DNA of 64,000 nt from Anaerolineae bacterium. Its GTDB lineage: Bacteria; Chloroflexota; Anaerolineae; Anaerolineales; Villigracilaceae. The position numbers were made by a program, and so were the translations under genes. Positions within the stretch are counted from its first letter, which is position 1. Each line of letters begins with the position of its first letter. This document shows positions 1 to 64,000 of this stretch, in pieces. A model generated the notes under the pieces. That model had not been told where the DNA came from, did no database searches, and saw only the letters and a program-made list of their open reading frames with translations. The stretch is taken from the NCBI GenBank assembly GCA_022013685.1, contig JAKLPV010000085.1, forward strand, positions 1-64,000, read 5' to 3'.

Positions 1-2
1 AA

Positions 3-182
3 AAACGCATTGTGCGTGATTTGCTCAACATACCGGGGCTGGTTGTCTGGCACGAAAATGGGTTACAAATTGACTTGCTAAGCCAAAAGCAATTTTCAGC
101 GGAACTGGCTTTGTGCTTGGAAAGGTACTGTTTTGGCTTCGTAGAGCGATTAGAAACCGCTTCTGTTTGCACTAAAAAATAG
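3..182 (+). CDS. C-terminal fragment of a probable transposase (5' end outside window)
   Basis: An open frame enters from the left edge and ends at TAG 180-182, leaving 59 residues. It reads RIVRDLLNIPGLVVWHENGLQ and then a hydrophobic/charged tail. The pattern LLxIPGxLVxxxxxLxxxL resembles the extreme C-terminus of some DDE transposases, but no catalytic residue lies inside the window, so the assignment is weak. It is missing from the ORF track because its start is outside. The next gene begins 213 bases later with its own ribosome binding site, so this fragment is probably not part of that operon. Confidence 0.4.
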   Translation, partial: KRIVRDLLNIPGLVVWHENGLQIDLLSQKQFSAELALCLERYCFGFVERLETASVCTKK

Positions 183-395
183 AAATACCGTCTGTTTGCG
201 CAAAAATAAGGTGTAAGAAAAAACCAATTCGCTTATTGCATTCGAGAATCATTCGTGCCAAAGGAGGAGGCCGGTTGGAAGAACCAGAAAGATGCACAGA
301 AAGAACACATTCGCCAAACAATAAATATATAATTGAGTCGCCAACGAAACATTTCAATAACCGCAAATTCGATTTCAATTCAGGAGGTTTTGGCC

Positions 396-1703
396 ATGCC
401 CCAGTCGCGTGCAACATCCTTTAACTATGCAGTTGGCATGTTTGGCACATCTATCCCAATCAACATGCTCAAAACGTTTGCGTTTACTTACTACGTACTT
501 GGCATGGGGGTGACAACCCAGCAATGGGCGGCCATGTTGCTAATTTACACAATTATCGATGCTCTTGACAATCCCATTTACGGTTTCCTTTCTGATCGGA
601 CGCGCTCACGCTGGGGGCGCCGACGCCCCTGGTTGGCGATTGGTACTCCACTCCTGATCCTTAGTTTTATTGCCTTTTACAACGCGCCCGATTTTCTTGC
701 AGGCAATTCCATCTTTGCCTATGGTATGCTTTTCTACATCCTGGCCGGGACGCTCGATTCAGTGATTAATGCCAATTACGGCGCATTATTCCCCGAACTG
801 TTCCGCGAAGATTCCAGCCGGGCAAAGACCAACGCTATGCGCCAGGCTTTTCAACTGGTGGCAATGATCATCAGCATTGCCCTTACCCCGATGGTAACCG
901 AAGCGCTGGGCTATGGCCTGACGTCCATCATCTACGGCATCCTGGGTGGGGTGGTTATCCTGTATATGACCTTTACCTGTCGGGAAAAGGAACCTGAACC
1001 CGATGAAGCTAAACCGGGCCTATTAAAGGCGCTTAAGGATCTCTTGACCAATAAGAAATTTTGGATAGCCGGGCTTGCCAATGCTTTTTACAGTGCTGCC
1101 ATGTCGCTGGTGCTTGCTTCGGTAGCATTCTACGTTCAATATGCCCTTGGTCTTTCCAGCGGGCAATCCACATTCCTGCTGGCGGCAGTGCTGTTAGTTG
1201 CAATTGCAGGTGTAAGTCTCTGGGCCTGGCTGATCAGGAAATTTTCGCTGCTACCCATCTGGCGGCTTTCCCTGGCGATTCTGACCGTTACGTTCATCCC
1301 GCTGTATTTTGCTTCGAACCTTGTGATGGCTGTCGCTTTTTCAGCTTTTATCGGCCTAGGCTTCGCGGGCGTCATTACTACCATGGATTTGATTGGCGCC
1401 AAGATCATGGACGAGGATACGCGCAAACACGGCTTGCGGCGGGAGGGGATTATCTCCAGTGCGCTGGGGTTCATGAACCGCCTGAACGGTCTTTTCACCA
1501 GCGTAGCCTATCTCCTGGTTTTTCAGATTTACGGATTCGAGAGCGGCGATAATCCCGGCGCGAACCCGGATGAGGCCGCCCGCTTCCTGATGACGATTGT
1601 CCCGCCGGTACTAATGATGATTAGTTTTGCCATCTCATGGTTCATCAACTTCAATGAAAAACCTGCCGAATCGTCGACACAGGCAGAAGCGGTTATAGAA
1701 TAG
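396..1703 (+). CDS. MFS sugar:cation symporter (GPH / MFS_2 family)
   Basis: Predicted inner-membrane symporter of the glycoside-pentoside-hexuronide type, about 435 residues with roughly twelve hydrophobic segments. The MFS_2 signature is clear near residue 50: NPIYGFLSDRTRSRWGRRRPW, the loop between helices 2 and 3. The track starts at 333, but ATG 396 is preferred because AGGAGG lies 8 bases upstream at 382-387 and the protein then begins MPQSRATSF directly before the first helix. A TATAAT hexamer at 328-333 could be a -10 box, but no convincing -35 is seen. It is the first gene of a tight four-gene rightward operon ending in an alpha-mannosidase, so mannosides or related oligosaccharides are the likely cargo. 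The substrate is inference from context. Confidence 0.88.
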   Translation: MPQSRATSFNYAVGMFGTSIPINMLKTFAFTYYVLGMGVTTQQWAAMLLIYTIIDALDNPIYGFLSDRTRSRWGRRRPWLAIGTPLLILSFIAFYNAPDFLAGNSIFAYGMLFYILAGTLDSVINANYGALFPELFREDSSRAKTNAMRQAFQLVAMIISIALTPMVTEALGYGLTSIIYGILGGVVILYMTFTCREKEPEPDEAKPGLLKALKDLLTNKKFWIAGLANAFYSAAMSLVLASVAFYVQYALGLSSGQSTFLLAAVLLVAIAGVSLWAWLIRKFSLLPIWRLSLAILTVTFIPLYFASNLVMAVAFSAFIGLGFAGVITTMDLIGAKIMDEDTRKHGLRREGIISSALGFMNRLNGLFTSVAYLLVFQIYGFESGDNPGANPDEAARFLMTIVPPVLMMISFAISWFINFNEKPAESSTQAEAVIE

Positions 1704-1714
1704 GCAGGTGCGCG

Positions 1715-2488
1715 ATGGCACTCCTCCGTCTGGATCACGTCCCCGAGACCGTCAAGGTCACCCATCCCTTATACATTATCATCCCCGACCCCGGGAAAAT
1801 AAGCGCCACACCTGTTGCCAGGCGGAAAGTCTTGTACCTGCTGCACGGCCTGAGCGACGACGCCAGCGCCTGGCAACGATACACTTCCATTGAGACTCTC
1901 GCCGCCGCTTACGGCTTGGTGGTGGTCATGCCTTCAGCCGGTCGCAGTTTCTACACCGACCAGCCCAACGGTCAAAACTATTTTTCTTACCTGACCGATG
2001 AACTGCCGCGTTACCTGGGCGATGTGCTTGGGCTGTCCCCACGCCGGGAAGATACTTTCATCGCCGGGAATTCGATGGGCGGTTACGGCGCATTTAAAGC
2101 GGCTTTGCTCCACCCGGAACGTTATGCCGCGGCGGCCAGTTTTTCGGGTGTGCTGTCTCTCGAAATTCTAAAATTCGCCGATAACCTGCGTCAGCGCGAA
2201 TTTTCTCTGTTGTTCGGTGACCTGAATAAGCTCTCCGGGAGCGAGAACGATCCGGCAATCTGGCTGCAAAATGCTGCCCAAAACCCGTCTGCGCTGCCGC
2301 ATCTTTTCATCAGCGTTGGCCGCCAGGAAGATATTTACGCGCTCAGCGGCCACTTTCACGTCGCTTGCCAGTCGTTGGGGGTGCGCTCTGAATACCACGA
2401 AGAAGATGGCCAACACAACTGGTTCCTGTGGGACAAACATATCCGCCTGTTTCTGAGTTCCATTCTCGGGCCAATCCCCGCTGATTAG
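1715..2488 (+). CDS. Alpha/beta-hydrolase esterase (esterase D / PF00756 type)
   Basis: A 257-residue cytoplasmic serine hydrolase; no signal peptide is visible. The nucleophile elbow GNSMGG (GxSxG form) falls near residue 114, and a late DGQHNWFLWD supplies the probable catalytic histidine. An early HGLSDD stretch fits the oxyanion-hole region. This layout matches the putative-esterase family that includes S-formylglutathione hydrolase and acetyl/feruloyl esterases. It starts 11 bases after the symporter stop, and the next gene starts 7 bases after its own stop, so the four genes are probably cotranscribed. Between a sugar symporter and an alpha-mannosidase, a role removing acyl groups from imported oligosaccharides is plausible. 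The true substrate cannot be read from sequence. Confidence 0.85.
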   Translation: MALLRLDHVPETVKVTHPLYIIIPDPGKISATPVARRKVLYLLHGLSDDASAWQRYTSIETLAAAYGLVVVMPSAGRSFYTDQPNGQNYFSYLTDELPRYLGDVLGLSPRREDTFIAGNSMGGYGAFKAALLHPERYAAAASFSGVLSLEILKFADNLRQREFSLLFGDLNKLSGSENDPAIWLQNAAQNPSALPHLFISVGRQEDIYALSGHFHVACQSLGVRSEYHEEDGQHNWFLWDKHIRLFLSSILGPIPAD

Positions 2489-2495
2489 GAGAGCC

Positions 2496-3812
2496 ATGGA
2501 CAACCCGCTGCGCATCCAGTATTTTGTCGGTTCCCAACAGGAAGGCCAGTACCTGACCATTCCTTTCGATATGCCGCCCGAAGTTGAGTCATTTTCTCTC
2601 TCTTACCATTATGAACGCCATCATGGGGACGAAACCGGCGTTGCACATGGCAGTTTTACCGCGCGGCAGGAGAGAAACATTATCGATCTGGGATTGATTG
2701 CCCCTGACGGCACACAGGTCGGCGCTTCTGGTTCGGACAAGAGTAGTTTCCAGATCAGCGAGACGTACGCCACACCCGGCTACCGAGCCTGCCGCTTGCT
2801 TCCTGGCGAATGGCGAATTTTGCTCGGCGCCTACAAAGTCGCACCGGAAGGAGTCACTGTCACCTACGAGTTGAACTTTGCCCCCAAGCGCTTACGTCTG
2901 CTCAAAGGCGATTTGCACACTCATACCCTGGCTTCGGATGGCGTCCTGACCCTCAACGAATTGGGGCATCAGGCCCTGCGCCACGGCCTGGATTTCCTGG
3001 TCATCACCGACCATAACCAGACGATTTCAGCCGACGCCCTACCGTGCATCCCCGGGCTGACACTCATCCCCGGAGTTGAGTGGACGCATTACAAGGGCCA
3101 CGCCAATTTCAGCGGTGTGGATCGGCCTTACGACGGCTCGTTCATGGCAAACACACCCGAAGAAGTGCAGGCGCATTTCACCTGCGCGCATGAGCGTGGC
3201 GCGCTCATTACCGTCAATCACCCGTTCGATGAGGGCTGTCCGTTCTTGTTCGATATGAATTCCTTACCCTATGATTGCCTTGAAATCTGGAACGGGCCGA
3301 TGCGCATGTCCAATATCCAGGCCCTTGGGTTCTGGCACAGCCTTCTCGTTGCCGGTCAAAAAGTCCCTATCTGTGGCGGGAGCGATTATCATCGCAGTCA
3401 ACTCTTCCTGTTTCTTGGCGGCCCGACCACCTGCGTCTATTCTCAATCTGCAGGCCCATCCGATATTCTTTCCGCATTGCGGCAAGGACACGCCTACATC
3501 GTCTACGCGCCGGACGGTCCAACGCTGGAATTGACTGCCGGGGACGCCATCCTGGGTCACAGCGTTCGCTTCTCTCAATCCAGGGAAATGCAGATCATGG
3601 TCGGCAATTTGCGCGCCGGCGATATTCTGCAGATTGTTACAGCACAGGGCGGCACCCCGCTTCTGAAAGCTGAAACAAACGGAAATTTTCAGGGACATTT
3701 CACACTGGATGCTCCCGGATTTGCTCGCGTCGAAGTTCTGCGCGAGTTTGTTCCCGGCGTGCCTATGCTTCCGGCGCTGATCTCCAACCCAATTTATTTT
3801 GATGCAGATTGA
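2496..3812 (+). CDS. PHP-domain metallohydrolase (CehA/McbA-like)
   Basis: A 438-residue protein with an N-terminal beta-rich domain of about 130 residues followed by a PHP metal-dependent phosphoesterase-type domain. Metal ligands are visible in order: GDLHTHT near residue 138, ITDHN near 170, GVEWTHYKGH near 190, VNHPFDEG near 240 and GGSDYH near 293. The architecture resembles CehA/McbA-like hydrolases, which cleave phosphoester or carbamate-type bonds. A leader is not obvious, so cytoplasmic action is assumed. It sits third in the mannosidase operon; the following reading frame opens at its stop codon. A phosphorylated or otherwise substituted sugar is a reasonable guess for the substrate, but this is inference. 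Confidence 0.82.
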   Translation: MDNPLRIQYFVGSQQEGQYLTIPFDMPPEVESFSLSYHYERHHGDETGVAHGSFTARQERNIIDLGLIAPDGTQVGASGSDKSSFQISETYATPGYRACRLLPGEWRILLGAYKVAPEGVTVTYELNFAPKRLRLLKGDLHTHTLASDGVLTLNELGHQALRHGLDFLVITDHNQTISADALPCIPGLTLIPGVEWTHYKGHANFSGVDRPYDGSFMANTPEEVQAHFTCAHERGALITVNHPFDEGCPFLFDMNSLPYDCLEIWNGPMRMSNIQALGFWHSLLVAGQKVPICGGSDYHRSQLFLFLGGPTTCVYSQSAGPSDILSALRQGHAYIVYAPDGPTLELTAGDAILGHSVRFSQSREMQIMVGNLRAGDILQIVTAQGGTPLLKAETNGNFQGHFTLDAPGFARVEVLREFVPGVPMLPALISNPIYFDAD

Positions 3813-3829
3813 AGAAATGTAGAGACACA

Positions 3830-6800
3830 ATGCAAAAACACATCGAACTGACCCGCCAAAGAGCTCAAAATTTTTCCACAAAACTTACAACCCTTTTCTA
3901 TCCTGTGCGTGAGCCGGTGTCGATTGCGGTTCACCATGCCCCCGGACGGATTCCCTACCGGGATGCCATGCAGGGCGACTACCGCCCGACAAATACAGGC
4001 GAAAAATTTGGCCCGCTCTGGTCCACCCACTGGTTCCGGGTCAATCTTGAAATCCCATCGGGCTGGCAGGGGCGGGAAGTGCACCTGTTGTGGGACTCAT
4101 CCTCCGAGGCCTGCATCTGGCAGGATGGCGTTCCACTACAAGGCCTGACCGGTTCTTTTAACGGTTGGCTGCCTGAGCCCGTCCGCAAAGAACTCTGCAT
4201 TACGAAAGAAGCGCACGGAGGCGAATCATTTGAATTTTATGTTGAAGTAGCCTGTAACGGCTTGTTCGGGTTGGATAACCAGGCCCACAATTTCCATATC
4301 GGCGAATTGGTTCAGGCTGAAATTGCTGTATTTGACCGCGACGTCTGGAACCTTTATTGGGATTTGAAAGTCATCGCCGATATGGCCCTGCACCTGCCTG
4401 CCAATACCCCGCGTTGCGGTCAGGCGCTTGCTGCGGCCAATGAAATGGTCAATACCATCCTGCTGAATGACAAATCCACCTGGCCAGCGGCCCACGCAAT
4501 CGCCGCCCGTTTCTTCTCGGCGCACAATGGCGGCGGCCAGCATAATTTATCTGCCATTGGGCAAGCCCATATCGACACAGCTTGGCTGTGGCCCATTGCC
4601 GAGACAAAACGCAAATGCGTGCGCACCTTTGCCAGCGCCACGCGCTACATGAATGAGTATCCCGAATACCGCTTTGCCTGTTCGCAAGCCCAACAACTTG
4701 AATGGATGAAAGAACAATACCCTGAGCTGTACGCAGGTATCGTTGAGAAAGCGCATGCCGGGCAGTTCATCCCGGTCGGCGGCACCTGGGTCGAACCAGA
4801 TTGCAACATCCCCTCCGGCGAATCGCTGGTGCGCCAGTTCCTGTATGGGCAGCGCTTCTTCGAAGCCGAGTTTGGCCTGCGCTGCCAGGAGTTCTGGAAC
4901 CCGGATGTTTTCGGTTACAGCGGCGCGCTGCCCCAAATCATGAAATTGGCCGGCATCGACTATTTTCTGACTCAAAAACTATCCTGGAACCAGTTCAACA
5001 AGCCTGCCAGCCACACCTTCCTGTGGGAAGGCATTGATGGCTCACGCATCCTGACCCACTTCCCCCCGGCCGACACCTATAACTCGCTGGCCAATGTCGA
5101 GGAAGTGCTGTACAGCGTCAGTAACTTCAAAGACCACGAGCGCGCCAACGAAAGCTACCTGCTCTTCGGCTACGGTGACGGCGGTGGCGGCCCCACACCG
5201 GCCATGCTTGAACAATTGCGCCGCATGGCCGATGTAGACGGCCTGCCGCGCACCCAGATCCGTTCACCACACGAGTTTTTTGCCCGCTGCGCGGCTGACC
5301 TGAAAGACTCGCTGGTCATGGTCGGTGAGTTGTATTTCGAGCTGCATCGCGGCACCTACACTTCGCAGGCGCGGAATAAGAAATTTAACCGCCAATCCGA
5401 GCTTTTATTGCGGGATGTGGAGATGCTCTCTGCGCTGGCACTGGTCACGCGCGGACTCGCCTACCCGGCAAATGCCTTGCAAAAACTATGGAAACTGGTG
5501 CTGACCAACCAGTTCCACGACATCATCCCCGGCTCGTCGATTGGCGAAGTCTATGCGGACTCGACCAAAGACTACGCAGTTGTTTTGGAGCAGGCCGCGG
5601 CCCTCCACGAAAAAGCCCTCCAGGCCCTGACACCTGGTACCTCAGCACCTGAAACTGACAAGATTTTTGTTTTCAACACCCTGGGTTTTCCGCGGACCGA
5701 AGTGGTGGACTTGGGCGGCCGCCTGGGGTTGGTTTCCGCACCCTCGCTTGGTTATGCCATCCAGACTCCGGCGACAACGACTGAAACCGTTTCCGTGACC
5801 GAGACGGAACCCGGCTTTATTCTCGAAAATACTCTCTTGAAGGCCGTCTTTAACCGCCAGGGCGGGCTGACCAGCCTGCTCGACAAATCCGCCCAGCGCG
5901 AAAGCATCGAACCCGGCCAGGCGGGCAACACCTTTGTGCTCTACGAGGATCTGCCTAATGCCTGGGAAGCCTGGGATGTGGATGCCTTTCATTTGGAGAA
6001 AAAGCTGGTCATGGGCGGCGCAAGCTCGGTCAACATTGTCGAATCCGGCCCTCTGCGCGCAGCCATCGCATTTGAATACGTGCTTTCCCCGCACAGCACG
6101 ATCCGGCAGGTTGTTTCGCTGGATGCGCTTTCAGCGCGGCTTGATTTTGCCTGTCAGGTGGATTGGCGCGAAAAGCAAAAATTTCTAAAGGTGGAATTCC
6201 CGCTCAACCTGCGCGCATCCTATGCCACCTATGAAATCCAGTTTGGGCATGTGCAGCGGCCGACACATTTCAACACATCCTACGATATGGCCCGTTTTGA
6301 AGTTCCTGCCCACAAATGGGCGGATCTTTCCGAACCGGATTTTGGCGTGGCGCTGCTGAACGATTGCAAGTACGGTTACGCTGCGCACGGCAACATTCTG
6401 CGGCTGTCACTCTTGCGCGCGCCCACCTACCCCGACCCGCAGGCCGATCAGGGCCGGCACCAATTCCGTTTCGCCCTCTGCCCGCACGCGGGGAATCCGC
6501 AGTCTGCCGGTATAACGGAAGCCGCCTGCTGCTTCAACGTGCCCCTTTTGACGGCAAAATCCGGCGGACAGGACATCCAACAAGCCTTTTTCTCGCTCAA
6601 TCAGCCCGCCGTCCTGCTCGATACCATCAAGAAGGCCGAGGACAGCGAGGCCCTGATCCTGCGCCTGTACGAGGCGCGCGGAACACGGGGCAAGCTGCGC
6701 TTGACGAGTCCGTTGCCTGTCCAGTCGGCCGCGCTGGTAAATTTACTCGAAGACGAGATTTCCCATCTCGACTGGCAGGATGGCGGCGTGGAACTCTCTT

Positions 6801-6841
6801 TCAAGCCTTTTGAAATTATTAGCATGCGTTTGACGCTTTAA
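3830..6841 (+). CDS. Alpha-mannosidase, glycoside hydrolase family 38
   Basis: A large cytoplasmic GH38 enzyme that releases alpha-linked mannose. The zinc/catalytic region HIDTAWLWP occurs near residue 243, and NPDVFGYSG near residue 356 carries the expected nucleophile aspartate. After the catalytic barrel come the helical middle domain (NQFHDIIPGSSIGEVY near 565) and C-terminal beta domains. The track start is a TTG at 3809 overlapping the previous stop. ATG 3830 (MQKHIELTRQ) is preferred because it is the first ATG, although its ribosome binding site is weak; either start leaves the fold intact at about 1,000 residues, normal for bacterial GH38. It closes the operon, and the cytochrome P450 gene converges on it 26 bases downstream. 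Confidence 0.93.
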   Translation: MQKHIELTRQRAQNFSTKLTTLFYPVREPVSIAVHHAPGRIPYRDAMQGDYRPTNTGEKFGPLWSTHWFRVNLEIPSGWQGREVHLLWDSSSEACIWQDGVPLQGLTGSFNGWLPEPVRKELCITKEAHGGESFEFYVEVACNGLFGLDNQAHNFHIGELVQAEIAVFDRDVWNLYWDLKVIADMALHLPANTPRCGQALAAANEMVNTILLNDKSTWPAAHAIAARFFSAHNGGGQHNLSAIGQAHIDTAWLWPIAETKRKCVRTFASATRYMNEYPEYRFACSQAQQLEWMKEQYPELYAGIVEKAHAGQFIPVGGTWVEPDCNIPSGESLVRQFLYGQRFFEAEFGLRCQEFWNPDVFGYSGALPQIMKLAGIDYFLTQKLSWNQFNKPASHTFLWEGIDGSRILTHFPPADTYNSLANVEEVLYSVSNFKDHERANESYLLFGYGDGGGGPTPAMLEQLRRMADVDGLPRTQIRSPHEFFARCAADLKDSLVMVGELYFELHRGTYTSQARNKKFNRQSELLLRDVEMLSALALVTRGLAYPANALQKLWKLVLTNQFHDIIPGSSIGEVYADSTKDYAVVLEQAAALHEKALQALTPGTSAPETDKIFVFNTLGFPRTEVVDLGGRLGLVSAPSLGYAIQTPATTTETVSVTETEPGFILENTLLKAVFNRQGGLTSLLDKSAQRESIEPGQAGNTFVLYEDLPNAWEAWDVDAFHLEKKLVMGGASSVNIVESGPLRAAIAFEYVLSPHSTIRQVVSLDALSARLDFACQVDWREKQKFLKVEFPLNLRASYATYEIQFGHVQRPTHFNTSYDMARFEVPAHKWADLSEPDFGVALLNDCKYGYAAHGNILRLSLLRAPTYPDPQADQGRHQFRFALCPHAGNPQSAGITEAACCFNVPLLTAKSGGQDIQQAFFSLNQPAVLLDTIKKAEDSEALILRLYEARGTRGKLRLTSPLPVQSAALVNLLEDEISHLDWQDGGVELSFKPFEIISMRLTL

Positions 6842-6867
6842 GAATGAAAATAGATTTTGTTCTCGAA

Positions 6868-8205
6868 TCAAGAACGCCATGCGTTGAACTTAATCCCAAA
6901 GCCTTTAGGGGTCATGGATGGGCTGTATGCTTTTTTTAGCTTGTAATTGGCAGGGTCCATTGTAAATTCGGTATAGCGCAGCATGGTCGCCACCACCAGC
7001 ATTATCTGCACTTCTGCAAGCCCTGCGCCCAGACAGGTATGCGGCCCAGCGCCAAATGGGGCAAAAGCGCCGCGTTTCTTGTGCTCGTTGCGCGGCTCGC
7101 GATAACGGTCAATATCGAATTTGTACGGGTCTTTGTAAAATTCGGGCGAAAAATGCGGAGCGGCATTGGCAATCATGAAATGTTCATCTTTTTTGATGAC
7201 ATATCCGCCGTATTCCAGGTCACGGAGCGCCTTGCGCGGCAGCACGCCAGCAATTGGATACAGGCGCAGTGTTTCCTGGGCTACCACATGCAAAGTGTGC
7301 ATGCTGCGGAAAGATTCTGGCGTGGGAACGCCTTCCGCAAAGACCCGATCGGCTTCGGCGCGGGCCTCCGCCAGAATATCGGGATGTTGCAGCAATTCGT
7401 AGAGCATAAAGGAGGAGACATTCGCAACTGTATCCAGCCCGGCAAAATATCCCGCCAGGGTCAGGAACAGCGCCTCATCATGGCTCAAAAAATCGGGGTC
7501 CTGGCTGCTGGTGTCGGCCAGATTATCCAGCAAATTATCTTCATCTATTTCAGGCCGATTTTTCTTGCGCTCTTCAAAAACCAGGCTGGCAAATTCCTTG
7601 GCGCGCTGATGGGCATGCTGATACCTGGCCGACTGGAGCGTGCTGGCCGGCTTGAGATGGCTGACATGTACTTCCAAAAGCATCGTCCACCAGGTCACAA
7701 TATCGTCAAAATATTCGCCCGGCACCCGGTCGTTGCTCAATACACCCAGAATATTGGCCGTGATTTGTTGCATAAAACGGGCTGCCGGAATGCGCTGGCC
7801 CAACTCCTGCTGCTGGATGAGTTCGGTGATCAAGGCAACCACCTGGGGCACGTTCGAGACCAGCGCTTCGCGCGAGAAACTCTTACGCATCAACCGGCGC
7901 ATGCGGGCATGCTCGGGGCCATCGAGCATGGTGATGGTTTTCTTGCCGCCAAAATCTTGCACCACAGGTTCCCAGGTGTCCCAGGCGCTAAAGGCGTCGG
8001 GTTGGGTTCCCATCAGCATATTGATCTCCGGCCCGGCCAGCACTTTAAACTCGTTGCCCAAAGCCCGTACTCGGAAAACCGGCCCGAGTTTGCGATACTG
8101 GGTATAGAAAAAATCCTGGGCATCATTGGATAGCGCCAGGATGGAACCAACAAAGGGCAAGCCCGGGGCCAGCGGGGGTGTATTGGCGGAGGGGGTCGTT
8201 GACAT
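6868..8205 (-). CDS. Cytochrome P450
   Basis: A 445-residue soluble bacterial P450 monooxygenase. The heme-thiolate loop FGAGPHTCLG is complete near residue 384, with cysteine near 391. The K-helix ExxR is present as ETLRLYP. The I-helix reads AGYFAGLDTVAN, where the usual acidic-Thr pair for oxygen activation appears as D-T. No membrane anchor is seen, so a separate ferredoxin or flavoprotein donor is needed; none is adjacent. An OYE-type flavin oxidoreductase is divergently transcribed about 200 bases away but is not a known P450 partner. Substrate unknown. It converges with the GH38 gene. Confidence 0.93.
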   Translation of the reverse strand: MSTTPSANTPPLAPGLPFVGSILALSNDAQDFFYTQYRKLGPVFRVRALGNEFKVLAGPEINMLMGTQPDAFSAWDTWEPVVQDFGGKKTITMLDGPEHARMRRLMRKSFSREALVSNVPQVVALITELIQQQELGQRIPAARFMQQITANILGVLSNDRVPGEYFDDIVTWWTMLLEVHVSHLKPASTLQSARYQHAHQRAKEFASLVFEERKKNRPEIDEDNLLDNLADTSSQDPDFLSHDEALFLTLAGYFAGLDTVANVSSFMLYELLQHPDILAEARAEADRVFAEGVPTPESFRSMHTLHVVAQETLRLYPIAGVLPRKALRDLEYGGYVIKKDEHFMIANAAPHFSPEFYKDPYKFDIDRYREPRNEHKKRGAFAPFGAGPHTCLGAGLAEVQIMLVVATMLRYTEFTMDPANYKLKKAYSPSMTPKGFGIKFNAWRS

Positions 8206-8413
8206 GGATGCACCTCAATCTATTATTAATCAGAGTATTTGGGTGATTATAAGATAGTATTATTGGAGAATGATAAGAAGATTTGTATCAAAGTCAAGGA
8301 AGCGCGCATAGAAAATCTCTCTATGGGCTGCCCAGAGGCGCATCCTGCCAATATTGGGTACAATCAAATCAATGACCCGCCCAGAAGTAATCTTGTCCAC
8401 ATTGGAGAATCAC

Positions 8414-9478
8414 ATGCCCCACCTTTTTGACCCGATCACAATCAAAGGAATCACCCTGCGCAACCGGATCGGCGTTTCGCCGATGTGCATGTACAGCTAC
8501 ACCGATGGCTTTTCGAACGACTGGCAGATCATCCATCTGGGCGCCCGCGCGGCAGGCGGCGCGGGACTGGTGATTGCCGAAGCAACCGCGGTGGAAGCGC
8601 GCGGCCGCATCACGCCGCATGACCTTGGCATCTGGTCTGACGAGCATATCGAAGCGCTGGCCCGCATGACCCGCATGGTCAGGGAAAACGGCGCAATTGC
8701 GGGGATTCAGATCGCCCATGCCGGCAGAAAAGCCAGCACCCAGCGCCCCTGGGATGGCGGAAAGCTGATCCCGCCCGACGCGCCGCTTGGCTGGCAGGTT
8801 GTTGGCCCGAGCCCGGTTGCTTACAATGAAGGATACGGCCTTCCCCACGAACTGAACCTCAGCGAGATCCGCGCGGTGCAAGAATCTTTCAAGGCTGCCG
8901 CCCGGCGCGCGCTGGCTGCCGGGTTTGAATGGCTCGAACTGCATGCCGCGCATGGCTACCTGATCCACAGTTTCTATTCACCCATCTCGAACCAGCGCAC
9001 GGATGAATATGGAGGCAGCTTTGAAAACCGCATCCGCTTTATGCTGGAAACCGTTCGCGCTGTGCGATCTGTCTGGCCCGAACGCCTGCCGCTGACCGCG
9101 CGCATTTCCGGCACCGACTGGGTGGAGGGCGGCTGGACCGTTGACGAGTCGATCGAGCTGGCGTGCCGCTTGAAAGTGGAAGGCCTCGATCTGATCGACT
9201 GCTCTTCCGGCGGCGGCGTTGCCCACGCCACAGTTCCGGTTGGCGCGGGCTATCAAGTTCCCATCTCCGAAGCCGTCCGCCGGGGCGCAGAGATTGCAAC
9301 CGCCGCCGTCGGGTTAATCCCCAGCGCGGCCCAGGCCGACGAGATCATTCGCAATGGCCGGGCAGATGTTGTATTATTAGGCAGGGAGATGCTGCGCGAT
9401 CCCTATTGGGCGTTGCACGCTGCCCAGGCGCTTAAACAACCGGCGCCGATCCCCGCGCAATACCTGCGGGCGTTTTAA
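8414..9478 (+). CDS. NADH:flavin oxidoreductase, old yellow enzyme (YqjM-like)
   Basis: A 354-residue FMN-dependent ene-reductase-type TIM barrel. It begins with the family signature LFDPITIKGITLRNRIGVSPMCMYS; the cysteine in SPMCMYS is the one that tunes FMN in YqjM-like enzymes. HAGRKAS and LHAAHGYLIHSFYSPISN carry the substrate-binding and flavin-contact residues, and GxADVVLLGREMLRDPYW is the typical C-terminal phosphate-binding region. The track starts at 8354; ATG 8414 is chosen because GGAG lies just before it and the family N-terminus starts there. Likely role is reduction of activated C=C bonds, in detoxification or catabolism. Divergent from the P450 gene. Confidence 0.92.
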   Translation: MPHLFDPITIKGITLRNRIGVSPMCMYSYTDGFSNDWQIIHLGARAAGGAGLVIAEATAVEARGRITPHDLGIWSDEHIEALARMTRMVRENGAIAGIQIAHAGRKASTQRPWDGGKLIPPDAPLGWQVVGPSPVAYNEGYGLPHELNLSEIRAVQESFKAAARRALAAGFEWLELHAAHGYLIHSFYSPISNQRTDEYGGSFENRIRFMLETVRAVRSVWPERLPLTARISGTDWVEGGWTVDESIELACRLKVEGLDLIDCSSGGGVAHATVPVGAGYQVPISEAVRRGAEIATAAVGLIPSAAQADEIIRNGRADVVLLGREMLRDPYWALHAAQALKQPAPIPAQYLRAF

Positions 9479-9506
9479 TAGAACTCTTGCGTAAATGCTA
9501 TAACAA

Positions 9507-9607
9507 GTCCTGAGCGGAGCGTCCTTCGACTGCGGGCTACGCAAAATACGCTTCGCCCTCCGCTCAGGACAGCGTCAACTTAAGCAAAAAAGCGTAGTCG
9601 AAGGACG
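9507..9607. repeat. Interleaved inverted-repeat element, copy A
   Basis: Intergenic copy of a dispersed family. GTCCTGAGCGGAG (9507-9519) is the exact reverse complement of CTCCGCTCAGGAC (9558-9570). GTCCTTCGAC (9521-9530) is the reverse complement of GTCGAAGGAC (9598-9607). The two pairs interleave (A-B-A'-B'), so both helices could form only as a pseudoknot-like fold or as alternatives. Related copies lie at 13250, 36564 and 60569. Confidence 0.85.
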
Positions 9608-9664
9608 GTTGCAAGTGAAATACGATTTATACAAGATGTCTATTGTATGCTGGAGGAATAAACC

Positions 9665-10183
9665 ATGAAACTTACCGGTAAAACCATCGCCATTCTCGTT
9701 GCCCAGGATGTTGAAGACCTGGAATATTACGTGCCCCTGATGCGTCTGCAGGAAGAAGGCGCAACCGTGCTCAGCGCCGGGCTGGATCTGAAGCCCGTCA
9801 AAGGCAAAAACGGGCTGCCCATCACCCCCGATACCACCATCGAATCCCTGAAAGCAGAGGCCTTGTTCGCACTGATCATCCCTGGCGGTTGGGCGCCCGA
9901 CAAACTGCGCCGTTACCCCGTTGTCACCAACCTTGTGCGCCAGATGGACGCCGCCAACAAACCGCTTGGCATCATCTGCCACGGCGGGTTGATCGCCATT
10001 TCGGCCGGGATTGTTAAAGGCCATCGCGCCACCGGTTCGCTTGGCATTAAGGATGACCTGGTCAACGCAGGCGCGACCTGGGTCGACCAACCCGCCTTTC
10101 GTGATGGCAACCAGGTCTGGGGCCGGGTTGTGGCGGATATCCCTGATTTTTGCAGGGAGCTCGTGGCGCTTTTGGCCTCATAA
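9665..10183 (+). CDS. DJ-1/PfpI family protein (type 1 glutamine amidotransferase fold)
   Basis: A 172-residue cytoplasmic protein of the PfpI/YhbO/DJ-1 group. The nucleophile elbow GIICHGG places the reactive cysteine near residue 104, and the early DVEDLEYYVPL region supplies the acidic residue that polarises it. Family members act as proteases, deglycases or glyoxalases, and sequence alone does not decide which. The start is well supported by GGAGG in TGGAGGAATAAACCATG. It lies alone between repeat copy A and a terminator shared with the convergent amylase gene, so it is probably monocistronic. Confidence 0.9.
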   Translation: MKLTGKTIAILVAQDVEDLEYYVPLMRLQEEGATVLSAGLDLKPVKGKNGLPITPDTTIESLKAEALFALIIPGGWAPDKLRRYPVVTNLVRQMDAANKPLGIICHGGLIAISAGIVKGHRATGSLGIKDDLVNAGATWVDQPAFRDGNQVWGRVVADIPDFCRELVALLAS

Positions 10184-10210
10184 AAAAAATCGGCAAGCTG
10201 CAAAACAAGA

Positions 10211-10245
10211 AAAAAAAGAGCGCCGGGGGATTTTCCCTGGCGCTC
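10211..10245 (-). terminator. Rho-independent terminator for the GH13 gene
   Basis: GAGCGCC (10218-10224) pairs with GGCGCTC (10239-10245). On the minus strand the hairpin is followed by a run of eight T residues (plus-strand A tract 10211-10217 and adjacent bases). It lies just past the GH13 stop and also separates the convergent DJ-1 gene. Confidence 0.85.
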
Positions 10246-10252
10246 TCGGCAT

Positions 10253-11626
10253 TTAGCCGATCTCCAACTTCAGGATTCGCCCCCAGCGGGCGGGCACCGT
10301 TTCGATGCGCAGGCTGCCGGCCTGGACCGGGAAACGCTGATGGTCGTTGAGCACATCCACGGCCTGGGTGAAGTGACCAGGGACGCAGACTTCCACCGAA
10401 ACGGGAGAGTCTGAAGCGTTGAGCAAAACCGCCACGTAGTCGCTCTCGGTGTGGCGGGCAAAGGCGAACTGTTCGGGGGTCACAAAAAGCTGGGTATAGG
10501 CGCCATGCCGCAGGGCCGGGAGCGCCTGACGGGCAGCGGCCAGCCGCGAGATGTCGCCCACAAGCCGCGGGTGGGCTGATCCGCGCTGGAGCAGGCCCAG
10601 GTCAAGATCGGGCCGAAGCGCGGAATCACTCTCAGGCGTGCGCTTCCCTTCCAATCCCCATTCACTGCCGTAATAGATCGATGGCACGCCCGGCATGCTG
10701 AAGAGCAGCAGGTAGAGCGGGTAGAGATGGGAGGTGTTGGTGAGCAGGCTGGCGACCCGGTCGACATCGTGGTTGTCGGCAAAGTTGTAGAGCGGGACGC
10801 CGGGGTAAAGGCCATCCGGGGCAAACTGGCGGTTGAGGGCGTAGGCGATTTCAAAGTAGTTTTTATCAACCAGACTCGAGTAAAGCCCCTTGTAGCACTC
10901 ATAGTTGGTGACCGAATGCAGGGTTTGCGGGTTGGCCCACAGATTGTAATCGCCATGCACGACTTCGCCCATCAGCCAGAAATCGGGGCGGAGCTGGGCG
11001 GTGAAATCGCGCAAGGCGCGCATGAAATCGAAATCGAGACAGTCGGCCACGTCGAGCCGCAGCCCATCGATGTTGAACTCGTTGACCCACATGCGGACGG
11101 CCTCGAACAGGTGGGCGCGCACATCCGGGTGCTTGAGATTCAGGCGCACCAGGCTGTAGTGGCCGCTCCAGGGCTGGTAGCTGAACGGGTCGCCGTAGGG
11201 GCTTCGGGCGTCGAAACGCAGTCCGTCAAACCAGTCTTTGTAAGCGGAGGCTTCGCCGTGCTGTTGAACATCGCGAAAAGCCCAGAAGTCGCGCCCGACA
11301 TGGTTAAAAACACCGTCCAGAATGAGCCGGATGTTGTTGCGGTGCAGCTCCGCCGAAAGCTCCGCCAGCGTCTGACGGTTCCCGAGACGCCGGTCGATCT
11401 CGTAGTAGTTGGCGGTGTCGTAGCCGTGAGCCGTGGACTCGAAGACAGGCCCCAGGTAGAGGGCGTTGACCCCCAGTTTGCGCAGGTGGGGAATCCAGGT
11501 GCGGATCTTGTCGAGGCGGCTGACCGGCGCGCCGGAAAAATCGTTGCGGGCCGGCGCACCGCAAAAGCCAAGCGGGTAGATGTGATAAAAAATGGCGTCG
11601 TGCGCCCAGTGCGGGGAGTGATTCAT
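10253..11626 (-). CDS. Alpha-amylase family glycoside hydrolase (GH13)
   Basis: A 457-residue GH13 catalytic barrel without signal peptide, so probably acting on imported malto-oligosaccharides. The four conserved regions are present in order: DGVFNHVG, GLRLDVADCL (nucleophile aspartate), GEVVHG (acid/base glutamate) and FADNHDVDR. The short length and absence of an N-terminal starch-binding or N-domain set it apart from full cyclomaltodextrinases and neopullulanases; it is close to a bare maltogenic amylase or alpha-glucosidase core. ATG at 11626 follows GGAG in the minus-strand leader. An ATACC-N4-GGTAT operator lies 31 bases upstream and the next gene upstream encodes a TetR regulator, so repression by that regulator is likely. 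Confidence 0.9.
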   Translation of the reverse strand: MNHSPHWAHDAIFYHIYPLGFCGAPARNDFSGAPVSRLDKIRTWIPHLRKLGVNALYLGPVFESTAHGYDTANYYEIDRRLGNRQTLAELSAELHRNNIRLILDGVFNHVGRDFWAFRDVQQHGEASAYKDWFDGLRFDARSPYGDPFSYQPWSGHYSLVRLNLKHPDVRAHLFEAVRMWVNEFNIDGLRLDVADCLDFDFMRALRDFTAQLRPDFWLMGEVVHGDYNLWANPQTLHSVTNYECYKGLYSSLVDKNYFEIAYALNRQFAPDGLYPGVPLYNFADNHDVDRVASLLTNTSHLYPLYLLLFSMPGVPSIYYGSEWGLEGKRTPESDSALRPDLDLGLLQRGSAHPRLVGDISRLAAARQALPALRHGAYTQLFVTPEQFAFARHTESDYVAVLLNASDSPVSVEVCVPGHFTQAVDVLNDHQRFPVQAGSLRIETVPARWGRILKLEIG

Positions 11627-11656
11627 GATCCTGGCTCCGTTTTAAGAATGATATAC

Positions 11657-11670
11657 ATACCGGTAGGTAT
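11657..11670. promoter_or_regulatory. Candidate TetR operator upstream of the GH13 gene
   Basis: ATACCGGTAGGTAT has the form ATACC-N4-GGTAT, a perfect 5-bp dyad. It sits between the TetR gene and the GH13 start. The same spacing and half-sites recur upstream of the TetR gene at 12273-12286. Confidence 0.7.
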
Positions 11671-11692
11671 ATAAAATGTGCAAAAAAATATC

Positions 11693-12259
11693 TTACGAGA
11701 AAATTCCATGCATGAACTGATGCACCAGCTTATAAACCAGTTCATCGTTGAATTCGGCATAGCCGTTCAGAGAGAGCATCACATAGGTATTGATCATGCC
11801 CAGGAAAGAGGCCGCGTAGGTGCGCTGGCGTCCTTTCATATTGCCATGGTCTTGGGCCGCGTTGGCAAACAGGGTTTCGATGAGCTGCTGCTGGCGCTCG
11901 TTGAGCGTAAGCGAGGCCTTGAAGGCGTCGCTGTCTGCCGGGGCGAACCACATCGACAGGTAGAAACGGTATAAACGCGGGTTCTGGCCGGCAAAGTTGA
12001 AATACGCCCCAGCCACATCGCGCAGGGACATTGTGACATCACCTTTATAACCGGCCACAGCCTGGAGCGTTTCAAAGAACGGGTCGAAATGCTCGGTCAG
12101 CAGAGTGCTCAACAGTCCGCTTTTACTGCCGAAGTAGTGATAAAGCGTGGGCTTTGTGATGCCCGCCGCCTCGACGATCTCCTGCACACCGACAGCATCG
12201 TAGCCGCGCAGGACGAACATTTCGAGGGCATGATTGAGCAGGTTTTCGCGGTTATTCAT
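11693..12259 (-). CDS. TetR/AcrR-family transcriptional regulator
   Basis: An approximately 188-residue repressor. The N-terminal helix-turn-helix is typical: FVLRGYDAVGVQEIVEAAGITKPTLYHYFGSKSGLL. The C-terminal ligand/dimer domain is variable and does not name a ligand. The track starts at 12307, but ATG 12259 (MNNRENLL) is preferred: it starts the usual distance before the first helix and leaves the operator 12270-12289 as non-coding leader. It lies 66 bases upstream of the GH13 gene on the same strand. Matching operators before both genes argue for self-repression plus control of the amylase, perhaps relieved by a sugar or metabolite (inference). Confidence 0.88.
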   Translation of the reverse strand: MNNRENLLNHALEMFVLRGYDAVGVQEIVEAAGITKPTLYHYFGSKSGLLSTLLTEHFDPFFETLQAVAGYKGDVTMSLRDVAGAYFNFAGQNPRLYRFYLSMWFAPADSDAFKASLTLNERQQQLIETLFANAAQDHGNMKGRQRTYAASFLGMINTYVMLSLNGYAEFNDELVYKLVHQFMHGIFS

Positions 12260-12269
12260 GGCAGGCAGT

Positions 12270-12289
12270 AGTATACCAATCGGTATACT
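12270..12289. promoter_or_regulatory. Candidate TetR autoregulatory operator
   Basis: AGTATACC-AATC-GGTATACT is a perfect 8-bp dyad with a 4-base spacer, 11 bases upstream of the TetR start codon. Its core ATACC-N4-GGTAT equals the site before the GH13 gene. Confidence 0.75.
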
Positions 12290-12663
12290 GGAAGTCAAGT
12301 GAGCCAAAGCCCTACCTGGGTAACAAAACTGCTTGCTTTATAATGTACTGAATTTAAAGGTGTGACCGGGACGTTGCCTGGCGGTGACGGGGGTTAGTGG
12401 TGTGCTCCTTTTCGTACAGTGCTAACAACTGTCCAAACTCTTGCGCAACAAGGGCTAAATAGCCATCAGCCTGCCAGATGGTTGTTCTTCAAGTTTTACT
12501 TCTGGGCATTTTATTGGGCCGGTATTGCAACGCATCCTTTTTTCACGCGCGGGCCTAATTCTGTCTTGTGCATTCTGAAATCAGCCTTGCCTTTGCGCCA
12601 GTCCAGGCCAATCCTTGCATCCGACGGACTCTCATATTTTGGTATTTCACCATAGGTTTCAAT
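12290..12663. other. Intergenic stretch without an intact gene
   Basis: About 370 bases. It contains a TATAAT hexamer at 12339-12344 on the plus strand and a short open minus-strand frame described separately. The 78-residue plus-strand ORF at 12419 has no ribosome binding site or recognisable feature. GTTGCCTGGCGG near 12373 recalls the 5' end of 5S rRNA, but the similarity stops there. Confidence 0.5.
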
Positions 12664-12738
12664 ATGATAAAAAAATAAAAACCTCTTACTAGGTTTGGTA
12701 ATCTTGGCGATTTTAATCGTTCTACTTGTATTAGGACT
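12511..12738 (-). pseudogene. Possible fragment of an unknown protein gene
   Basis: An uninterrupted minus-strand frame of 75 sense codons, absent from the ORF track because it has no usable start. It includes SKRFLFFYHIETYGEIPKY and RIGLDWRKGKADF, a composition that looks like real protein rather than antisense noise, and ends at TAA 12511-12513. Its upstream part overlaps the plus-strand small membrane-protein remnant, so at most one of the two is genuine in that overlap. I do not recognise the family. Treat as a candidate remnant only. Confidence 0.25.
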
Positions 12739-12850
12739 TCACGGAAAGGCTGTCTATGTGGACAACCCAGCATCGCCATTAATCCCGATCTTGCTGACAG
12801 ATTCCGATTTTAAGGATGAGTTGATGCTTTATCGCTTGCTTATTTATTAA
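12664..12850 (+). pseudogene. Frameshifted small membrane-protein gene
   Basis: ATG 12664 opens MIKK and then meets TAA inside the A-rich tract ATAAAAAAATAAAAACC. Removing the single T inside that tract gives one continuous frame of about 61 codons that continues LLLGLVILAILIVLLVLG (one membrane helix), then HGKAVYVDNPASPLIPILL and a soluble tail ending at TAA 12848-12850. The downstream frame is too clean to be chance. Likely a recently broken gene, a sequencing error in a homopolymer, or less likely a programmed slip. Family unknown. It and the next gene are AT-rich compared with their neighbours. Confidence 0.5.
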
Positions 12851-12899
12851 TCGATATAACGCTGGCCCTTGCCCAAATTTTTAAAATAAGGAAAATCAT

Positions 12900-13184
12900 A
12901 TGGATGTCATGGCAGTACTTTTGGGTTTTTTATTTCTGGCGTACAGCGCAAAACTTCTCTATTCTTGGTGGTTGAAACCTAAGGATTCTGCCAATCTTGC
13001 TAGAAAAAAGCGAAAAGAATACCGGGAGGATTTGTTTTTTATGCCACAAACATTGATGTTTGGTTTTTATGATAAGAACCCTAGCTTTGAAATATGGATA
13101 AATAGGCTTGCATCTTTGTTTTTTCTGTTTATATCCATAATGGTGATTTATGTAGGTTTTTTCGGGCCGTTCCATGCAAAATAG
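12900..13184 (+). CDS. Small hypothetical membrane protein
   Basis: A 94-residue protein with two predicted membrane helices: residues about 3-22 (VLLGFLFLAYSAKLLYSWW) and about 68-88 (RLASLFFLFISIMVIYVGFF). A basic loop rich in K/R between them should stay cytoplasmic. AAGGAAAATCAT precedes the ATG and serves as ribosome binding site. Base composition is clearly more AT-rich than the surrounding genes, as is the broken small gene just upstream, which suggests the pair arrived by transfer. I do not recognise the family. Confidence 0.6.
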   Translation: MDVMAVLLGFLFLAYSAKLLYSWWLKPKDSANLARKKRKEYREDLFFMPQTLMFGFYDKNPSFEIWINRLASLFFLFISIMVIYVGFFGPFHAK

Positions 13185-13249
13185 TTTGATGTTTTTTCTT
13201 ATAGCAGGCTTCTTGTATAAGTCCTGCCTGCGCCAGTGCCGCCGGAACA

Positions 13250-13430
13250 GGTGAGCGGAGCATCCTTCGGCAGGCTCAGGAACCATCCTTCGACTGCGGG
13301 CAGCGCAACCCTTCGATAAACTCAGGGCGCTCCGCCTCCGCTCAGGATGGGCACTTTATCTAAAAAAGTGCAGCGGTGTCCTGAGCAGTTGGTCGAGTTT
13401 ATCGAGACCTGTCGAAGGGTCGAAGGATAT
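13250..13430. repeat. Interleaved inverted-repeat element, copy B (compound)
   Basis: An enlarged, partly decayed copy. It contains GTGAGCGGAGCATCCTTCGG, CCATCCTTCGACTGCGGGC, CTCCGCTCAGGATGG, TCCTGAGCAGTTGG and CTGTCGAAGGGTCGAAGGAT. AACCCTTCGATAAACTCAGGGCGCTC also pairs in part with GTCGAGTTTATCGAGACCTGTCGAAGGGT. It fills most of the gap before the methylmalonyl-CoA epimerase gene (13185-13644); the rest of that gap shows no gene. Confidence 0.75.
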
Positions 13431-13644
13431 TTACAAGCCGACCCTTCACAACTTTTGCAAGATGTCTAATGCCTAGAACTTCGGAGCCGGGCAAAGTCTG
13501 TCTGGTTTTCGTTCAAAACTGGATCGCCAACTTTAAGAACAAATAAAGTACAAAGCCAAGAAGAAAATCAATTCCCGCCAGCGCCTGCTTGTGGTAAAAC
13601 CTTGTTATCGGGCAAAAAATGCCCAATTTAAACCGGAGGAATCC

Positions 13645-14049
13645 ATGCCCAAAATCAACAGCATCAACCATGTCGCCATCGTTGTCGACGATATGGAAAA
13701 ATCCCTGCATTTCTGGCGCGATGCGCTCGGGATCGAACTGCACGAACTGCGCGATGTGCCTGCCGAGGCCAGCCAGGTGGCTTTCCTGCCCGTGGCGGGA
13801 GCGGAAATTGAACTTGTCCACCCGACGACCGAGGATTCTGGCCTGGCCAAGTACCTCGCCAAGCGCGGGCCGGGGATGCACCACGTCTGCCTCGAGGTGG
13901 ATGACATCGATGGCATGATGACCCAACTGCGCGAAAAAGGCATCCGTCTGATCAACGAGCAGCCGCGGACGGCTGCGGATGGCAAGCGCTACGCCTTCAT
14001 CCACCCGGAGAGCACCAGCGGCGTACTGGTCGAACTGTACGAAATATAA
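13645..14049 (+). CDS. mce: Methylmalonyl-CoA epimerase (VOC superfamily)
   Basis: A 134-residue vicinal-oxygen-chelate enzyme interconverting (S)- and (R)-methylmalonyl-CoA, needed before the B12-dependent mutase. Metal ligands are visible: the histidine of NHVAIVVDDMEKS, the histidine of GPGMHHVCLEVDD and the glutamate of VLVELYE. The full length matches the family. Track start 13591 is replaced by ATG 13645, preceded by CCGGAGGAATCC. The gene stands alone between repeat copy B and a strong terminator. The mutase is not in the window. The btuFCD/riboswitch locus at 54.8-58 kb fits a need for cobalamin in the same pathway (inference). Confidence 0.9.
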   Translation: MPKINSINHVAIVVDDMEKSLHFWRDALGIELHELRDVPAEASQVAFLPVAGAEIELVHPTTEDSGLAKYLAKRGPGMHHVCLEVDDIDGMMTQLREKGIRLINEQPRTAADGKRYAFIHPESTSGVLVELYEI

Positions 14050-14084
14050 AATTCGGGGCGGAAATCCTTTCCGCCCCGAATTTT
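14048..14084. terminator. Bidirectional rho-independent terminator
   Basis: AAATTCGGGGCGGAAA pairs with TTTCCGCCCCGAATTT across a three-base loop, flanked by A and T runs. It serves the epimerase gene on the plus strand and the converging A2M gene on the minus strand. Confidence 0.92.
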
Positions 14085-14109
14085 ATGACTATTCTCTATT
14101 CTCCACTCC

Positions 14110-17100
14110 CTATTCCCTAATTTCGAATACACTCCCGCTGCTTGTGCCCTGCACTTCGGGGAAGTAGGTCATCCAGGCGTGGGCGGGCAGGGCGCGATAC
14201 TGGCCCGGCAGGCTGGGGATGAGCGTGTAGGTCAGGACATACGTTCCGGCGGGCAGGTAATCCGAGGTCCACTGGACGTGGTCGCTGTAGATGCGCGGGC
14301 TGTCGAAATACCACCAGCCCCAACCGCTTGCGTAGGGGTCATCGGGCGAGAAGTATTCCACTTCCAGTGCATCCTGCCCCTGTTCGGCGGTTTTCAGCAC
14401 CGGGTTGACGATTTCCGCACCAGCCGGGGCAAAATCTTCCACATTGAGATAATACATATCGTGCGGCAGGCTGATTGTTACGCGCACCGTGATCTTGCCG
14501 ACTGTATCCGGCATCATCTGCCAAGCCTGCACTGGCTGGCAGGGTTCGGTACTGCAATTGTAGTAGGCGCGGCTGATGGCAATCCCCTGGTTGATGGCCG
14601 GGGCGCTTTCTACCGGGCGCAGCACGTTCAGGATGGCGCGGTAATATAGTTTGCCGTTGCCATTTTCACGCAAGATTTTTAACTCATTCGGGTTTTGCGG
14701 ATGCAGGCCGCTCAAAGGCGTGACGTTTGTGACGGTGGTCAGCGCCTGCGGGCTGGCGGCTTGCCCGCGCGCGATCTCGAGGCTGTTGAGCGTTGCGCTG
14801 AACGGGAAGGAAGCGGCGAACTCACCCGTACCGACCAACGCGCTGGATAAAGCCTTCAGCACCCAGGCATTTTGCATCGCGCCGCCCCAAGCACGGGTCG
14901 CAGACCGGCTGGCCGCCAGGTAGCGGATGGCATCTGTCAGCAGCGGCGAAGCCGGGTCGACCCGTCCCAGGGCATGGACGATGACCGCTGTTGTGTAAAC
15001 CGGGCTGCCCGGCTGCTGCCATCCGGCTTCCTGATTTTCCCAGAACGCGCCGCTGGCTGAACGATTGGCCGTTGTCGCCAGGTTGTCGAGCAGGGTGCGG
15101 GCAGGCTGGGCAGAATCCATACCCAGATAGGCCAACGCCAGGTAGGCCTGCCCGAGCGGGCTGAGACGTTCACGAAGTTCAAAGAGCTCATCAATGGGGA
15201 GTGGTTGAGGGGCTGAATCCAGACTGGCTGTTTCAAGGCTGCCCATTGCCTGGCCTGTTGGTGTGCCGTAGTAAGCCAACAGGATGAAGGCTTGTTCATC
15301 CAGCTCAACATCTGGTGTTGTGAAGTCGAATACCATTTGGCTGGCGAGGTATTCCTTGGCGCGCTGGATGGAAAATTCCAGACCAGACGGGCTGTTTTGT
15401 TCAACCAGGCCGAGGGCGTAGGTGACATATGCGCTGATGAACGGGTCGCTGGGATTTTCTCCCCACATGCCGCGCTTGTACCAGTTCCAGCCGCCGTCGC
15501 TGTTCTGTTGGGCGGCCAGTTTGCCGGCCCAATCGATGATGGATCGCTGGCGCTGGGCCAGCTCGGTTGCAGGCGTCCCCGCTTCGCGCAGGGCCGGGAT
15601 GACGGACAGGTTTGCCATCAAGTACGAGGCAATCGCCTCGTTGCTCGAAAAAGCATCCGGCTCGGGCAGGCTCTTGGTGGCATCAAGCAGGTAAGTGCCC
15701 AGCGAGGGGGAAAGTTCAATGGTCAGGTCGCCGCCCAGGGGCATAAAGCTGCGAGGCAGGCTGACGATTTCGGTCTGCATCCCGGCTGCGGGGAGAATGC
15801 CTGCGGTGACAAAGGCCTGCGGCGATGTATAACGCAAAATCGGAATCGAACCATCGGTTGGGCGGGTGGCATCCGTCAAATTTCCGGCCTTGACCGAGAA
15901 AACGAAATCAGCAGATTGGGCGTCTCCGGCGCTGACCCACCACGAGAGTAGCGCGCGGCCATTGGCAGGCAGATCCACTTTTTGGGTGGCGGTCTTGGCA
16001 TCCTCGAGATTCGCGCCGGTTGCCTTCAAGGTGACTTCAGCCTTGAGCGCATTGGCTGTGTTGTTGTTGACGTAGGTCGAGACCCGCGCGCGGTCGCCGA
16101 CGACAAGATAGCGTGGGGTGATCGGGCGCAGCAGCAGTTCCTTGCTGGTGACCAGGTTCAGGCGCGCCTGACCGACTCGTGTCTCATGATCGAGGCCGCG
16201 TGTCTCCACCTGCCAGGTGGTCAGGCTGTCGGGCAGGGTCAGGTCGATTTTGGCAGTACCATCCGCGCCGGTGACGAAGGTTGCCCACAGGGCGGTATCG
16301 GGGAATTCCTCGCGGATGACCGGGGCCATATCGCCGCCTCCGCCGCCCATGCCGCCCTGCATTGGCATAATTCTCTCGGTGTAAACAGCATTGGTCAGGC
16401 CGGTGCGCACGGCCAGCGGCTGAATATCGTAAAAAGCCGGGACGATGTCGGGCGCGTTCGGGTTGGCCAGCGCCAGGGCGGCCAGATCCACCACCGCCAG
16501 CGAGAACTCTCCCTGCACCGGCTGGTCTTTCGAATCTGTCACACGCAGGTCAAACTGGACGTTTTCGCCCGGTCTGGCTTTTTCGGGTGTGGCTTTCAAT
16601 TCCACATTCAGGACGAAATTGAGCGGGTCTACTTCCAGGTTGATGTAACCCTGGCGGAACTGCATTTCCGGCCCGATCAGGGTGACGGAGATATAGGTAT
16701 TGGGGGCGTTCTCGTCGCTGAGCCAGAAATCCATATTTAAACCATCTGCCGGAACATCCACACGTTGCGCAGAAAGGATGGACCCGCGCTCGGTCGTGAC
16801 CAGCGCTGGGGCTGGCTTGTTGAATGGGTTGGGAATGAAAATGCTGGCGGTTTGCCCCGGTTGATATTGGGTTTGGCCCGCCGTCAATTGCAGCCGGTCG
16901 TAAGGGGTCGCCGGCCAGATGGCCTGTCCTTCTCCGCCGACCCAGACCAGGGCCTCGCTTACGTTGCCGTCCACTTCGGCGCGCAGCAAGTATGTGCCAG
17001 GGTCAGGCGGGGTGAAGGCGACTCTTACCAGCCCGTCTGCGGCGGTGGTTGCCTGGCCGTTTTCGACCGTTTCGACCTGGCGCTCATAGCGTGGGGAATA

Positions 17101-19971
17101 GGATGTTTCATCGCCGGGACGCATGGTCCAGGTCACTTTTTGCAGATCCAATTTCAGGGTCTTGTTTGCCACGGGAGTTTTGTCGATCCCCACCGTCGTC
17201 AGAGTCATTTCGAGCGGTTCCCCGGCGCGGCCAACCCATTGCGCCAGGCGGATTCCGGGGTAGGTGGCTGCGGGATGAATCACCACCGATTCGCGGGCGC
17301 TGAGCGGGAATCCGCCGCTTTCGAGAGCCGTTACTTCAAGGGTGAAGCGCGAGGTATTGTCCGGTTCGAGTTCGCCCAGATCGAGGTTGAAAGCGCCGTC
17401 CGGGCCGGTGCGGGCTTGCCCGCTTGCAATTTCGATTCCATAGCTGCTTTGCCACTCACCCAGCCAGTAGGCGGTATACGTTCCGCTCTGGAAACCGGGA
17501 ATGTCGAAATATTCCCTCTCGCGGTACAGCCGCCAGGTGAAGGGCAGATCGCCTGTGGGTGCACCGAAGAAGTAATCGGCACGGACGGTGGCCTGCACCG
17601 CCTGACCCGCCAGCGCATCCTGTGGGGTCATTGCCACCGAAAGATTGATCTCCGGTTTGCGGTAATCGGCCACATCGAAATAGATGGCATGGGTCTGGTT
17701 GCCCCATTTGCCGGGGTTGCCTTTGACTTCGATGCGCCAGCCTCCCGGCGTGGCTGCGTCGGGCAGGCTTAATTGCCCGCTAAATGTTCCATATTCTGAA
17801 AAATTGACCGGTGCGCTTTCGACTTCCCGTCCTTGCACATCGTACAGGCTGACCGTCCAGGGGATGGATTGGGCGATATCGCTGTAACGCCCGTTGAACG
17901 CATGCCGGGCGACCCCGCGAAACGAAACCACGTCTCCGGGGCGGTAGATCGGCCGGTCCGTATAGAGGTAGACTTTCTCATTCTCGGCATCATAGTATTG
18001 GGTTGGAATATCGAAATCCCAGGGCGAAATGCCGTTGTTGAAGTCAGTTGCTGTGAGGCTGAAATGCTGGCTGGCCGGTTCCCTGAGCATGGCATAGTAA
18101 GTCTCGCTGATATCCAGGTCAAGATTGGCTCTCGAACGCCAAAGGCCGTTGACATCGGTCTTTCCGCTGTCGATCACCTGGCCTGTACCATCGTAAACTG
18201 CAACCTCATAAAATTGCTTTGGTTCCCCAGTCATTGAATCTGCCGCCCAGACCAGGGCGCTATCGGCAGCCACCTTCAGGGTCAGGTTGACATTGCTGGA
18301 CAAGATAAACAAGGGCTGGTTGCTGGTATTGAGCTGGCCTGAAGTGATACGCACAAAATACAGACCCGGCCTCAGTGCTGAATTCTTTTCGGTTAGTGGC
18401 ACAGCATATGCGCTCGTCCCGGTGCCGGCAGCGACTGTTTCGCGCCAGGTAGAAACCTCGGCCGGCTGGAAAACCTCGCGAGCCTGGTAATCATTATTTA
18501 ATCTGAAGAAATCTTCGAGCGAGATTTCGCCGATACTGACATCCAGATACGTCAGGTTCGTTACCTGAGCTGACAGGCGCGGGTCTTCAGAGTGCACCAT
18601 GACCACTGGCTGGTAAGGCAGCATCAGGGCGGGCGCGGGCGGATTGCTGCGCAGTTGGAGTGTGTAATCAGCACCCAAACGGCTGCCCCAACGGTCTTGC
18701 AGATCGCCTGAAATCGTTACTGTGTAAAGAAATTCAGGGTCAAAAATGCCATATAGATATAAAACTTCATCGCTGGCTGAAATCCAAAAATTGCTGACCG
18801 GCGGGCTGACCGTCACCAGTTTTTCAAGTTCGTTTGACAAATAGTTCCCGAGCGGGGCGGTCATATGAACGACAACATTCTCATCGTATTTTTTTACGCC
18901 GCCCTCATAAGGTTCGCTGAAAGACACGCCAAATTCAGGATAGGTGATGTAATTGCGCTGGATGCCTGCCTGCAGGCCTTGTCCGCCGCGCGCAAGGGAT
19001 GCGGACGATAGGCCCAGTCTGTACGACGTTGCGCGCAGCAGGCGACCCTCGGGCTTGAATACCATTTCGGTGGCGTTTTCGTTCCACTCAAAGTTTCCGT
19101 TAATCTTGCCGCCCGGGCCTTCGAATTGCAGATCAGCCTCGACGCTGGCCTTATCCATCGGCTGGTTGAAGGTGATCGCAATTTCCGGCTCCCGGCCGAG
19201 CGGAAAATTGTCGTAAGGGATCGCATCTACTACGCGCGGCAGGGAGGTGCGGAAGGACCAATCTGCGGAGGTTTCAAGCCGCAAACCGGCCAGGCTTTGC
19301 AATGCCGGGTTGACCCGCACCGTGTAAGCTGCGCCGCCCTGCAAGGCAGGGTCGGGATGGAAGATGTAGGTGCTGGTGTTGAGCCATTCGCCGCGTCCGC
19401 CTGTTGCCGGTTCGAGGCTGAACCCGGCGGGTAGGTCAGTTTGGTCTGCGCCAAGCGCCACGACTGGCTGGTTAAAGGCCACCACCACCGCCGAATCGGT
19501 GCGGATATCTTCGGCTTCGGCCGCAGGCAAGGTTTGGGTCACGCTCAAGGCCGGAGTAGTGTTAAATGTTATCGACCAGGGTTCGAGCCGGGCCAGGCCG
19601 TTCGCCGCTGTCGCGCCGGGGGCCAGGGTAAAGGTAACGGCTGAGTCCGCTGGGAGCGGCTGGAGTGGGGTAAAGGTCAGGGTCGAGTCATCGATCCAGG
19701 TGTAGATGCCATCCCCCTTATCCATTTTTAACGCCGCTTCGACCGATGCGCGCTGCATCGGCTGGTTGAAGAAGAAGGCGATACCTTGCTGGACGCCGAT
19801 CTGACTTCCGGGGGGCGGGTCGGTTTCGACAATGGCGGGCGGCAGGCTCAGCGGAGTGGCCGTTGGCGTGACGATGAAAGGAATATTTGTCGGCAGGCTG
19901 AAAGTGCACGCCAGCGAGACAACGATGAATAAGGCAATAAAAACAGAAAAAACGCGGCGATTGCGAGACAT
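14110..19971 (-). CDS. Large alpha-2-macroglobulin-family lipoprotein lacking a thioester motif
   Basis: A predicted surface lipoprotein of about 1,953 residues. The N-terminus is a signal peptide with lipobox (VSLAC, cysteine near residue 22), then a T/P-rich linker and tandem Ig-like (Big_5/SbsA type) domains. A macroglobulin MG2-like domain starts near NEKVYLYTDRPIYRPGDVV; later come the bait-region neighbourhood (glycine-rich MQGGMGGGGGDM), the A2M domain (DTALWATFVTGADGTAKIDLTLPDSLTTWQ) and an alpha/alpha toroid with NSDGGWNWY. The expected GCxEQ thioester is absent: the equivalent stretch reads SLPEPDAFSSNEAIASYL. It therefore resembles thioester-less bacterial A2Ms. Start ATG 19971 follows AGGAGG; the track's 20076 start adds a non-signal leader. 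No pbpC is adjacent. Confidence 0.88.
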   Translation of the reverse strand: MSRNRRVFSVFIALFIVVSLACTFSLPTNIPFIVTPTATPLSLPPAIVETDPPPGSQIGVQQGIAFFFNQPMQRASVEAALKMDKGDGIYTWIDDSTLTFTPLQPLPADSAVTFTLAPGATAANGLARLEPWSITFNTTPALSVTQTLPAAEAEDIRTDSAVVVAFNQPVVALGADQTDLPAGFSLEPATGGRGEWLNTSTYIFHPDPALQGGAAYTVRVNPALQSLAGLRLETSADWSFRTSLPRVVDAIPYDNFPLGREPEIAITFNQPMDKASVEADLQFEGPGGKINGNFEWNENATEMVFKPEGRLLRATSYRLGLSSASLARGGQGLQAGIQRNYITYPEFGVSFSEPYEGGVKKYDENVVVHMTAPLGNYLSNELEKLVTVSPPVSNFWISASDEVLYLYGIFDPEFLYTVTISGDLQDRWGSRLGADYTLQLRSNPPAPALMLPYQPVVMVHSEDPRLSAQVTNLTYLDVSIGEISLEDFFRLNNDYQAREVFQPAEVSTWRETVAAGTGTSAYAVPLTEKNSALRPGLYFVRITSGQLNTSNQPLFILSSNVNLTLKVAADSALVWAADSMTGEPKQFYEVAVYDGTGQVIDSGKTDVNGLWRSRANLDLDISETYYAMLREPASQHFSLTATDFNNGISPWDFDIPTQYYDAENEKVYLYTDRPIYRPGDVVSFRGVARHAFNGRYSDIAQSIPWTVSLYDVQGREVESAPVNFSEYGTFSGQLSLPDAATPGGWRIEVKGNPGKWGNQTHAIYFDVADYRKPEINLSVAMTPQDALAGQAVQATVRADYFFGAPTGDLPFTWRLYREREYFDIPGFQSGTYTAYWLGEWQSSYGIEIASGQARTGPDGAFNLDLGELEPDNTSRFTLEVTALESGGFPLSARESVVIHPAATYPGIRLAQWVGRAGEPLEMTLTTVGIDKTPVANKTLKLDLQKVTWTMRPGDETSYSPRYERQVETVENGQATTAADGLVRVAFTPPDPGTYLLRAEVDGNVSEALVWVGGEGQAIWPATPYDRLQLTAGQTQYQPGQTASIFIPNPFNKPAPALVTTERGSILSAQRVDVPADGLNMDFWLSDENAPNTYISVTLIGPEMQFRQGYINLEVDPLNFVLNVELKATPEKARPGENVQFDLRVTDSKDQPVQGEFSLAVVDLAALALANPNAPDIVPAFYDIQPLAVRTGLTNAVYTERIMPMQGGMGGGGGDMAPVIREEFPDTALWATFVTGADGTAKIDLTLPDSLTTWQVETRGLDHETRVGQARLNLVTSKELLLRPITPRYLVVGDRARVSTYVNNNTANALKAEVTLKATGANLEDAKTATQKVDLPANGRALLSWWVSAGDAQSADFVFSVKAGNLTDATRPTDGSIPILRYTSPQAFVTAGILPAAGMQTEIVSLPRSFMPLGGDLTIELSPSLGTYLLDATKSLPEPDAFSSNEAIASYLMANLSVIPALREAGTPATELAQRQRSIIDWAGKLAAQQNSDGGWNWYKRGMWGENPSDPFISAYVTYALGLVEQNSPSGLEFSIQRAKEYLASQMVFDFTTPDVELDEQAFILLAYYGTPTGQAMGSLETASLDSAPQPLPIDELFELRERLSPLGQAYLALAYLGMDSAQPARTLLDNLATTANRSASGAFWENQEAGWQQPGSPVYTTAVIVHALGRVDPASPLLTDAIRYLAASRSATRAWGGAMQNAWVLKALSSALVGTGEFAASFPFSATLNSLEIARGQAASPQALTTVTNVTPLSGLHPQNPNELKILRENGNGKLYYRAILNVLRPVESAPAINQGIAISRAYYNCSTEPCQPVQAWQMMPDTVGKITVRVTISLPHDMYYLNVEDFAPAGAEIVNPVLKTAEQGQDALEVEYFSPDDPYASGWGWWYFDSPRIYSDHVQWTSDYLPAGTYVLTYTLIPSLPGQYRALPAHAWMTYFPEVQGTSSGSVFEIRE

Positions 19972-20001
19972 GCTGTTCCTCCTGAACGTAGAACTGATTT
20001 G

Positions 20002-20007
20002 ATTATA
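20002..20007 (-). promoter_or_regulatory. Candidate -10 box for the A2M lipoprotein gene
   Basis: On the minus strand the sequence GCAGTATAATCA places TATAAT 31 bases upstream of the A2M start codon. It overlaps the outer edge of the 13-bp inverted repeat. A clear -35 is not seen. Confidence 0.45.
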
Positions 20008-20043
20008 CTGCTGTAGTCTGTTGGCTTGTACTACAGCAGTATA
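20004..20043. repeat. Perfect 13-bp inverted repeat between the A2M gene and surE
   Basis: TATACTGCTGTAG (20004-20016) is exactly repeated as CTACAGCAGTATA (20031-20043) with a 14-base spacer. The position between divergent genes and the overlap with a -10-like hexamer suggest an operator for a dimeric regulator. No T tract follows, so a terminator is unlikely. Confidence 0.7.
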
Positions 20044-20086
20044 GGGTCTCCAGGATTTTCCGTGAAGAGTGCCCAAAGAGCCGCAG

Positions 20087-20092
20087 TATAAT
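20087..20092 (+). promoter_or_regulatory. Candidate -10 box for surE
   Basis: TATAAT in CCGCAGTATAATCAGG lies 23 bases before the surE start. The context GCAGTATAATCA is identical to the minus-strand box of the divergent A2M gene. Confidence 0.45.
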
Positions 20093-20114
20093 CAGGCAAA
20101 CCTTTGTGGAGAAG

Positions 20115-20879
20115 ATGATGAGAATTTTGGTAACCAACGATGATGGTGTGCAGGCTCCCGGTTTGCTGGCGCTGGCGCAAGAAATGCGCAAGCTGGGCGA
20201 TGTCACCGTGCTGGCTCCCGACCGTAATTGGAGCGCCAGCGGGCACGTCAAGACCATGGAGCGCCCGCTGCGGGTGCGTGAAACACATCTGGCCGACGGA
20301 TCTGACGCTTATACCAGTGACGGCGCGCCATCCGATTGCGTGGCGCTGGCTGTCCTGGGGATTCTGGATGAGAAGTATGACCTGGTGGTATCGGGTATTA
20401 ACCCGAATGCCAATATCGGCCACGATGTGACCTATTCAGGCACGGTGACGGCGGCGATGGAAGCTGTTATTTCTGGCATTCCGGGTATTGCGGTTTCGCT
20501 CAATTCTCCACCCGAACATGGCGAGCGCGATTATGGCCCAGCGGCGCGCGCTGCCTTGCGGGTGGCTGAGAAAATCGTTAGCCAGCCCTTGCCTGAAGGT
20601 GTTTTGCTCAATGTTAACGTGCCATACCTGTATGATGATGAGTTCAAAGGCTTCATGGTCACTCGTCAGGGATTGCGCGTTTATAGGGATGCCCTGGTGC
20701 GACGCCAGGACCCGCGCGGCAGGCCCTACTACTGGATCGGCGGCGACTTCCCGACTGGCATTCCCGAAGACGGCACCGATGTCGGTGCGCTGGCGGCGGG
20801 CTACGTCTCGCTGACGCCCCTGCAACTGGATTTGACTGCCCGCGCTGCGCTCGACCCGCTTCGACAGATTGATTGGTAG
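20115..20879 (+). CDS. surE: 5'/3'-nucleotidase SurE
   Basis: A metal-dependent nucleotidase of about 254 residues that removes phosphate from 5'- and 3'-nucleoside monophosphates. The family N-terminus MRILVTNDDGVQAPGL carries the metal-binding DD pair. VLAPDRNWSASGH and YTSDGAPSDCVALAV are canonical SurE segments, as is VVSGINPNANIGHDVTYSGTVTAAMEA. The track begins at a GTG (20106); ATG 20115 or 20118 is more likely because GGAG (20108-20111) precedes them. The alkyltransferase-like gene starts 9 bases after the stop, so the two probably form one transcript. Confidence 0.95.
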   Translation: MMRILVTNDDGVQAPGLLALAQEMRKLGDVTVLAPDRNWSASGHVKTMERPLRVRETHLADGSDAYTSDGAPSDCVALAVLGILDEKYDLVVSGINPNANIGHDVTYSGTVTAAMEAVISGIPGIAVSLNSPPEHGERDYGPAARAALRVAEKIVSQPLPEGVLLNVNVPYLYDDEFKGFMVTRQGLRVYRDALVRRQDPRGRPYYWIGGDFPTGIPEDGTDVGALAAGYVSLTPLQLDLTARAALDPLRQIDW

Positions 20880-20888
20880 GAGGTACCC

Positions 20889-21239
20889 ATGCCCGGATTT
20901 TCTTCCCCGCCCAACCCATCAGTTTTTAATGCCCGCGTCTGGGAAATTGTGCGCCGAATTCCGGCTGGAAAGGTCTTGGCCTACGGACAAGTCGGCGCGC
21001 TCGTTCCTGTTCCAGATGGGATGAGCCTGAAAGATTACGATGCCTTCCGTGCCCGCTGGGTGGGCGGTGCCATGGCAGCCTGCCCAGATGAAGTTCCCTG
21101 GTGGCGAGTGGTCAATGCGCAAGGCAAAATCAGCCCGCGCCCGGGGGCCGAAGAACAGCGTGCCCTGCTTGAAGCCGAGGGCGTTACTTTCGATGAAAAA
21201 AGCCGCATTGATATGGCGCGTTTTGGCTGGAATCCTTGA
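20889..21239 (+). CDS. Alkyltransferase-like (MGMT-fold) protein with PWWRV in place of PCHRV
   Basis: A 116-residue protein of the O6-alkylguanine-DNA alkyltransferase C-terminal fold. The DNA-binding helix-turn-helix VWEIVRRIPAGKVLAYGQVG and the downstream VVNAQGKIS match the family. The catalytic PCHRV is replaced by PWWRV: the alkyl-accepting cysteine is tryptophan, as in alkyltransferase-like (ATL) proteins, and the histidine is also tryptophan. It should therefore bind O6-alkylguanine lesions without repairing them and hand them to nucleotide excision repair (known for ATLs; inferred here). GGAGG in GGTAGGAGGTACCC precedes the start. It is coupled to surE. Confidence 0.88.
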   Translation: MPGFSSPPNPSVFNARVWEIVRRIPAGKVLAYGQVGALVPVPDGMSLKDYDAFRARWVGGAMAACPDEVPWWRVVNAQGKISPRPGAEEQRALLEAEGVTFDEKSRIDMARFGWNP

Positions 21240-21325
21240 GCCTCAATAAAATATATACAAAAGACTAACAATATTTTAAGGTTAAAAGTATTGCATTTAA
21301 AAAATGGCTGTAGTATTATATAGAA

Positions 21326-21364
21326 GACAAACGTCAGGGTGCCCCCCTCACCCTGGCGTTTGTC
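21326..21364 (+). terminator. Terminator-like hairpin after the ATL gene
   Basis: GACAAACGTCAGGGTG pairs with CACCCTGGCGTTTGTC (one G-T wobble) across a 7-base loop. Only ATTTAAG follows, so the U tract is weak, but the stem is strong. Confidence 0.7.
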
Positions 21365-21438
21365 ATTTAAGTTGTGTGGCAAGGGGTTATTGCCAGAAAA
21401 TCATTCGCTTGTTAAAATGAAAAGCGGAGATAAGAATT

Positions 21439-22650
21439 ATGACCACTGAATATAAATCCCCGCGTTGGAATTCCACCACCAAATTGTTGGCCGGCTTCAC
21501 CCTGGTTGCCATTGTTGCTTTTGCGCTGGCAAAATTCCAGGGGATTTTGCCGCCGTTGATCATGACTTTCCTGATGGTCTACCTGCTTTATCCGGTGGCT
21601 AATTTTTTAAAGAAAAAATTACATATCAAATGGGGGTTGGCCGTAGCGCTGGTTTATATCAGCCTTATATTGTTATTCTTGGCGCTGGCGACCATCAGTG
21701 GGTTCGAGCTGGTTTCACAGGTGCAAAGCCTGATCAAGATAGTTGAATCGAGCCTGACTGAATTGCCAGATTTGATCGAACAAATTTCTCACAATACTAT
21801 TGCCCTTGGGCCGCTGGTTTTTGAAATGAGTGCCTTGGACTTGAATAGCCTGAGCGGACAATTGATCGATGGGGCGCGGACAATGCTGGGCCGCACCGGC
21901 GAACTGCTCGGAACAGTAGCCGGCACGGCGCTCAATTCGTTGGCCTGGACAGCCTTTGTATTGTTGATGTCTTTTTTCATCCTTGCTGAGAGCGGTGGAT
22001 TGCCCGGAGGCATTTTGCGCGTTGATGCTTTTGAATACACCGCTGATCTCAACCGGATGAAAAAAGAGCTGACAAACGTGTGGAATGCTTTCCTGCGCGG
22101 GCAAATTATTCTGGTCAGCACAGCGATCATTCTTTATACGGTGGTTCTAAGCATTTTGGGTGTCCGTTACGCCCTTGGGCTGGCTCTGCTGACCGGTGCG
22201 GCGCGTTTTCTCCCTTATGTCGGCCCGGCGATTGCCTGGACGGTAATGGCGCTGGTGGCTTTTTTTCAGGCTTATAAACCGTTTGGCTTGTCTGACGTGG
22301 CTTACACCTTGATCGTTTTGGCTGTGGCCTGGGTGATTGATTCCATCTTTGACAATTTGGTCTCCCCGCGCATCATGGCTGATGCGATTAAGGTACACCC
22401 GGCGGAGGTGTTGGTGGCTGCGATCATTGCCCTCGATTTGCTCGGGGTGCTGGGTGTTGTAATTGCCGCGCCGATGCTGGCTACCCTGCAACTACTTGCC
22501 CGCTATGTCATACGCAAACTATTTGATATTGACCCCTGGGATGGCCTGCTGGACGCGCCGCAGCCCCAACCTTTGCGCGAACAAATCAGCAATTGGTGGA
22601 ATAACTTGCGCACAATATGGCAAAAATTAAGGGAAAAGATTCGTAAATAA
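21439..22650 (+). CDS. AI-2E family transporter (PF01594)
   Basis: A 403-residue inner-membrane protein with about eight hydrophobic segments. The arrangement fits the family: two N-terminal helices, one helix, a long cytoplasmic region around residues 75-150, then further helices including ARFLPYVGPAIAWTVMALVAFF and the family-typical VDSIFDNLVSPRIMADAIKVHP near residue 300. Members include autoinducer-2 exporter TqsA and Na+/H+-type exporters, so the substrate is open. GCGGAGATAAGAATT precedes the ATG. It is bounded by a terminator hairpin upstream and a short gene 47 bases downstream. Confidence 0.9.
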   Translation: MTTEYKSPRWNSTTKLLAGFTLVAIVAFALAKFQGILPPLIMTFLMVYLLYPVANFLKKKLHIKWGLAVALVYISLILLFLALATISGFELVSQVQSLIKIVESSLTELPDLIEQISHNTIALGPLVFEMSALDLNSLSGQLIDGARTMLGRTGELLGTVAGTALNSLAWTAFVLLMSFFILAESGGLPGGILRVDAFEYTADLNRMKKELTNVWNAFLRGQIILVSTAIILYTVVLSILGVRYALGLALLTGAARFLPYVGPAIAWTVMALVAFFQAYKPFGLSDVAYTLIVLAVAWVIDSIFDNLVSPRIMADAIKVHPAEVLVAAIIALDLLGVLGVVIAAPMLATLQLLARYVIRKLFDIDPWDGLLDAPQPQPLREQISNWWNNLRTIWQKLREKIRK

Positions 22651-22697
22651 GTGGTAGACTATTCCATAATAATCAACAATTTGAAAGGAGCGAAATC

Positions 22698-22880
22698 ATG
22701 ACCAAGAATACCGAGCCTATGACCGAAACCCTGGCCGAGACCGAGAACTATCTGGTCTGGAAAGCCGATGAACCCGATGGTGAAACCACCTATCATGTCG
22801 AACTGGGCAACATGACCATCCATTTCTTCAAAGAAGAGTGGGAAGAGTTCCTCGAACTGGCCCGCGCCCTGCAGGCCTAA
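22698..22880 (+). CDS. Small acidic hypothetical protein
   Basis: A 60-residue soluble acidic protein. The pattern NYLVWKADEPDGETTYHVELGNMTIHFFKEEWEEFLELARAL suggests a short beta-beta-beta-alpha fold ending in an amphipathic helix. The ribosome binding site is excellent (GAAAGGAGCGAAATCATG) and a perfect terminator follows, which support a real, highly translated gene. I do not recognise a named family. It lies downstream of the AI-2E transporter, but the spacing does not prove a link. Confidence 0.75.
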   Translation: MTKNTEPMTETLAETENYLVWKADEPDGETTYHVELGNMTIHFFKEEWEEFLELARALQA

Positions 22881-22892
22881 ACCTGCCAGCGC

Positions 22893-22933
22893 AAAAAAAC
22901 GCGTCTCCTGCATTTTGAGGAGACGCGTTTTTT
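22893..22933. terminator. Rho-independent terminator
   Basis: AAACGCGTCTCCT and AGGAGACGCGTTT form a perfect stem with A and T runs on both sides. It can stop the small acidic gene (+) and the converging holin-like gene (-). Confidence 0.92.
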
Positions 22934-22952
22934 ATTTTACAACAGGCCGTTT

Positions 22953-23324
22953 TTAGCGTTTATCGTCTTTGAAGAAGGTTGTCAGGATGACGCTGACGAT
23001 GCTCACGATCAACCCGCCCAGGAATGCAGGCCAGAAGCCATCGACGGTGAAACCTGCGCCAAAATTCAACCCGATCAGGCCGGTCAGCCAGAAGAGGGCG
23101 GTATTTATGACCAGCGTGAACAACCCAAGGGTCAGGATGATCAATGGGCAGGTCAGGAACTTCAGGATGGGGCGCACCAGGGCGTTGAGCAGGCCAAAGA
23201 TGAAGGCCAGGCCAAGATAAGAAACCCAGTTTGTGCCGGGCACAGCCTGAATGCCATCCACAAACGAAACAGCGGCGTACAGCGCTACAGCGTTAATCAA
23301 TAAGCGAATCAAAAATTTGTTCAT
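22953..23324 (-). CDS. Phage-holin-like four-helix membrane protein (PF04020 type)
   Basis: A 123-residue protein with four hydrophobic segments: residues about 4-24, 36-56, 62-82 and 95-115. The motif FGLLNALVRPILKFLTCPLIILTLGLFTLVINTALFWL is typical of the mycobacterial-type 4-TM holin superfamily (YvlD-like). Most such genes are chromosomal and not phage-derived; function is unknown and may relate to envelope stress. No phage genes lie nearby. AAGGAGAGAAAA precedes the start. Convergent with the small acidic gene across a shared terminator. Confidence 0.82.
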   Translation of the reverse strand: MNKFLIRLLINAVALYAAVSFVDGIQAVPGTNWVSYLGLAFIFGLLNALVRPILKFLTCPLIILTLGLFTLVINTALFWLTGLIGLNFGAGFTVDGFWPAFLGGLIVSIVSVILTTFFKDDKR

Positions 23325-23384
23325 TTTTCTCTCCTTAATCCTTGCAAAGGCAGCAAGTTGACTATTTTGTTATACGGATGGGAA

Positions 23385-24374
23385 TCAATTTGGTTGCTGG
23401 CCGGGAGTTTCCATCCAAAGCAGGGTGCGCTGGGAGGTAAACCCTGCCGCGCGAATGGCATCGTCGGCGGGGCCGGCCGGGTATTCGAGGCGCAGCCCGC
23501 CCAGGTGCGAAAACCTGCGCCGGGCGTACAGCAATAATTCAGACAAGCTTTCGCTATCGGGGCGCGGCGGACAGGCCAGCCAGGTATGCGGCGTTTGCCC
23601 GCCCTGGTAGCGGCAACTGGCCACCCCGCGCAACTGACCGTCGGCTTCGATTGCCCACTGTGAAACCTCTATATCGGCCAGCAGACGATAAAACCCGTCC
23701 CACAGGTAAGGGCCAAAGGAAGACCAGGTTTGTTGTTGGGTATACCAATCCATATCGCTCGGATAGGTGCGTTCCAGCCAGTTACGCTGTGAGTCCCAAT
23801 CGCGAAGCGCGCGCGGGCGGATCTTGAAGGTTGTTTCCGGATTGTTTTTTTGCAAATTGCCTGCGGGTGCGTGCCATTCGGTGCGGCGCATACGCTCTCT
23901 GAAACCGAGGTCACGGTACATGCTGATAGCGCCGGGGTTATCGTCGCGTACGTGCAGCCAAAGAGCGTTGGCGTCTTTTTCGCGGGCGCGCCGCATTGCC
24001 ATCTCGGTAAGAATCCGCCCAATACCGCGGCGACGATAGTCCGGGTGGGTGGCGACGTTGGCGATCAGGTAAATGCGCCTCCCCTGGCGATGAAACGGAA
24101 CCAGGCTGACGTTGCCGACCACTTTCCCATGATCTTCCCAAACAAAACCCGAAAGCGGCAGGGAGATGATGTCCACGACATGCGGGGCCCAGTTGAGGAA
24201 AACATTATCGTGGGCGCGGCGGCGCATCTCGTTCAGGTTTGAGCGCCCACTCGAATCGAGTGTTTCTTTGAAACACAGCTCGATCAGGTCTGCCACAGCG
24301 GGCAAATCGCGTAGTATGTTGAGCGGGCGCATTTGGCCGGGAATTCCCGGCGAGGCGGTCAATGTCAGGTCCAT
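23385..24374 (-). CDS. GNAT-family N-acetyltransferase with C-terminal second domain
   Basis: A 329-residue cytoplasmic protein. The N-terminal half is a GNAT domain: VANVATHPDYRRRGIGRILTEMAM (acetyl-CoA loop R-R-x-G-I-G near residue 115) followed by LWLHVRDDNPGAISMYRDLGF. The C-terminal half (about residues 185-320) also has a GNAT-like strand pattern but lacks a clear R/Q-x-x-G-x-G/A loop, so it may be a degenerate second domain. Substrate unknown. It is transcribed away from clpC, and the intervening 150 bases should hold both promoters. Confidence 0.85.
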   Translation of the reverse strand: MDLTLTASPGIPGQMRPLNILRDLPAVADLIELCFKETLDSSGRSNLNEMRRRAHDNVFLNWAPHVVDIISLPLSGFVWEDHGKVVGNVSLVPFHRQGRRIYLIANVATHPDYRRRGIGRILTEMAMRRAREKDANALWLHVRDDNPGAISMYRDLGFRERMRRTEWHAPAGNLQKNNPETTFKIRPRALRDWDSQRNWLERTYPSDMDWYTQQQTWSSFGPYLWDGFYRLLADIEVSQWAIEADGQLRGVASCRYQGGQTPHTWLACPPRPDSESLSELLLYARRRFSHLGGLRLEYPAGPADDAIRAAGFTSQRTLLWMETPGQQPN

Positions 24375-24467
24375 TATGATAATTATAATGCTGGGCCAGA
24401 ATCAAGTGTAGAATATACTCATATAGATTTCTTACGCTGTTCTGTGGGTTCGTCAACAGCCCTTTGC

Positions 24468-24473
24468 TATAAT
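24468..24473 (+). promoter_or_regulatory. Candidate -10 box for clpC
   Basis: TATAAT in TTTGCTATAATTTG lies 55 bases upstream of the clpC start codon. No consensus -35 at 17 bases and no CIRCE-type repeat were found. Confidence 0.45.
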
Positions 24474-24528
24474 TTGATCCTAAGGCAATTAATTGTTTTG
24501 TTCCGAAAATAGAGAAGGAAAACTGTTT

Positions 24529-26952
24529 ATGATGCGATTTGACCGCTTTACCGAACGCGCCCAGGAAGCCGCCCAGCGCGCGGCGGAAATTATCCAACGT
24601 TACGGCCATAATCAGATCGATACCGAGCACATCCTGCTGGCCCTGATTGAACAACCAGGCGGCGTTATTCCGCAAATCCTTGAAACCTTGAACGTCAACG
24701 CCCAGGCGCTGGCCGACCGTCTGGATGCGACCTTGCGCGCCAGCCCAAAGGCTAATATTTTTGGCGGCGGAGCCGGGCAAATTTTCATTACTCCGCGTGT
24801 CAAACGGATCATTGACCTGGCTAACGAGGAAGCCAACCGCCTCAAAGATGAGTACATTTCGACAGAGCACATCTTCCTGGCGATTTTAACCGAGCGTAAC
24901 ACGCCTGCAGCCCGCATCTTGGAAACAACGGGAATTACCCGTGAGCGGGTTTATGAGGCTATTCAGCAGATGCGCGGCGGACAGCGTGTAACTGACCCAC
25001 AGGCCGAGACGCGCTACCGCACCCTCGAGAAATACTCGCGTGACCTGACCCAGATGGCGCGCGAAGGCAAGCTCGACCCGGTTATTGGCCGCGACAAAGA
25101 GATTTTGCGCCTGATCCAAATCCTTTCACGGCGCACGAAGAATAACCCGGTACTGATTGGCGAGGCCGGGGTGGGAAAGACCGCCATTGTCGAAGGCCTG
25201 GCGCAGAAAATCGAAAGCAACGATGTCCCTGAGATTCTTTCCGGCAAGAAAGTGGTTGCGCTCGATCTAGGCGCAATGATCGCCGGGTCGCGTTTTCGCG
25301 GCGAATTCGAAGAACGCCTGAAGGCGGTCATCGAAGAAGTGCAACGTTCTGAAGGCGACATCATCATGATGATCGATGAGTTGCACACGGTGGTTGGAGC
25401 GGGCGCAGCCCAGGGTGCGATGGATGCCTCGAATATGCTCAAACCGGCACTGGCGCGCGGAGAATTGCAGTGTATTGGCGCGACCACGCTGGATGAGTTC
25501 CACAAGCACATCGAAAAAGACCCTGCCCTGGAACGGCGTTTTGCGCCAATCTATGTAGATGAGCCGAACGTTGAAGACACGATCAAAATGTTGATGGGTC
25601 TGCGTGATCGCTATGAAGCCCATCACAAAGTCCGCTTTTCGGACGATGCCCTGAAAGCGGCGGCCCAACTGGCGGACCGCTACGTGACTGACCGTCACCT
25701 GCCTGATAAAGCCATAGACCTGATAGATGAGGCCGCCGCCAAATTGCGCGTGGCGCTCTATTCCATGCCGCCCGAACTGAAAAGTCTTAAGAATGACATC
25801 GACCGCCTGGCGGCAGAGGAAGAACAGGCTGGCCTGGCACGCGAATATGAACGGGCCGCCCAAAAGAAATCGGAACGCCTGCGCATAGAGGGCGAATACA
25901 AATCCCTGCGCGATCAGTGGGAACGCGAACACCACATCGATGAGGTGGTGGATGTGCAGGATATTGCCGAGGTCGTCAATCAATGGACGGGAATCCCGGT
26001 AACCCAGATGATGGAAACCGAATCGGCCAAACTCCTGCAAATGGAAGAGCGCCTGCACGAGCGCATTATTGGCCAGGAAGAAGCCATCCATGCAATTAGC
26101 GACGCCATCCGTCGGGCGCGCTCCGGGTTGAAAGACCCGTCCCGTCCAATTGGCTCGTTTATCTTCATCGGCCCTTCAGGCGTTGGCAAGACCGAGCTGG
26201 CCAAGGCCCTGGCCTGGTTCATGTTCGATGACGAAGACGCAATGGTACGTATCGACATGAGCGAATATCGTGAGCAGCATACGGCCAGCCGCCTGTTTGG
26301 CGCGCCTCCCGGCTATGTTGGTTACGAGGAAGGCGGACAACTGACTGAGGCCGTGCGCCGCCGCCCCTATCGGGTGGTACTCTTCGACGAGGTGGAAAAA
26401 GCCCACCCCGAAGTGTGGAACTCCTTGCTGCAAATCCTGGATGATGGCCGCCTGACCGATGGGCAAGGCAATGTGGTTGATTTCCGCAACACGGTCATTA
26501 TCATGACATCCAACCTCGGCACGGAATTTGTTCGCAAGAGCGGCGCGCTGGGTTTCCTGCAGCGCACTGACAATGATGATGTGCGCGAATCGCACGAAAA
26601 GATCGAGCGCGCCCTGAAAGGCACCTTCCGGCCCGAATTCCTGAACCGTATCGATGAAATCATCATGTTCTCGCCGCTGACGGTCGAACAGATGGAGTAC
26701 ATCGTCGACTTGCAGATGAATGAAGTCCAGAGTCGGCTGGACGAGTACAAAATCACGGTTACACTCAGCCCAGAAGCGCGCACATGGCTGGCCAAGGAGG
26801 GTTACGACCCGGCCTTTGGTGCACGCCCGCTGCGCAGGGCCATCCAGAAATTTGTTGAAAGTCCGCTTTCGATGGAGCTTCTGGCGGGCAAGTTTACCCA
26901 GGGTGGTTCGGTCAAGGTGGATGTGGCCGATGACAAACTTTTGTTTGGGTAA
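24529..26952 (+). CDS. clpC: ATP-dependent Clp protease ATP-binding subunit ClpC
   Basis: An AAA+ unfoldase of about 807 residues that feeds substrates to ClpP. Order: two Clp_N repeats ([17 protein letters not shown] and [14 protein letters not shown]; second near residue 80), AAA1 with Walker A GEAGVGKT near 210, a short middle region with UVR-like [16 protein letters not shown]2 with Walker [15 protein letters not shown] near 550, and the C-terminal D2-small domain. The loop SGALGF in D2 carries an LGF tripeptide, the type that docks on ClpP. The short middle domain separates it from ClpB. Start ATG 24529 (or 24532) follows GAAGGA; track start 24493 is not supported. Monocistronic, with its own terminator. 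Confidence 0.94.
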
Positions 26953-26992
26953 AACACCAGCGGGTATGTAACACGAGTGCTGCTGTAAATAG

Positions 26993-27028
26993 AAAGTGTG
27001 CAAGAGAAAATCTCCTGCACACTTTTTT
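26993..27028 (+). terminator. Rho-independent terminator after clpC
   Basis: AAAGTGTGCAAGAG pairs with CTCCTGCACACTTT across a short A-rich loop, followed by TTTT. It ends clpC; the inverse may also serve the leftward methyltransferase transcript. Confidence 0.88.
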
Positions 27029-27044
27029 GTTCACTTAACGGTTG

Positions 27045-27199
27045 CTACTCGGAATTCACCTTCCACCAGGTAGCCGCCATACCGACAACGGTCAGCACCG
27101 CCTAGGCCAGGGCCGATTCTGTCCAACTGAATTCGAGCCAGAAGCCCATCACAAAATAAACAGGAAGATGAACAATCCGATCAGAAGGGTGACATTCAT
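27045..27199 (-). pseudogene. Degraded small membrane-protein gene coupled to the methyltransferase
   Basis: ATG at 27199 overlaps the methyltransferase stop as ATGA, a usual translational-coupling arrangement. The frame reads MNVTLLIGLFIFLFIL then TGA. After a frameshift it continues FVMGFWLEFSWTESALA, an in-frame TAG, AVLTVVGMAATWWKVNSE and TAG. Two lesions, a shift and a nonsense codon, are therefore present in about 50 codons. The ancestral product was a small protein with two hydrophobic segments. The family is unknown. It is absent from the ORF track. Confidence 0.6.
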
Positions 27200-28101
27200 G
27201 CCAACGGCTCCCTGAAATCATAGATTCCATCGCGGAAAGCCCAGCGGCGGCCACAGCCGGGGCAATCAAGGTGGTCGCCCCGGTCAGTGAGTGGGTGGGT
27301 GGTACATTCGGGGCATTGGAAACATTCGATGATGTTGTGGCGCAAGATATTATCTTGTGCTACTTGCGCTACGATGGCTTTCACAAACACGCTGGGAGTC
27401 AGTTGCCAGAGTGAACCAGTCGGTTGGACCAGGCCGTCCATGGCGGCCAGCAGGCTGGCAGGCAGGATGCGTTTCAACAGTCCCATCCGAAAGTGTGAAA
27501 CGGTCAATGTTTTTTCGATGCTGAAGCCAAGCTTAACCAGCCACTGGCGGATGGCCCTGGGATGGAAATCGAAGTTGAGCGCAACAAACTCGACCGGTTC
27601 AAGCGTGAACGGACTCCAGGTCTGTTTTCTGAGCCAGTAGCGCAGGATGGCTTTCAGATTGAGTTTGTTGGCAAACTCCAGAATGAAATTTGCGCCGGGG
27701 GCAAGCACGCGCCGCACCTGGGCCAGGGCTTTGGGGGCGTCAGCCATGTGGTGCAGGGCGCGGATCATGGTCGCTCCGTCGAACAGGCTGTCCACAAAGG
27801 GTATTTTGTAAATATCGGCGGCAACGTAAATATAGCGGGCAGAATCGCCCAATCGCGCGCGGGCCTGGGCCAGTTGGGTGCGCGAATAGTCGAGCAGGAC
27901 GATTTGCTCGTAGCCCGCATAGCGAGGCGTATTTCGTCCCGCGCCAGCGCCAAGTTCAAGTAGAAGATGCCCGGAGTCGGGCAGAATCCGCCGCAAGGCG
28001 ATTGCCTCAGCCTGGTCTTCGTAGGCGCGTCCGCCCTGATCCCAGAACGTGGTTTGGTAGTCGGAGCCTTCGTAATCGCAAACCGGAGGGGATTTAGTCA
28101 T
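27196..28101 (-). CDS. SAM-dependent methyltransferase with C-terminal zinc ribbon
   Basis: A 301-residue class I methyltransferase. The SAM-binding motif I is LLLELGAGAGRNTPRYAG near residue 46, followed by the acidic strand VLLDYS and the later DGATMIRALHHMADAP (motif IV region). The C-terminus carries CPECTTHPLTDRGDHLDCPGCGRRW, a four-cysteine Trm112-like zinc ribbon. The acceptor is unknown. Its start overlaps the ugd stop (TAATG), so it is translated in tandem with UDP-glucose dehydrogenase; a link to polysaccharide or lipid sugar modification is possible. Downstream, it is coupled to the broken small membrane gene. Confidence 0.85.
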   Translation of the reverse strand: MTKSPPVCDYEGSDYQTTFWDQGGRAYEDQAEAIALRRILPDSGHLLLELGAGAGRNTPRYAGYEQIVLLDYSRTQLAQARARLGDSARYIYVAADIYKIPFVDSLFDGATMIRALHHMADAPKALAQVRRVLAPGANFILEFANKLNLKAILRYWLRKQTWSPFTLEPVEFVALNFDFHPRAIRQWLVKLGFSIEKTLTVSHFRMGLLKRILPASLLAAMDGLVQPTGSLWQLTPSVFVKAIVAQVAQDNILRHNIIECFQCPECTTHPLTDRGDHLDCPGCGRRWAFRDGIYDFREPLA

Positions 28102-29396
28102 TACCTTCCAATCGCCCGATACTTGAAACCCATCGCCCGCACGGTTGCCGGATCGTAGATATTGCGAGCATCCATGATAACCGGGGTCTTGAGCAGGCCC
28201 TTGACCTTTTCGAGGTCAAGTTGTTTGAACTCGTTCCATTCGGTGACAACGATCAGCGCATCGCAGTCCTTCGCCATTTCGTATGGGTTCTTGAACATTT
28301 GCACGGCGGGCAGGAGCAGTGCGGCCACATCCATGGCTACCGGGTCATAACCGCGCACGGTGGCCCCGGCGTTGCTTAGTTCCTGGGCAATATCCATGGA
28401 GGGCGCATCGCGCATATCATCGGTATTGGGTTTGAAGGCCAGGCCGAGCAACCCGATGGTCTTGCCCTTGAGCGCGCCATCCAGCAACTCTTCAGTCCAG
28501 CGCACAATAGCCTTACGGCGGTCGTAGTTGACATCGGTGACCACGTTCAAGATACGCGGATCGAGGCCTTTTTCTTCGGCCATGTAAGCCAGGGCCAGCA
28601 CATCTTTCGGGAAACAGGAACCGCCCCAACCCAGGCCCGCATCGAGGAAGTGGCGGCCAATGCGGGCGTCGTAGCCCATGCCGGCGGCAACTTCTTTGAC
28701 ATCTGCGCCATACGCTTCACAGATCTCGGCGATTTCGTTGATGAACGAGATTTTGGTTGCCAGAAAAGCATTCGATGCGTACTTGATCATTTCAGCGGTG
28801 CGCAGGTCGGTGATGACGATGGGCGCGCGCAAGGGCAGGTGCAGTTGGGCTACCTTATTGGCGGCCTCGCGGTCGAAGGAACCGATCACGTTGCGGTGCG
28901 GTTGCATAAAATCACCAATAGCCGAGCCTTCGCGCAAGAATTCGGGGCAGGAGACAACCGCGAAATCGATCGGTCTGGGCTGTTCGCGCTTGATGATGTC
29001 CGCCACCCAATCGCCGGTACCGATCGGCACGGTCGATTTGTTGATGATGATCAGCGGGGACTTCATGTTCTCGGCGATGGATTTGGCCGCTGCGGCGACA
29101 TACTGCAAATCGGCTTCGCCATTGACTCCGGATGGGGTCCCGACAGCGATAAAGACAAACTCGCTGTTTTTTAGCGCTTCGGCATAATCGGTCGTAAACG
29201 AGAGCCGTCCGGCGTTGACGTTGCGCCGCACCAGTTCTTCCAGCCCCGGTTCGTAAATGGGCATGATGCCCTTTTTGAGATTTTCGACACGTTCGGGGTT
29301 GACATCCAGCGCAACAACCCGGTTGCCCAGGTCTGAAAAGCACGCGCCCGTCACCAGGCCGACGTATCCGACACCAACAACGCAAATTTGCTTCAT
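28101..29396 (-). CDS. ugd: UDP-glucose 6-dehydrogenase
   Basis: A 431-residue NAD-dependent enzyme oxidising UDP-glucose to UDP-glucuronate for surface polysaccharides. The N-terminal Rossmann signature is [24 protein letters not shown]. The central [27 protein letters not shown] helix is the dimer region, and [12 protein letters not shown] carries the catalytic cysteine near residue 260. The C-terminal UDP-binding domain begins at [27 protein letters not shown] precedes the ATG. The methyltransferase gene is translationally coupled at its 3' end. The family also holds UDP-mannose/hexosamine dehydrogenases, but the motif set fits UDP-glucose best. Confidence 0.94.
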
Positions 29397-29481
29397 AATT
29401 TTCCTCTGTTAAATTTAGTATGGAAATGCCAAAAAGGCCCTATTCTAATGCCAGGGTTGAGTAAGTTTTATTGTCGCAAAG

Positions 29482-30240
29482 TTAGAAGATTCCGAAGAAA
29501 CCCATCCCCAGTGCGGTCAATGTGCCAAAAATGAACAAAACAATAGCCAGCGCTGTCACGGTCTGCACACTGCCATGCTCATCTTGCAGGCTCAGGAGCG
29601 GGTAAAGCCCTTCCACGACCAGTTTGGGGCCGCCAAACCAGGTGAAGATCAGGCCGCCGAGCAGGCCGCCAAGATGGCCCCAATTGTCGATGCCGGGTTG
29701 CAAGCCAATGACAAAGTTGATGCCCGCGATGACGAGCACATTTTGCAAAGCTGCGCGCGCCTGGTTGCCAAACAGTTCGCGATGGCGGTACAAGAAAACT
29801 GCCTGCGCGCCAAGCAAGCCAAAGACAGCAGTGGAAGCTCCCAGCGAGGGATTGGGTGAGATCAGAAAAGAAAGCACATTCCCAGCGAAAGCGCCCGCCA
29901 GGTAGAGCAACAGATAACGCCCGTGGCCGAAGAAACGCTCCAGGCCGCTGCCAATCACCACCAGAGCATACATATTAAAACCAATATGCATGATCGAACC
30001 GTGCAGCAGCGCCGGAGTGAAGAGCCGCCACAACTGGCCCTCAACGATAAGCTCGTTGATTTTCATGCCCAGGACAGCAGGAACATCTGTCCCCAACAGC
30101 GCTTCGCTCAACATTTGGGCCAGATAGATCAGAATGGTCAGTCCCAGAATGGTGTAAGTTACATACGGGACACCCTGCGGCATTGCAAGGCGCGCGGACT
30201 GTTGAGGCGGATACCCTTCAGGGGGTTGTTGTTCGTACAT
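29482..30240 (-). CDS. Rhomboid-family intramembrane serine protease
   Basis: A 252-residue polytopic membrane protein with six to seven helices. The catalytic serine lies in GASTAVFGLLGAQAVF (GxSxx-F/G form, near residue 133) and the catalytic histidine in NWGHLGGLLGGLIFTW near residue 187. The L1-loop region WRLFTPALLHGSIMHIGFNMYAL is also typical. It should cleave single-pass membrane proteins within the bilayer; targets are unknown. The start overlaps the gmk stop by one base (TAATG), so both are translated from one message, although no functional link is known. Confidence 0.92.
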   Translation of the reverse strand: MYEQQPPEGYPPQQSARLAMPQGVPYVTYTILGLTILIYLAQMLSEALLGTDVPAVLGMKINELIVEGQLWRLFTPALLHGSIMHIGFNMYALVVIGSGLERFFGHGRYLLLYLAGAFAGNVLSFLISPNPSLGASTAVFGLLGAQAVFLYRHRELFGNQARAALQNVLVIAGINFVIGLQPGIDNWGHLGGLLGGLIFTWFGGPKLVVEGLYPLLSLQDEHGSVQTVTALAIVLFIFGTLTALGMGFFGIF

Positions 30241-30857
30241 TAAAGGCTCACATTTCTTTGGCTAACACGGTGATGCTCGGCGGAGATGATTGCGCGAATG
30301 GTATCCACTGTGTCATCAAGAAAAAACTCGTGGTTGATAACCACATAATCGAACTCATCCACCCGCTTTAGTTCCTGGCGGGCAGTGGCAATGCGCAGGC
30401 TGAGGCTCTCAGCAGTTTCGCTTTTGCGGGTTTCCAGACGATGCACCAATTCGTTTGCGTTTTCAGTGGTCAGGAAAACCAGGATGGCATCTGGCGCAAG
30501 TTTGCGAATGGTGGCTGCGCCCTGCACATCGATACGCATGATGACATCCTTGCCGCTGGACAGGGCCTCGCGCACCTGCTGTTTGGGAATGCCCTTATAG
30601 TCGTTGTAAACGATGGCATATTCCAGTAATTCGTCTTCATCGATCATGCGGGCAAATTCTTCTTTTAAAAGAAAGAAATAATCCTGCCCGTGTACTTCAT
30701 TGGCGCGGCGCGGACGGGTGGTGGCTGTGACCACAAAGTGGAAAGGCAGTTCACGCTCTTTCATGCGCTGCAAGACAGTATCCTTGCCGACACCCGAAGG
30801 GCCAGAGACAACAATCAATAACGGTTGGGGATGGAGGACATCGAATTCGTCAGTCAT
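30240..30857 (-). CDS. gmk: Guanylate kinase
   Basis: A 205-residue enzyme phosphorylating GMP or dGMP to the diphosphate. The P-loop is VVSGPSGVGKDTVLQRM near residue 17. Downstream, VTATTRPRRANEVHGQDYFFL carries the GMP-binding residues and RIDVQGAATIRKL is a family signature. The length is normal. It is followed directly by the rhomboid gene with a one-base overlap. Seventy-nine bases separate it from the upstream dedA gene, enough for its own promoter, though no clear boxes were seen. Confidence 0.95.
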   Translation of the reverse strand: MTDEFDVLHPQPLLIVVSGPSGVGKDTVLQRMKERELPFHFVVTATTRPRRANEVHGQDYFFLLKEEFARMIDEDELLEYAIVYNDYKGIPKQQVREALSSGKDVIMRIDVQGAATIRKLAPDAILVFLTTENANELVHRLETRKSETAESLSLRIATARQELKRVDEFDYVVINHEFFLDDTVDTIRAIISAEHHRVSQRNVSL

Positions 30858-30936
30858 CCTGCTATTTTACCGCCAAACTGGCTCTCCTTGCCCCGTAAAA
30901 TAAGACGGACTCCCCCGAGCCTGCCTGCGGCGATTC

Positions 30937-31539
30937 TCAAGCGGTTTCCCGCCTGGTAGTGTTTTTTCGCCAGACCGAAATTGCCAGCGCCAGGAATGCG
31001 ATTCCCAGGGCAAAGCCGCCGAAATCTGAAAGGAAATCGCTCACCAGTTCCCATTGACTGCCAAACAGGTAACCAAGGCCGCCATAAAGGAATATCCAGG
31101 TGGTCTCCCCAAAGAACATATAAATAAAAAATTGCTTGAACGAATAGCCGCTTCCGCCTGCGATCAGGTTGACCGGAACCGCTAGGGCGGTAAACAGGAA
31201 TCTTGAAAGGTAAATTGCTCCCGCAGCCCGATTATTGAAGGTTTCACGAGCCACTCCCCATTGCGGAGATTTTTCCAGCCTTTTGCTTAGTCTGCCGCCC
31301 GCAACGAAACGCCCCATGCCAAAGCCCAGGCTATCTCCCAGCACAACGCCGGCCAGGCCCAGGCTGGCGGTGATACGCCAGTCCATAAATTCCTGACGCG
31401 CAAATGCGCCTGCCGCGACCAACAGCAGGGACGCAGGCACGGGCAACCCTGCTGCGCCAATTAACAGCAAAAAGGCCAGGGCGGGCGCGCCATACGTAAG
31501 GAGCAAAGACAAACCCAGGTCGGTTAGCGACTCGGTCAT
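30937..31539 (-). CDS. DedA / VTT-domain membrane protein
   Basis: A 200-residue integral membrane protein. The VTT-domain pattern is visible: GLPVPASLLLVAAGAFARQ near the N-terminus (re-entrant helix), then LGLAGVVLGDSLGFGMGRF and a later FLFTALAVPVNLIAGGSGYSFKQFFIYMFFGETTWI. DedA proteins are proposed lipid scramblases or flippases that recycle polyprenyl phosphates. Its start overlaps the upstream hypothetical gene by four bases (ATGA). The end lies 79 bases before gmk. Confidence 0.87.
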   Translation of the reverse strand: MTESLTDLGLSLLLTYGAPALAFLLLIGAAGLPVPASLLLVAAGAFARQEFMDWRITASLGLAGVVLGDSLGFGMGRFVAGGRLSKRLEKSPQWGVARETFNNRAAGAIYLSRFLFTALAVPVNLIAGGSGYSFKQFFIYMFFGETTWIFLYGGLGYLFGSQWELVSDFLSDFGGFALGIAFLALAISVWRKNTTRRETA

Positions 31540-31937
31540 GGCGGCGAGGGCGCGTTGGGTGGCTGGGACGGTTTTTTGGGCGCATTTTCCAGGTATTCGG
31601 CCACAGCCTGGCGCACTTGCTCCAAAACATATCCATCGCGGTCGGGGTAATAGCGCCGGTTCAACTCGACAAGGCTGAGTCTTTCATTTTCATCTATTTT
31701 TTTTATTCTCAACCATTCATATAAGTAGTATGGCGGCAGGTGGTAGGCTTTTGAAATATAGGAGAGGGTCATCCAGCCGCGTATGTCTTGCGCGTCGGTG
31801 CGTTCTGGCCGAAATTCTACCTGGCGCATATGTATGAAGGCCCGTGAAACACGCAGGCCAAAAAAGATGACCAGCGTGATTCCCAGGCCGAGCATCAAAA
31901 ACCGCCCCCAATTTCTTGGCAAAGACCATTTATTCAT
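31536..31937 (-). CDS. Hypothetical single-pass membrane protein
   Basis: A 133-residue protein with one N-terminal helix (about residues 12-32, FLMLGLGITLVIFFGLRVSRAF) and a soluble C-terminal part ending in a proline-rich tail. The stretch DIRGWMTLSYISKAYHLPPYYLYEWLRI resembles a small helix-turn-helix-like fold, and LVELNRRYYPDRDGYVLEQVRQAVAEYL a helical pair. I do not recognise the family, though this layout is seen beside dedA genes. It overlaps the dedA start by ATGA, which implies joint translation. Confidence 0.7.
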   Translation of the reverse strand: MNKWSLPRNWGRFLMLGLGITLVIFFGLRVSRAFIHMRQVEFRPERTDAQDIRGWMTLSYISKAYHLPPYYLYEWLRIKKIDENERLSLVELNRRYYPDRDGYVLEQVRQAVAEYLENAPKKPSQPPNAPSPP

Positions 31938-31958
31938 AGAGTCAGTATACTGCGGAAT

Positions 31959-32639
31959 TCAGGCCTTTTTCCCTTCGGCCTCGAAGCCGGGAATTTTGAC
32001 GCGCACCTCGGCCCATTTCAGGAAAGCATCCAGTAGGTAGACAATCGCAAGGTAGATAATTGCCACGGTCACATAGGCCCCAATCGGGTTATAAGTGCGG
32101 GCAGCGATGGTCTTGCCCTGGGCCATTAACTCAGGGACAGCGATCAAAAAGACGACCGCGGTCGATTTGAGCAGGGAGACCGGCTCATTGGCCCAGGCCG
32201 GGATGGCCAGCCGCAGGGCCTGGGGCAGGATGATCTCCCAAATTGTCTGCCATTTCGACATGCCGATGGCGCGTCCGGCCATCATCTGGCTGTTGCCGAT
32301 TGCCAGGATCGAGCCGCGCAGGTATTCGGCCTGGTAGGCCCCGGAGTTCAATCCCAGTGCCAGGAAGGCTGACCACTCGCGCGAAAGGGTAATGCCCAGG
32401 CCTGGCAACCCGTAATAGATGAGAAATAATTGCACCAACAAGGGCGTGCCACGAAACAACTCGACATAGCCAACCGCCAGCCCGCGCCAGAAGCGGTTGC
32501 CATAGACGCGCGCCAGGGCGGTCAGCAGTCCCAGCAGTAGCCCGGCGGCCAGGCCCTGAACGGTCAGCAACAGGGTAATGCCCGCGCCTTGCAGGAGATT
32601 TGGCCAAAAGCGGATGAAAAACTCGAGCACGTCGCCCAT
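31959..32639 (-). CDS. Amino-acid ABC transporter permease (second)
   Basis: A 226-residue HisM/GlnP-type inner-membrane permease with about five helices. The N-terminal half GAGITLLLTVQGLAAGLLLGLLTALARVYG and the EAA loop [43 protein letters not shown] are standard for the polar amino-acid family. Track start 32681 is replaced by ATG 32639, which overlaps the ATPase stop (TAATG) and follows AAGGAAGAAAAATA. With the paralogous permease at 33424 it forms a heterodimeric channel. Last gene of the four-gene leftward operon. Confidence 0.92.
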   Translation of the reverse strand: MGDVLEFFIRFWPNLLQGAGITLLLTVQGLAAGLLLGLLTALARVYGNRFWRGLAVGYVELFRGTPLLVQLFLIYYGLPGLGITLSREWSAFLALGLNSGAYQAEYLRGSILAIGNSQMMAGRAIGMSKWQTIWEIILPQALRLAIPAWANEPVSLLKSTAVVFLIAVPELMAQGKTIAARTYNPIGAYVTVAIIYLAIVYLLDAFLKWAEVRVKIPGFEAEGKKA

Positions 32640-33400
32640 TATTTTTCTTCCTTTTTGCCGTACAGTTCCGTGATTTTCCACAAGAATTCACGGGTGCGCT
32701 CATGCTTGGGATGGTAGAACAACTCATCGGGTGCGCCCTGCTCTACGATACTGCCTTTTTCCATGAAGACGATGCGATTGGCGACTTCGCGGGCAAAGCC
32801 CATCTCGTGAGTCACGACCATCATCGTCATGTGTTCGCGGGCCAGGATTTCCATCACGCCCAACACCTCGCCGATCAGTTCCGGGTCGAGGGCCGAAGTT
32901 GGCTCGTCGAAAAGCATCACGCTCGGATCCATCGCCAGTGCCCTGGCAATGCCGACACGCTGCTGCTGCCCGCCCGACAATTGACCGGGATAGTGGTCGG
33001 CGCGGTCGCTCAGGCCGACCCGGTTCAATTCGTAGAGCGCCTTTTCGCGCGCCTGGGCTTTGGGCAGTTTTTTGACCTTGCTCAGCCCAACCATAACATT
33101 ATCGAGCGCGGTCAGGTGGTTAAAGAGCAGGAAGTTTTGGAAGACCATGCCAATCTGCTGGCGGACTTTGTCCTCGTTGGCATCAGTCGCGGTGATTTCT
33201 TTGCCGTTCAGAAAAATTTGGCCGCTATTGACCGGGGTCAGCAGGTTGATGCAGCGCAGCAGCGTGCTTTTACCTGTTCCCGATGGGCCGATAATGACGA
33301 TGGTTTCGCCGCGGTTGACATCCAGCGAAATATCCTGGAAGATGATGTTTTGTCCGTAAATTTTGGTCAGGTTTTTGGCTTGTAGGATGGGAGAGTCCAT
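32639..33400 (-). CDS. Amino-acid ABC transporter ATP-binding protein (GlnQ-like)
   Basis: A 253-residue ATPase for polar amino-acid uptake. Walker A is GPSGTGKST near residue 39, the Q-loop is in [20 protein letters not shown], the signature is LSGGQQQRV near 141, and Walker B is [14 protein letters not shown]. The track start is a TTG (33412); ATG 33400 ([11 protein letters not shown]) with GGAG upstream is preferred. It lies between the two permease genes and should pair with both. The ligand (glutamine, glutamate, histidine or other) cannot be decided. Confidence 0.95.
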
Positions 33401-33423
33401 GTGTCGCTCCAATGTTTTCGTGG

Positions 33424-34074
33424 TCAGGCCGCCTGGGTGGGCAGTTTGGTTTTTTCGGCCAGGGCGTCCAGGCCGCGATTGACGAGAAAGACCAGCACGA
33501 AGTAGATCAACGCTGCTGCGCCAAAGGCCAGCATTGGCTGCTGGGTGGTGGCGCTCAACTGTTGGGCGCGGCGCAAAATTTCGGGTACGCCCAGGGCATA
33601 AACCAGCGAAGAGTCTTTCAAAACAATCGAGGCTTCATTCGACCAGGGTGGGATGGCAATCCGCAGGGCCTGGGGCAGGATGATGTGCCGAATGGCCTGC
33701 AACCGGCTCATCCCAACGGCGCGCGCGGCAGTCATCTGTCCGCCGCTGATGGAGAGCAAAGCCCCGCGCAAAATTTCCATCTGGTAGGCAGAACTGATGA
33801 TCCCCAGTGAGATCGAACCGGCCCAAAAAGGGGTCAGGTTGACCACATTCCCGGAAAGAATAAAATACAGGATAAAGAGCAGGACAATTGGCGGCACACC
33901 GCGCATCAACAGGCTGTATGCGGCAGAGAGGCGTTTAAGCCAGGGGCCGCCATAGGTGTTGACCAGCGCCAGGCCCAATCCCAAGACCAGACCGGCGGGC
34001 AGGGCCACCAGTGTGACCGCTATCGTAATGGAAACTCCCTGCACGATGTAAGAGAAGAAACTGGTAAGAAGCAT
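33424..34074 (-). CDS. Amino-acid ABC transporter permease (first)
   Basis: A 216-residue permease of the HisM/GlnP family, paralogous to the one at 31959. It shows the same EAA-loop region [46 protein letters not shown]. Start ATG 34074 ([13 protein letters not shown]) follows GGGAGG closely; the track start at 34110 would add a poorly supported leader that runs into the attenuator hairpin. It lies directly after the hairpin that separates it from the binding-protein gene. Confidence 0.92.
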
Positions 34075-34092
34075 GGGCCTCCCAAAAGAAAA

Positions 34093-34123
34093 GGCCTGGC
34101 AGGCTAACATAACCTGCCAGGCC
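34093..34123 (-). terminator. Intercistronic attenuator/terminator
   Basis: GGCCTGGCAGG (34093-34103) pairs perfectly with CCTGCCAGGCC (34113-34123), and on the minus strand TTTTCTTTT follows. It sits between the binding-protein gene and the first permease. It should let only part of transcription continue, giving more binding protein than membrane components. Confidence 0.8.
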
Positions 34124-34131
34124 GCTCTTGA

Positions 34132-34923
34132 TTACTGACCGAAGTGTTTCAGGGCCAGGGCCTCGATGAAGCCATCATCTTGCAATTGTTTGATGACCTC
34201 GTTGATGGCCTGGGTCAATTCAGCATCGCCTTCAGGCAGGACGATATTGATCGGGCCGCTCGAAACGACACCTTCATAGATGATCTTCAACCCACCCAAT
34301 TGCTGGGCCAGGGCTTTCATCGGAATGGCGTCTGCCATCATGACCTCGATGCGGCCATTTTTCAGGTCGAGCGCGGCCTGATCGGCGCGATCATAGCGGA
34401 AGAGGTTACCTTCGGGCAAGAGACCTTCATCGACCAAGCCTGTTAGCCAGCCATCCTGCGTGGTTCCGGTTTGGACGCCCACTTTGTAAGCGGCGGCATC
34501 TTCGGGGTTCTGAATGCTCCCGGCAAAACCTTCGGCAACGGCAAAGGCATCTTCACCATCGTAATAGGCATCGCTGAAGTCTACGACCTGGTCGCGTTCC
34601 TCCGTGAAATTGAAAGCCGAAATGGAGGCGTCAATTTTGCCTTCCTGTACACCGGCGATCAGGCTGTCGAAGGGCATATCGACCCACTCAACCTTGACGC
34701 CCAGGCGTTTGGCGATCTCTTCCATCAGATCGATATCGAACCCGGCTTTGTTGCCGCTTTCATCCACATATTCGAAAGGCGGATAATCTGCACTTGTGCC
34801 AACTTTGATCACACCGGCTTTCTTGATGTTATCAAGATGACTACCCCCTGTTGCGCCAGCGCAAGCGGCGAGGACAAGGCTCAACACTGCAATCAGGGCA
34901 AACCAAATATACAGGCGTTTCAT
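34132..34923 (-). CDS. Amino-acid ABC transporter substrate-binding lipoprotein
   Basis: A 263-residue extracytoplasmic receptor (SBP_bac_3). The signal peptide ends in a lipobox, VLAAC, cysteine near residue 21. The mature part starts with IKKAGVIKVGTSADYPPFEYVDESGNKAGFDIDLMEEIAKRLGVKVEWVDMPFDSLIAGVQEGKID, a textbook polar amino-acid binding pattern. First gene of the operon, followed by the attenuator. The upstream 270 bases may carry a promoter (minus strand TTGTGA-18-TATTGT, weak) and a GCGCCAG/CTGGCGC hairpin at 35109-35128 of unknown role. Confidence 0.94.
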   Translation of the reverse strand: MKRLYIWFALIAVLSLVLAACAGATGGSHLDNIKKAGVIKVGTSADYPPFEYVDESGNKAGFDIDLMEEIAKRLGVKVEWVDMPFDSLIAGVQEGKIDASISAFNFTEERDQVVDFSDAYYDGEDAFAVAEGFAGSIQNPEDAAAYKVGVQTGTTQDGWLTGLVDEGLLPEGNLFRYDRADQAALDLKNGRIEVMMADAIPMKALAQQLGGLKIIYEGVVSSGPINIVLPEGDAELTQAINEVIKQLQDDGFIEALALKHFGQ

Positions 34924-35197
34924 ACTTCAATCCTTTCTAGGTTGGGGAATCGTTCTGAGAACACAGAACTTTTTTACAATAGCATACCTGGCAGGGCTTT
35001 CACAAGTGTAAAATGTCACACACTGCACGGGTATTTATCAGGATTGGAGAATCAAAAGGGACAGGCAGCTACTTGCCCATCCCTTTGCTCTCATACCGGA
35101 AAGTTTCGGCGCCAGTTTGCGCTGGCGCAAAGCATATTTTGAAAAATCGTTTTTAATAGGATAACCCCGAAATCAACAGGAAAATTTTTATTCCCAC

Positions 35198-35452
35198 TTA
35201 CCAGCTTTTTCTCAGCATCAGCAGCGGCACAAGGATGATCAGGAAGATCAGAATCCCGAGAAAAGTAATCCCATCGCTTTTCGCTGCCTGGGCGATCGTG
35301 CTGGCCATATCCTCATCATCCGCGGCCAGGTCAGGCTCGGGTGTTGGGGTGTCGATTTGAAAAAATGGGGCAGCAGCCTGGAAAGCCATCCCGCTCAAGG
35401 CCAATGCAGTCAATATCAATAAAATGAAAGTGATTTGGAGTTTTTGGGTCAT
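35198..35452 (-). CDS. Small hypothetical membrane protein
   Basis: About 84 residues with an N-terminal signal-like helix (LQITFILLILTALALSGMAF), an acidic T/P-rich extracytoplasmic part (DTPTPEPDLAADDEDM) and a C-terminal helix (ITFLGILIFLIILVPLLML) followed by RKSW. ATG 35452 is chosen; the track's earlier 35470 start adds six residues. The topology suggests a small bitopic envelope protein. Family not recognised. It is divergent from the cytochrome gene at 35595, with about 140 bases between them. Confidence 0.6.
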   Translation of the reverse strand: MTQKLQITFILLILTALALSGMAFQAAAPFFQIDTPTPEPDLAADDEDMASTIAQAAKSDGITFLGILIFLIILVPLLMLRKSW

Positions 35453-35594
35453 CGTTACAGATTTCACCAATTCGGGTGATGAAGTTTCACCCTAGTATAA
35501 CATGTGATAAAGGAGACCTTTCTTATCAATTATTAACTTTGAAAGTATAATTTTCATTAGAGGGTTCATCCACATAAGATGAGAGAGGTGAGTG

Positions 35595-36554
35595 ATGCGC
35601 AAGACAATGCGTTTTTTTGTTCTTATGCTTACGGTTGTTGTTTTTATGCTGGGCGTGGCAGCAGTTTCGGCGGCTAACCTTCCACAATCTGATGATGATA
35701 TCAGCGCTGGAGCGCAACTGTACGATAAGTGGTATGCGCGCCTAAGCGTCAGCGCACCTGAAGGCAACCATCCCCTCTGGGAACGCCAGACCAGCAATAC
35801 CCGATCCGGTGCGGAAACATGGCGTTGCGCCGAGTGCCACGGTTGGGACTACCAGGGCGCAGCAGGCGCATATGGCTCTGGCTCACACTACACTGGCTTC
35901 CCCAGCTTGTTTGTTCTGGCAGGCCGCCTGAGCGAACAGGAAATCATCGACCACCTGAACGGCAAGATCGACCCATTACATGATTTTTCGGGCCTGATGG
36001 ATGATAACAGCCTGCGCCAACTGGCTGTTTTCTTAAAAGAAGGGCTGGTTGATGACAGTGAGATCATCGACCCCGTTTCTTTGAAGGTTCGCAGCGGAAA
36101 CGTTGAAAACGGCAAGAACCGTTTTGAAACTGTTTGCGCTGCCTGTCATGGCGTGGACGGCAAGACCCAGGCCTTACACTCTGACGCTCTTGAGCAAAGC
36201 CTGGGCGATGTTGCCAGCCGTGACCCGTACCGCTTCTTGCATCGCTCACGCTTCGGCGTGGCCGGGGTCGTTATGCCGATTGGCCGCGACCTGGGTTGGA
36301 GTACGGATGACAGCCGGGATGTGCTGGCTTATGTTCAGACCCTGCCGACCACAACGGATAAACCCGTCCCGGCTGGCGCGGGCGCGGATTCTGAGCCGGC
36401 CCCCCAGGTCGGTGGCCCGGCTCCCGGTATCTTTGGTGGCATTGTGACAGGTCTGGGCGTCTTCTTTGGCATGTTTGGGATGAGCATCCTGTTTATCCTC
36501 GGTTTCGTTGCATTCCTGGGCGCAATCGTCTTTATTTTGAGCAAGCGCAAGTAG
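35595..36554 (+). CDS. Membrane-anchored diheme cytochrome c
   Basis: A 319-residue exported cytochrome. A signal peptide (MRKTMRFFVLMLTVVVFMLGVAAVSA) is followed by two cytochrome-c domains with heme sites CAECH near residue 78 and CAACH near residue 183. A C-terminal helix (GGIVTGLGVFFGMFGMSILFILGFVAFLGAIVFILSKRK) anchors it on the outer face of the membrane. ATG 35595 follows GAGAGGTGAGTG. It precedes the complex-III-like operon but is separated from it by repeat copy C, so it may be transcribed apart. A role accepting electrons from that complex is inferred from position. Confidence 0.85.
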   Translation: MRKTMRFFVLMLTVVVFMLGVAAVSAANLPQSDDDISAGAQLYDKWYARLSVSAPEGNHPLWERQTSNTRSGAETWRCAECHGWDYQGAAGAYGSGSHYTGFPSLFVLAGRLSEQEIIDHLNGKIDPLHDFSGLMDDNSLRQLAVFLKEGLVDDSEIIDPVSLKVRSGNVENGKNRFETVCAACHGVDGKTQALHSDALEQSLGDVASRDPYRFLHRSRFGVAGVVMPIGRDLGWSTDDSRDVLAYVQTLPTTTDKPVPAGAGADSEPAPQVGGPAPGIFGGIVTGLGVFFGMFGMSILFILGFVAFLGAIVFILSKRK

Positions 36555-36563
36555 ATTTTCAAG

Positions 36564-36648
36564 GCCCTGAGCGGAGTGCTGAGCGATAGCGAAGCGCGAA
36601 GTCGAAGGGCGGTTTGGGCGGAAAATATCCTTCGACTCCGCTCAGGAC
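36564..36648. repeat. Interleaved inverted-repeat element, copy C
   Basis: CCTGAGCGGAG near 36566 pairs with CTCCGCTCAGG near 36636, and GTCGAAGGGC (36601-36610) with TCCTTCGAC (36628-36636). It lies between the diheme cytochrome gene and the pentaheme gene. Here the two right arms are fused as TCCTTCGACTCCGCTCAGGAC. Confidence 0.82.
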
Positions 36649-36682
36649 AAGTGATTTTGTAACCCCCTCTTTAGGAGAGCGC

Positions 36683-37264
36683 ATGGAGCGAATTTTTGAA
36701 GTTTTGAAAAAGCCCGCCGTCTACTATTCACTGCTGATTGCAGTGTTGGCAGTGGTGGGTGGCGCGGCCTGGGCCGTTTATCAAACCCAGATACCGCCTG
36801 AACAGCCAATCAACTTTCCCCATAATATTCATGTTGGCCTGCAAATGCAATGTCTGTATTGTCACCCCGGCGCATGGCGGCAGGCCTCGGCAGGGCTGCC
36901 CACCCAGGATAAATGCTGGGCCTGCCATCAGCAGTTGAAGAAATACTCCGACCCGGCAGCCATTGTCCCGTTGGAAGAATGGCCGGTTGAACTGCAAAAG
37001 CTGGCGGGTTATGTTGAAAGGAACGAGCCTATTCCCTGGGTTCCGGTGGCGATTGTGCCTGACCATGTCCACTTCAACCATCGCCCTCACATTGCGGCCG
37101 AACTGGCCTGCCAGGATTGTCACGGCGATATGAGCAAGGTAACCGTGGCTGAAAATCCGCAGACCATGAACATGGGCTGGTGCATCACCTGTCACCAGAA
37201 AAAAACAGTTGATGACCCCGAGAAGCGCGAAAAACTGATTTCGTGTGAGACCTGTCACTACTAG
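36683..37264 (+). CDS. actA: Pentaheme cytochrome c, alternative complex III subunit A-like
   Basis: A 193-residue membrane-anchored multiheme cytochrome. One N-terminal helix (VYYSLLIAVLAVVGGAAWAVYQ) precedes five heme-binding motifs in order: CLYCH, CWACH, CQDCH, CITCH and CETCH, the last two residues before the stop being part of the tail. Five hemes match ActA of alternative complex III; the related Qrc complex has six. It should pass electrons from the quinol side to monoheme acceptors outside the membrane. Start ATG 36683 follows AGGAGAGCGC; the track start 36614 lies inside repeat copy C. It opens a seven-gene rightward operon. Confidence 0.9.
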   Translation: MERIFEVLKKPAVYYSLLIAVLAVVGGAAWAVYQTQIPPEQPINFPHNIHVGLQMQCLYCHPGAWRQASAGLPTQDKCWACHQQLKKYSDPAAIVPLEEWPVELQKLAGYVERNEPIPWVPVAIVPDHVHFNHRPHIAAELACQDCHGDMSKVTVAENPQTMNMGWCITCHQKKTVDDPEKREKLISCETCHY

Positions 37265-37292
37265 GCCTGGCCGAAAGGATGAATAAATAACC

Positions 37293-39437
37293 ATGAGTGA
37301 GAATATTTCCCGGCGCGACTTTATCAAGCTGGCAGGCATCACAGGCGCAACCACAGCGGTTCTAACCGGGTGCGGCCCGGCTTCGCGTTACGTCGTCCGC
37401 GAACCGTACACCAAAATGCCGGAATACAACTACAACGGCCAGAGTACCCACTACGCTACCACCTGCCGCGAATGTTCGGCGGGCTGTGGGCTGGTTGTGC
37501 GCACCATGCAAGGCCGCGCCCTCAAAGTCGAGGGCAACAAGTACCACCCGGCCAACCTGGGCAAAACCTGCGCCCGCGGTCAGGCCGGCTTGCATGGCCT
37601 GTATAACCCTGATCGCATCCAAAAACCGGTGGATAAAAGCGGGACAAATATGGACTGGGAGGCCGCCATCGGCGTGGTGGCCGATACCCTGGGCAAATAC
37701 CAGCCCGATCAGATTGCCTTCCTGACCGGTCTCGCCCCCGACCATCTGTTTGACCTTTTCGGGGAAGTTGCCAAAGCCTTTGGCATCCCCGCTCCGCTGC
37801 GTTATGGCGCGCTCGGGATGTTCGAGGCCCGCGCCACCCTGGGCGAGGCCGCTCGCGCGCTCTTCGGCCAGCCCAACAACCTGTTCTTCGACCTGGCTGA
37901 AGCGGATGTGACTTTTTCCTTCGGCGCGAATTTCCTCGAAACATGGATATCCCCGGTTGCTTACACGCGCGGATTTGCCAAAATGCGCCAGGGAACAGCC
38001 GGAAAACGCGGCTACCTGGTCCATTTTGAGCCGCGCCTTTCGCAGACTGCCGTCAAAGCCGACGAATGGTTTACGATCAAGCCGGGCAGTGAGGGCTTGC
38101 TGGCGCTGGCGCTGGGCAAATTGATCGCCGAACAACAGGGTAAGGTCATTGCCGCCTATGAAAGCGTGGATGTAGTTGCTGCCGCCGAAGCCGCCGGCCT
38201 CGAGCTTGAAACGCTCGAACGTCTGGCGCGCATCTATGGCAACGCCAAACGCGCTCTGGCCATCCCTGGCGGCGCGCCGCTGGCCCAGAGCAACGGCCTG
38301 GACGCGGCCAAAGCCATCCTGTCGTTGAATGCCCTGGCGGGCAACCTGGGTCAGCCCGGCGGCGTCTTCCTGACCCCGGCGGCCCCGGTCAACGATGCTT
38401 ACCACCGTCCGGCCAATGCCAAGGAACTGGCAGTGCTGGTCGAGAAAATGGTCTCCGGCCAGATCAAGGCCCTGTTCGTGCATGGCGTCAACCCGGTCTT
38501 TGAAATCCCGGCCGCGTTGGGCTTTTCTGCCGCGCTCGACAAAGTCGAAACGGTCATTTCTTTTGCTTCCTTCCCCGATGAAACCGCAGCCAAAGCCGAT
38601 TACATCTTCCCCGACCACACTGCCCTCGAATCGTGGGGCTACCAGCGCCTGCCGGGCGGAGCGGGAGAATCGACGCTTTCCGGCTCGCAGCCGGTGGTCG
38701 CACCGTTCTACGACACCCGCGCCACGGCCGATGTCTTGCTGGCTGCCGCCGAACAGGCTGGCAAAGCCCTGCCTTATAAAGATGAAGTTGCTTTTATCCA
38801 GGCCAAGATCGAAAAATTGGTGACTACCGAAGGCGGCTTCCACGCAGCCTCTGAGATCAACACCTTTTGGGCGCAGTTCCAGCAGTTTGGCGGTTGGTGG
38901 ACCAACGATGCCAAATTCGGCAGCCCGACCTCGTCGGTACTGGAGAAGGCCCTCAGCGTGCGCGAAGCTGAATATGAAGGCGAGGGCGAGTTCCACCTTT
39001 TCACCTACGTCTCACCGATTCTGGGCGAAGCCGGCGCGAACAAACCCTGGCTGCAAGAAGTCCCTGACCCTGTTACCACCGTAATGTGGAATTCATGGGT
39101 CGAGATTAATCCCTATACGGCCAAACAACTCGGCCTGCACGATGATGACGTGGTGCGGATTGTCTCGCCCTTCGGTGCGGTCGAAGTTTCCGTATATCTG
39201 TACCCGGCCATCCGTCCGGATGTGATCGCGATGCCCTTCGGGCAGGGTCACACTGCTTATGGCCGCTACGCTGAAGGGCGCGGCGTTAATCCCGCCGATT
39301 TATTCGGTACAAAGACCAACGATGCGGGCGATCTGGCTTATGCCGGAATCAAGGTCAAAATTGAGAAAACCGGCAAAACGCGCCCGCTCTCGCGCCTCGA
39401 AAGCCGGATCGGCGTTTATGGGTTTGAGGAGCACTAA
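37293..39437 (+). CDS. Molybdopterin-oxidoreductase-like subunit of the complex, separate from the FeS subunit (ActB1/QrcB-like)
   Basis: A 714-residue exported protein. The N-terminus has a twin-arginine signal (SRRDFIKLAG) ending in a lipobox-like LTGC, so Tat export and lipid anchoring are both plausible. Next comes a four-cysteine cluster motif, CRECSAGCG ... KTCARGQ, then a molybdopterin-oxidoreductase fold and a C-terminal domain (SWVEINPYTAKQLGLHDDDVVRIVSPFG). In alternative complex III this domain is part of ActB and carries no cofactor metal; in Qrc it is a separate protein as here. It is therefore unlikely to be a catalytic molybdoenzyme. Spacing to the FeS gene is 3 bases. Confidence 0.88.
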   Translation: MSENISRRDFIKLAGITGATTAVLTGCGPASRYVVREPYTKMPEYNYNGQSTHYATTCRECSAGCGLVVRTMQGRALKVEGNKYHPANLGKTCARGQAGLHGLYNPDRIQKPVDKSGTNMDWEAAIGVVADTLGKYQPDQIAFLTGLAPDHLFDLFGEVAKAFGIPAPLRYGALGMFEARATLGEAARALFGQPNNLFFDLAEADVTFSFGANFLETWISPVAYTRGFAKMRQGTAGKRGYLVHFEPRLSQTAVKADEWFTIKPGSEGLLALALGKLIAEQQGKVIAAYESVDVVAAAEAAGLELETLERLARIYGNAKRALAIPGGAPLAQSNGLDAAKAILSLNALAGNLGQPGGVFLTPAAPVNDAYHRPANAKELAVLVEKMVSGQIKALFVHGVNPVFEIPAALGFSAALDKVETVISFASFPDETAAKADYIFPDHTALESWGYQRLPGGAGESTLSGSQPVVAPFYDTRATADVLLAAAEQAGKALPYKDEVAFIQAKIEKLVTTEGGFHAASEINTFWAQFQQFGGWWTNDAKFGSPTSSVLEKALSVREAEYEGEGEFHLFTYVSPILGEAGANKPWLQEVPDPVTTVMWNSWVEINPYTAKQLGLHDDDVVRIVSPFGAVEVSVYLYPAIRPDVIAMPFGQGHTAYGRYAEGRGVNPADLFGTKTNDAGDLAYAGIKVKIEKTGKTRPLSRLESRIGVYGFEEH

Positions 39438-39440
39438 ATC

Positions 39441-40196
39441 ATGGCGAAGAATCATAATATTCCCGAATTTAAGGCCGAGTGGAAAGAAGGCGAGGAAGGC
39501 AAGTGGGGTATGGCCATCGATATGGACATCTGCACCGGCTGTAACGCCTGTGTGGCGGCCTGCGCGATGGAAAATAATATCCCGTTTGTGGGTGAGGAAG
39601 ATGCCGGTTACGGGCGTGGAATGCACTGGATCCGCATCGAGCGTCTGTGGGAAGGCGAATATCCTGAAATTAAGACCGAGTTCCAGCCGGTAATGTGCCA
39701 GCAGTGCGGCAGCGCGCCCTGTGAACCGGTTTGCCCGGTCTTTGCTTCGGTGCATAGCCAGGCCGAAAAACTGAACGTGCAGGTCTACAACCGCTGCATC
39801 GGAACCCGTTACTGCGCCAACAACTGCCCGTATGTCGCGCGCACCTTCAACTCGCGCGATTATGACCGGCCCGAGCCGCTCAACAATCAACTTAATCCGG
39901 ATGTGACCGTCCGTCGCCGGGGTGTGATGGAAAAATGCACCTTCTGCATCCAGCGCATTCACAAAGGGCAAGACCAGGCCAAATCGGAAGGGCGCGATGT
40001 CCATGATGGCGAAGTCCAACCGGCTTGCGCCCAGGCCTGCCCGGCAGATGCGATTGTCTTTGGCCGCATCGACGATCCTGAAAGCCGCGTCAGCAAACTT
40101 GCCAAACAGGGCCGCGGCTATAAAATGTTGGAAGATCTGAACACCCTGCCGTCGGTCACTTATCTCAAGGGAGGCTCGCATGTCCGTAATGGCTAA
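39441..40196 (+). CDS. Ferredoxin-type iron-sulfur subunit (ActB2/QrcC-like)
   Basis: A 251-residue soluble protein with four iron-sulfur cluster sites of the DmsB/NrfC kind: CTGCNACVAAC, CQQCGSAPCEPVC, CIGTRYCANNCPY and later KCTFC plus ACAQACPADA. In the third site the second cysteine is replaced by threonine (CIGT), which predicts a [3Fe-4S] centre, as reported for ActB2. It should relay electrons between the quinol site and the heme subunits. In typical alternative complex III it is fused to ActB1; here it is free-standing. Its 3' end overlaps the actC start by 17 bases. Confidence 0.9.
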   Translation: MAKNHNIPEFKAEWKEGEEGKWGMAIDMDICTGCNACVAACAMENNIPFVGEEDAGYGRGMHWIRIERLWEGEYPEIKTEFQPVMCQQCGSAPCEPVCPVFASVHSQAEKLNVQVYNRCIGTRYCANNCPYVARTFNSRDYDRPEPLNNQLNPDVTVRRRGVMEKCTFCIQRIHKGQDQAKSEGRDVHDGEVQPACAQACPADAIVFGRIDDPESRVSKLAKQGRGYKMLEDLNTLPSVTYLKGGSHVRNG

Positions 40197-41631
40197 ACCG
40201 CTTGCGCATGCGCACGGCCACGACAGCGAAGCGCACGACCACGAGGCCGAACTGCGCAAGGAACACCTGTTGCTCGACCCCAAACCGCGCGGCGAAATGA
40301 ACGCGATGGTAATGGATATGATGGGCGGCACATCCTGGAAGTTCTGGGTGGTGGCAGCCATCATGGGCATGCTCGTTTTGTGGGGACTGGTTTACTCGTG
40401 GGGCATGATGATTGCCAACGGCCTCGGGCTGGCAGGTGTCAACCAGCCGGTTTACTGGGGCTTGTTCCTGGTGCACACCGTTTTCTGGATCGGTATCAGT
40501 CACGCCGGGACCTTCGTTTCAGCCCTGCTGCGGGTCTTCAAGGCCGAATTTCGGCGTCCGTTTACCCGCGCCGCTGAATTGATGACGACTTTTTCGCTGG
40601 CGCAGGCTGCGGTCATGATTTTTGCTCACATGGGCCGCGTTTGGCTGGCCTATTGGATGTTTCCCCTGCCGAACCAGCGTCAGATCTGGCCCAATTTCCA
40701 CTCCCCGTTGATGTGGGACTTCCTGGCGATCAACACCTACCTGCTGTCCTCGACCATGTACTTGTTCCTGCCGCTGATCCCCGACCTGGCGATGGCGCGT
40801 GACCGCTCGACCGGCTGGCGCAAGAAGTTGTACAGCATCCTGGCCCTGGGTTGGCGCGGCACTGAAGGCGAGTGGACTCACCTGCGCACGGCGCTCAATA
40901 TCTTTGCCTTTGCGATCCTGCCGATCATGTTCTCGGTCCATACCATCGTTTCGTGGGACTTTGCGGTCGCGATGCGCCCGGGTTGGTCTTCTACCATCTT
41001 TGGCCCATACTTCGTGGTCGGCGCGATCCACTCTGGTGTCGCGGCGGTTGGCATGGTGCTGGTGGTTATTCGTCAGTTCATGAAGAACATGACCTACTTC
41101 ATCCGCCCCGAGCACTTTGATGCGCTCGGCAAATTGATGCTGATCATCTCGATGGCCTGGGCCTACTTCTTCTTCAATGATTTCATGGTGCAGTGGTACG
41201 GCGGCGACAAGTGGACCGATGAACTGCTGCACTTCCACGAGGCCGGAAAATGGGGTTGGATCTGGTTCATGATGTTGATCTGCAACATTGCTGTGCCCTG
41301 GTTGACCCTGTGGAGCAAGACCATTCGCCGCACGCCCTGGGCAATGTTTATCATCGGCCTGCTGATCAATGTCGGCATGTGGGCTGAGCGCTTCATCATT
41401 ATCCCGGTTTCGCTCTCGATTAACCGCATGCCCTTCCGCTGGGGCGATTACGAACCGGGTGTCGAAGTTCCCATTTTCATTGGCTCGGTGGCTTTCTTTA
41501 TCCTGCTTTACATGCTGGCTTCGCGCATTATTCCGCTCGTGCCGGTCTGGGAAGTGCAGGAAGGCCAGATGGCCCATTCCATTCGCAAATACGGTAAAGA
41601 ACCTGTCGTTACCGTCAGCGATTTGGAGTAA
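40180..41631 (+). CDS. actC: NrfD-type quinol-binding membrane subunit (ActC-like)
   Basis: A 483-residue NrfD/PsrC-family membrane protein with about ten helices. A histidine-rich cytoplasmic start (HAHGHDSEAHDHEAE) precedes them. The pattern NQPVYWGLFLVHTVFWIGISHAGTFVSALLRVFKAEFRRPFTRAAELMT is typical of ActC. ATG 40180 follows AAGGGAGG inside the end of the FeS gene. This is the only NrfD protein in the operon. Canonical alternative complex III has a second one, ActF. The quinone reaction is inferred from the family. Confidence 0.92.
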   Translation: MSVMAKPLAHAHGHDSEAHDHEAELRKEHLLLDPKPRGEMNAMVMDMMGGTSWKFWVVAAIMGMLVLWGLVYSWGMMIANGLGLAGVNQPVYWGLFLVHTVFWIGISHAGTFVSALLRVFKAEFRRPFTRAAELMTTFSLAQAAVMIFAHMGRVWLAYWMFPLPNQRQIWPNFHSPLMWDFLAINTYLLSSTMYLFLPLIPDLAMARDRSTGWRKKLYSILALGWRGTEGEWTHLRTALNIFAFAILPIMFSVHTIVSWDFAVAMRPGWSSTIFGPYFVVGAIHSGVAAVGMVLVVIRQFMKNMTYFIRPEHFDALGKLMLIISMAWAYFFFNDFMVQWYGGDKWTDELLHFHEAGKWGWIWFMMLICNIAVPWLTLWSKTIRRTPWAMFIIGLLINVGMWAERFIIIPVSLSINRMPFRWGDYEPGVEVPIFIGSVAFFILLYMLASRIIPLVPVWEVQEGQMAHSIRKYGKEPVVTVSDLE

Positions 41632-41640
41632 CGGAGGCCC

Positions 41641-42168
41641 ATGATGACAGAAAAAAATATGCTTTTGGCCCTTTTTGAAGAAGTAAACCGCACGGCCCTG
41701 GCCGTCGATAAGTTGCGCGCGCTGGGCATTGACAACGAACATGTCAATGTGATCTCCGGCACGCCGATCACCGAGGCCATGCTCGGACGGCCTCACCAGT
41801 GGACCAACGTTCCGCGCCTGGCCATGGGTGGCGCGTTGGGTGGAATGCTGATCGGCATTCTGCTTGCCTTCGCCACGCCGGCCCTGTACCCGGTCTACGT
41901 CGGCGGACAGCCGCTCTTCCCTGTACCGCCGAGCATCGTGGTGCTGTTCGAAATGACCATGCTCGGCATTATGTTGAGTACTTTTTTGGGCGTTTTCCTC
42001 GATTCGCGCTTTCCATCCTACAGCCCGAAGGTTTATGTGCCCGAGATCAGTGATGGTTATATTGCCCTGCTGATCGATTGCCCGGCTGAGATGGAAGATG
42101 AAGTGAAAAAAGCCATGACCGAGGTTGGCGCTGAATCGGTTAAATATGCGGAGGTTCAACCGCTATGA
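41641..42168 (+). CDS. actD: DUF3341 membrane subunit (ActD-like)
   Basis: A 175-residue protein. A cytoplasmic N-terminal ferredoxin-like part (LLALFEEVNRTALAVDKLRALGIDNEHVNVIS) precedes two helices, LAMGGALGGMLIGILLAFATPALYPVYV and VVLFEMTMLGIMLSTFLGVFLDS, and a short C-terminal cytoplasmic part. This is the DUF3341/ActD layout, a structural subunit of alternative complex III that is absent from Qrc. It starts ATGATG after GGAGGCCC. Its stop overlaps the next start as ATGA. Confidence 0.88.
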   Translation: MMTEKNMLLALFEEVNRTALAVDKLRALGIDNEHVNVISGTPITEAMLGRPHQWTNVPRLAMGGALGGMLIGILLAFATPALYPVYVGGQPLFPVPPSIVVLFEMTMLGIMLSTFLGVFLDSRFPSYSPKVYVPEISDGYIALLIDCPAEMEDEVKKAMTEVGAESVKYAEVQPL

Positions 42169-42677
42169 GCCTGATGACTCGTTTAATTCTTGTGATACTC
42201 GTTGTTGCAACTCTGCTTGGCGGTGTGATGTTGTTTACCTACGACATCATTAAACTGGAATGGGTTTCCTTCATGGAAATCCAACCATCCTACCGCGCCA
42301 TGGACAATCCCCTGGCCGTTGCCGCCAATTCGATTCCCTTCGAGGGCGCGGCCTATATTCCGGGCCAGGGCGCGCCGGTCAACCCGATCGAAGCCGATGA
42401 AGTTTCGGTCGAGCGCGGACGGGTGCTGTTCAGCGTCAACTGCGTCATGTGCCACGGCGCAACCGGCGAAGGCAACGGAATCGTCGGTGGGGCGCTGGTC
42501 AACCCGCCTGCCAATCTGACCGGCGATGTGACCCAGTCTAAATCGGACGGCACGCTCTTCCTGACCATCTCGACTGGCGTTGCTGGCCGCATGCCCGCCC
42601 TCAACGAAAACCTGACTGTGCGCGACCGCTGGGACCTGGTCAACTACATTCGCACGCTTGAGCCTTCCCAGCCTTAG
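42165..42677 (+). CDS. actE: Monoheme cytochrome c subunit (ActE-like)
   Basis: A 170-residue cytochrome with one N-terminal helix (LILVILVVATLLGGVMLFTYDI) that probably stays as anchor. A single c-type heme site, NCVMCHGATGEG, lies near residue 91, and the likely axial methionine is in GVAGRMPALNENL near residue 145. Length and layout match ActE, the electron exit of alternative complex III. The start overlaps actD by four bases (ATGA). It is followed after 8 bases by another heme protein. Confidence 0.88.
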   Translation: MSLMTRLILVILVVATLLGGVMLFTYDIIKLEWVSFMEIQPSYRAMDNPLAVAANSIPFEGAAYIPGQGAPVNPIEADEVSVERGRVLFSVNCVMCHGATGEGNGIVGGALVNPPANLTGDVTQSKSDGTLFLTISTGVAGRMPALNENLTVRDRWDLVNYIRTLEPSQP

Positions 42678-42685
42678 GAGACGCA

Positions 42686-43360
42686 ATGAAAGACCAAACC
42701 AAGACGATTATTTTTATCACGATGTTTGGCTTGCCGGTCCTCGTGCTTGCCTTTATTTTCGGGATGTACGCCTTTGGCTGCGCTACGACCGATTCTTGCA
42801 CCGGGATCGAAAAATCGGCTGTCACGCCCATCCCGACCCTGATCGCCGCCACCATGCCCGCCCCCAAAGTGGGGGCCGAGGCCGGGCCGCTGGTGGTCAA
42901 GTGCCAGGTGACCGCTGTCGATTTGATCGGGGCCTGGGTCACGGCTGGCTCGCCGGAAACGGACGCCTTCCAGTTCACCGATCTTAAGGAACAAACCTGC
43001 ACCGCCACCTTCAAGGCTGATGTCCAAAAACTATTTACCGAAGCCAACTTATGGTACAGCGGCGCAGCCGCCTGCACCACCTGTCATTATGCGGACATCG
43101 AAAAAGCGACCATGAACCTCGACATGAGCAGTTACGCGGGTATTATCGCCGGTTCGCAGCGCAAGGACGGCGCACCGAAGGGTAACGACATTCTGGGCGG
43201 CGGCGACTGGGAAACTTCCCTGCTCTACCAGATGGTCTATGCCCCGGATGGGGTCTCCACCATCGGACGCCAGGTCATGCCGCTTGCCCGCCCGGCCAGC
43301 GTCCCGGCGGAAGGGCCGACCATCTTTGCCGGAACCCCGGTCGAGTTGAGCAGCGAGTAG
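42686..43360 (+). CDS. Membrane-anchored heme protein at the end of the complex operon
   Basis: A 224-residue protein with one N-terminal helix (TIIFITMFGLPVLVLAFIFGMYAFGC). A cysteine-bearing middle region (ATTDSCTG, LVVKCQV, LKEQTCTATF) precedes a single c-type heme motif, CTTCHYAD, near residue 132. A soluble tail ends in GTPVELSSE. It does not match a named Act subunit known to me. AGGAGACGCA precedes the ATG. As last gene before the operon's terminator, it may be an accessory electron acceptor or an extra subunit taking the place of the missing one. Confidence 0.75.
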   Translation: MKDQTKTIIFITMFGLPVLVLAFIFGMYAFGCATTDSCTGIEKSAVTPIPTLIAATMPAPKVGAEAGPLVVKCQVTAVDLIGAWVTAGSPETDAFQFTDLKEQTCTATFKADVQKLFTEANLWYSGAAACTTCHYADIEKATMNLDMSSYAGIIAGSQRKDGAPKGNDILGGGDWETSLLYQMVYAPDGVSTIGRQVMPLARPASVPAEGPTIFAGTPVELSSE

Positions 43361-43375
43361 AGCAGGAAACAACAT

Positions 43376-43417
43376 AAAACAAGAGTTCCCCGGCCAAAAC
43401 CGGGGAACTCTTGTTTT
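43376..43417. terminator. Strong bidirectional terminator after the respiratory operon
   Basis: AAAACAAGAGTTCCCCGG pairs perfectly over 18 bases with CCGGGGAACTCTTGTTTT across loop CCAAAA. It ends the respiratory operon on the plus strand and the DUF6249-like gene on the minus strand. Confidence 0.95.
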
Positions 43418-43434
43418 AATTACTCAGCAACTTT

Positions 43435-43830
43435 TTACTCGTCCACTCGTTCGCTTGTGGTTTTTTCATCGTTCTTCTTCGCCCCGCGCTCATGGGTCAG
43501 CACATAGATCAGGATCAGCGCCAGGCCGAAGAACATCGGGATCATGCCGACGATCATCCAGGGGCCGAAGCCGAGTGGGAAGCCGGTGTTGCCGATGAAA
43601 CCGAGCGGCCACATGCCGATCGTCAGGGCCAGGCCGACAGCCGTGATCAGAATGCCCCAGATCAGCGAGCCTTTCCCGTTGCCATTCCCGTTGGACTGCT
43701 GCGGCTTGACCAGTCCCTTTTCAGCCAGGGCCAGGGTTTCCTTGTAGCTCAGAAAGCGCATGAAGGCAAAGAAGCCAAAGACGATCAGAAAGAAGGTGAT
43801 GCCGCCTGCGCAAATGATGAAGATTTCCAT
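43435..43830 (-). CDS. DUF6249-like membrane protein
   Basis: A 131-residue protein with three hydrophobic segments: about 4-24 (IICAGGITFFLIVFGFFAFM), 58-78 (IWGILITAVGLALTIGMWP) and 90-110 (MIVGMIPMFFGLALILIYVL). A Q/S/N/G-rich linker around 45-55 separates the first helix from the others, and the tail is charged. The layout is that of DUF6249-type proteins, often found with ECF sigma and DUF4097 genes. It follows the DUF4097 gene by 12 bases on the minus strand. Role unknown. Confidence 0.7.
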   Translation of the reverse strand: MEIFIICAGGITFFLIVFGFFAFMRFLSYKETLALAEKGLVKPQQSNGNGNGKGSLIWGILITAVGLALTIGMWPLGFIGNTGFPLGFGPWMIVGMIPMFFGLALILIYVLTHERGAKKNDEKTTSERVDE

Positions 43831-43842
43831 TAGATTCTCCTT

Positions 43843-45150
43843 TTATTTCAAAATGTTGAGTTCGATATTGCCGTTATTGGTGCTGACGGTCAGCTCCGCG
43901 CCGCCGCCATTGATTTTGCCTTGCCAGTGACTTTCCTCGATCTGACCCTTAACCGTCATCTCGAATTCTGATGTGATGGTACCGAATTCGGTTTGCAGAT
44001 CGAAATCCAGGGTTGATTCTTCTGGCAGCGTCAGGTTGATGCTGCCGTATTCGCTGTCGAAAACATGCGGGCCATCGCCCAGCGAACCCTCGAAGGTGAT
44101 GCCGCCGTTCACGGCGTTCATGGTGGCGGTCACGCCTTCTGCGTTCAATACCTCGATTTCGCCGAACTGCGAATTGATCGCCACTGCGCCGCGGGCACCA
44201 TCCACGAATATTTTGCCGTTCTGCGATTCGAGGGTATAGGCTTCAGCCTCTACATTGTTCAGAGAAATATCGCCGAATTGGCTGGTGACTTTGACTTCGC
44301 CGCGCACGCGCAGCCCCTCGATGGTGATCGATCCATTGTTCGAGTCAACCGTCATCGGGCCGGTTTGCCCGCCGGTCAGTTTGATCGTGCCAAATTGGCT
44401 TTCGAGGGCCAGACCTTTAGAAGCCTGGATGTCCTGGAGCGTCATTTGTCCGCTTTGGGCGGAGATCGAAACCTGGCCGCCTTTCAACCCGCGCACATTG
44501 ATCTCGCCAAACTCAGAGTGCAGGCTGGCGGCCTCCGCCCCGGCATCAAGATTTTCGGCATCGATGCCCCCACTGCTGCTCTCCGCATTCAGCGGGCCGG
44601 TCACATTTTTGACCGTAACCGATCCAAAGCTGGATGTCAGTTTGGTTTCGCCGGTTGTTCCTTGCAGGCCGACATCACCGCTGATGGCGGTTAGATCTAC
44701 GCTGGTCTCGAGCGGCACTTCGATTGTGAAGTTGACACTGCCGCTGCCCGGCCCAATGCTGAAGGCCTGCATCTCAGCCGGTTGGAACATGGATACAGTG
44801 ATCTTGTCGCCGTTCTGCTCGATGGTCACCTTCATCTCGGCCAGGGCTGCTTCCGCGTCTTCCTGGCTTCCGCCCCAGGCGGTTTTATCTGCCGTGATGC
44901 GCACCGCGCTGCCTTCGACCGCTTTGACCGTTACAAAGCCAAAATCATTCGTCACCGTTAACGAAGCCGGCCCCTCGACCTGAAGCGTTTTCTCTTCAGT
45001 CGCCTCTGCCGAGACGGTGCGGTTCTCGAACAGGCGCATCCGCACGCCGCTCTCCTCGATCATCTGCCACCCCTGCATCAGCGCGAAAACGCTTGCGACG
45101 CAGATGCAAATCAGGGCTAAAATCAAAATACCTGCAACAATGTTTTTCAT
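43843..45150 (-). CDS. DUF4097 beta-strand-repeat envelope protein
   Basis: A 435-residue exported protein with an N-terminal membrane helix (IVAGILILALICICVASVFALMQGW). The rest is a long run of short beta repeats with recurring forms such as SQFGEI, SEFGEINV, SSFGSVTVKN and SNNGSITIEG, typical of the DUF4097/DUF4098 putative adhesin beta-helix. It probably lies outside the cytoplasmic membrane. Start ATG 45150 follows GGAGG. The gene faces away from the ECF sigma gene; a candidate ECF promoter on the minus strand (TGAAAC-16-TGTCAA) lies 34 bases upstream, so it is a likely target of that sigma factor. Confidence 0.87.
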   Translation of the reverse strand: MKNIVAGILILALICICVASVFALMQGWQMIEESGVRMRLFENRTVSAEATEEKTLQVEGPASLTVTNDFGFVTVKAVEGSAVRITADKTAWGGSQEDAEAALAEMKVTIEQNGDKITVSMFQPAEMQAFSIGPGSGSVNFTIEVPLETSVDLTAISGDVGLQGTTGETKLTSSFGSVTVKNVTGPLNAESSSGGIDAENLDAGAEAASLHSEFGEINVRGLKGGQVSISAQSGQMTLQDIQASKGLALESQFGTIKLTGGQTGPMTVDSNNGSITIEGLRVRGEVKVTSQFGDISLNNVEAEAYTLESQNGKIFVDGARGAVAINSQFGEIEVLNAEGVTATMNAVNGGITFEGSLGDGPHVFDSEYGSINLTLPEESTLDFDLQTEFGTITSEFEMTVKGQIEESHWQGKINGGGAELTVSTNNGNIELNILK

Positions 45151-45183
45151 TTCTGTTCCTCCAAAAATAGGGTTCTATAAGGT

Positions 45184-45242
45184 TTGACAGGCCTGCCGCG
45201 AAAAAGTTTCAAATGAAACTTTTTCCCTTTTCGACCTGTCTA
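45184..45242. promoter_or_regulatory. Symmetrical divergent ECF-sigma promoter pair
   Basis: The palindrome GAAAAAGTTTC-AAAT-GAAACTTTTTC (45200-45225) places a TGAAAC -35 box on each strand. On the plus strand TGAAAC (45214-45219) is followed after 17 bases by TGTCTA (45237-45242), toward the sigma gene. On the minus strand TGAAAC (45206-45211) is followed after 16 bases by TGTCAA (45184-45189), toward DUF4097. This resembles ECF promoters of the TGAAAC/CGTC class. Confidence 0.7.
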
Positions 45243-45263
45243 AAGATTGAAGGATGAATTTCT

Positions 45264-45830
45264 GTGGAATTAAGAGAGCGCGAATGGCTAAAACGGGCCA
45301 AAAAAGGAGATGCAGACGCATTCGGCATGCTGGTCACCCTGCATGAACGATTCGTCTATAATCTCGCCTTTCGCACCCTCGGCAACACGGAAGACGCCCA
45401 GGATGTTGTTCAGGATGGTTTCGTGCGCGCCTGGGTGGCCCTGCCGGGTTTTCGCGAAGATTCTGAATTTCGCACCTGGCTCTACCGGATTGTGCTGAAC
45501 CTGTGCTTGAACCGTTTCCCTCGTTTGCGGCGTGACCTGGCCGCTCTGTCGGATGAAGAGCTGGCGGACTCCCCCGAGCCTGCCGCCCACGCCACAGATG
45601 TTTTATCCATGCTCGAAGCGGACGAGGCCCGCAGGTCCTTGCAGCGTGAGATCTCCCGTTTACCCGAGAGTCAACGCCTGTTGGTCACCCTGCGCTATCA
45701 GGACGAACTCTCTTACGAAGAGATCGCCAGCCTGGTTAACCTGCCGCTCGGGACGGTCAAGACCGGCCTGTTCCGCGCCAGGGAACGCCTGCGCCAGGCT
45801 TTATCGGTTTATCAGGAGCAACAAATATGA
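45264..45830 (+). CDS. ECF-type RNA polymerase sigma factor
   Basis: A 188-residue extracytoplasmic-function sigma factor. Region 2 reads HERFVYNLAFRTLGNTEDAQDVVQDGFVRAWVALPGFREDSEFRTWLYRIVLNLCLNR. Region 4 reads RLPESQRLLVTLRYQDELSYEEIASLVNLPLGTVKTGLFRARERLR. The start is GTG 45264, preceded by AAGGATG; no in-frame ATG is better. The downstream gene overlaps its stop (ATGA) and encodes a two-helix protein, the usual place for an anti-sigma factor. A candidate self-promoter lies just upstream. Confidence 0.94.
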   Translation: MELREREWLKRAKKGDADAFGMLVTLHERFVYNLAFRTLGNTEDAQDVVQDGFVRAWVALPGFREDSEFRTWLYRIVLNLCLNRFPRLRRDLAALSDEELADSPEPAAHATDVLSMLEADEARRSLQREISRLPESQRLLVTLRYQDELSYEEIASLVNLPLGTVKTGLFRARERLRQALSVYQEQQI

Positions 45831-46198
45831 AAATTGACGAACTCGAACCCATCGAAGATGCCTTGCGCGACCAGCCGCTGGCTGAACTGCCTGCCGGGCT
45901 GCACCGGCGCGTCATGTCGCAGGTTCGCCTAACCCGCCAGCCGCTGCGCTTTCAAATCAGTTGGATCGACCTGGCGGTCAGCCTTTTCTTTGGCCTGATC
46001 CCCGTGCTAGTGGCCTTTGGCTGGAAATCCCTGCCGCGCGAGGCGGGCCTGTACCTGAATTACTACTGGATGGTATTCCAATCGATGAACCTCGAACCGC
46101 TTTTGTGGGTGGGAATCCTGACCGGGCTGCTAAGCCTGGCCCTGATGTTTGCCGCTGTCCTGCGCCTGCTGCTCCAGCCGCCCATGCGGACGCAGTGA
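45827..46198 (+). CDS. Putative anti-sigma factor (two-helix membrane protein)
   Basis: A 123-residue protein: a cytoplasmic N-terminal part of about 45 residues (IEDALRDQPLAELPAGLHRRVMSQVRL) followed by two helices, about residues 48-66 (DLAVSLFFGLIPVLVAFGW) and 87-112 (EPLLWVGILTGLLSLALMFAAVL). The ATG overlaps the sigma stop (ATGA), strong evidence of coupled synthesis. No zinc-binding HxxxCxxC motif is present, so it is not a classical ZAS anti-sigma. The role is inferred from position and topology. Confidence 0.7.
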   Translation: MKIDELEPIEDALRDQPLAELPAGLHRRVMSQVRLTRQPLRFQISWIDLAVSLFFGLIPVLVAFGWKSLPREAGLYLNYYWMVFQSMNLEPLLWVGILTGLLSLALMFAAVLRLLLQPPMRTQ

Positions 46199-46217
46199 TA
46201 ACGAGTAAAATGGGGGC

Positions 46218-46838
46218 ATGTCTAAAACGAAATTTTACGTTGTTTGGAAAGGCCGCAAAACCGGAGTCTTTGGCACCTGGGACGAATGCTCAGCCCAGGT
46301 AGCGGGATTCCCCGGCGCGGAGTATAAATCCTTCGCCACCCGCCCAGCCGCCGAGGCCGCTTTCCGCGCCCGCTATGACGATTTCAAAGGCAAGCCGTTT
46401 TCGTCGCAGGGTTGGTTGTTTGCCCCCTCCAAGCCGACTCTGCCCTCCCTGAGTGTGGACGCGGCTTGCAGCGGCGCACCCGGCCCGGTCGAGTATCGTG
46501 GCGTCGAAACGGAAACAGGCCGCGAACTTTTCCGGCTTGGGCCGTATCTCGACGGCACCAACAATGTCGGCGAGTTCCTGGCCCTGGTGCATGCTCTGGC
46601 CTGGTTGGAGAAGAACGCCCAATCCATGCCAATCTACTCGGACAGTGAAACCGCCCTCTCGTGGCTGCGCGCCAAAAAGTGCCGCACCAAACTGGAACGG
46701 ACCTCCAAAAACAAAGAGATCTTCAGCCTGATCGAGCGCGCCGAAGCCTGGCTTGCGGAGCACGGTGTTCAGCACAGCCTGCTCAAATGGGACACGAACG
46801 CCTGGGGCGAGATCCCGGCCGATTTTGGGAGGAAATAG
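46218..46838 (+). CDS. Ribonuclease HI with N-terminal viroplasmin domain
   Basis: A 206-residue cytoplasmic protein. The first 50 residues are a viroplasmin (Caulimovirus-type, PF01693) domain: [35 protein letters not shown], which binds RNA-DNA hybrids in eukaryotic RNase H1. The RNase H domain keeps all four catalytic acids: [23 protein letters not shown] and the final WDTNAWGE. It should cut the RNA strand of hybrids. It starts 19 bases after the putative anti-sigma gene and runs straight into the vanZ-like gene. Confidence 0.9.
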
Positions 46839-47210
46839 TTGAAGAAATTCCTGCCGCTGGCCTTTTTGGCTTTCATGGTTCTGGTGATTGTCTGGGCCGA
46901 TACCAACACCATGCCGACCTTCGTGCGCCGCATTTACGTTTTCCCGTTTGGCGATAAGATCGGCCACTTCATGATTTATGGCATCTTTGCCTACCTGCTG
47001 ACCTGGGCCATGCCCTTCCGGCGTGTCTCGTTTGGGCGCTTCTCCCTGCCGTTGGGGATTGTGATCGCGGTGGCTTTTGCCACGCTCGAGGAAGCCAGCC
47101 AGTTGTTCGTCGCCCGCCGCACCCCCGATTTTCTCGACCTGTTCAGCGGCTACATCGGCATCTATGCTTCAACCTGGATCCCATGTGCGAAAGAGAATTG
47201 TGAAACATAG
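46839..47210 (+). CDS. VanZ-family membrane protein
   Basis: A 123-residue protein with about four hydrophobic segments and the VanZ-like layout: KIGHFMIYGIFAYLLTWAM, then LGIVIAVAFATLEEASQLFVARRTPDFLDLFSGYIGIYAS, where EE-SQ and R-D-D are the usual conserved polar residues. TTG 46839 directly after the RNase H stop is the likely start, with GGGAGGAAATAG upstream. VanZ proteins affect teicoplanin response in enterococci, but most family members have no known function. Confidence 0.85.
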   Translation: MKKFLPLAFLAFMVLVIVWADTNTMPTFVRRIYVFPFGDKIGHFMIYGIFAYLLTWAMPFRRVSFGRFSLPLGIVIAVAFATLEEASQLFVARRTPDFLDLFSGYIGIYASTWIPCAKENCET

Positions 47211-47241
47211 ACGAACAGGTTCCTTTACCCAACCCAATATC

Positions 47242-48513
47242 ATGAGAACCAAAATATCATTCGTGTCTTTCATTCTCTCAATAGCTCTAATTGCTTGCAC
47301 GTCAGAGATAACAGTTGTACCGACAAAAACGGCTGTGCAAGAGACTCTGCTCCCGACCCCTTTAGTCACAGTCGATCAGATACCATTTTCTACGATTACA
47401 CAACAATTCGATTCTTCTTTTGATTGTACTTTCCCTAAAAACAGTCAAAGCATACCTACTTTTTTAAACGGCACGCTCTTGACCATGAACGGCTCCAATA
47501 ATATAGAGTTATACAACCTCAGCACCAATAAAACGATTACTTTAGGCCAAGTGGTAATTGGAACGGGAGTTATTTCCAACCGTCAAAAAGTCGCCTACAT
47601 TGATGGGGACGAGAATCAAGTAAGCGTAGTTTCTTCCAATGGCGAAATTCTTGCTTCGGTTCCTGCCCCAGAAAATTGGGTAGAAATCATTGACTGGCCC
47701 GATAGTGATCATTTAATTATCGGTAATATGCCATATCGCTCTGATGGAGGCTGGTACCCGCCGTCATCCACAATAATTCTCAACATAAAAAACGGGCAAA
47801 GTATCGAAATATTGCCAGAATATCCTGATATTTATAAATACATTTCAGGCCCGCCCCGTATGGGTAATTATTCATATTCATTAACAGCATACGATCCCAC
47901 CCTTAATCGCGTTATTTATCCGGCAGGAACTTCTAAAATTGAATATATGGTGTTATGGGATGTTCAAAAAATGCAAGAGATAACCCGTTTTTATACTTAC
48001 TATCCTTATGGCGAAATAGCGTGGAATACAGATGGAACCCATTTTGTTATCAGTCTCCCGCCTTACTACGAAACTTATTCTGGAGAAACTTACAGGAATG
48101 TATCAGACAATCTGCCATATGTCGGTGGAAATGAAATTTTTCTTGCAAGTCAAGACGGAAAAAGTAAACGCCTAACATTTTGGACAACCAGAAAACAAAC
48201 AACCATACATTCTTTTTCCTGGTCTCCGAATAACCAGTATGTCGCATTTTGGTTAGAAACTGGCGATGAAAAACCTGAATGGCAATTGTCAATATTGGAA
48301 ATTTCTACTGGCGAAATAACAAGCTATTGCATCGAAGATGAAGGTTCATTACAGATTATCTGGAATTCAGATAGTAGCAGCCTGATTAGTACCATTTCAA
48401 AAGACGATTCCATGAACCACGAATCTATATTTATTAACCTTCAAAGCAATGCAGCCATGATATGGTCATTTGAAAATCGGATGGTAGTCGGGTGGTTTGA
48501 ACCCAATCAATGA
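47242..48513 (+). CDS. Lipoprotein with beta-propeller-like (WD40/TolB-type) features, AT-rich
   Basis: A 423-residue secreted lipoprotein. The signal peptide MRTKISFVSFILSIALIAC ends in a lipobox (LIAC), then a T/P linker. The mature part has repeats such as GEIAWNTDGTHFVISLPPYYE, IHSFSWSPNNQYVAFWLE and IIWNSDSSSLIS, the W-S/N-x-D/N-G/S pattern of beta-propeller blades seen in TolB/WD40-like proteins. The track start 47077 is inside vanZ; ATG 47242 fits the signal peptide. Base composition is far more AT-rich than its neighbours, suggesting recent transfer. Confidence 0.75.
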   Translation: MRTKISFVSFILSIALIACTSEITVVPTKTAVQETLLPTPLVTVDQIPFSTITQQFDSSFDCTFPKNSQSIPTFLNGTLLTMNGSNNIELYNLSTNKTITLGQVVIGTGVISNRQKVAYIDGDENQVSVVSSNGEILASVPAPENWVEIIDWPDSDHLIIGNMPYRSDGGWYPPSSTIILNIKNGQSIEILPEYPDIYKYISGPPRMGNYSYSLTAYDPTLNRVIYPAGTSKIEYMVLWDVQKMQEITRFYTYYPYGEIAWNTDGTHFVISLPPYYETYSGETYRNVSDNLPYVGGNEIFLASQDGKSKRLTFWTTRKQTTIHSFSWSPNNQYVAFWLETGDEKPEWQLSILEISTGEITSYCIEDEGSLQIIWNSDSSSLISTISKDDSMNHESIFINLQSNAAMIWSFENRMVVGWFEPNQ

Positions 48514-48574
48514 AACTAATCTTGCTTGTAGCGAATCGCTATCCACCAAATGTCAGATTACATAAGGACTCATT

Positions 48575-49138
48575 ATGAACACAGCCTTGCTCCTGATCGA
48601 CATCCAAAAAGATTACTTTCCCGGCGGCAAAATGGAATTGGTCGAGCCGCTGGCGGCTGCCAAAAAGGCTTATGCCCTGCTGCAATGCTTCCGTGAGCAT
48701 GGCGGGCATCACATCCATATCCAGCATATCTCGAAGAACCCCAAAGCCACCTTTTTCATCTCCGGTGATCGCGGCACGGATATTCACGACAGCGTCGCCC
48801 ACTTCGAAGGTGAACCGATCGTTTACAAGCACCATCCGAACTCTTTCCGTGAGACGACCCTGCTCGAAACGCTGCGCGAGTGGCGGGTGGAGCGCGTTGT
48901 GATCTGCGGCATGGTGACTCACATGTGCGTCGATGCCACCGTCCGCGCCGCCGCCGACCTGGGGTTTGAAGTCATCCTGGTTTCAGACGCCTGCGCCACC
49001 CGCGATCTGGAGTTTGAGGGTGTGCAGGTTCCCGCCGCGCAGGTCCAGGCGGCTTTCCTGGCTGCGCTCAAATCGTATGCCAGCGTATTGACCATCGAAC
49101 AGGCCATCTCGCGCCTGGGTGGGGAGCAAACTTTTTGA
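48575..49138 (+). CDS. Cysteine hydrolase, isochorismatase-like family
   Basis: A 187-residue cytoplasmic hydrolase. The catalytic triad is visible: aspartate in LLIDIQKDYF near residue 9, lysine in IVYKHHPNSF near 89, and cysteine in GMVTHMCVDATVRAAADLGF near 116. Related enzymes are nicotinamidases, isochorismatases and N-carbamoyl hydrolases; the lack of a nicotinamidase metal site leaves the substrate open. The SET gene begins 19 bases after its stop, so cotranscription is likely. Confidence 0.92.
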   Translation: MNTALLLIDIQKDYFPGGKMELVEPLAAAKKAYALLQCFREHGGHHIHIQHISKNPKATFFISGDRGTDIHDSVAHFEGEPIVYKHHPNSFRETTLLETLREWRVERVVICGMVTHMCVDATVRAAADLGFEVILVSDACATRDLEFEGVQVPAAQVQAAFLAALKSYASVLTIEQAISRLGGEQTF

Positions 49139-49157
49139 TGGAAGGAATTTTCAGCGC

Positions 49158-49673
49158 ATGAGCGATTCGTTTGGCTATCTTTCTCCCAGGCTGGAGGTCA
49201 GGGCCGCGCCTGAAAAGGGCGGTTTTGCCGTTTTTGCGCGCGAAACGCTCGCAAAGGATGAGATCCTCTGCGTCTGGACCGGCTGGGTGGCGACTTACGA
49301 GCAGATGATGGCGCTTTCGCCTGCTGAAAAGAGTCACACCGTTCAGATCGACGAAGGCCTTTACCTGGCTTCCTTTAGCCCGGACGAGGAACCCGCCGAC
49401 TACATCAACCACTCCTGCAACCCGAATGCCGGCATCCGCGGCCAGATTTCACTGGTCGCCATGCGCGCCATCGCTGCTGGCGAAGAGATCACCTTCGACT
49501 ACGCCATGGCCGACAGCACCCCCTACGACGAGTTCCCCTGCGCCTGCGGCGCGCCCACCTGCCGCGGACGGGTCAGCGGCGACGACTGGCAGCGGCCCGA
49601 GTTGTGGCAGCGCTATCAGGGTTATTTTTCGGCCTATTTAGAGAAGAGAATTGACTTGGCTCGAAACGCCTGA
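49158..49673 (+). CDS. SET-domain protein lysine methyltransferase-like
   Basis: A 171-residue protein with a compact SET domain: GGFAVFARETLAKDEILCVWTG at the start, the signature YINHSCNPNAGIRG near residue 88 and GEEITFDYAMAD near 115. A post-SET zinc motif follows: CACGAPTCRG. Track start 49119 lies inside the previous gene; ATG 49158 (MSDSFGYLSPRLE) with AAGGA upstream is preferred. Bacterial SET proteins methylate lysines, but the target here is unknown. Confidence 0.88.
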   Translation: MSDSFGYLSPRLEVRAAPEKGGFAVFARETLAKDEILCVWTGWVATYEQMMALSPAEKSHTVQIDEGLYLASFSPDEEPADYINHSCNPNAGIRGQISLVAMRAIAAGEEITFDYAMADSTPYDEFPCACGAPTCRGRVSGDDWQRPELWQRYQGYFSAYLEKRIDLARNA

Positions 49674-49705
49674 AGCAGGCAAAGAACCATACTCTGGAGA
49701 ATCCA

Positions 49706-50146
49706 ATGAACACTTTTCCGCGTGCCAGTAAAACTGCTTTGTTGCGCAAAATTACCAGCCTGGCGCTGATCGTTTTGTTTGTCTCTGTTTCCATTTCCAT
49801 TTGGAAGATGATCCTGGCAAACGGTATGTTGCTGCTCCTGGTATCGGGCACGTTTTTTGCCGTGCTTGCCAGGAACCTTGACCCCCTTTTCGGGAAACCG
49901 GTTTTAAAGCTGGATGAATTTGGTATTTCCCAGGGCGGTTACCTGTGGCCGATGGACAACTGGAAACTTGAATGGAGCGCCATCACCAAAGCGCGCTTGT
50001 TTGGCGGCGCGAATCCCACCCTGATCGTGCTGGATACTCCCCTGGCCACGCGCATGGTGACAGATTTCGAATCTTTCGAGCAGATCGTCCAACTGGTTTG
50101 CACAGAACTCGAAAAACGCGGCTGTCCGATTGAAAAAAATTCATAG
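49706..50146 (+). CDS. Hypothetical two-helix membrane protein with PH-like tail
   Basis: A 146-residue protein. Two N-terminal helices (about 16-33 and 37-54; ITSLALIVLFVSVSISIWKMILANGMLLLLVSGTFFAVL) are followed by a cytoplasmic part with PVLKLDEFGISQGGYLWPMDNWKLEWSAITKARLF, the strand pattern seen in bacterial PH-like or STM3941-type proteins. CTGGAGAATCCA precedes the ATG. Function unknown. Followed by a terminator. Confidence 0.75.
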   Translation: MNTFPRASKTALLRKITSLALIVLFVSVSISIWKMILANGMLLLLVSGTFFAVLARNLDPLFGKPVLKLDEFGISQGGYLWPMDNWKLEWSAITKARLFGGANPTLIVLDTPLATRMVTDFESFEQIVQLVCTELEKRGCPIEKNS

Positions 50147-50184
50147 GAATGCCCGGAACTTCTTGCCGTGAAAAAACGTGAAGT

Positions 50185-50226
50185 ATGAAACGTAAAACAC
50201 CCTTCACTCATCACGTTTCATTTTTT
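50185..50226 (+). terminator. Rho-independent terminator
   Basis: ATGAAACGT (50185-50193) pairs with ACGTTTCAT (50213-50221) and six T residues follow (50221-50226). It closes the run ending with the PH-like membrane-protein gene. Confidence 0.75.
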
Positions 50227-50316
50227 ACCCGTACTTTCCGTTTGCGCTGATTTTGACCTTGCCGGTGAGCAGATTTTTGAACCCCTGTTGAAACAAAGTT
50301 GGAAAGGCTCAATAAC

Positions 50317-51702
50317 ATGACAAATGCCCGTATTGACCAATTGGTGCAAGTTCTGAATCAAAAAACATGGCCCAAAACCAATACCATCACTCCCCAGGCG
50401 CGCGAAATGTTCCTGGCCGGCCTGGATGCGGCCAACACCTACAGCGGAAATTTCGACGATCTGCTTGACCCGGTCCAGGGCTTCTTTCAAATTGGCGTGC
50501 TTTCCTATGCCCTGGCCGGCTCCGCCCGCATTCTGAGCCTGGCGGCTTTTATCGGCAACGACCGGTTCGACCCGGATGGCCTGCAAAAAGCCCAGGATTT
50601 GATCCGCACCGCAAACCGATTCTCCCCCGGTCAACCCGAAATCGAGCTGGTCGAGGCCGGGCTGTGGATCAACCTGAAGCAGTATCCAAATGCCCGCCAG
50701 GTCCTTGACCGTATCTCGAAGGCCGATTTTATGAACATCCACCTTTGCCTGGCCGAGATGAGCTACTGGAGCAATTTTGACATCGCCCAGAGCGAAGCCT
50801 GGTTCCGCCGCGCAAACAGCCTCAACGTTTCAGGCGCGCAGCGCGCTATTTTGTTCAATCGCATGGCGCGTCAATATCTGGTGAGTGAGCGCTACGACCA
50901 GGCCATTGACCTTTACTGGAAAACCGCCGAAATGACCCCACAAGATCCCTGGGTCTGGCACAACATGAGCGTCATCTATCTGCGCCAGAACAAACTGGTC
51001 GATTCGTTTTATGCCAATCAAAAAGCGCTCCATCTTATGGATTTTGCCGCCGCCCGCGAAATCCACGATTACCTGCGCCCTCACTTTGGGCTGATTAAAC
51101 AGCTTGAAGACGCCCAGGAGAGTTTGCGGCGCGACCCGCGCCAGGCGGGCCTGTATTTGCGAACAATCGCCGAAATCTATTTTTCGCTTGGGCAAACTCC
51201 GCAAGCCTTGAAAGCGCTCAACGAACTGCTTAAACCCAAGCCCAAAGATGCCGAAATGTATAACCTGCGCGGGCGCTTGTTCAACCGCCTGCAACAGTTC
51301 GATGATGCCATCGCAGATTTTAGCCAGGCGATTAAAATCCAACCCAAAAACCCCGATTATCCTTATAACCGGGGCAACAGCTATTATGCCAAACAGGATT
51401 TTCGCCGCGCCGCCGAAAATTATGGCGAAGCCATCAAATTAAAACCGGATTATGTCGAAGCCTACACCAACCGCGCCGCCTGTTACCGGATGCTCAAAAA
51501 TTTTGACAAAGCCCTGGCCGATTACAACAAAGCCATCAGTTTGCGTCCCAACGACCCGGTCAGCTACATCGACCGCAGCCAGGTCTATCAGCTTTTGAAC
51601 AAAATCCCCCAGGCGCGCAAAGACCTCGAATTTGCCCTGACCCTGCCTGCCCCGAACCGTCAAATTCAGGATGAAATTCACCAGGCGCTCGGCAGGCTAT
51701 AA
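50317..51702 (+). CDS. TPR-repeat protein
   Basis: A 461-residue soluble protein made largely of tetratricopeptide repeats. Clear units occur in the C-terminal half, such as AEMYNLRGRLFNRLQQFDDAIADFSQAIKIQPKNPDYPYNRGNSYYAKQDFRRAAENYGEAIKLKPDYVEAYTNRAACYRM. The N-terminal half has helical repeats with weaker signatures. No signal or membrane helix is seen, so it is a cytoplasmic scaffold. ATG 50317 is chosen over the track's TTG 50299 by position of the first helix. It ends 36 bases before the thioesterase gene. Confidence 0.88.
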   Translation: MTNARIDQLVQVLNQKTWPKTNTITPQAREMFLAGLDAANTYSGNFDDLLDPVQGFFQIGVLSYALAGSARILSLAAFIGNDRFDPDGLQKAQDLIRTANRFSPGQPEIELVEAGLWINLKQYPNARQVLDRISKADFMNIHLCLAEMSYWSNFDIAQSEAWFRRANSLNVSGAQRAILFNRMARQYLVSERYDQAIDLYWKTAEMTPQDPWVWHNMSVIYLRQNKLVDSFYANQKALHLMDFAAAREIHDYLRPHFGLIKQLEDAQESLRRDPRQAGLYLRTIAEIYFSLGQTPQALKALNELLKPKPKDAEMYNLRGRLFNRLQQFDDAIADFSQAIKIQPKNPDYPYNRGNSYYAKQDFRRAAENYGEAIKLKPDYVEAYTNRAACYRMLKNFDKALADYNKAISLRPNDPVSYIDRSQVYQLLNKIPQARKDLEFALTLPAPNRQIQDEIHQALGRL

Positions 51703-51738
51703 TCTTGTCCAAAGAATTGTTTGGATATTCGGAGACCC

Positions 51739-52542
51739 ATGTCAAAAATATTTACCCGTACTTTTCGTGTGCGCTGGTCTGAGTTGGACGCCAGCGGGAC
51801 CGTCGCCCCGGCGGCTTATCTGCGTTACCTGGTCGAAACTGCCTACGATTGGGGGGACGCGCTTGGTTTGGGAGCCAAAAACGACCGGCTGCTCGGCCTG
51901 TTCTGGCTGATCCGCGAGACCGAGATCCGCTTTTTGCGCCCACTGCGTCACAACGACGTTTTCGACTTCACCATCTGGATGGTCAACTGGCAGCGGGTGC
52001 GCGGCACGCGCTGTTTCGAGCTGACCCTCAAAGACAGCGGCGAAGTCATCGCCCAGGGCAGCCAGCACATCGTCGCCATGGACGCCCAAACCGGCCGCCC
52101 GGCCAGCCCGCCCGAAGAGAGCATCGACAACTTCCGTCTCGACCAGCCGCGCATCTTCCCGTTCGAACGCTTCCCCAAAGTTGCCGCGCCTGAAAAGCAG
52201 TTCGTCATGCAGCGCCAGGTGGAATGGGGAGATTTGGACGCGCTCGAGCATGTCAACAACGCGATCTACGTCACCTACGCTGAAGAAGCCGCCGCACAGG
52301 ACCTCGCCACCCGCGGCTGGACTCCCGTCAAACTGGCCGAATCCAACTTGACGGTTGCCACGCGCCGCGTCCACATCCAATACCTGTCTCCGGCGGTCTG
52401 GGGCGAAACTCTCGCGATTTCGACCCACTCGCTCTCCGCCAGCGACACCGGCGGGACTCGCTACGTCGGCATGGCCCGCGCCGATGGCTTTCCCGTCTGT
52501 GAATGCATCCTGGACTGGGAACTGGTCGAAAGAAAAAAATGA
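51739..52542 (+). CDS. Acyl-ACP thioesterase-like double hotdog protein
   Basis: A 267-residue protein with two hotdog domains. The first starts TFRVRWSELDASGTVAPAAYLRYLVETAYDWGDALG. The second starts QRQVEWGDLDALEHVNNAIYVTYAEEAAAQDL, where D-x-x-x-H-V-N-N is the 4HBT active-site form. Two fused hotdogs and this length match FatA/FatB-type acyl-ACP thioesterases of bacteria, which release fatty acids from ACP. ATG 51739 follows CGGAGACCC. The stop overlaps the next start (ATGA). Confidence 0.88.
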   Translation: MSKIFTRTFRVRWSELDASGTVAPAAYLRYLVETAYDWGDALGLGAKNDRLLGLFWLIRETEIRFLRPLRHNDVFDFTIWMVNWQRVRGTRCFELTLKDSGEVIAQGSQHIVAMDAQTGRPASPPEESIDNFRLDQPRIFPFERFPKVAAPEKQFVMQRQVEWGDLDALEHVNNAIYVTYAEEAAAQDLATRGWTPVKLAESNLTVATRRVHIQYLSPAVWGETLAISTHSLSASDTGGTRYVGMARADGFPVCECILDWELVERKK

Positions 52543-53792
52543 CCCTAAAAAAAATCGTCGCCATCCTCGGCGGCGGCCCGGCCGGCCTGATGGCCGCCGA
52601 AACGCTGGCCGGGCGCTCAGAGATCGAAATCCATATTTACGAGGCCATGCCTTCGCTTGGACGAAAATTCCTGCGGGCCGGGGTTGGCGGGCTGAACCTG
52701 ACCCACTCCGAACCGCAGGATGCGTTCCTTGCCCGCTACAGCCAGCCCGAGCGCCTCGCGCCGATGCTGCGCGCCTTTGGTCAGGAACAAATGATCGCCT
52801 GGGCCAAAGAGCTCGGCTTTGAAACCTTTACCGGCAGCTCCGGGCGGGTTTTCCCGGTTGGCATGAAAGCCTCGCCCATCCTGCGCGAGTGGCTGAAACG
52901 ATTGACAGATTTGGGGGTGGTTTTTCACACAAATCACAAATGGATTGGCTTTGCGGACTCGAAAGTCTCCCGACTTTCGACACTCCAACATCAGGAAACG
53001 TTGGAGTCCATCGTATTTGATACCCCTGATGGCCCGCAAACCGTCCCGGCAGACGCCGCGCTGCTGGCCCTCGGCGGAGGGAGCTGGCCGAAGCTGGGCT
53101 CGACCGGCGGCTGGATTCCGATTCTCGAAGCCCGGGGCATCCCGGTCGCGCCGCTCAAACCCGCCAACTGCGGCTTCGACGTGGCCTGGACCGAAGTTTT
53201 CAAAACCAAATTCGACGGCGCGCCGCTTAAATCGGTGACACTCACCTTTGGCGAGATTTGCAAACAGGGCGAGTTTATCGTCACAAAAGATGGGGTCGAA
53301 GGCAGCCTGATCTACGCCCTGTCCGCGCTCCTCCGCGACGAGATCGAGCAAAACGGACAGGCGGTCATCCACCTCGACCTGGCTCCCGATTGGACTCAGG
53401 AAAAGCTGATTAACCGGCTGTCCCTGCCGCGCGGCTCACGCTCGATGGGCAGTCACCTCGAAAAAACGGTCGCCATCAAAGGGGTTAAAGCCGGGCTGCT
53501 CTGGGAATTTGTCCCGCGTGAAGACTTCCAATCCCCCGCGAAGTTGGCCGCGGCCATCAAAAACCTGCCCATCCCGCTGACCCGCCCGCGCCCGCTGGCG
53601 GAAGCCATCAGCAGCGCGGGCGGAGTCCGTTTCGAGGCGCTCGATGAGCACCTGATGCTTAAATCCCTGCCGGGTGTCTTTTGCGCCGGGGAAATGCTCG
53701 ACTGGGAAGCGCCGACCGGTGGCTATCTGTTGACCGCTTGCATGTCGACTGCCGTCTGGGCCGCAAGGGGAATACAAACGTACTTGCAGTAA
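52539..53792 (+). CDS. FAD-dependent flavoprotein (TIGR03862-like), carries an inserted palindromic element
   Basis: A 417-residue oxidoreductase of the HI0933/BaiN-like group. The N-terminal dinucleotide fold is KIVAILGGGPAGLMAAETLAGR, followed by LGRKFLRAGVGGLNLTHSE, a signature of the TIGR03862 subgroup. ALLALGGGSWPKLGSTG and the C-terminal GVFCAGEMLDWEAPTGGYLLTACMSTAVWAARG close the FAD site. Between HKWIGF and IVFDTPDGPQ it contains about 19 additional residues (ADSKVSRLSTLQHQETLES) encoded by the 55-bp double-hairpin element. The start overlaps the thioesterase stop (ATGA). Substrate unknown. Confidence 0.9.
   Translation: MTLKKIVAILGGGPAGLMAAETLAGRSEIEIHIYEAMPSLGRKFLRAGVGGLNLTHSEPQDAFLARYSQPERLAPMLRAFGQEQMIAWAKELGFETFTGSSGRVFPVGMKASPILREWLKRLTDLGVVFHTNHKWIGFADSKVSRLSTLQHQETLESIVFDTPDGPQTVPADAALLALGGGSWPKLGSTGGWIPILEARGIPVAPLKPANCGFDVAWTEVFKTKFDGAPLKSVTLTFGEICKQGEFIVTKDGVEGSLIYALSALLRDEIEQNGQAVIHLDLAPDWTQEKLINRLSLPRGSRSMGSHLEKTVAIKGVKAGLLWEFVPREDFQSPAKLAAAIKNLPIPLTRPRPLAEAISSAGGVRFEALDEHLMLKSLPGVFCAGEMLDWEAPTGGYLLTACMSTAVWAARGIQTYLQ
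52955..53009. repeat. Double-hairpin palindromic element inside the flavoprotein gene (copy 1)
   Basis: Runs GGACTC to GAGTCC, 55 bases. Left hairpin: TCGAAAG-TCTCCCGA-CTTTCGA. Right hairpin: TCCAAC-(ATCAGGAAAC)-GTTGGA. Ends are complementary (GGACTC/GAGTCC). The element is read through in frame. A second copy lies at 59451-59506 with different but again self-complementary arms. Confidence 0.8.
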
Positions 53793-53809
53793 TCTGAAAA
53801 CTGATATTT

Positions 53810-54670
53810 CTATAACGCGATCAAGCAGATCGCGGCCAGCGCCACCAAAATTCCGGCCATCTGCAAGCGGTTGACGCGCTCTTTGAGCAGCAAACCGGCC
53901 AGCAAGACGGTCATGCCGGGGTAGAGCGAACCCAGCACAGCGGCCACGTCCAGCCGCCCGGTTTGGCTGGCCAGGATGTACAGGCCGTTGGCGGTCACGT
54001 CCAGCACGGCGTTGACTGGCACGATCGACCAGACCGGCCTCGCCAGCCGCAGGGACGGGCGCTTGATCAGGGCATAGACCAACAGCATTAGCATCCCGCC
54101 CAGGCGCGAGCCGACCAGCGGCCACAGGTTGGATTCCTGTCCGGCGCGGTGGATCAGGATAAAGTACAGCCCGAAACCAAACCCCGCCAGGAAGGGCATT
54201 CGCAATTCCTTCCAGCCTTGGATGGTCGGGCGCAGGCTGCCGCTTTCTCCGGCTGAAATGGCCCAGACCGCCGCCAGCGCCAGGAGGAAGCCGAACAGGG
54301 TCAGCCAGTCGGGGAATCCTTCGCTGAAACTGCCAAACGCGACCGGCAGGCTGGCCGCCAGCAGGGCCGAAACGGGCGCGGCGATGCTCATCTGGCCTTC
54401 GGCCATGGCTTTGTAGAGCACGATCAGGCCGATTGTGCCGATCGCCCCGGCCAGCATGGCAAAGCCCCAGCCGGTCAGGCTCATCGACGGTTGGCCGGAG
54501 AGCGTGGCAACGGCAAAAACGCCGAGCATGCCGATCCATTCGGCGTGGAAGACGACCGCCAGGGCATTGGCGGAACGGCGCGAGGCCAATCCGCCGGCAA
54601 AATCGGCGGCGCCCCACGAGATTGCCGCGCCGAGACCGTACAGGATGGGAAGCAGGGAGGTTAGATTCAT
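53810..54670 (-). CDS. EamA-family (DMT) transporter
   Basis: A 286-residue inner-membrane protein with ten predicted helices arranged as two EamA halves of five. The N-terminal half begins LPILYGLGAAISWGAADFAGGLASRR; the C-terminal half ends VAAVLGSLYPGMTVLLAGLLLKERVNRLQMAGILVALAAICLIAL, with the ERV-x-x-x-Q-x-x-G motif common to DMT exporters. Substrate unknown; relatives export amino acids or metabolites. Convergent with the flavoprotein gene (17 bases apart). Confidence 0.9.
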   Translation of the reverse strand: MNLTSLLPILYGLGAAISWGAADFAGGLASRRSANALAVVFHAEWIGMLGVFAVATLSGQPSMSLTGWGFAMLAGAIGTIGLIVLYKAMAEGQMSIAAPVSALLAASLPVAFGSFSEGFPDWLTLFGFLLALAAVWAISAGESGSLRPTIQGWKELRMPFLAGFGFGLYFILIHRAGQESNLWPLVGSRLGGMLMLLVYALIKRPSLRLARPVWSIVPVNAVLDVTANGLYILASQTGRLDVAAVLGSLYPGMTVLLAGLLLKERVNRLQMAGILVALAAICLIAL

Positions 54671-54749
54671 GGCGGTTAAAGTAACGTGAGATACTCTCTC
54701 GCGTTACGAACGGGCTGATTGTACTTGAAATTGCCAGGCGGTCAGGGTT

Positions 54750-54784
54750 AAAACAAAACGCCAGGGTTAAAAAATCTTGGCGTT
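54750..54784 (-). terminator. Rho-independent terminator after the B12 transporter operon
   Basis: AACGCCA (54757-54763) pairs with TGGCGTT (54778-54784); on the minus strand TTTTGTTTT follows. It lies just past the btuD-like stop. Confidence 0.8.
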
Positions 54785-54790
54785 AAAAAT

Positions 54791-55558
54791 TTACTTCGGC
54801 AGCACTAGCGGCGTGCCATTGAAGGGATGTTTGACCACCTGCACCGGCCAGCCGTAGACCCGCGAGAGCGTTTCTTCGGTCAGAATCTCGGCGGGTGTGC
54901 CGATAAAGCGCAATTCCCCGTTTTCGAGCAGGGCGATGCGCTCGGCATAGCGCGCGGCCAGGTTCAGGTCGTGCAGGGCGATCAGTACCGTCAGCTCACA
55001 CTCGCGGGCCAGTTTGTAGACCAGCTCCATCAGGGTCATTTGGTGCTGCAGATCGAGGTGACTGGTCGGTTCGTCGAGCAGCAGGATCGGGGTGCACTGC
55101 GCCAGGGCGCGCGCCAGCAAGACGCGCTGCTGTTCGCCGCCGGAAAGTTCTCCGACGCGGCGCTCGGCCAGGGACAGGGCATCGACCCGTTCGAGCGAGT
55201 CGCGGGCGATGCGTTCATCGTCCGCGGAGAGCTGACCGAGAAAGTTCAGGTAGGGGGTGCGGCCAAAGAGAACCGTCTCCAGCGCGGTATAGGCCGGGGG
55301 AAGCTGAATGCCCTGCGGGACGACGGCAATTTGACGGGCGCGCCCGGCGGGGCCGAATCCGCTCATTAAACGGCCAGACAGGCGAATCGTCCCGCTCGAG
55401 ACGGGCAGGACCCCGCTCAGGGCGCGGATCAAGGTCGATTTGCCGGAGCCGTTCGGCCCGACCAGCGCGAGAATCTCCCCTTTTTGCATCCCGAAACTGA
55501 TATTTTTCAGCACAGGCCGCCCATGATAGGCGACGGTCAGGTTTTCAGCTTGAATCAT
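54791..55558 (-). CDS. btuD: Vitamin B12 ABC transporter ATP-binding protein
   Basis: A 255-residue ATPase of the siderophore/cobalamin class. Walker A is GPNGSGKST near residue 35, the signature is LSGGEQQRVLLARAL near 137 and Walker B is ILLLDEPTSHLD near 158. ATG 55558 (MIQAENLTVAY) overlaps the permease stop (TAATG); the track start at 55750 only extends over the permease end. The B12 assignment rests on the cobalamin riboswitch at the head of the operon; sequence alone would allow an iron-siderophore transporter too. Confidence 0.88.
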   Translation of the reverse strand: MIQAENLTVAYHGRPVLKNISFGMQKGEILALVGPNGSGKSTLIRALSGVLPVSSGTIRLSGRLMSGFGPAGRARQIAVVPQGIQLPPAYTALETVLFGRTPYLNFLGQLSADDERIARDSLERVDALSLAERRVGELSGGEQQRVLLARALAQCTPILLLDEPTSHLDLQHQMTLMELVYKLARECELTVLIALHDLNLAARYAERIALLENGELRFIGTPAEILTEETLSRVYGWPVQVVKHPFNGTPLVLPK

Positions 55559-56550
55559 TACCAGGCGCCTCCCAGTTTTGCGCGGCGCAAAATCCACAGG
55601 AAGAAAGGCGCGCCGGCCAGGGCCGTGACGATGCCGAGCGGAAGTTCCTGCGGGGCGATCACAACCCGCGCCAGCACGTCGGCCAGCAGCAGGGCGGCCG
55701 CGCCGCCGATAACGCTGAGCGGCAGGATGCGCCGATAGTCTGCGCCCCACCAGAAGCGCATGATGTGCGGAATGATCAGGCCGACAAAGCCGATGATCCC
55801 GGCAAAGGCGACCGCGGCGGCAGTGGTCAGGGAGGCGGCGACGATGATAATCAGTTTGGCGCGGCGCGTATCCAGGCCGAGTTGGGCGGCCTGCTCATCG
55901 CCGAACTGGAGCAGGTTCAGGGAATGCCCGCTCAGGACCAGGGCCGTCAGGCCAATCGCCAGGAAGGGGATCAGGGCCAGGACGGCGTCCCAGCCGCCGA
56001 GAGTGACCCCGCCCAACAGCCAGCCGAGGGCGCGACGCAGCTCTCCACTTGAGCGCAGCATCAGGAAGGAGGTCAGCGAGGTGGCAAAGGAGGAGATGGC
56101 GACCCCGGCCAGGATCAGGCTGGTGGTCGGGACGCTGCCGCCGACGCGGGCGAAGCTGTAAACCAGCAGGACGGTCAACAGGCCAGCGGCGAAGGCCGCC
56201 AACGGGACTGCCATCAACCCGAGCACGCCATACGGCCACTGGATGGACATTGCCAGGACTGCGCCCAGCCCCGCGCCGGAAGCGACACCGATTAAGTAAG
56301 GGTCGGCCAGCGGGTTGCGGAACAATCCCTGGTAGGCTGCGCCGCTGCCGGAGAGCGCCGCCCCGACCAGCACGATCAGGGCCGTGCGCGGCAGGCGGAT
56401 GTCCCACAGGATGGTATTAAATGTGCCGTTCGCGCCCGAACCGGTCAGCGCCGCCCAAAGTTCGGCGGGCGGGATGAATACCGAACCGATGGCGATGCTC
56501 AGGAGCAAGGCCACGGCGAGGGTGAGGAGGGTCAGCAGGTAAGGGCGCAT
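55558..56550 (-). CDS. btuC: Vitamin B12 ABC transporter permease (FecCD family)
   Basis: A 330-residue polytopic FecCD-type permease, about nine to ten helices. It shows the family block IRLPRTALIVLVGAALSGSGAAYQGLFRNPLADPYLIGVASGAGLGA and the later FAGIIGFVGLIIPHIMRFWWGADYRRILPLS. ATG 56550 (MRPYLLTLLTLAVALLL) is the natural start, the track start 56640 lies in the repeat-rich leader. It sits between the binding protein and the ATPase and is coupled to the latter by a one-base overlap. Confidence 0.9.
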   Translation of the reverse strand: MRPYLLTLLTLAVALLLSIAIGSVFIPPAELWAALTGSGANGTFNTILWDIRLPRTALIVLVGAALSGSGAAYQGLFRNPLADPYLIGVASGAGLGAVLAMSIQWPYGVLGLMAVPLAAFAAGLLTVLLVYSFARVGGSVPTTSLILAGVAISSFATSLTSFLMLRSSGELRRALGWLLGGVTLGGWDAVLALIPFLAIGLTALVLSGHSLNLLQFGDEQAAQLGLDTRRAKLIIIVAASLTTAAAVAFAGIIGFVGLIIPHIMRFWWGADYRRILPLSVIGGAAALLLADVLARVVIAPQELPLGIVTALAGAPFFLWILRRAKLGGAW

Positions 56551-56572
56551 GGCAAGATGGTAAATGGTGGAT

Positions 56573-56623
56573 GGTAATTGGTAATTGGGTGTGGGCGAAA
56601 ACAAATCCCAATTACCAATTACT
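56573..56623. repeat. 17-bp near-perfect inverted repeat between btuF and btuC
   Basis: GGTAATTGGTAATTGGG (56573-56589) is complementary to CCCAATTACCAATTACT (56607-56623) at 16 of 17 positions. Each arm is itself a tandem of TAATTGG. It falls in the btuF-btuC gap and could act as attenuator or mRNA-stability element. Confidence 0.7.
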
Positions 56624-56632
56624 AATCGCCAA

Positions 56633-57589
56633 TTACTCAAATAACCCCGGCCTGAGCAGCTTCGCCAGGGCTTCGAGGCCGTCCACCAGGCGCGGGCCGG
56701 GGCGGCTGACCAGGTTGTCGTCGAAGGGGAAAACCTGTCCGTTTTTGACGGCGCTCAGGTTCTCCCAACCGGGACGTTCGGCGACCGATTCGACGGTCAC
56801 ACCCCACATCGAGTCACCCAGGATGATGAACATCGGATCTTCAGCCACGATCTGCTCGATGCTCAACTGCGGGTACGCGTCAAGGTCGGCGGCGATGTTC
56901 TTGCCGCCGGCGCGACCGATCAGCAGGGTGATGAAAGTTCCTTTGCCGGCGGTATAAGGCTGGGCCGGATTGCTGGCGTCGATCTCGTAGAAAACGCTGA
57001 AAACCGAGCTGAGCGGAGCGATCTTCTCATCCACGGCGGCGACGCGCGCTTTGAGCGATTCGACCAGTGCTGCGGCTTCTGTTTCGCGCCCGGTCAGTTG
57101 GGCCACGGTTTCGAGGTTGGTATACATTTCTTCGAGTGTGGTTGGGTTTTTCAGGTAGAAAACCGTCAGGCCCAAATCTTCGAGCGATTTAACCAGTTCG
57201 GAGGGGTTGATCTCAGCCGCCAGCACCAGATCGGGCTGCAGGGCGACGATCGCCTCGAGGTTGTATTCGCCCATCGAGCCGCCGATATCGGGCAGGGACA
57301 GGGCCTCGGCGGGATAGTCCGAGAACAGGTCGCGGCCAACCGTTTGCCCGCCCGCGCCGATCGCGAACAGGATCTCGGTGTTGGAGGGGGCCAGCGAGAC
57401 GACTTTTTGGGCCGGTTCCGCGAGAATGACCTGGCGGCCAAGCCCGTCGGTCAGCGAAACGTTGTTCGATGGCGTGGGCGGAAACAGGGAGGGCGCTTCA
57501 GTGGCCGGGACTGTGGGGGTTACGGCTGGGGTGCAGGCGGCCAGGAGCAGGGTCAATGCCAGTAAGGGAAAAGTGATCTTACGAAACAT
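56633..57589 (-). CDS. btuF: Vitamin B12 ABC transporter substrate-binding lipoprotein
   Basis: A 318-residue periplasmic-binding-protein-type receptor. The signal peptide ends in a lipobox (LLAAC), then a T/P linker. The mature domain has the BtuF/FepB pattern: QKVVSLAPSNTEILFAIGAGGQTVGRDLFSDYPAEALSLPDIGG, then IVALQPDLVLAAEINPSELVKSLEDLGLTVFYL. ATG 57589 with GGAG upstream is preferred to the track start 57655. It is the first gene of the operon, directly downstream of a cobalamin riboswitch with terminator, which points to B12 or its precursors as ligand. Confidence 0.9.
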   Translation of the reverse strand: MFRKITFPLLALTLLLAACTPAVTPTVPATEAPSLFPPTPSNNVSLTDGLGRQVILAEPAQKVVSLAPSNTEILFAIGAGGQTVGRDLFSDYPAEALSLPDIGGSMGEYNLEAIVALQPDLVLAAEINPSELVKSLEDLGLTVFYLKNPTTLEEMYTNLETVAQLTGRETEAAALVESLKARVAAVDEKIAPLSSVFSVFYEIDASNPAQPYTAGKGTFITLLIGRAGGKNIAADLDAYPQLSIEQIVAEDPMFIILGDSMWGVTVESVAERPGWENLSAVKNGQVFPFDDNLVSRPGPRLVDGLEALAKLLRPGLFE

Positions 57590-57744
57590 GGGTGAATTCT
57601 CCTTGGAGATATTGTCTGAAGGGCGAAGGTCAAAACCTTCAATCACAAAGGCCACAAAGTGTCACAAAGGAAAACCAAAATAAATTTTCGGCGTGTTACG
57701 TTGTTACCGTTGTGGAAAGGTTTTTATGTACAGCAAAACACAAA

Positions 57745-57778
57745 TCAAAATCCCCTGCCGCGTCAGCGGTCAGGGGAG
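57745..57778 (-). terminator. Riboswitch-controlled terminator
   Basis: On the minus strand CCCCTGACCGC and GCGGCAGGGG form a hairpin followed by ATTTTGATTTG. It lies between the cobalamin aptamer and btuF and is the probable expression platform for transcriptional control. Confidence 0.75.
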
Positions 57779-57841
57779 GTCGGGAGGGCAAGTCTGATGA
57801 AAAATCGCCGTTCCCACCTCCTTTCGCGAGAGAGTGGTACG

Positions 57842-57938
57842 AAAACGAATAGTGCGGGCGACCTGGCTTGTTCTTTGCAGAACTTACAGTTGCGCGACAG
57901 CGCCGGACTTGCACCGGCTTCGCCGCATCCATTCGTTT
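57842..57938 (-). ncRNA. Cobalamin riboswitch aptamer
   Basis: On the minus strand the conserved core reads GCCGGTGCAAGTCCGGCGCTG, then GCGCAACTGTAAG and AAGCCAGGTCGCCCGC, the standard cobalamin (B12-box) signature. AAACGAAT and ATTCGTTT close the outer P1 helix. It precedes btuF by about 250 bases, with the terminator in between. Binding of cobalamin should stop synthesis of the transporter. Confidence 0.92.
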
Positions 57939-57958
57939 ATTCAGTTGTGAAAAAGATT

Positions 57959-57980
57959 GTATGCCCGGTCGGGGCATACG
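57959..57980 (-). terminator. Terminator after the TPR-Yip1 gene
   Basis: GTATGCCC and GGGCATAC form an 8-bp stem, followed on the minus strand by AATCTTTTT. It separates the TPR-Yip1 gene from the riboswitch leader. Confidence 0.7.
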
Positions 57981-57993
57981 TCAATAGCTGGGT

Positions 57994-59181
57994 TTAGGGC
58001 ATGCTCGGGAGCATATCGCCGATGACTGGGGCCGCAAACAAACCGATCAGGCACATGACGATAAAGATCAGGATGCCCGGCAAGAAAACCACCATGAGCG
58101 CCCGCGAGGTATCCATGTAATGGGCTGCTTTCAGGGCGCGCACGTTCAAAACAATCGAATAAATACCGATTAAAATTGAAAGGCAGTTAACCAGCGGGAT
58201 GGCGCTGATAACCGTTGAGATCAAGGTCAGCGGGGCAAGGTAAGCGCCGAGCGCATAAACCGTGCGGGTATAAGTACCACCGCCGCCCAGGGCTTTGGCG
58301 ATCAAAAACTGAACTCCGCCATTGATCATTAAACCCAATACCGCCGAAATACAGCTCAGAATTGCTCCTGCTCCCCCAAGGATGACCAGGAACATGGTTT
58401 GATCGACCGTTCCCAGGATTTGTTGAAATTCGGGCTGATTAAGAACTCCGCTGGTCAGCGCTGCAATCGGCAGCAGCAGCCCTGAGATCAAGCCGATATA
58501 GCCCATCCACTCATAGGCGCGGCCCTGGGTGGCATGAGGATCAAGCAGCAGCGCCTGGTATTCGCGCTCGTTGCCATTGGTCAGCGCGGTCAACCAGACG
58601 TCGAAAAAGCTGTAAGATGGGCTGGGCGGCTTGCTCTCAACAGCCGTTACTTCTGGAGACGGTTCGTATTGCCACTCTGTGGTTTTTGGCGCTTGCTGCT
58701 GTTCGATGGCGTCCCAATCGATATTTGAAACAGGTGCTGCTTCATCGTCCCAATCAATGGCAGAAGTAGACTCGCTTTCCCATTGTATGGCCGCGGGCTG
58801 TGACCGGGCGGGTTGGTCGTTCCAATCAAAAGCGGAGTTGCTTTCAGTGTCGTCTGCCTCGGGTTCGGCAAATGTGGCCGGTTTTGAGTTCCAGTCGAAG
58901 GCGGGTTTTGTTTCAACAGGCGCGGGCGGCGGGCTGGAATCAGAGAGCCGCGTGCGCATAATCGCCAGCGCTTTTTCAGCCTGCGGGTTGCCGGGGTTGG
59001 CCTTCAGGCACAACTCCAAGACCTTGACGCGTTTTTCGAGCGTCTCAAGCGTTTCGGCGTACCAAAACCAGGCCGAAACATCCTGCGGATTGCTACGCAA
59101 CAAGGTTTCGAGCATTCCCCGCGCTTCAAGTTTCTGTCCTTGCTTGATCAGGTTGATTGCGTCCTGCAAAATTGTGGCCAT
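57994..59181 (-). CDS. TPR / Yip1-domain membrane protein
   Basis: A 395-residue protein in three parts. Residues 1-85 are tetratricopeptide repeats (LIKQGQKLEARGMLETLLRSNPQDVSAWFWYAETLETLEKR). Residues 90-190 are a low-complexity linker with repeated FDWN/IDWD tetrapeptides (about six, e.g. AFDWN, AIDWD, NIDWD). The C-terminal part has about five helices of Yip1 type, from YIGLISGLLLPIAALTSGVL to LMVVFLPGILIFIVMCLIGLFAAPV. This architecture recurs in Chloroflexota. Function unknown. Confidence 0.82.
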   Translation of the reverse strand: MATILQDAINLIKQGQKLEARGMLETLLRSNPQDVSAWFWYAETLETLEKRVKVLELCLKANPGNPQAEKALAIMRTRLSDSSPPPAPVETKPAFDWNSKPATFAEPEADDTESNSAFDWNDQPARSQPAAIQWESESTSAIDWDDEAAPVSNIDWDAIEQQQAPKTTEWQYEPSPEVTAVESKPPSPSYSFFDVWLTALTNGNEREYQALLLDPHATQGRAYEWMGYIGLISGLLLPIAALTSGVLNQPEFQQILGTVDQTMFLVILGGAGAILSCISAVLGLMINGGVQFLIAKALGGGGTYTRTVYALGAYLAPLTLISTVISAIPLVNCLSILIGIYSIVLNVRALKAAHYMDTSRALMVVFLPGILIFIVMCLIGLFAAPVIGDMLPSMP

Positions 59182-59210
59182 CTACCCTCCGATAATCCTG
59201 ATTACACCAA

Positions 59211-60539
59211 TTAAAACACAGAAACCCCATGTTTTAATATCAAAAGCATGAACCAGTACAAAAATCCCGGCAGGCCTTTAGGCGCAAAGAACAGGGTGCG
59301 GGATGTCTTGCCCTCGGGCGTAATGCCGCACTCGAGCCATAACTCGCCCGGCAGGTTGCCCTGCGCCTTGAGCAAAAGAGACTGAGCGTAGTCGAAGCCC
59401 CCCTCAGCCTGTGATACCGTTTCCCAGCCGCTCACAAGCGGAAGTTTTTTGGACCGCAATATCTCCCGATATTGCAGTTTTCCAACGTCGGGAGACGTTG
59501 GAGTCCGCGCCAAAACCCGGTAATCAACCAAGAACCCCTCATGCTTCATGCGCACATGCTCCCGGCCAGAATCCAGCCAGACGCGCTCGATCCGTCGCGG
59601 GTCAAGGTCGGCCAGGGACCGACGCACGGCCTCGGCGTAGTCCAATGGCTCGATCAACGGGAACAGGCGCCGGGCGGTTGGTTCCAGCACCAGGCTGTCG
59701 TTCTGAAGTCCCTCGACGAGCGGAAGCGCGTACGAGAACTCGACGGGAGTCAATTTGTCGATCATAAAAGCCATCACGACCGGCGGAATAAACGGCAGCA
59801 GCAGGGTTTTGCGTTTCAAGCCGCGGATCCGGGCGAATTCTTCCATGACTTCGATGTAGCTGCGCGATTTTTCGCAGCCCAGTTCGATGATTTCGCCGCG
59901 GCATTCGGGTGCGACCAGGGCCGCCAGCAGATATTCGATGATGTCGCTGGTCGCGATCGGCTGCGAGCGGTGCCGCAGCCAGTCTGGTCCGACCATCAAC
60001 GGGAATTGCTCGGCGATAAAGCGGATCATCTCAAAAGAGACGCTGCCCGGCCCGGCGATCACCCCGGCCCGGAACTCTGTGACCGGTACCCCCGCTTCGC
60101 GCAAAGCGACTCCGCTTTCGATGCGTGAGAGCAAGTGCATGGCCAGTTTTTCGCGCGGGTCGGCCAGCCCGCCAACGTAAATGATGTGCTCGACCCCGGC
60201 TTTCTTTGCCGCCCCGGCAAAATTGCGCGCCGATTCAAGGTCGATGCGCTGGTAGCCATGCCCGGCAGCCATGCTGTGGATCAGGTAATAAGCCGTGCTG
60301 ACGCCCTGCATCGCGGCCGACAGGCTTGCGGGGCGGGTCACGTCTCCGGCCACGACCTCAACCTGCGAGAACCAGGCGCGATGACGCAATTTCTGAGGGT
60401 CGCGCGCCAGGCAGCGCACCTGGTATCCGTTTTCGAGCAGGCGTGGGATCAGGCGGCTGGCGATATAGCCGGTTGCTCCGCTAACGAGGACGAGGGGGTT
60501 GGGTGATTTTGTAATTAGGTGATTAGGTGATTTGGTCAA
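59211..60539 (-). CDS. SDR-family oxidoreductase with eroded C-terminal domain
   Basis: A 442-residue NAD(P)-binding protein. The N-terminal Rossmann domain is intact: VLVSGATGYIASRLIPRLLENGYQVRCLARDPQKLRHR, with STAYYLIHS and later IIYVGGLADP. It is a paralogue of the next gene (60678). Where the paralogue has about 75 residues of DUF2867-like domain (IFRSFSGIGG to MRLRAEMK), this protein has ARTPTSPDVGKLQYREILRSKKLP and GFDYAQSLLL, encoded by a double-hairpin element and a fragment of the interleaved repeat. The only in-frame start is TTG 60539 in repetitive sequence, so the true start is uncertain. It may be failing as a gene. Confidence 0.7.
   Translation of the reverse strand: MTKSPNHLITKSPNPLVLVSGATGYIASRLIPRLLENGYQVRCLARDPQKLRHRAWFSQVEVVAGDVTRPASLSAAMQGVSTAYYLIHSMAAGHGYQRIDLESARNFAGAAKKAGVEHIIYVGGLADPREKLAMHLLSRIESGVALREAGVPVTEFRAGVIAGPGSVSFEMIRFIAEQFPLMVGPDWLRHRSQPIATSDIIEYLLAALVAPECRGEIIELGCEKSRSYIEVMEEFARIRGLKRKTLLLPFIPPVVMAFMIDKLTPVEFSYALPLVEGLQNDSLVLEPTARRLFPLIEPLDYAEAVRRSLADLDPRRIERVWLDSGREHVRMKHEGFLVDYRVLARTPTSPDVGKLQYREILRSKKLPLVSGWETVSQAEGGFDYAQSLLLKAQGNLPGELWLECGITPEGKTSRTLFFAPKGLPGFLYWFMLLILKHGVSVF
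59381..59397. repeat. Fragment of the interleaved repeat family inside the SDR gene
   Basis: ACTGAGCGTAGTCGAAG matches the CTGAGCG-AGTCGAAG core of copies A-D. On the coding (minus) strand it encodes FDYAQS. Confidence 0.65.
59451..59506. repeat. Double-hairpin palindromic element inside the SDR gene (copy 2)
   Basis: 56 bases from GGACCGC to GGAGTCC. Left hairpin: GCAATA-TCTCCCGA-TATTGC. Right hairpin: TCCAACG-TCGGGAGA-CGTTGGA. The loop TCTCCCGA is shared with copy 1, while the left-arm sequences differ and are compensated. It encodes PDVGKLQYREILRS on the minus strand. Confidence 0.8.
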
Positions 60540-60568
60540 GGGAGTACCTGTAAAAAGTGATTATTCAA

Positions 60569-60667
60569 GTCCTGAGCGGAGGGCGTAGCCCGTAGTCGAA
60601 GGGCGGTTGTAGCAAGAAACGTCCTTCGACTGCACTCCTCGCTATCGTTCGTCGCTCCGCTCAGGAC
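60569..60667. repeat. Interleaved inverted-repeat element, copy D
   Basis: GTCCTGAGCGGAG (60569-60581) pairs with CTCCGCTCAGGAC (60655-60667). GTCGAAGGGC near 60595 pairs with GTCCTTCGAC near 60621. Here the second pair nests inside the first rather than interleaving. It lies between the two SDR paralogues. Confidence 0.85.
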
Positions 60668-60677
60668 TGGATACTGG

Positions 60678-62141
60678 TTACTGTTTACTAATTTCTTCTG
60701 CCCTCTCCACCAATCTGCGCAACATGCCATCGAAGATAAAGCGATGGGCGGGCCACATGGCATACCAGTAAAGATAACCGAACAGTCCGCGTGGGGCGAA
60801 ATAAGCGATCTGGATAAAAAGGTTTTTGCCGTTTTCCTGCGGCAGTATGTCGAATTCTAGCCAGGCCTTGCCGGGCACTTTCATCTCGGCTCGCAGGCGC
60901 ATACAGCGCCCCGGCGTGAGCGATTCGACCCGCCAGAAATCGAGCGATTCTCCGGCGCGCAGATCGTCGGGGTGCCGCCGTCCGCGCCGCAGGCCGACCC
61001 CACCGACAGCTTTGTCCATCCAGCCGCGGATGGCCCAGGCCCAGTCCATGTACATCCAGCCGCGCTCACCGCCGATACCGCTAAAGGAGCGGAAGATGGC
61101 TTCAGGCGAAAGATCGGTCAGCGTCTGACGTTTTTCCATGAACATGCCTTCTTCCAGTTTGAACTGGTAAGGCTGCACGTCGCCTGCGCTGGTGACCAAT
61201 GCGTCACTCCAGGAGGTTTCGATGTCACCGTTCTCGATCTTGACCAAGGCGTAGCGCACGGCAGTCTGGAAGTCGAGTGGCTCGATCTGCGGGAAAAGTT
61301 TGCGAGCCAGGTCGTCATGCACAACACTTTCGATGTGCAGGCCTTCGATCAGCGGCAAAACCGTCTGATACGAGACCGGTGTGACCATGTGTACCCAATA
61401 AGCTGAGAGATGCGGAGCATAGATCGGGGTTGGGATCAGCAAACGTTTGAATCCACGTTCGCGTGAGTAGCCCAGCAGCATGTCCGCGTAGGTCAACTGG
61501 GTTGCGCCGCCGACCTCGATCAGTTTGCCGATGCTTTCAGGGTTTTCAAGCGCAGCGATCAGGTAGCTGAGCGCATCACGGATGGCGATTGGTTGGGCTT
61601 TGGCAAAAAACCAGCTCGGGCAAATGAACACCGGCTGGAGCTCGGCCAGGTAGCGCACCATTTCGAAGAGCGCACTGCCCGAGCCGACGATCATACCGGC
61701 GCGCAGTTCCGTCACAGGCACGCGCCCCTGACGCAGGATGTAGCCCGTTTCGTGGCGCGAACGAAGGTATGACGAGAGTTGGGCGGTTGGGTCAACCAGT
61801 TCGCCCAGGTAGATGATGCGGTCGATGTTGGCCTGGTCGGCGGCGCGGGCGAAGTTGCGGGCGGCGGTCATATCGCGCTCGGCGGTGATCTTTCCGCCCT
61901 GGCGTCCGTGGATCAGGTAATAGGCGGTCGAAACATCCTCCAATGCGGCGGCCAGGCTGGCCGGGTCGAGCGCGTCAGCCTGGACTACTTCCACTTTATC
62001 GAGCCAGGGCCGTCCTTGCAGCCTGGCCGGGTCGCGCACCAGTACCCGCAGTGTGTAGCCGGCTTCGATCAGGCGCGGAATCAAACGTCCGCCGATATAA
62101 CCGGTCGGGCCGGTGACGAGAATTTTCTTGGCTTGGATCAT
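60678..62141 (-). CDS. SDR-family oxidoreductase with DUF2867 domain
   Basis: A 487-residue protein. The Rossmann domain is KILVTGPTGYIGGRLIPRLIEAGYTLRVLVRDPARLQGR, with STAYYLIHGRQGG and IIYLGELVDP, as in NmrA/NDUFA9-like SDRs. The C-terminal 150 residues form a DUF2867-type domain: EAIFRSFSGIGGERGWMYMDWAWAIRGWMDKAVGG to LEFDILPQENGKNLFIQIAYFAPRGLFGYLYWYAMWPAHRFIF. ATG 62141 (MIQAKKILVTG) follows AGAATGCC weakly; the track start 62174 is less likely. It is the intact partner of the eroded gene at 59211. Substrate unknown. Confidence 0.85.
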   Translation of the reverse strand: MIQAKKILVTGPTGYIGGRLIPRLIEAGYTLRVLVRDPARLQGRPWLDKVEVVQADALDPASLAAALEDVSTAYYLIHGRQGGKITAERDMTAARNFARAADQANIDRIIYLGELVDPTAQLSSYLRSRHETGYILRQGRVPVTELRAGMIVGSGSALFEMVRYLAELQPVFICPSWFFAKAQPIAIRDALSYLIAALENPESIGKLIEVGGATQLTYADMLLGYSRERGFKRLLIPTPIYAPHLSAYWVHMVTPVSYQTVLPLIEGLHIESVVHDDLARKLFPQIEPLDFQTAVRYALVKIENGDIETSWSDALVTSAGDVQPYQFKLEEGMFMEKRQTLTDLSPEAIFRSFSGIGGERGWMYMDWAWAIRGWMDKAVGGVGLRRGRRHPDDLRAGESLDFWRVESLTPGRCMRLRAEMKVPGKAWLEFDILPQENGKNLFIQIAYFAPRGLFGYLYWYAMWPAHRFIFDGMLRRLVERAEEISKQ

Positions 62142-62240
62142 GGCATTCTTTCGTAATTTGGTGACATCAGGCAAGAATATATCATGATTGGGTGTAGAAT
62201 CGCTTTCAAGCTACTCTCAAAATTCATCATAGGCCATAAC

Positions 62241-63446
62241 ATGAAAAAACTGCAACTACCGCGTAACGTTTGGGTGCTGACCGCAACATCTTTCCTGACT
62301 GACATATCCTCTGAAATGATCGCCAACCTGATGCCGCTCTTCCTGAGCAATGTGCTGGGGGTTGGCACGGCCCTGATCGGCCTGATCGATGGGATCGCCG
62401 AATCGACCGCCAGCCTGATGAAACTGTATTCAGGCGCGCTCTCGGACAAACTCGGCCAGCGCAAATGGCTGACCGTTGCCGGGTATGCCCTTTCGACTTT
62501 TGCCAAGCCGTTTCTGTATTTTGCCAATACCTGGGGATGGGTGTTGGGTGTGCGCTTTGTGGATCGGGTGGGCAAAGGAATTCGCACTGCGCCGCGCGAT
62601 GCCTTGTTGGCGGGCAGTATCGATGAAAAGCAGCGCGGGCTGGCTTTTGGTCTGCACCGTGCGGGGGATACAGCCGGGGCCTTCATTGGACTGGCGATTG
62701 CTGCGCTGGTCATTTATTTCACCCAACAGGGCGCGGCCCAACTGAATCGGGCAACTTTCCAGACGATTGTGCTGATTTCCATCATCCCGGCCCTGCTGGC
62801 AGTCCTGGTGCTGGCTTTTTTTGCGAATGAAGTCAAGGTTGCCAAAAAGTCGAACGTGCCCACCTTCAGTTTTGCAGGGTTTGATAAACGTTTCAAATTG
62901 TTCTTGCTGGCCTCGATTCTGTTTACCCTGGGGAATTCATCCGATTCGTTCATCATCCTGCGCGGCCAGGAACGCGGATTAAACCTGCTGCAAGTGATGG
63001 GCATGCTGCTGACCTTCAATGCAGTCTATACGATACTCTCGGGTCCGCTGGGCGCACTTTCAGACAAACTGGGGCGCCGTAAATTGATTTTTACCGGCTG
63101 GCTGTTTTATGCCCTGGTCTACATCGGATTTTCACTCTCGCAAAGCGGCGCGCACGTTTGGGCTTTGTTCGGCCTGTATGGCGTCTACTATGCCATGACC
63201 GAGGGGGCTGCCAAAGCCTTCGTGGCTGACCTGGTTCCCGATGAAATGCGCGGACGGGCCTATGGCTTGTATCACGCCGCCCTGGCGCTCGCGGCTTTTC
63301 CGGCTTCGCTGATCGCCGGCCTGCTCTGGCAGGGGTTCGGCTCCTGGCCCGGCTTGGGGCCTTCCGCGCCTTTTATTTTTGGGGCGGCCATGTCACTGGC
63401 GGCCTTGGCTGTATTTACAGTACAATCAACCATCCATGAAAATTAG
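62241..63446 (+). CDS. MFS transporter
   Basis: A 401-residue major-facilitator protein with about eleven to twelve helices. The N-terminal half includes VWVLTATSFLTDISSEMIANLMPLFL and GIAESTASLMKLYSGALSDKLGQRKWL, the D-K-L-G-x-R-K form of MFS motif A; a second copy is GPLGALSDKLGRRKLIF. ATG 62241 (MKKLQLPRN) is chosen over 62184. Substrate unknown. It overlaps the start of comEC by ten bases. Confidence 0.88.
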   Translation: MKKLQLPRNVWVLTATSFLTDISSEMIANLMPLFLSNVLGVGTALIGLIDGIAESTASLMKLYSGALSDKLGQRKWLTVAGYALSTFAKPFLYFANTWGWVLGVRFVDRVGKGIRTAPRDALLAGSIDEKQRGLAFGLHRAGDTAGAFIGLAIAALVIYFTQQGAAQLNRATFQTIVLISIIPALLAVLVLAFFANEVKVAKKSNVPTFSFAGFDKRFKLFLLASILFTLGNSSDSFIILRGQERGLNLLQVMGMLLTFNAVYTILSGPLGALSDKLGRRKLIFTGWLFYALVYIGFSLSQSGAHVWALFGLYGVYYAMTEGAAKAFVADLVPDEMRGRAYGLYHAALALAAFPASLIAGLLWQGFGSWPGLGPSAPFIFGAAMSLAALAVFTVQSTIHEN

Positions 63447-64000
63447 CATTCAAAGCCTTGCCAACCTGCCACTATTATGGGTCTGCCTTGCCTTCCTGTC
63501 CGGCATATTGCTCGGAGCGCAGGTACTTTTGCCTGTCAAATTTTGGCTTTTGCTGGCCGCTGTCGGGCTGGCCGCCGGGATACTCTTGCGCCTGCTCAAC
63601 AAGAACGGCGCTATCCTTCTGGCCATCCTGCCCTTTTTCCTGTTTGCGGGCGCGGCGCGTTACCAGTTTGTTCAGCCGAGCGTTACCCCAGAAGACCTGA
63701 TCTATTACAACGACTTTCCACGCACGATCTGGGTCACCGGTTCGCTGGTCGAACCGCCCGATGTGCGCGACACGTACCAGAACCTGCGCGTCAAAGTCCA
63801 CGCCGTCGATTTTGGCGATGGCGATATTGCCATCAGCGGCATGTTGCTCATCCGCAGCCGTTATGAACAAGACTTGCAATACGGTGACTTGATCCGCGCG
63901 CGCGGCGACCTCGAGACTCCCGCCGAGAGCGAGGTTTTTTCTTATCGCGATTATCTCTCCCTGCACGGCATTCACAGCGTCATGCGCGCTGCGCGCGTTA
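63437..64000 (+). CDS. comEC: ComEC/Rec2 DNA-uptake channel, N-terminal part (3' end outside window)
   Basis: An open frame of 188 codons that runs off the right edge and is therefore missing from the track. ATG 63437 begins MKISIQSLANLPLLWVCLAFLSGILLGAQ, giving N-terminal helices, followed by the extracytoplasmic DUF4131 region: GDLIRARGDLETPAESEVFSYRDYLSLHGIHSVMRAARV, typical of ComEC. ComEC forms the inner-membrane pore for transforming DNA. The competence domain proper and any metallo-beta-lactamase domain lie outside. The start overlaps the MFS gene end. Confidence 0.88.

Follow-up and report, generated by a model that had tools for sequence, protein, structure and literature searches.

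Predicted back-to-back ECF promoters serving a SigW-like sigma factor operon and a Toastrack operon across the order Anaerolineales

The Bacillus subtilis sigma factor SigW recognizes the consensus TGAAACN16,17CGTA (PMC2375139), and its core regulon includes the sigW-rsiW operon itself and yvlABCD, with the DUF4097/Toastrack gene yvlB (PMC3498285). A second kind of local regulon is that of the ECF41 factors, in which a conserved bipartite promoter with a spacer of 16 +/- 1 nt precedes the sigma gene and/or its target; 55 of 373 ECF41 loci (15%) are divergent, many of them with the motif on both sides (PMC3426412). ECF groups differ in the -10 box, CGTC in ECF41 being one example (PMC3426412), and a -10 box with CGT no longer defines ECF factors (PMC8103513). 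Among ECF factors with predicted regulons, about 55% have been reported to be autoregulated (PMC8103513). Divergent transcripts from pseudo-symmetrical DNA are also known from the sigma-70 bidirectional promoters of E. coli, where the -10 element is shared and the starts lie most often 18 bp apart (PMC12825309). For phage-shock-type Toastrack modules, one report predicts a coupling of DUF4097 genes to transcriptional control, operon-linked sigma factors included, and describes a Toastrack protein whose operon also encodes a pspC homologue (PMC11237479).

The locus described here lies in the window, the whole 64,000-nucleotide stretch of DNA from an Anaerolineae bacterium that was analysed. A perfect 12-2-12 palindrome at positions 45200 to 45225 separates a DUF4097 gene on the minus strand, which starts at 45150, from an ECF sigma factor gene on the plus strand with a GTG start at 45264 (Table 1). 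The original prediction had drawn an 11-4-11 palindrome; the inverted repeat is real, but each arm had been given one base too few. TGAAAC is present on both strands as had been stated, and the proposed TGTC(A/T)A at a distance of 16-17 bases was likewise found, as TGTCAA after 16 nt on the minus strand and TGTCTA after 17 nt on the plus strand. Each arm equals one extended -35 element TGAAACTTTTTC, and the clade of the window has a palindrome because its two -35 elements lie 2 nt apart; the palindrome is the appearance of two back-to-back TGAAACTTTTTC elements and no separate element. The two -10 boxes are separate, with 47 nt between them, and transcription would start at about 45177 (minus strand) and 45249 (plus strand), some 72 bp apart. 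Allowing up to three mismatches, the palindrome occurs once in the window versus 0.00 expected, and the pattern TGAAAC-N15-18-TGTCWA has exactly two matches in the window versus 0.02 expected. What exceeds chance is the pairing of the sites, the extended -35 box TGAAACTTTT and their conservation. A sigma-70 scan gave no housekeeping promoter here, and a sigma-70 promoter at the palindrome was rejected.

Table 1. Genes and promoter elements of the module, in window coordinates.
Feature	Position	Strand	Remarks
DUF6249 protein, 131 aa, gene 2 of the divergent operon	43435..43830	-	Pfam PF19762, E 2e-11
DUF4097 (Toastrack) membrane-anchored protein, 435 aa, divergent target	43843..45150	-	Pfam PF13349
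-10 box TGTCAA, DUF4097 promoter	45184..45189	-	16-nt spacer
-35 box TGAAAC, DUF4097 promoter	45206..45211	-	extended TGAAACTTTTTC 45211-45200; kept at 54/54 loci
Palindrome arms and centre	GAAAAAGTTTCA 45200-45211, AA, TGAAACTTTTTC 45214-45225		read from the sequence
-35 box TGAAAC, sigma-operon promoter	45214..45219	+	extended TGAAACTTTTTC 45214-45225
-10 box TGTCTA, sigma-operon promoter	45237..45242	+	17-nt spacer; most relatives have 16
ECF sigma factor gene, 188 aa	45264..45830	+	GTG start after AAGGA
Probable anti-sigma factor, 123 aa	45827..46198	+	short N-terminal part, two predicted membrane helices

The sigma protein has the layout of an ECF (group IV) factor, with only the sigma2 and sigma4 domains (Pfam Sigma70_r2, E 4e-20, residues 23-90; Sigma70_r4_2, E 2e-15, residues 124-176) and a short linker, and its C-terminal end lies about 12 residues past sigma4. 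The nearest solved structure by sequence is SigW (5wuq, E 2e-34). Scores against the NCBIfam SigW equivalogs remain below the cut-offs (144.4 bits versus 209, and 129.4 versus 243.1), and by sequence the protein is SigW-like, not SigW. The window's genome encodes several ECF paralogues (six matches at E <= 1e-20). One genome has an additional, incomplete sigma gene copy (G118:C24:8644-9042). The gene for the 123-residue partner overlaps the sigma gene by 4 nt, and its product yielded no family match at the thresholds used and no anti-sigma domain in Pfam or NCBIfam; this membrane partner is probably the anti-sigma factor. On the divergent side, the DUF4097 protein matches PF13349 with an E value of 3e-30 and 106 bits, above the gathering score of 22.9. 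The Toastrack protein that has been described together with a pspC homologue is one that we take to be YvlB (accession CAB15517.1).

Comparison with the known systems places the locus closest to SigW/RsiW. Both have the -35 element TGAAAC and a spacing of 16-17 nt, SigW is the nearest solved sigma factor, and a self-activated sigma/anti-sigma operon, predicted here, is accompanied by a target operon with a DUF4097/Toastrack gene, yvlB of the core target operon yvlABCD in the case of SigW. The two differ in the -10 box, which is CGTA for SigW and [TG]GTC[TA]AA here, in the Toastrack operon, which here is divergent from the sigma gene, in the presence of only two strong promoters, and in the partner protein, which has no recognised anti-sigma domain. 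ECF41 and its COE target gene also form a local self-activating module with a divergent arrangement. However, ECF41 factors have a C-terminal regulatory extension, no anti-sigma gene, the -35 element TGTCACA and other targets, whereas the -35 element here is TGAAAC and the sigma protein has no such extension. In contrast to the E. coli bidirectional promoters, the two promoters here share no element, and there are two -35 and two -10 boxes. The promoter pair, the DUF6249 gene and this gene order do not appear in the available part of the report on phage-shock-type Toastrack modules (PMC11237479). The kind of system is already known, but in the literature searched neither this member and its promoter code nor any published ECF promoter work in this order was found.

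For the analysis of conservation, sigma orthologues were gathered from the family and the order, and their upstream regions were read after orienting each locus. The set comprises 54 orthologous sigma loci from 11 families of the order, with sigma identities down to 41%. All 54 loci carry two promoters of the type TGAAAC...[TG]GTCTAA, one facing the sigma gene and one facing the opposite way, and the -35 box is always TGAAAC or a close variant retaining AAC. The spacer measures 16 nt at 42 sigma-side and 49 DUF-side sites and 17 nt at the remaining 12 and 5, respectively. The -10 consensus is [TG]GTC[TA]AA, with GTC in place of the CGT expected of an ECF (group IV) -10 box. When the two best sites per locus were given a penalty score, in which 0 denotes a perfect site, 60 of the 108 sites scored 0 and the maximum was 6; in 1080 shuffled scans no score fell below 4 and the mode was about 10, and sigma coding regions gave 6 to 14. 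A blind motif search in 152 genomes of the family returned mostly these promoter pairs, above the reversed control.

The gene neighbourhood is conserved along with the promoters. A tblastn search placed a divergent DUF4097 gene at 53 of the 54 loci, the remaining one matching DUF6249 only, and DUF6249 is usually next after DUF4097 where the available sequence extends far enough. Most loci also encode a protein with two membrane helices next after the sigma factor, as a rule from a gene that overlaps the end of the sigma gene; the count is approximate, as the automatic choice of frame gave a helix-free frame at three loci. The proposal of two outward-facing ECF promoters, one toward the sigma operon and one toward DUF4097-DUF6249, is supported by a pair that recurs at every locus and whose copies in the window are the sole strong profile matches in the genome.

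The two -35 boxes, on the other hand, are spaced very differently from genome to genome: four genomes have 1-2 nt between them, the 50 others 10-118 nt. A tree of the sigma proteins groups the four compact genomes in a single clade (support 100/99), made up of the window's genus and one neighbouring genus, with wide gaps in the surrounding lineages, and compaction looks lineage-specific in this tree, whose root was placed for drawing only. Elsewhere the gap is filled with unrelated DNA, several hairpin repeats included, while both promoters are intact. In many members of the family strong hairpins occupy the gap; those at L014-L037 and L152 are of several unrelated sequences, and their fold z-scores reach -11.6. 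One hairpin type from the gap, 'GGACGATGGACCATAGACC', has 41 matches in genome G137. The same gap position seems to have received repeats many times. The symmetry is incidental and no general design, and the two predicted promoters are separate units. The idea that one symmetrical sequence sets a positive loop for the sigma factor and its targets thus survives in part: the promoter pair is kept at 54 of 54 loci, but the symmetry belongs to one clade only, with gaps of 1-118 nt overall.

Further target genes were sought by pattern and by profile. In the window's genome, TGAAAC-N15-18-TGTCWA had 7 matches versus 7 in the reversed control, and the extended pattern with three mismatches had 38 versus 36, which in neither case is an excess. 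A sequence-only profile, which outperformed the extended pattern, was built from 44 sites, the window's two among them. In the window's genome only these two sites were strong, on the DUF4097 side at 45181-45211 (25.1 bits, E 1.2e-4) and on the sigma side at 45214-45243 (21.4 bits, E 0.0019), the next match having an E value of 1.27; the scores of the window's own sites are partly due to the construction of the profile, and the absence of other sites is the informative part. Genomes of the family contain extra single sites by both pattern and profile, most of them pointing at a gene, and the genes behind them include a second DUF4097 gene, PHP-domain genes, HlyD-like lipoproteins and an ABC transporter. 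The second DUF4097 gene, unlinked to the sigma gene, has its own single promoter copy pointing at it in G096 and G099 (L115:629-1918 and L116:2102-3391). The motif also lies immediately before two similar HlyD-like lipoprotein genes of G101 and G130 (L206 and L123:2102-3157), although neither genome yielded a sigma orthologue. In G028 and G089, TGAAGATTTTT-N-CCTGTCTAA stands just upstream of a different ECF paralogue (L124, L125) and is perhaps a sister promoter code.

The PHP-domain phosphoesterase gene of genus g26 has one copy of the same promoter, directed at the gene, upstream of 21 of the 57 genes read, with the -10 box usually 22-34 nt upstream of the start. Such sites were recorded at L121:2066-2776, L207, L208, L209, L211, L214, L215 and L217. 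The upstream scores are bimodal, with values of at most 4 in 21 genes and at least 8 in 36 (six more genes were unreadable). Strong sites precede 15 of 24 genes in genomes with a sigma orthologue versus 6 of 33 in genomes without (Fisher 9e-4, uncorrected for relatedness and with some genomes incomplete). This association is modest evidence in trans linking the motif to this sigma factor. Six PHP genes carry the motif although their genomes, some of them incomplete, yielded no sigma orthologue, a hint that it may also be used by another ECF factor. A PHP gene as target in the window's genome was rejected, since the nearest homologue (48% identity) has no motif upstream.

The preferred explanation is that there are two promoters, both probably read by the sigma factor encoded at 45264, to which a probability of about 0.88 is assigned. 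The same two promoters might be read mainly by another ECF sigma factor of the genome, which contains several paralogues to choose from (the six matches noted above), and similar sites before PHP genes do occur in genomes without the orthologue. Yet the promoter pair always flanks this sigma gene, the PHP sites are commoner where its orthologue is present, and self-activation is common among ECF factors (PMC8103513), which makes this reading improbable. It is also unlikely that the locus is one symmetrical promoter working in both directions, with the shared palindrome as functional unit and polymerases competing so that the operons are balanced. Steric exclusion is plausible in the window, with -35 boxes 2 nt apart and predicted starts some 72 bp apart; the compact state has been kept in two genera forming one clade (support 100/99), and competition has been measured at E. 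coli bidirectional promoters (PMC12825309). In E. coli, however, it was seen only with strong transcription in one direction (PMC12825309), and in 50 of the 54 orthologues the boxes lie 10-118 nt apart, often with unrelated repeats between them, while the promoters are intact. Because the spacing varies from 1 to 118 nt, polymerase competition cannot be the conserved function. The built-in competition that had been proposed is accordingly not a general feature, the compact palindrome being confined to one clade, and within that clade competition may occur, though a functionally important one is unlikely.

The perfect 12-2-12 symmetry between divergent genes could also suggest a palindromic operator, at which a dimeric transcription factor controls both operons. 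Such an operator fails because a fixed spacing of half-sites would be needed: the half-sites are 1-118 nt apart, whereas each keeps a constant 16-17 nt to its GTC[TA]AA box, and lone half-sites with a -10 box are also found ahead of unlinked genes. This explanation is very improbable. The same holds for an RNA hairpin or bidirectional terminator insulating both operons. In the folding analysis a strand of the palindrome does form a hairpin of 11 pairs (-11.5 kcal/mol, z -4.6), with U-rich sequence behind it, but a terminator scan gave no terminator at the palindrome, which lies upstream of both genes, and wide-gap relatives have the promoters without this hairpin.

Two promoters and a positive feedback by the sigma factor are thus strongly supported by the comparative data, and the promoter that precedes the sigma gene at each of the 54 loci predicts self-activation. 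Dependence on this particular sigma factor is suggested by proximity and conservation. The sequence is read as two back-to-back copies of one ECF-type promoter, TGAAACTTTTTC-N-[TG]GTC[AT]AA. An envelope signal would free the sigma factor from the membrane partner (45827-46198), and the holoenzyme would fire both promoters, so that sigma factor, partner and the DUF4097-DUF6249 operon would rise together; being encoded in the sigma operon itself, the partner would close the loop. The circuit would act as a self-amplifying switch for a module with a presumed role in envelope stress, and it would be local because the window's genome has no strong sites apart from these two promoters. A more far-reaching picture, which is speculative and unlikely, is that of an undescribed ECF group of the order, whose conserved core, the divergent promoter pair, would drive sigma/anti-sigma and Toastrack-DUF6249, in which the Toastrack protein would feed back on the membrane partner, and the tip-to-tip palindrome of one clade would make the outputs mutually exclusive at each initiation.

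The natural variants with spacings of 1-118 nt provide a ready-made series for testing interference between back-to-back promoters. If the preferred reading of two promoters served by the adjacent sigma factor is true, the order would possess a testable promoter code for a SigW-like sigma factor, and the widespread but poorly understood Toastrack/DUF4097 proteins would be tied to a self-activating switch of the envelope type.
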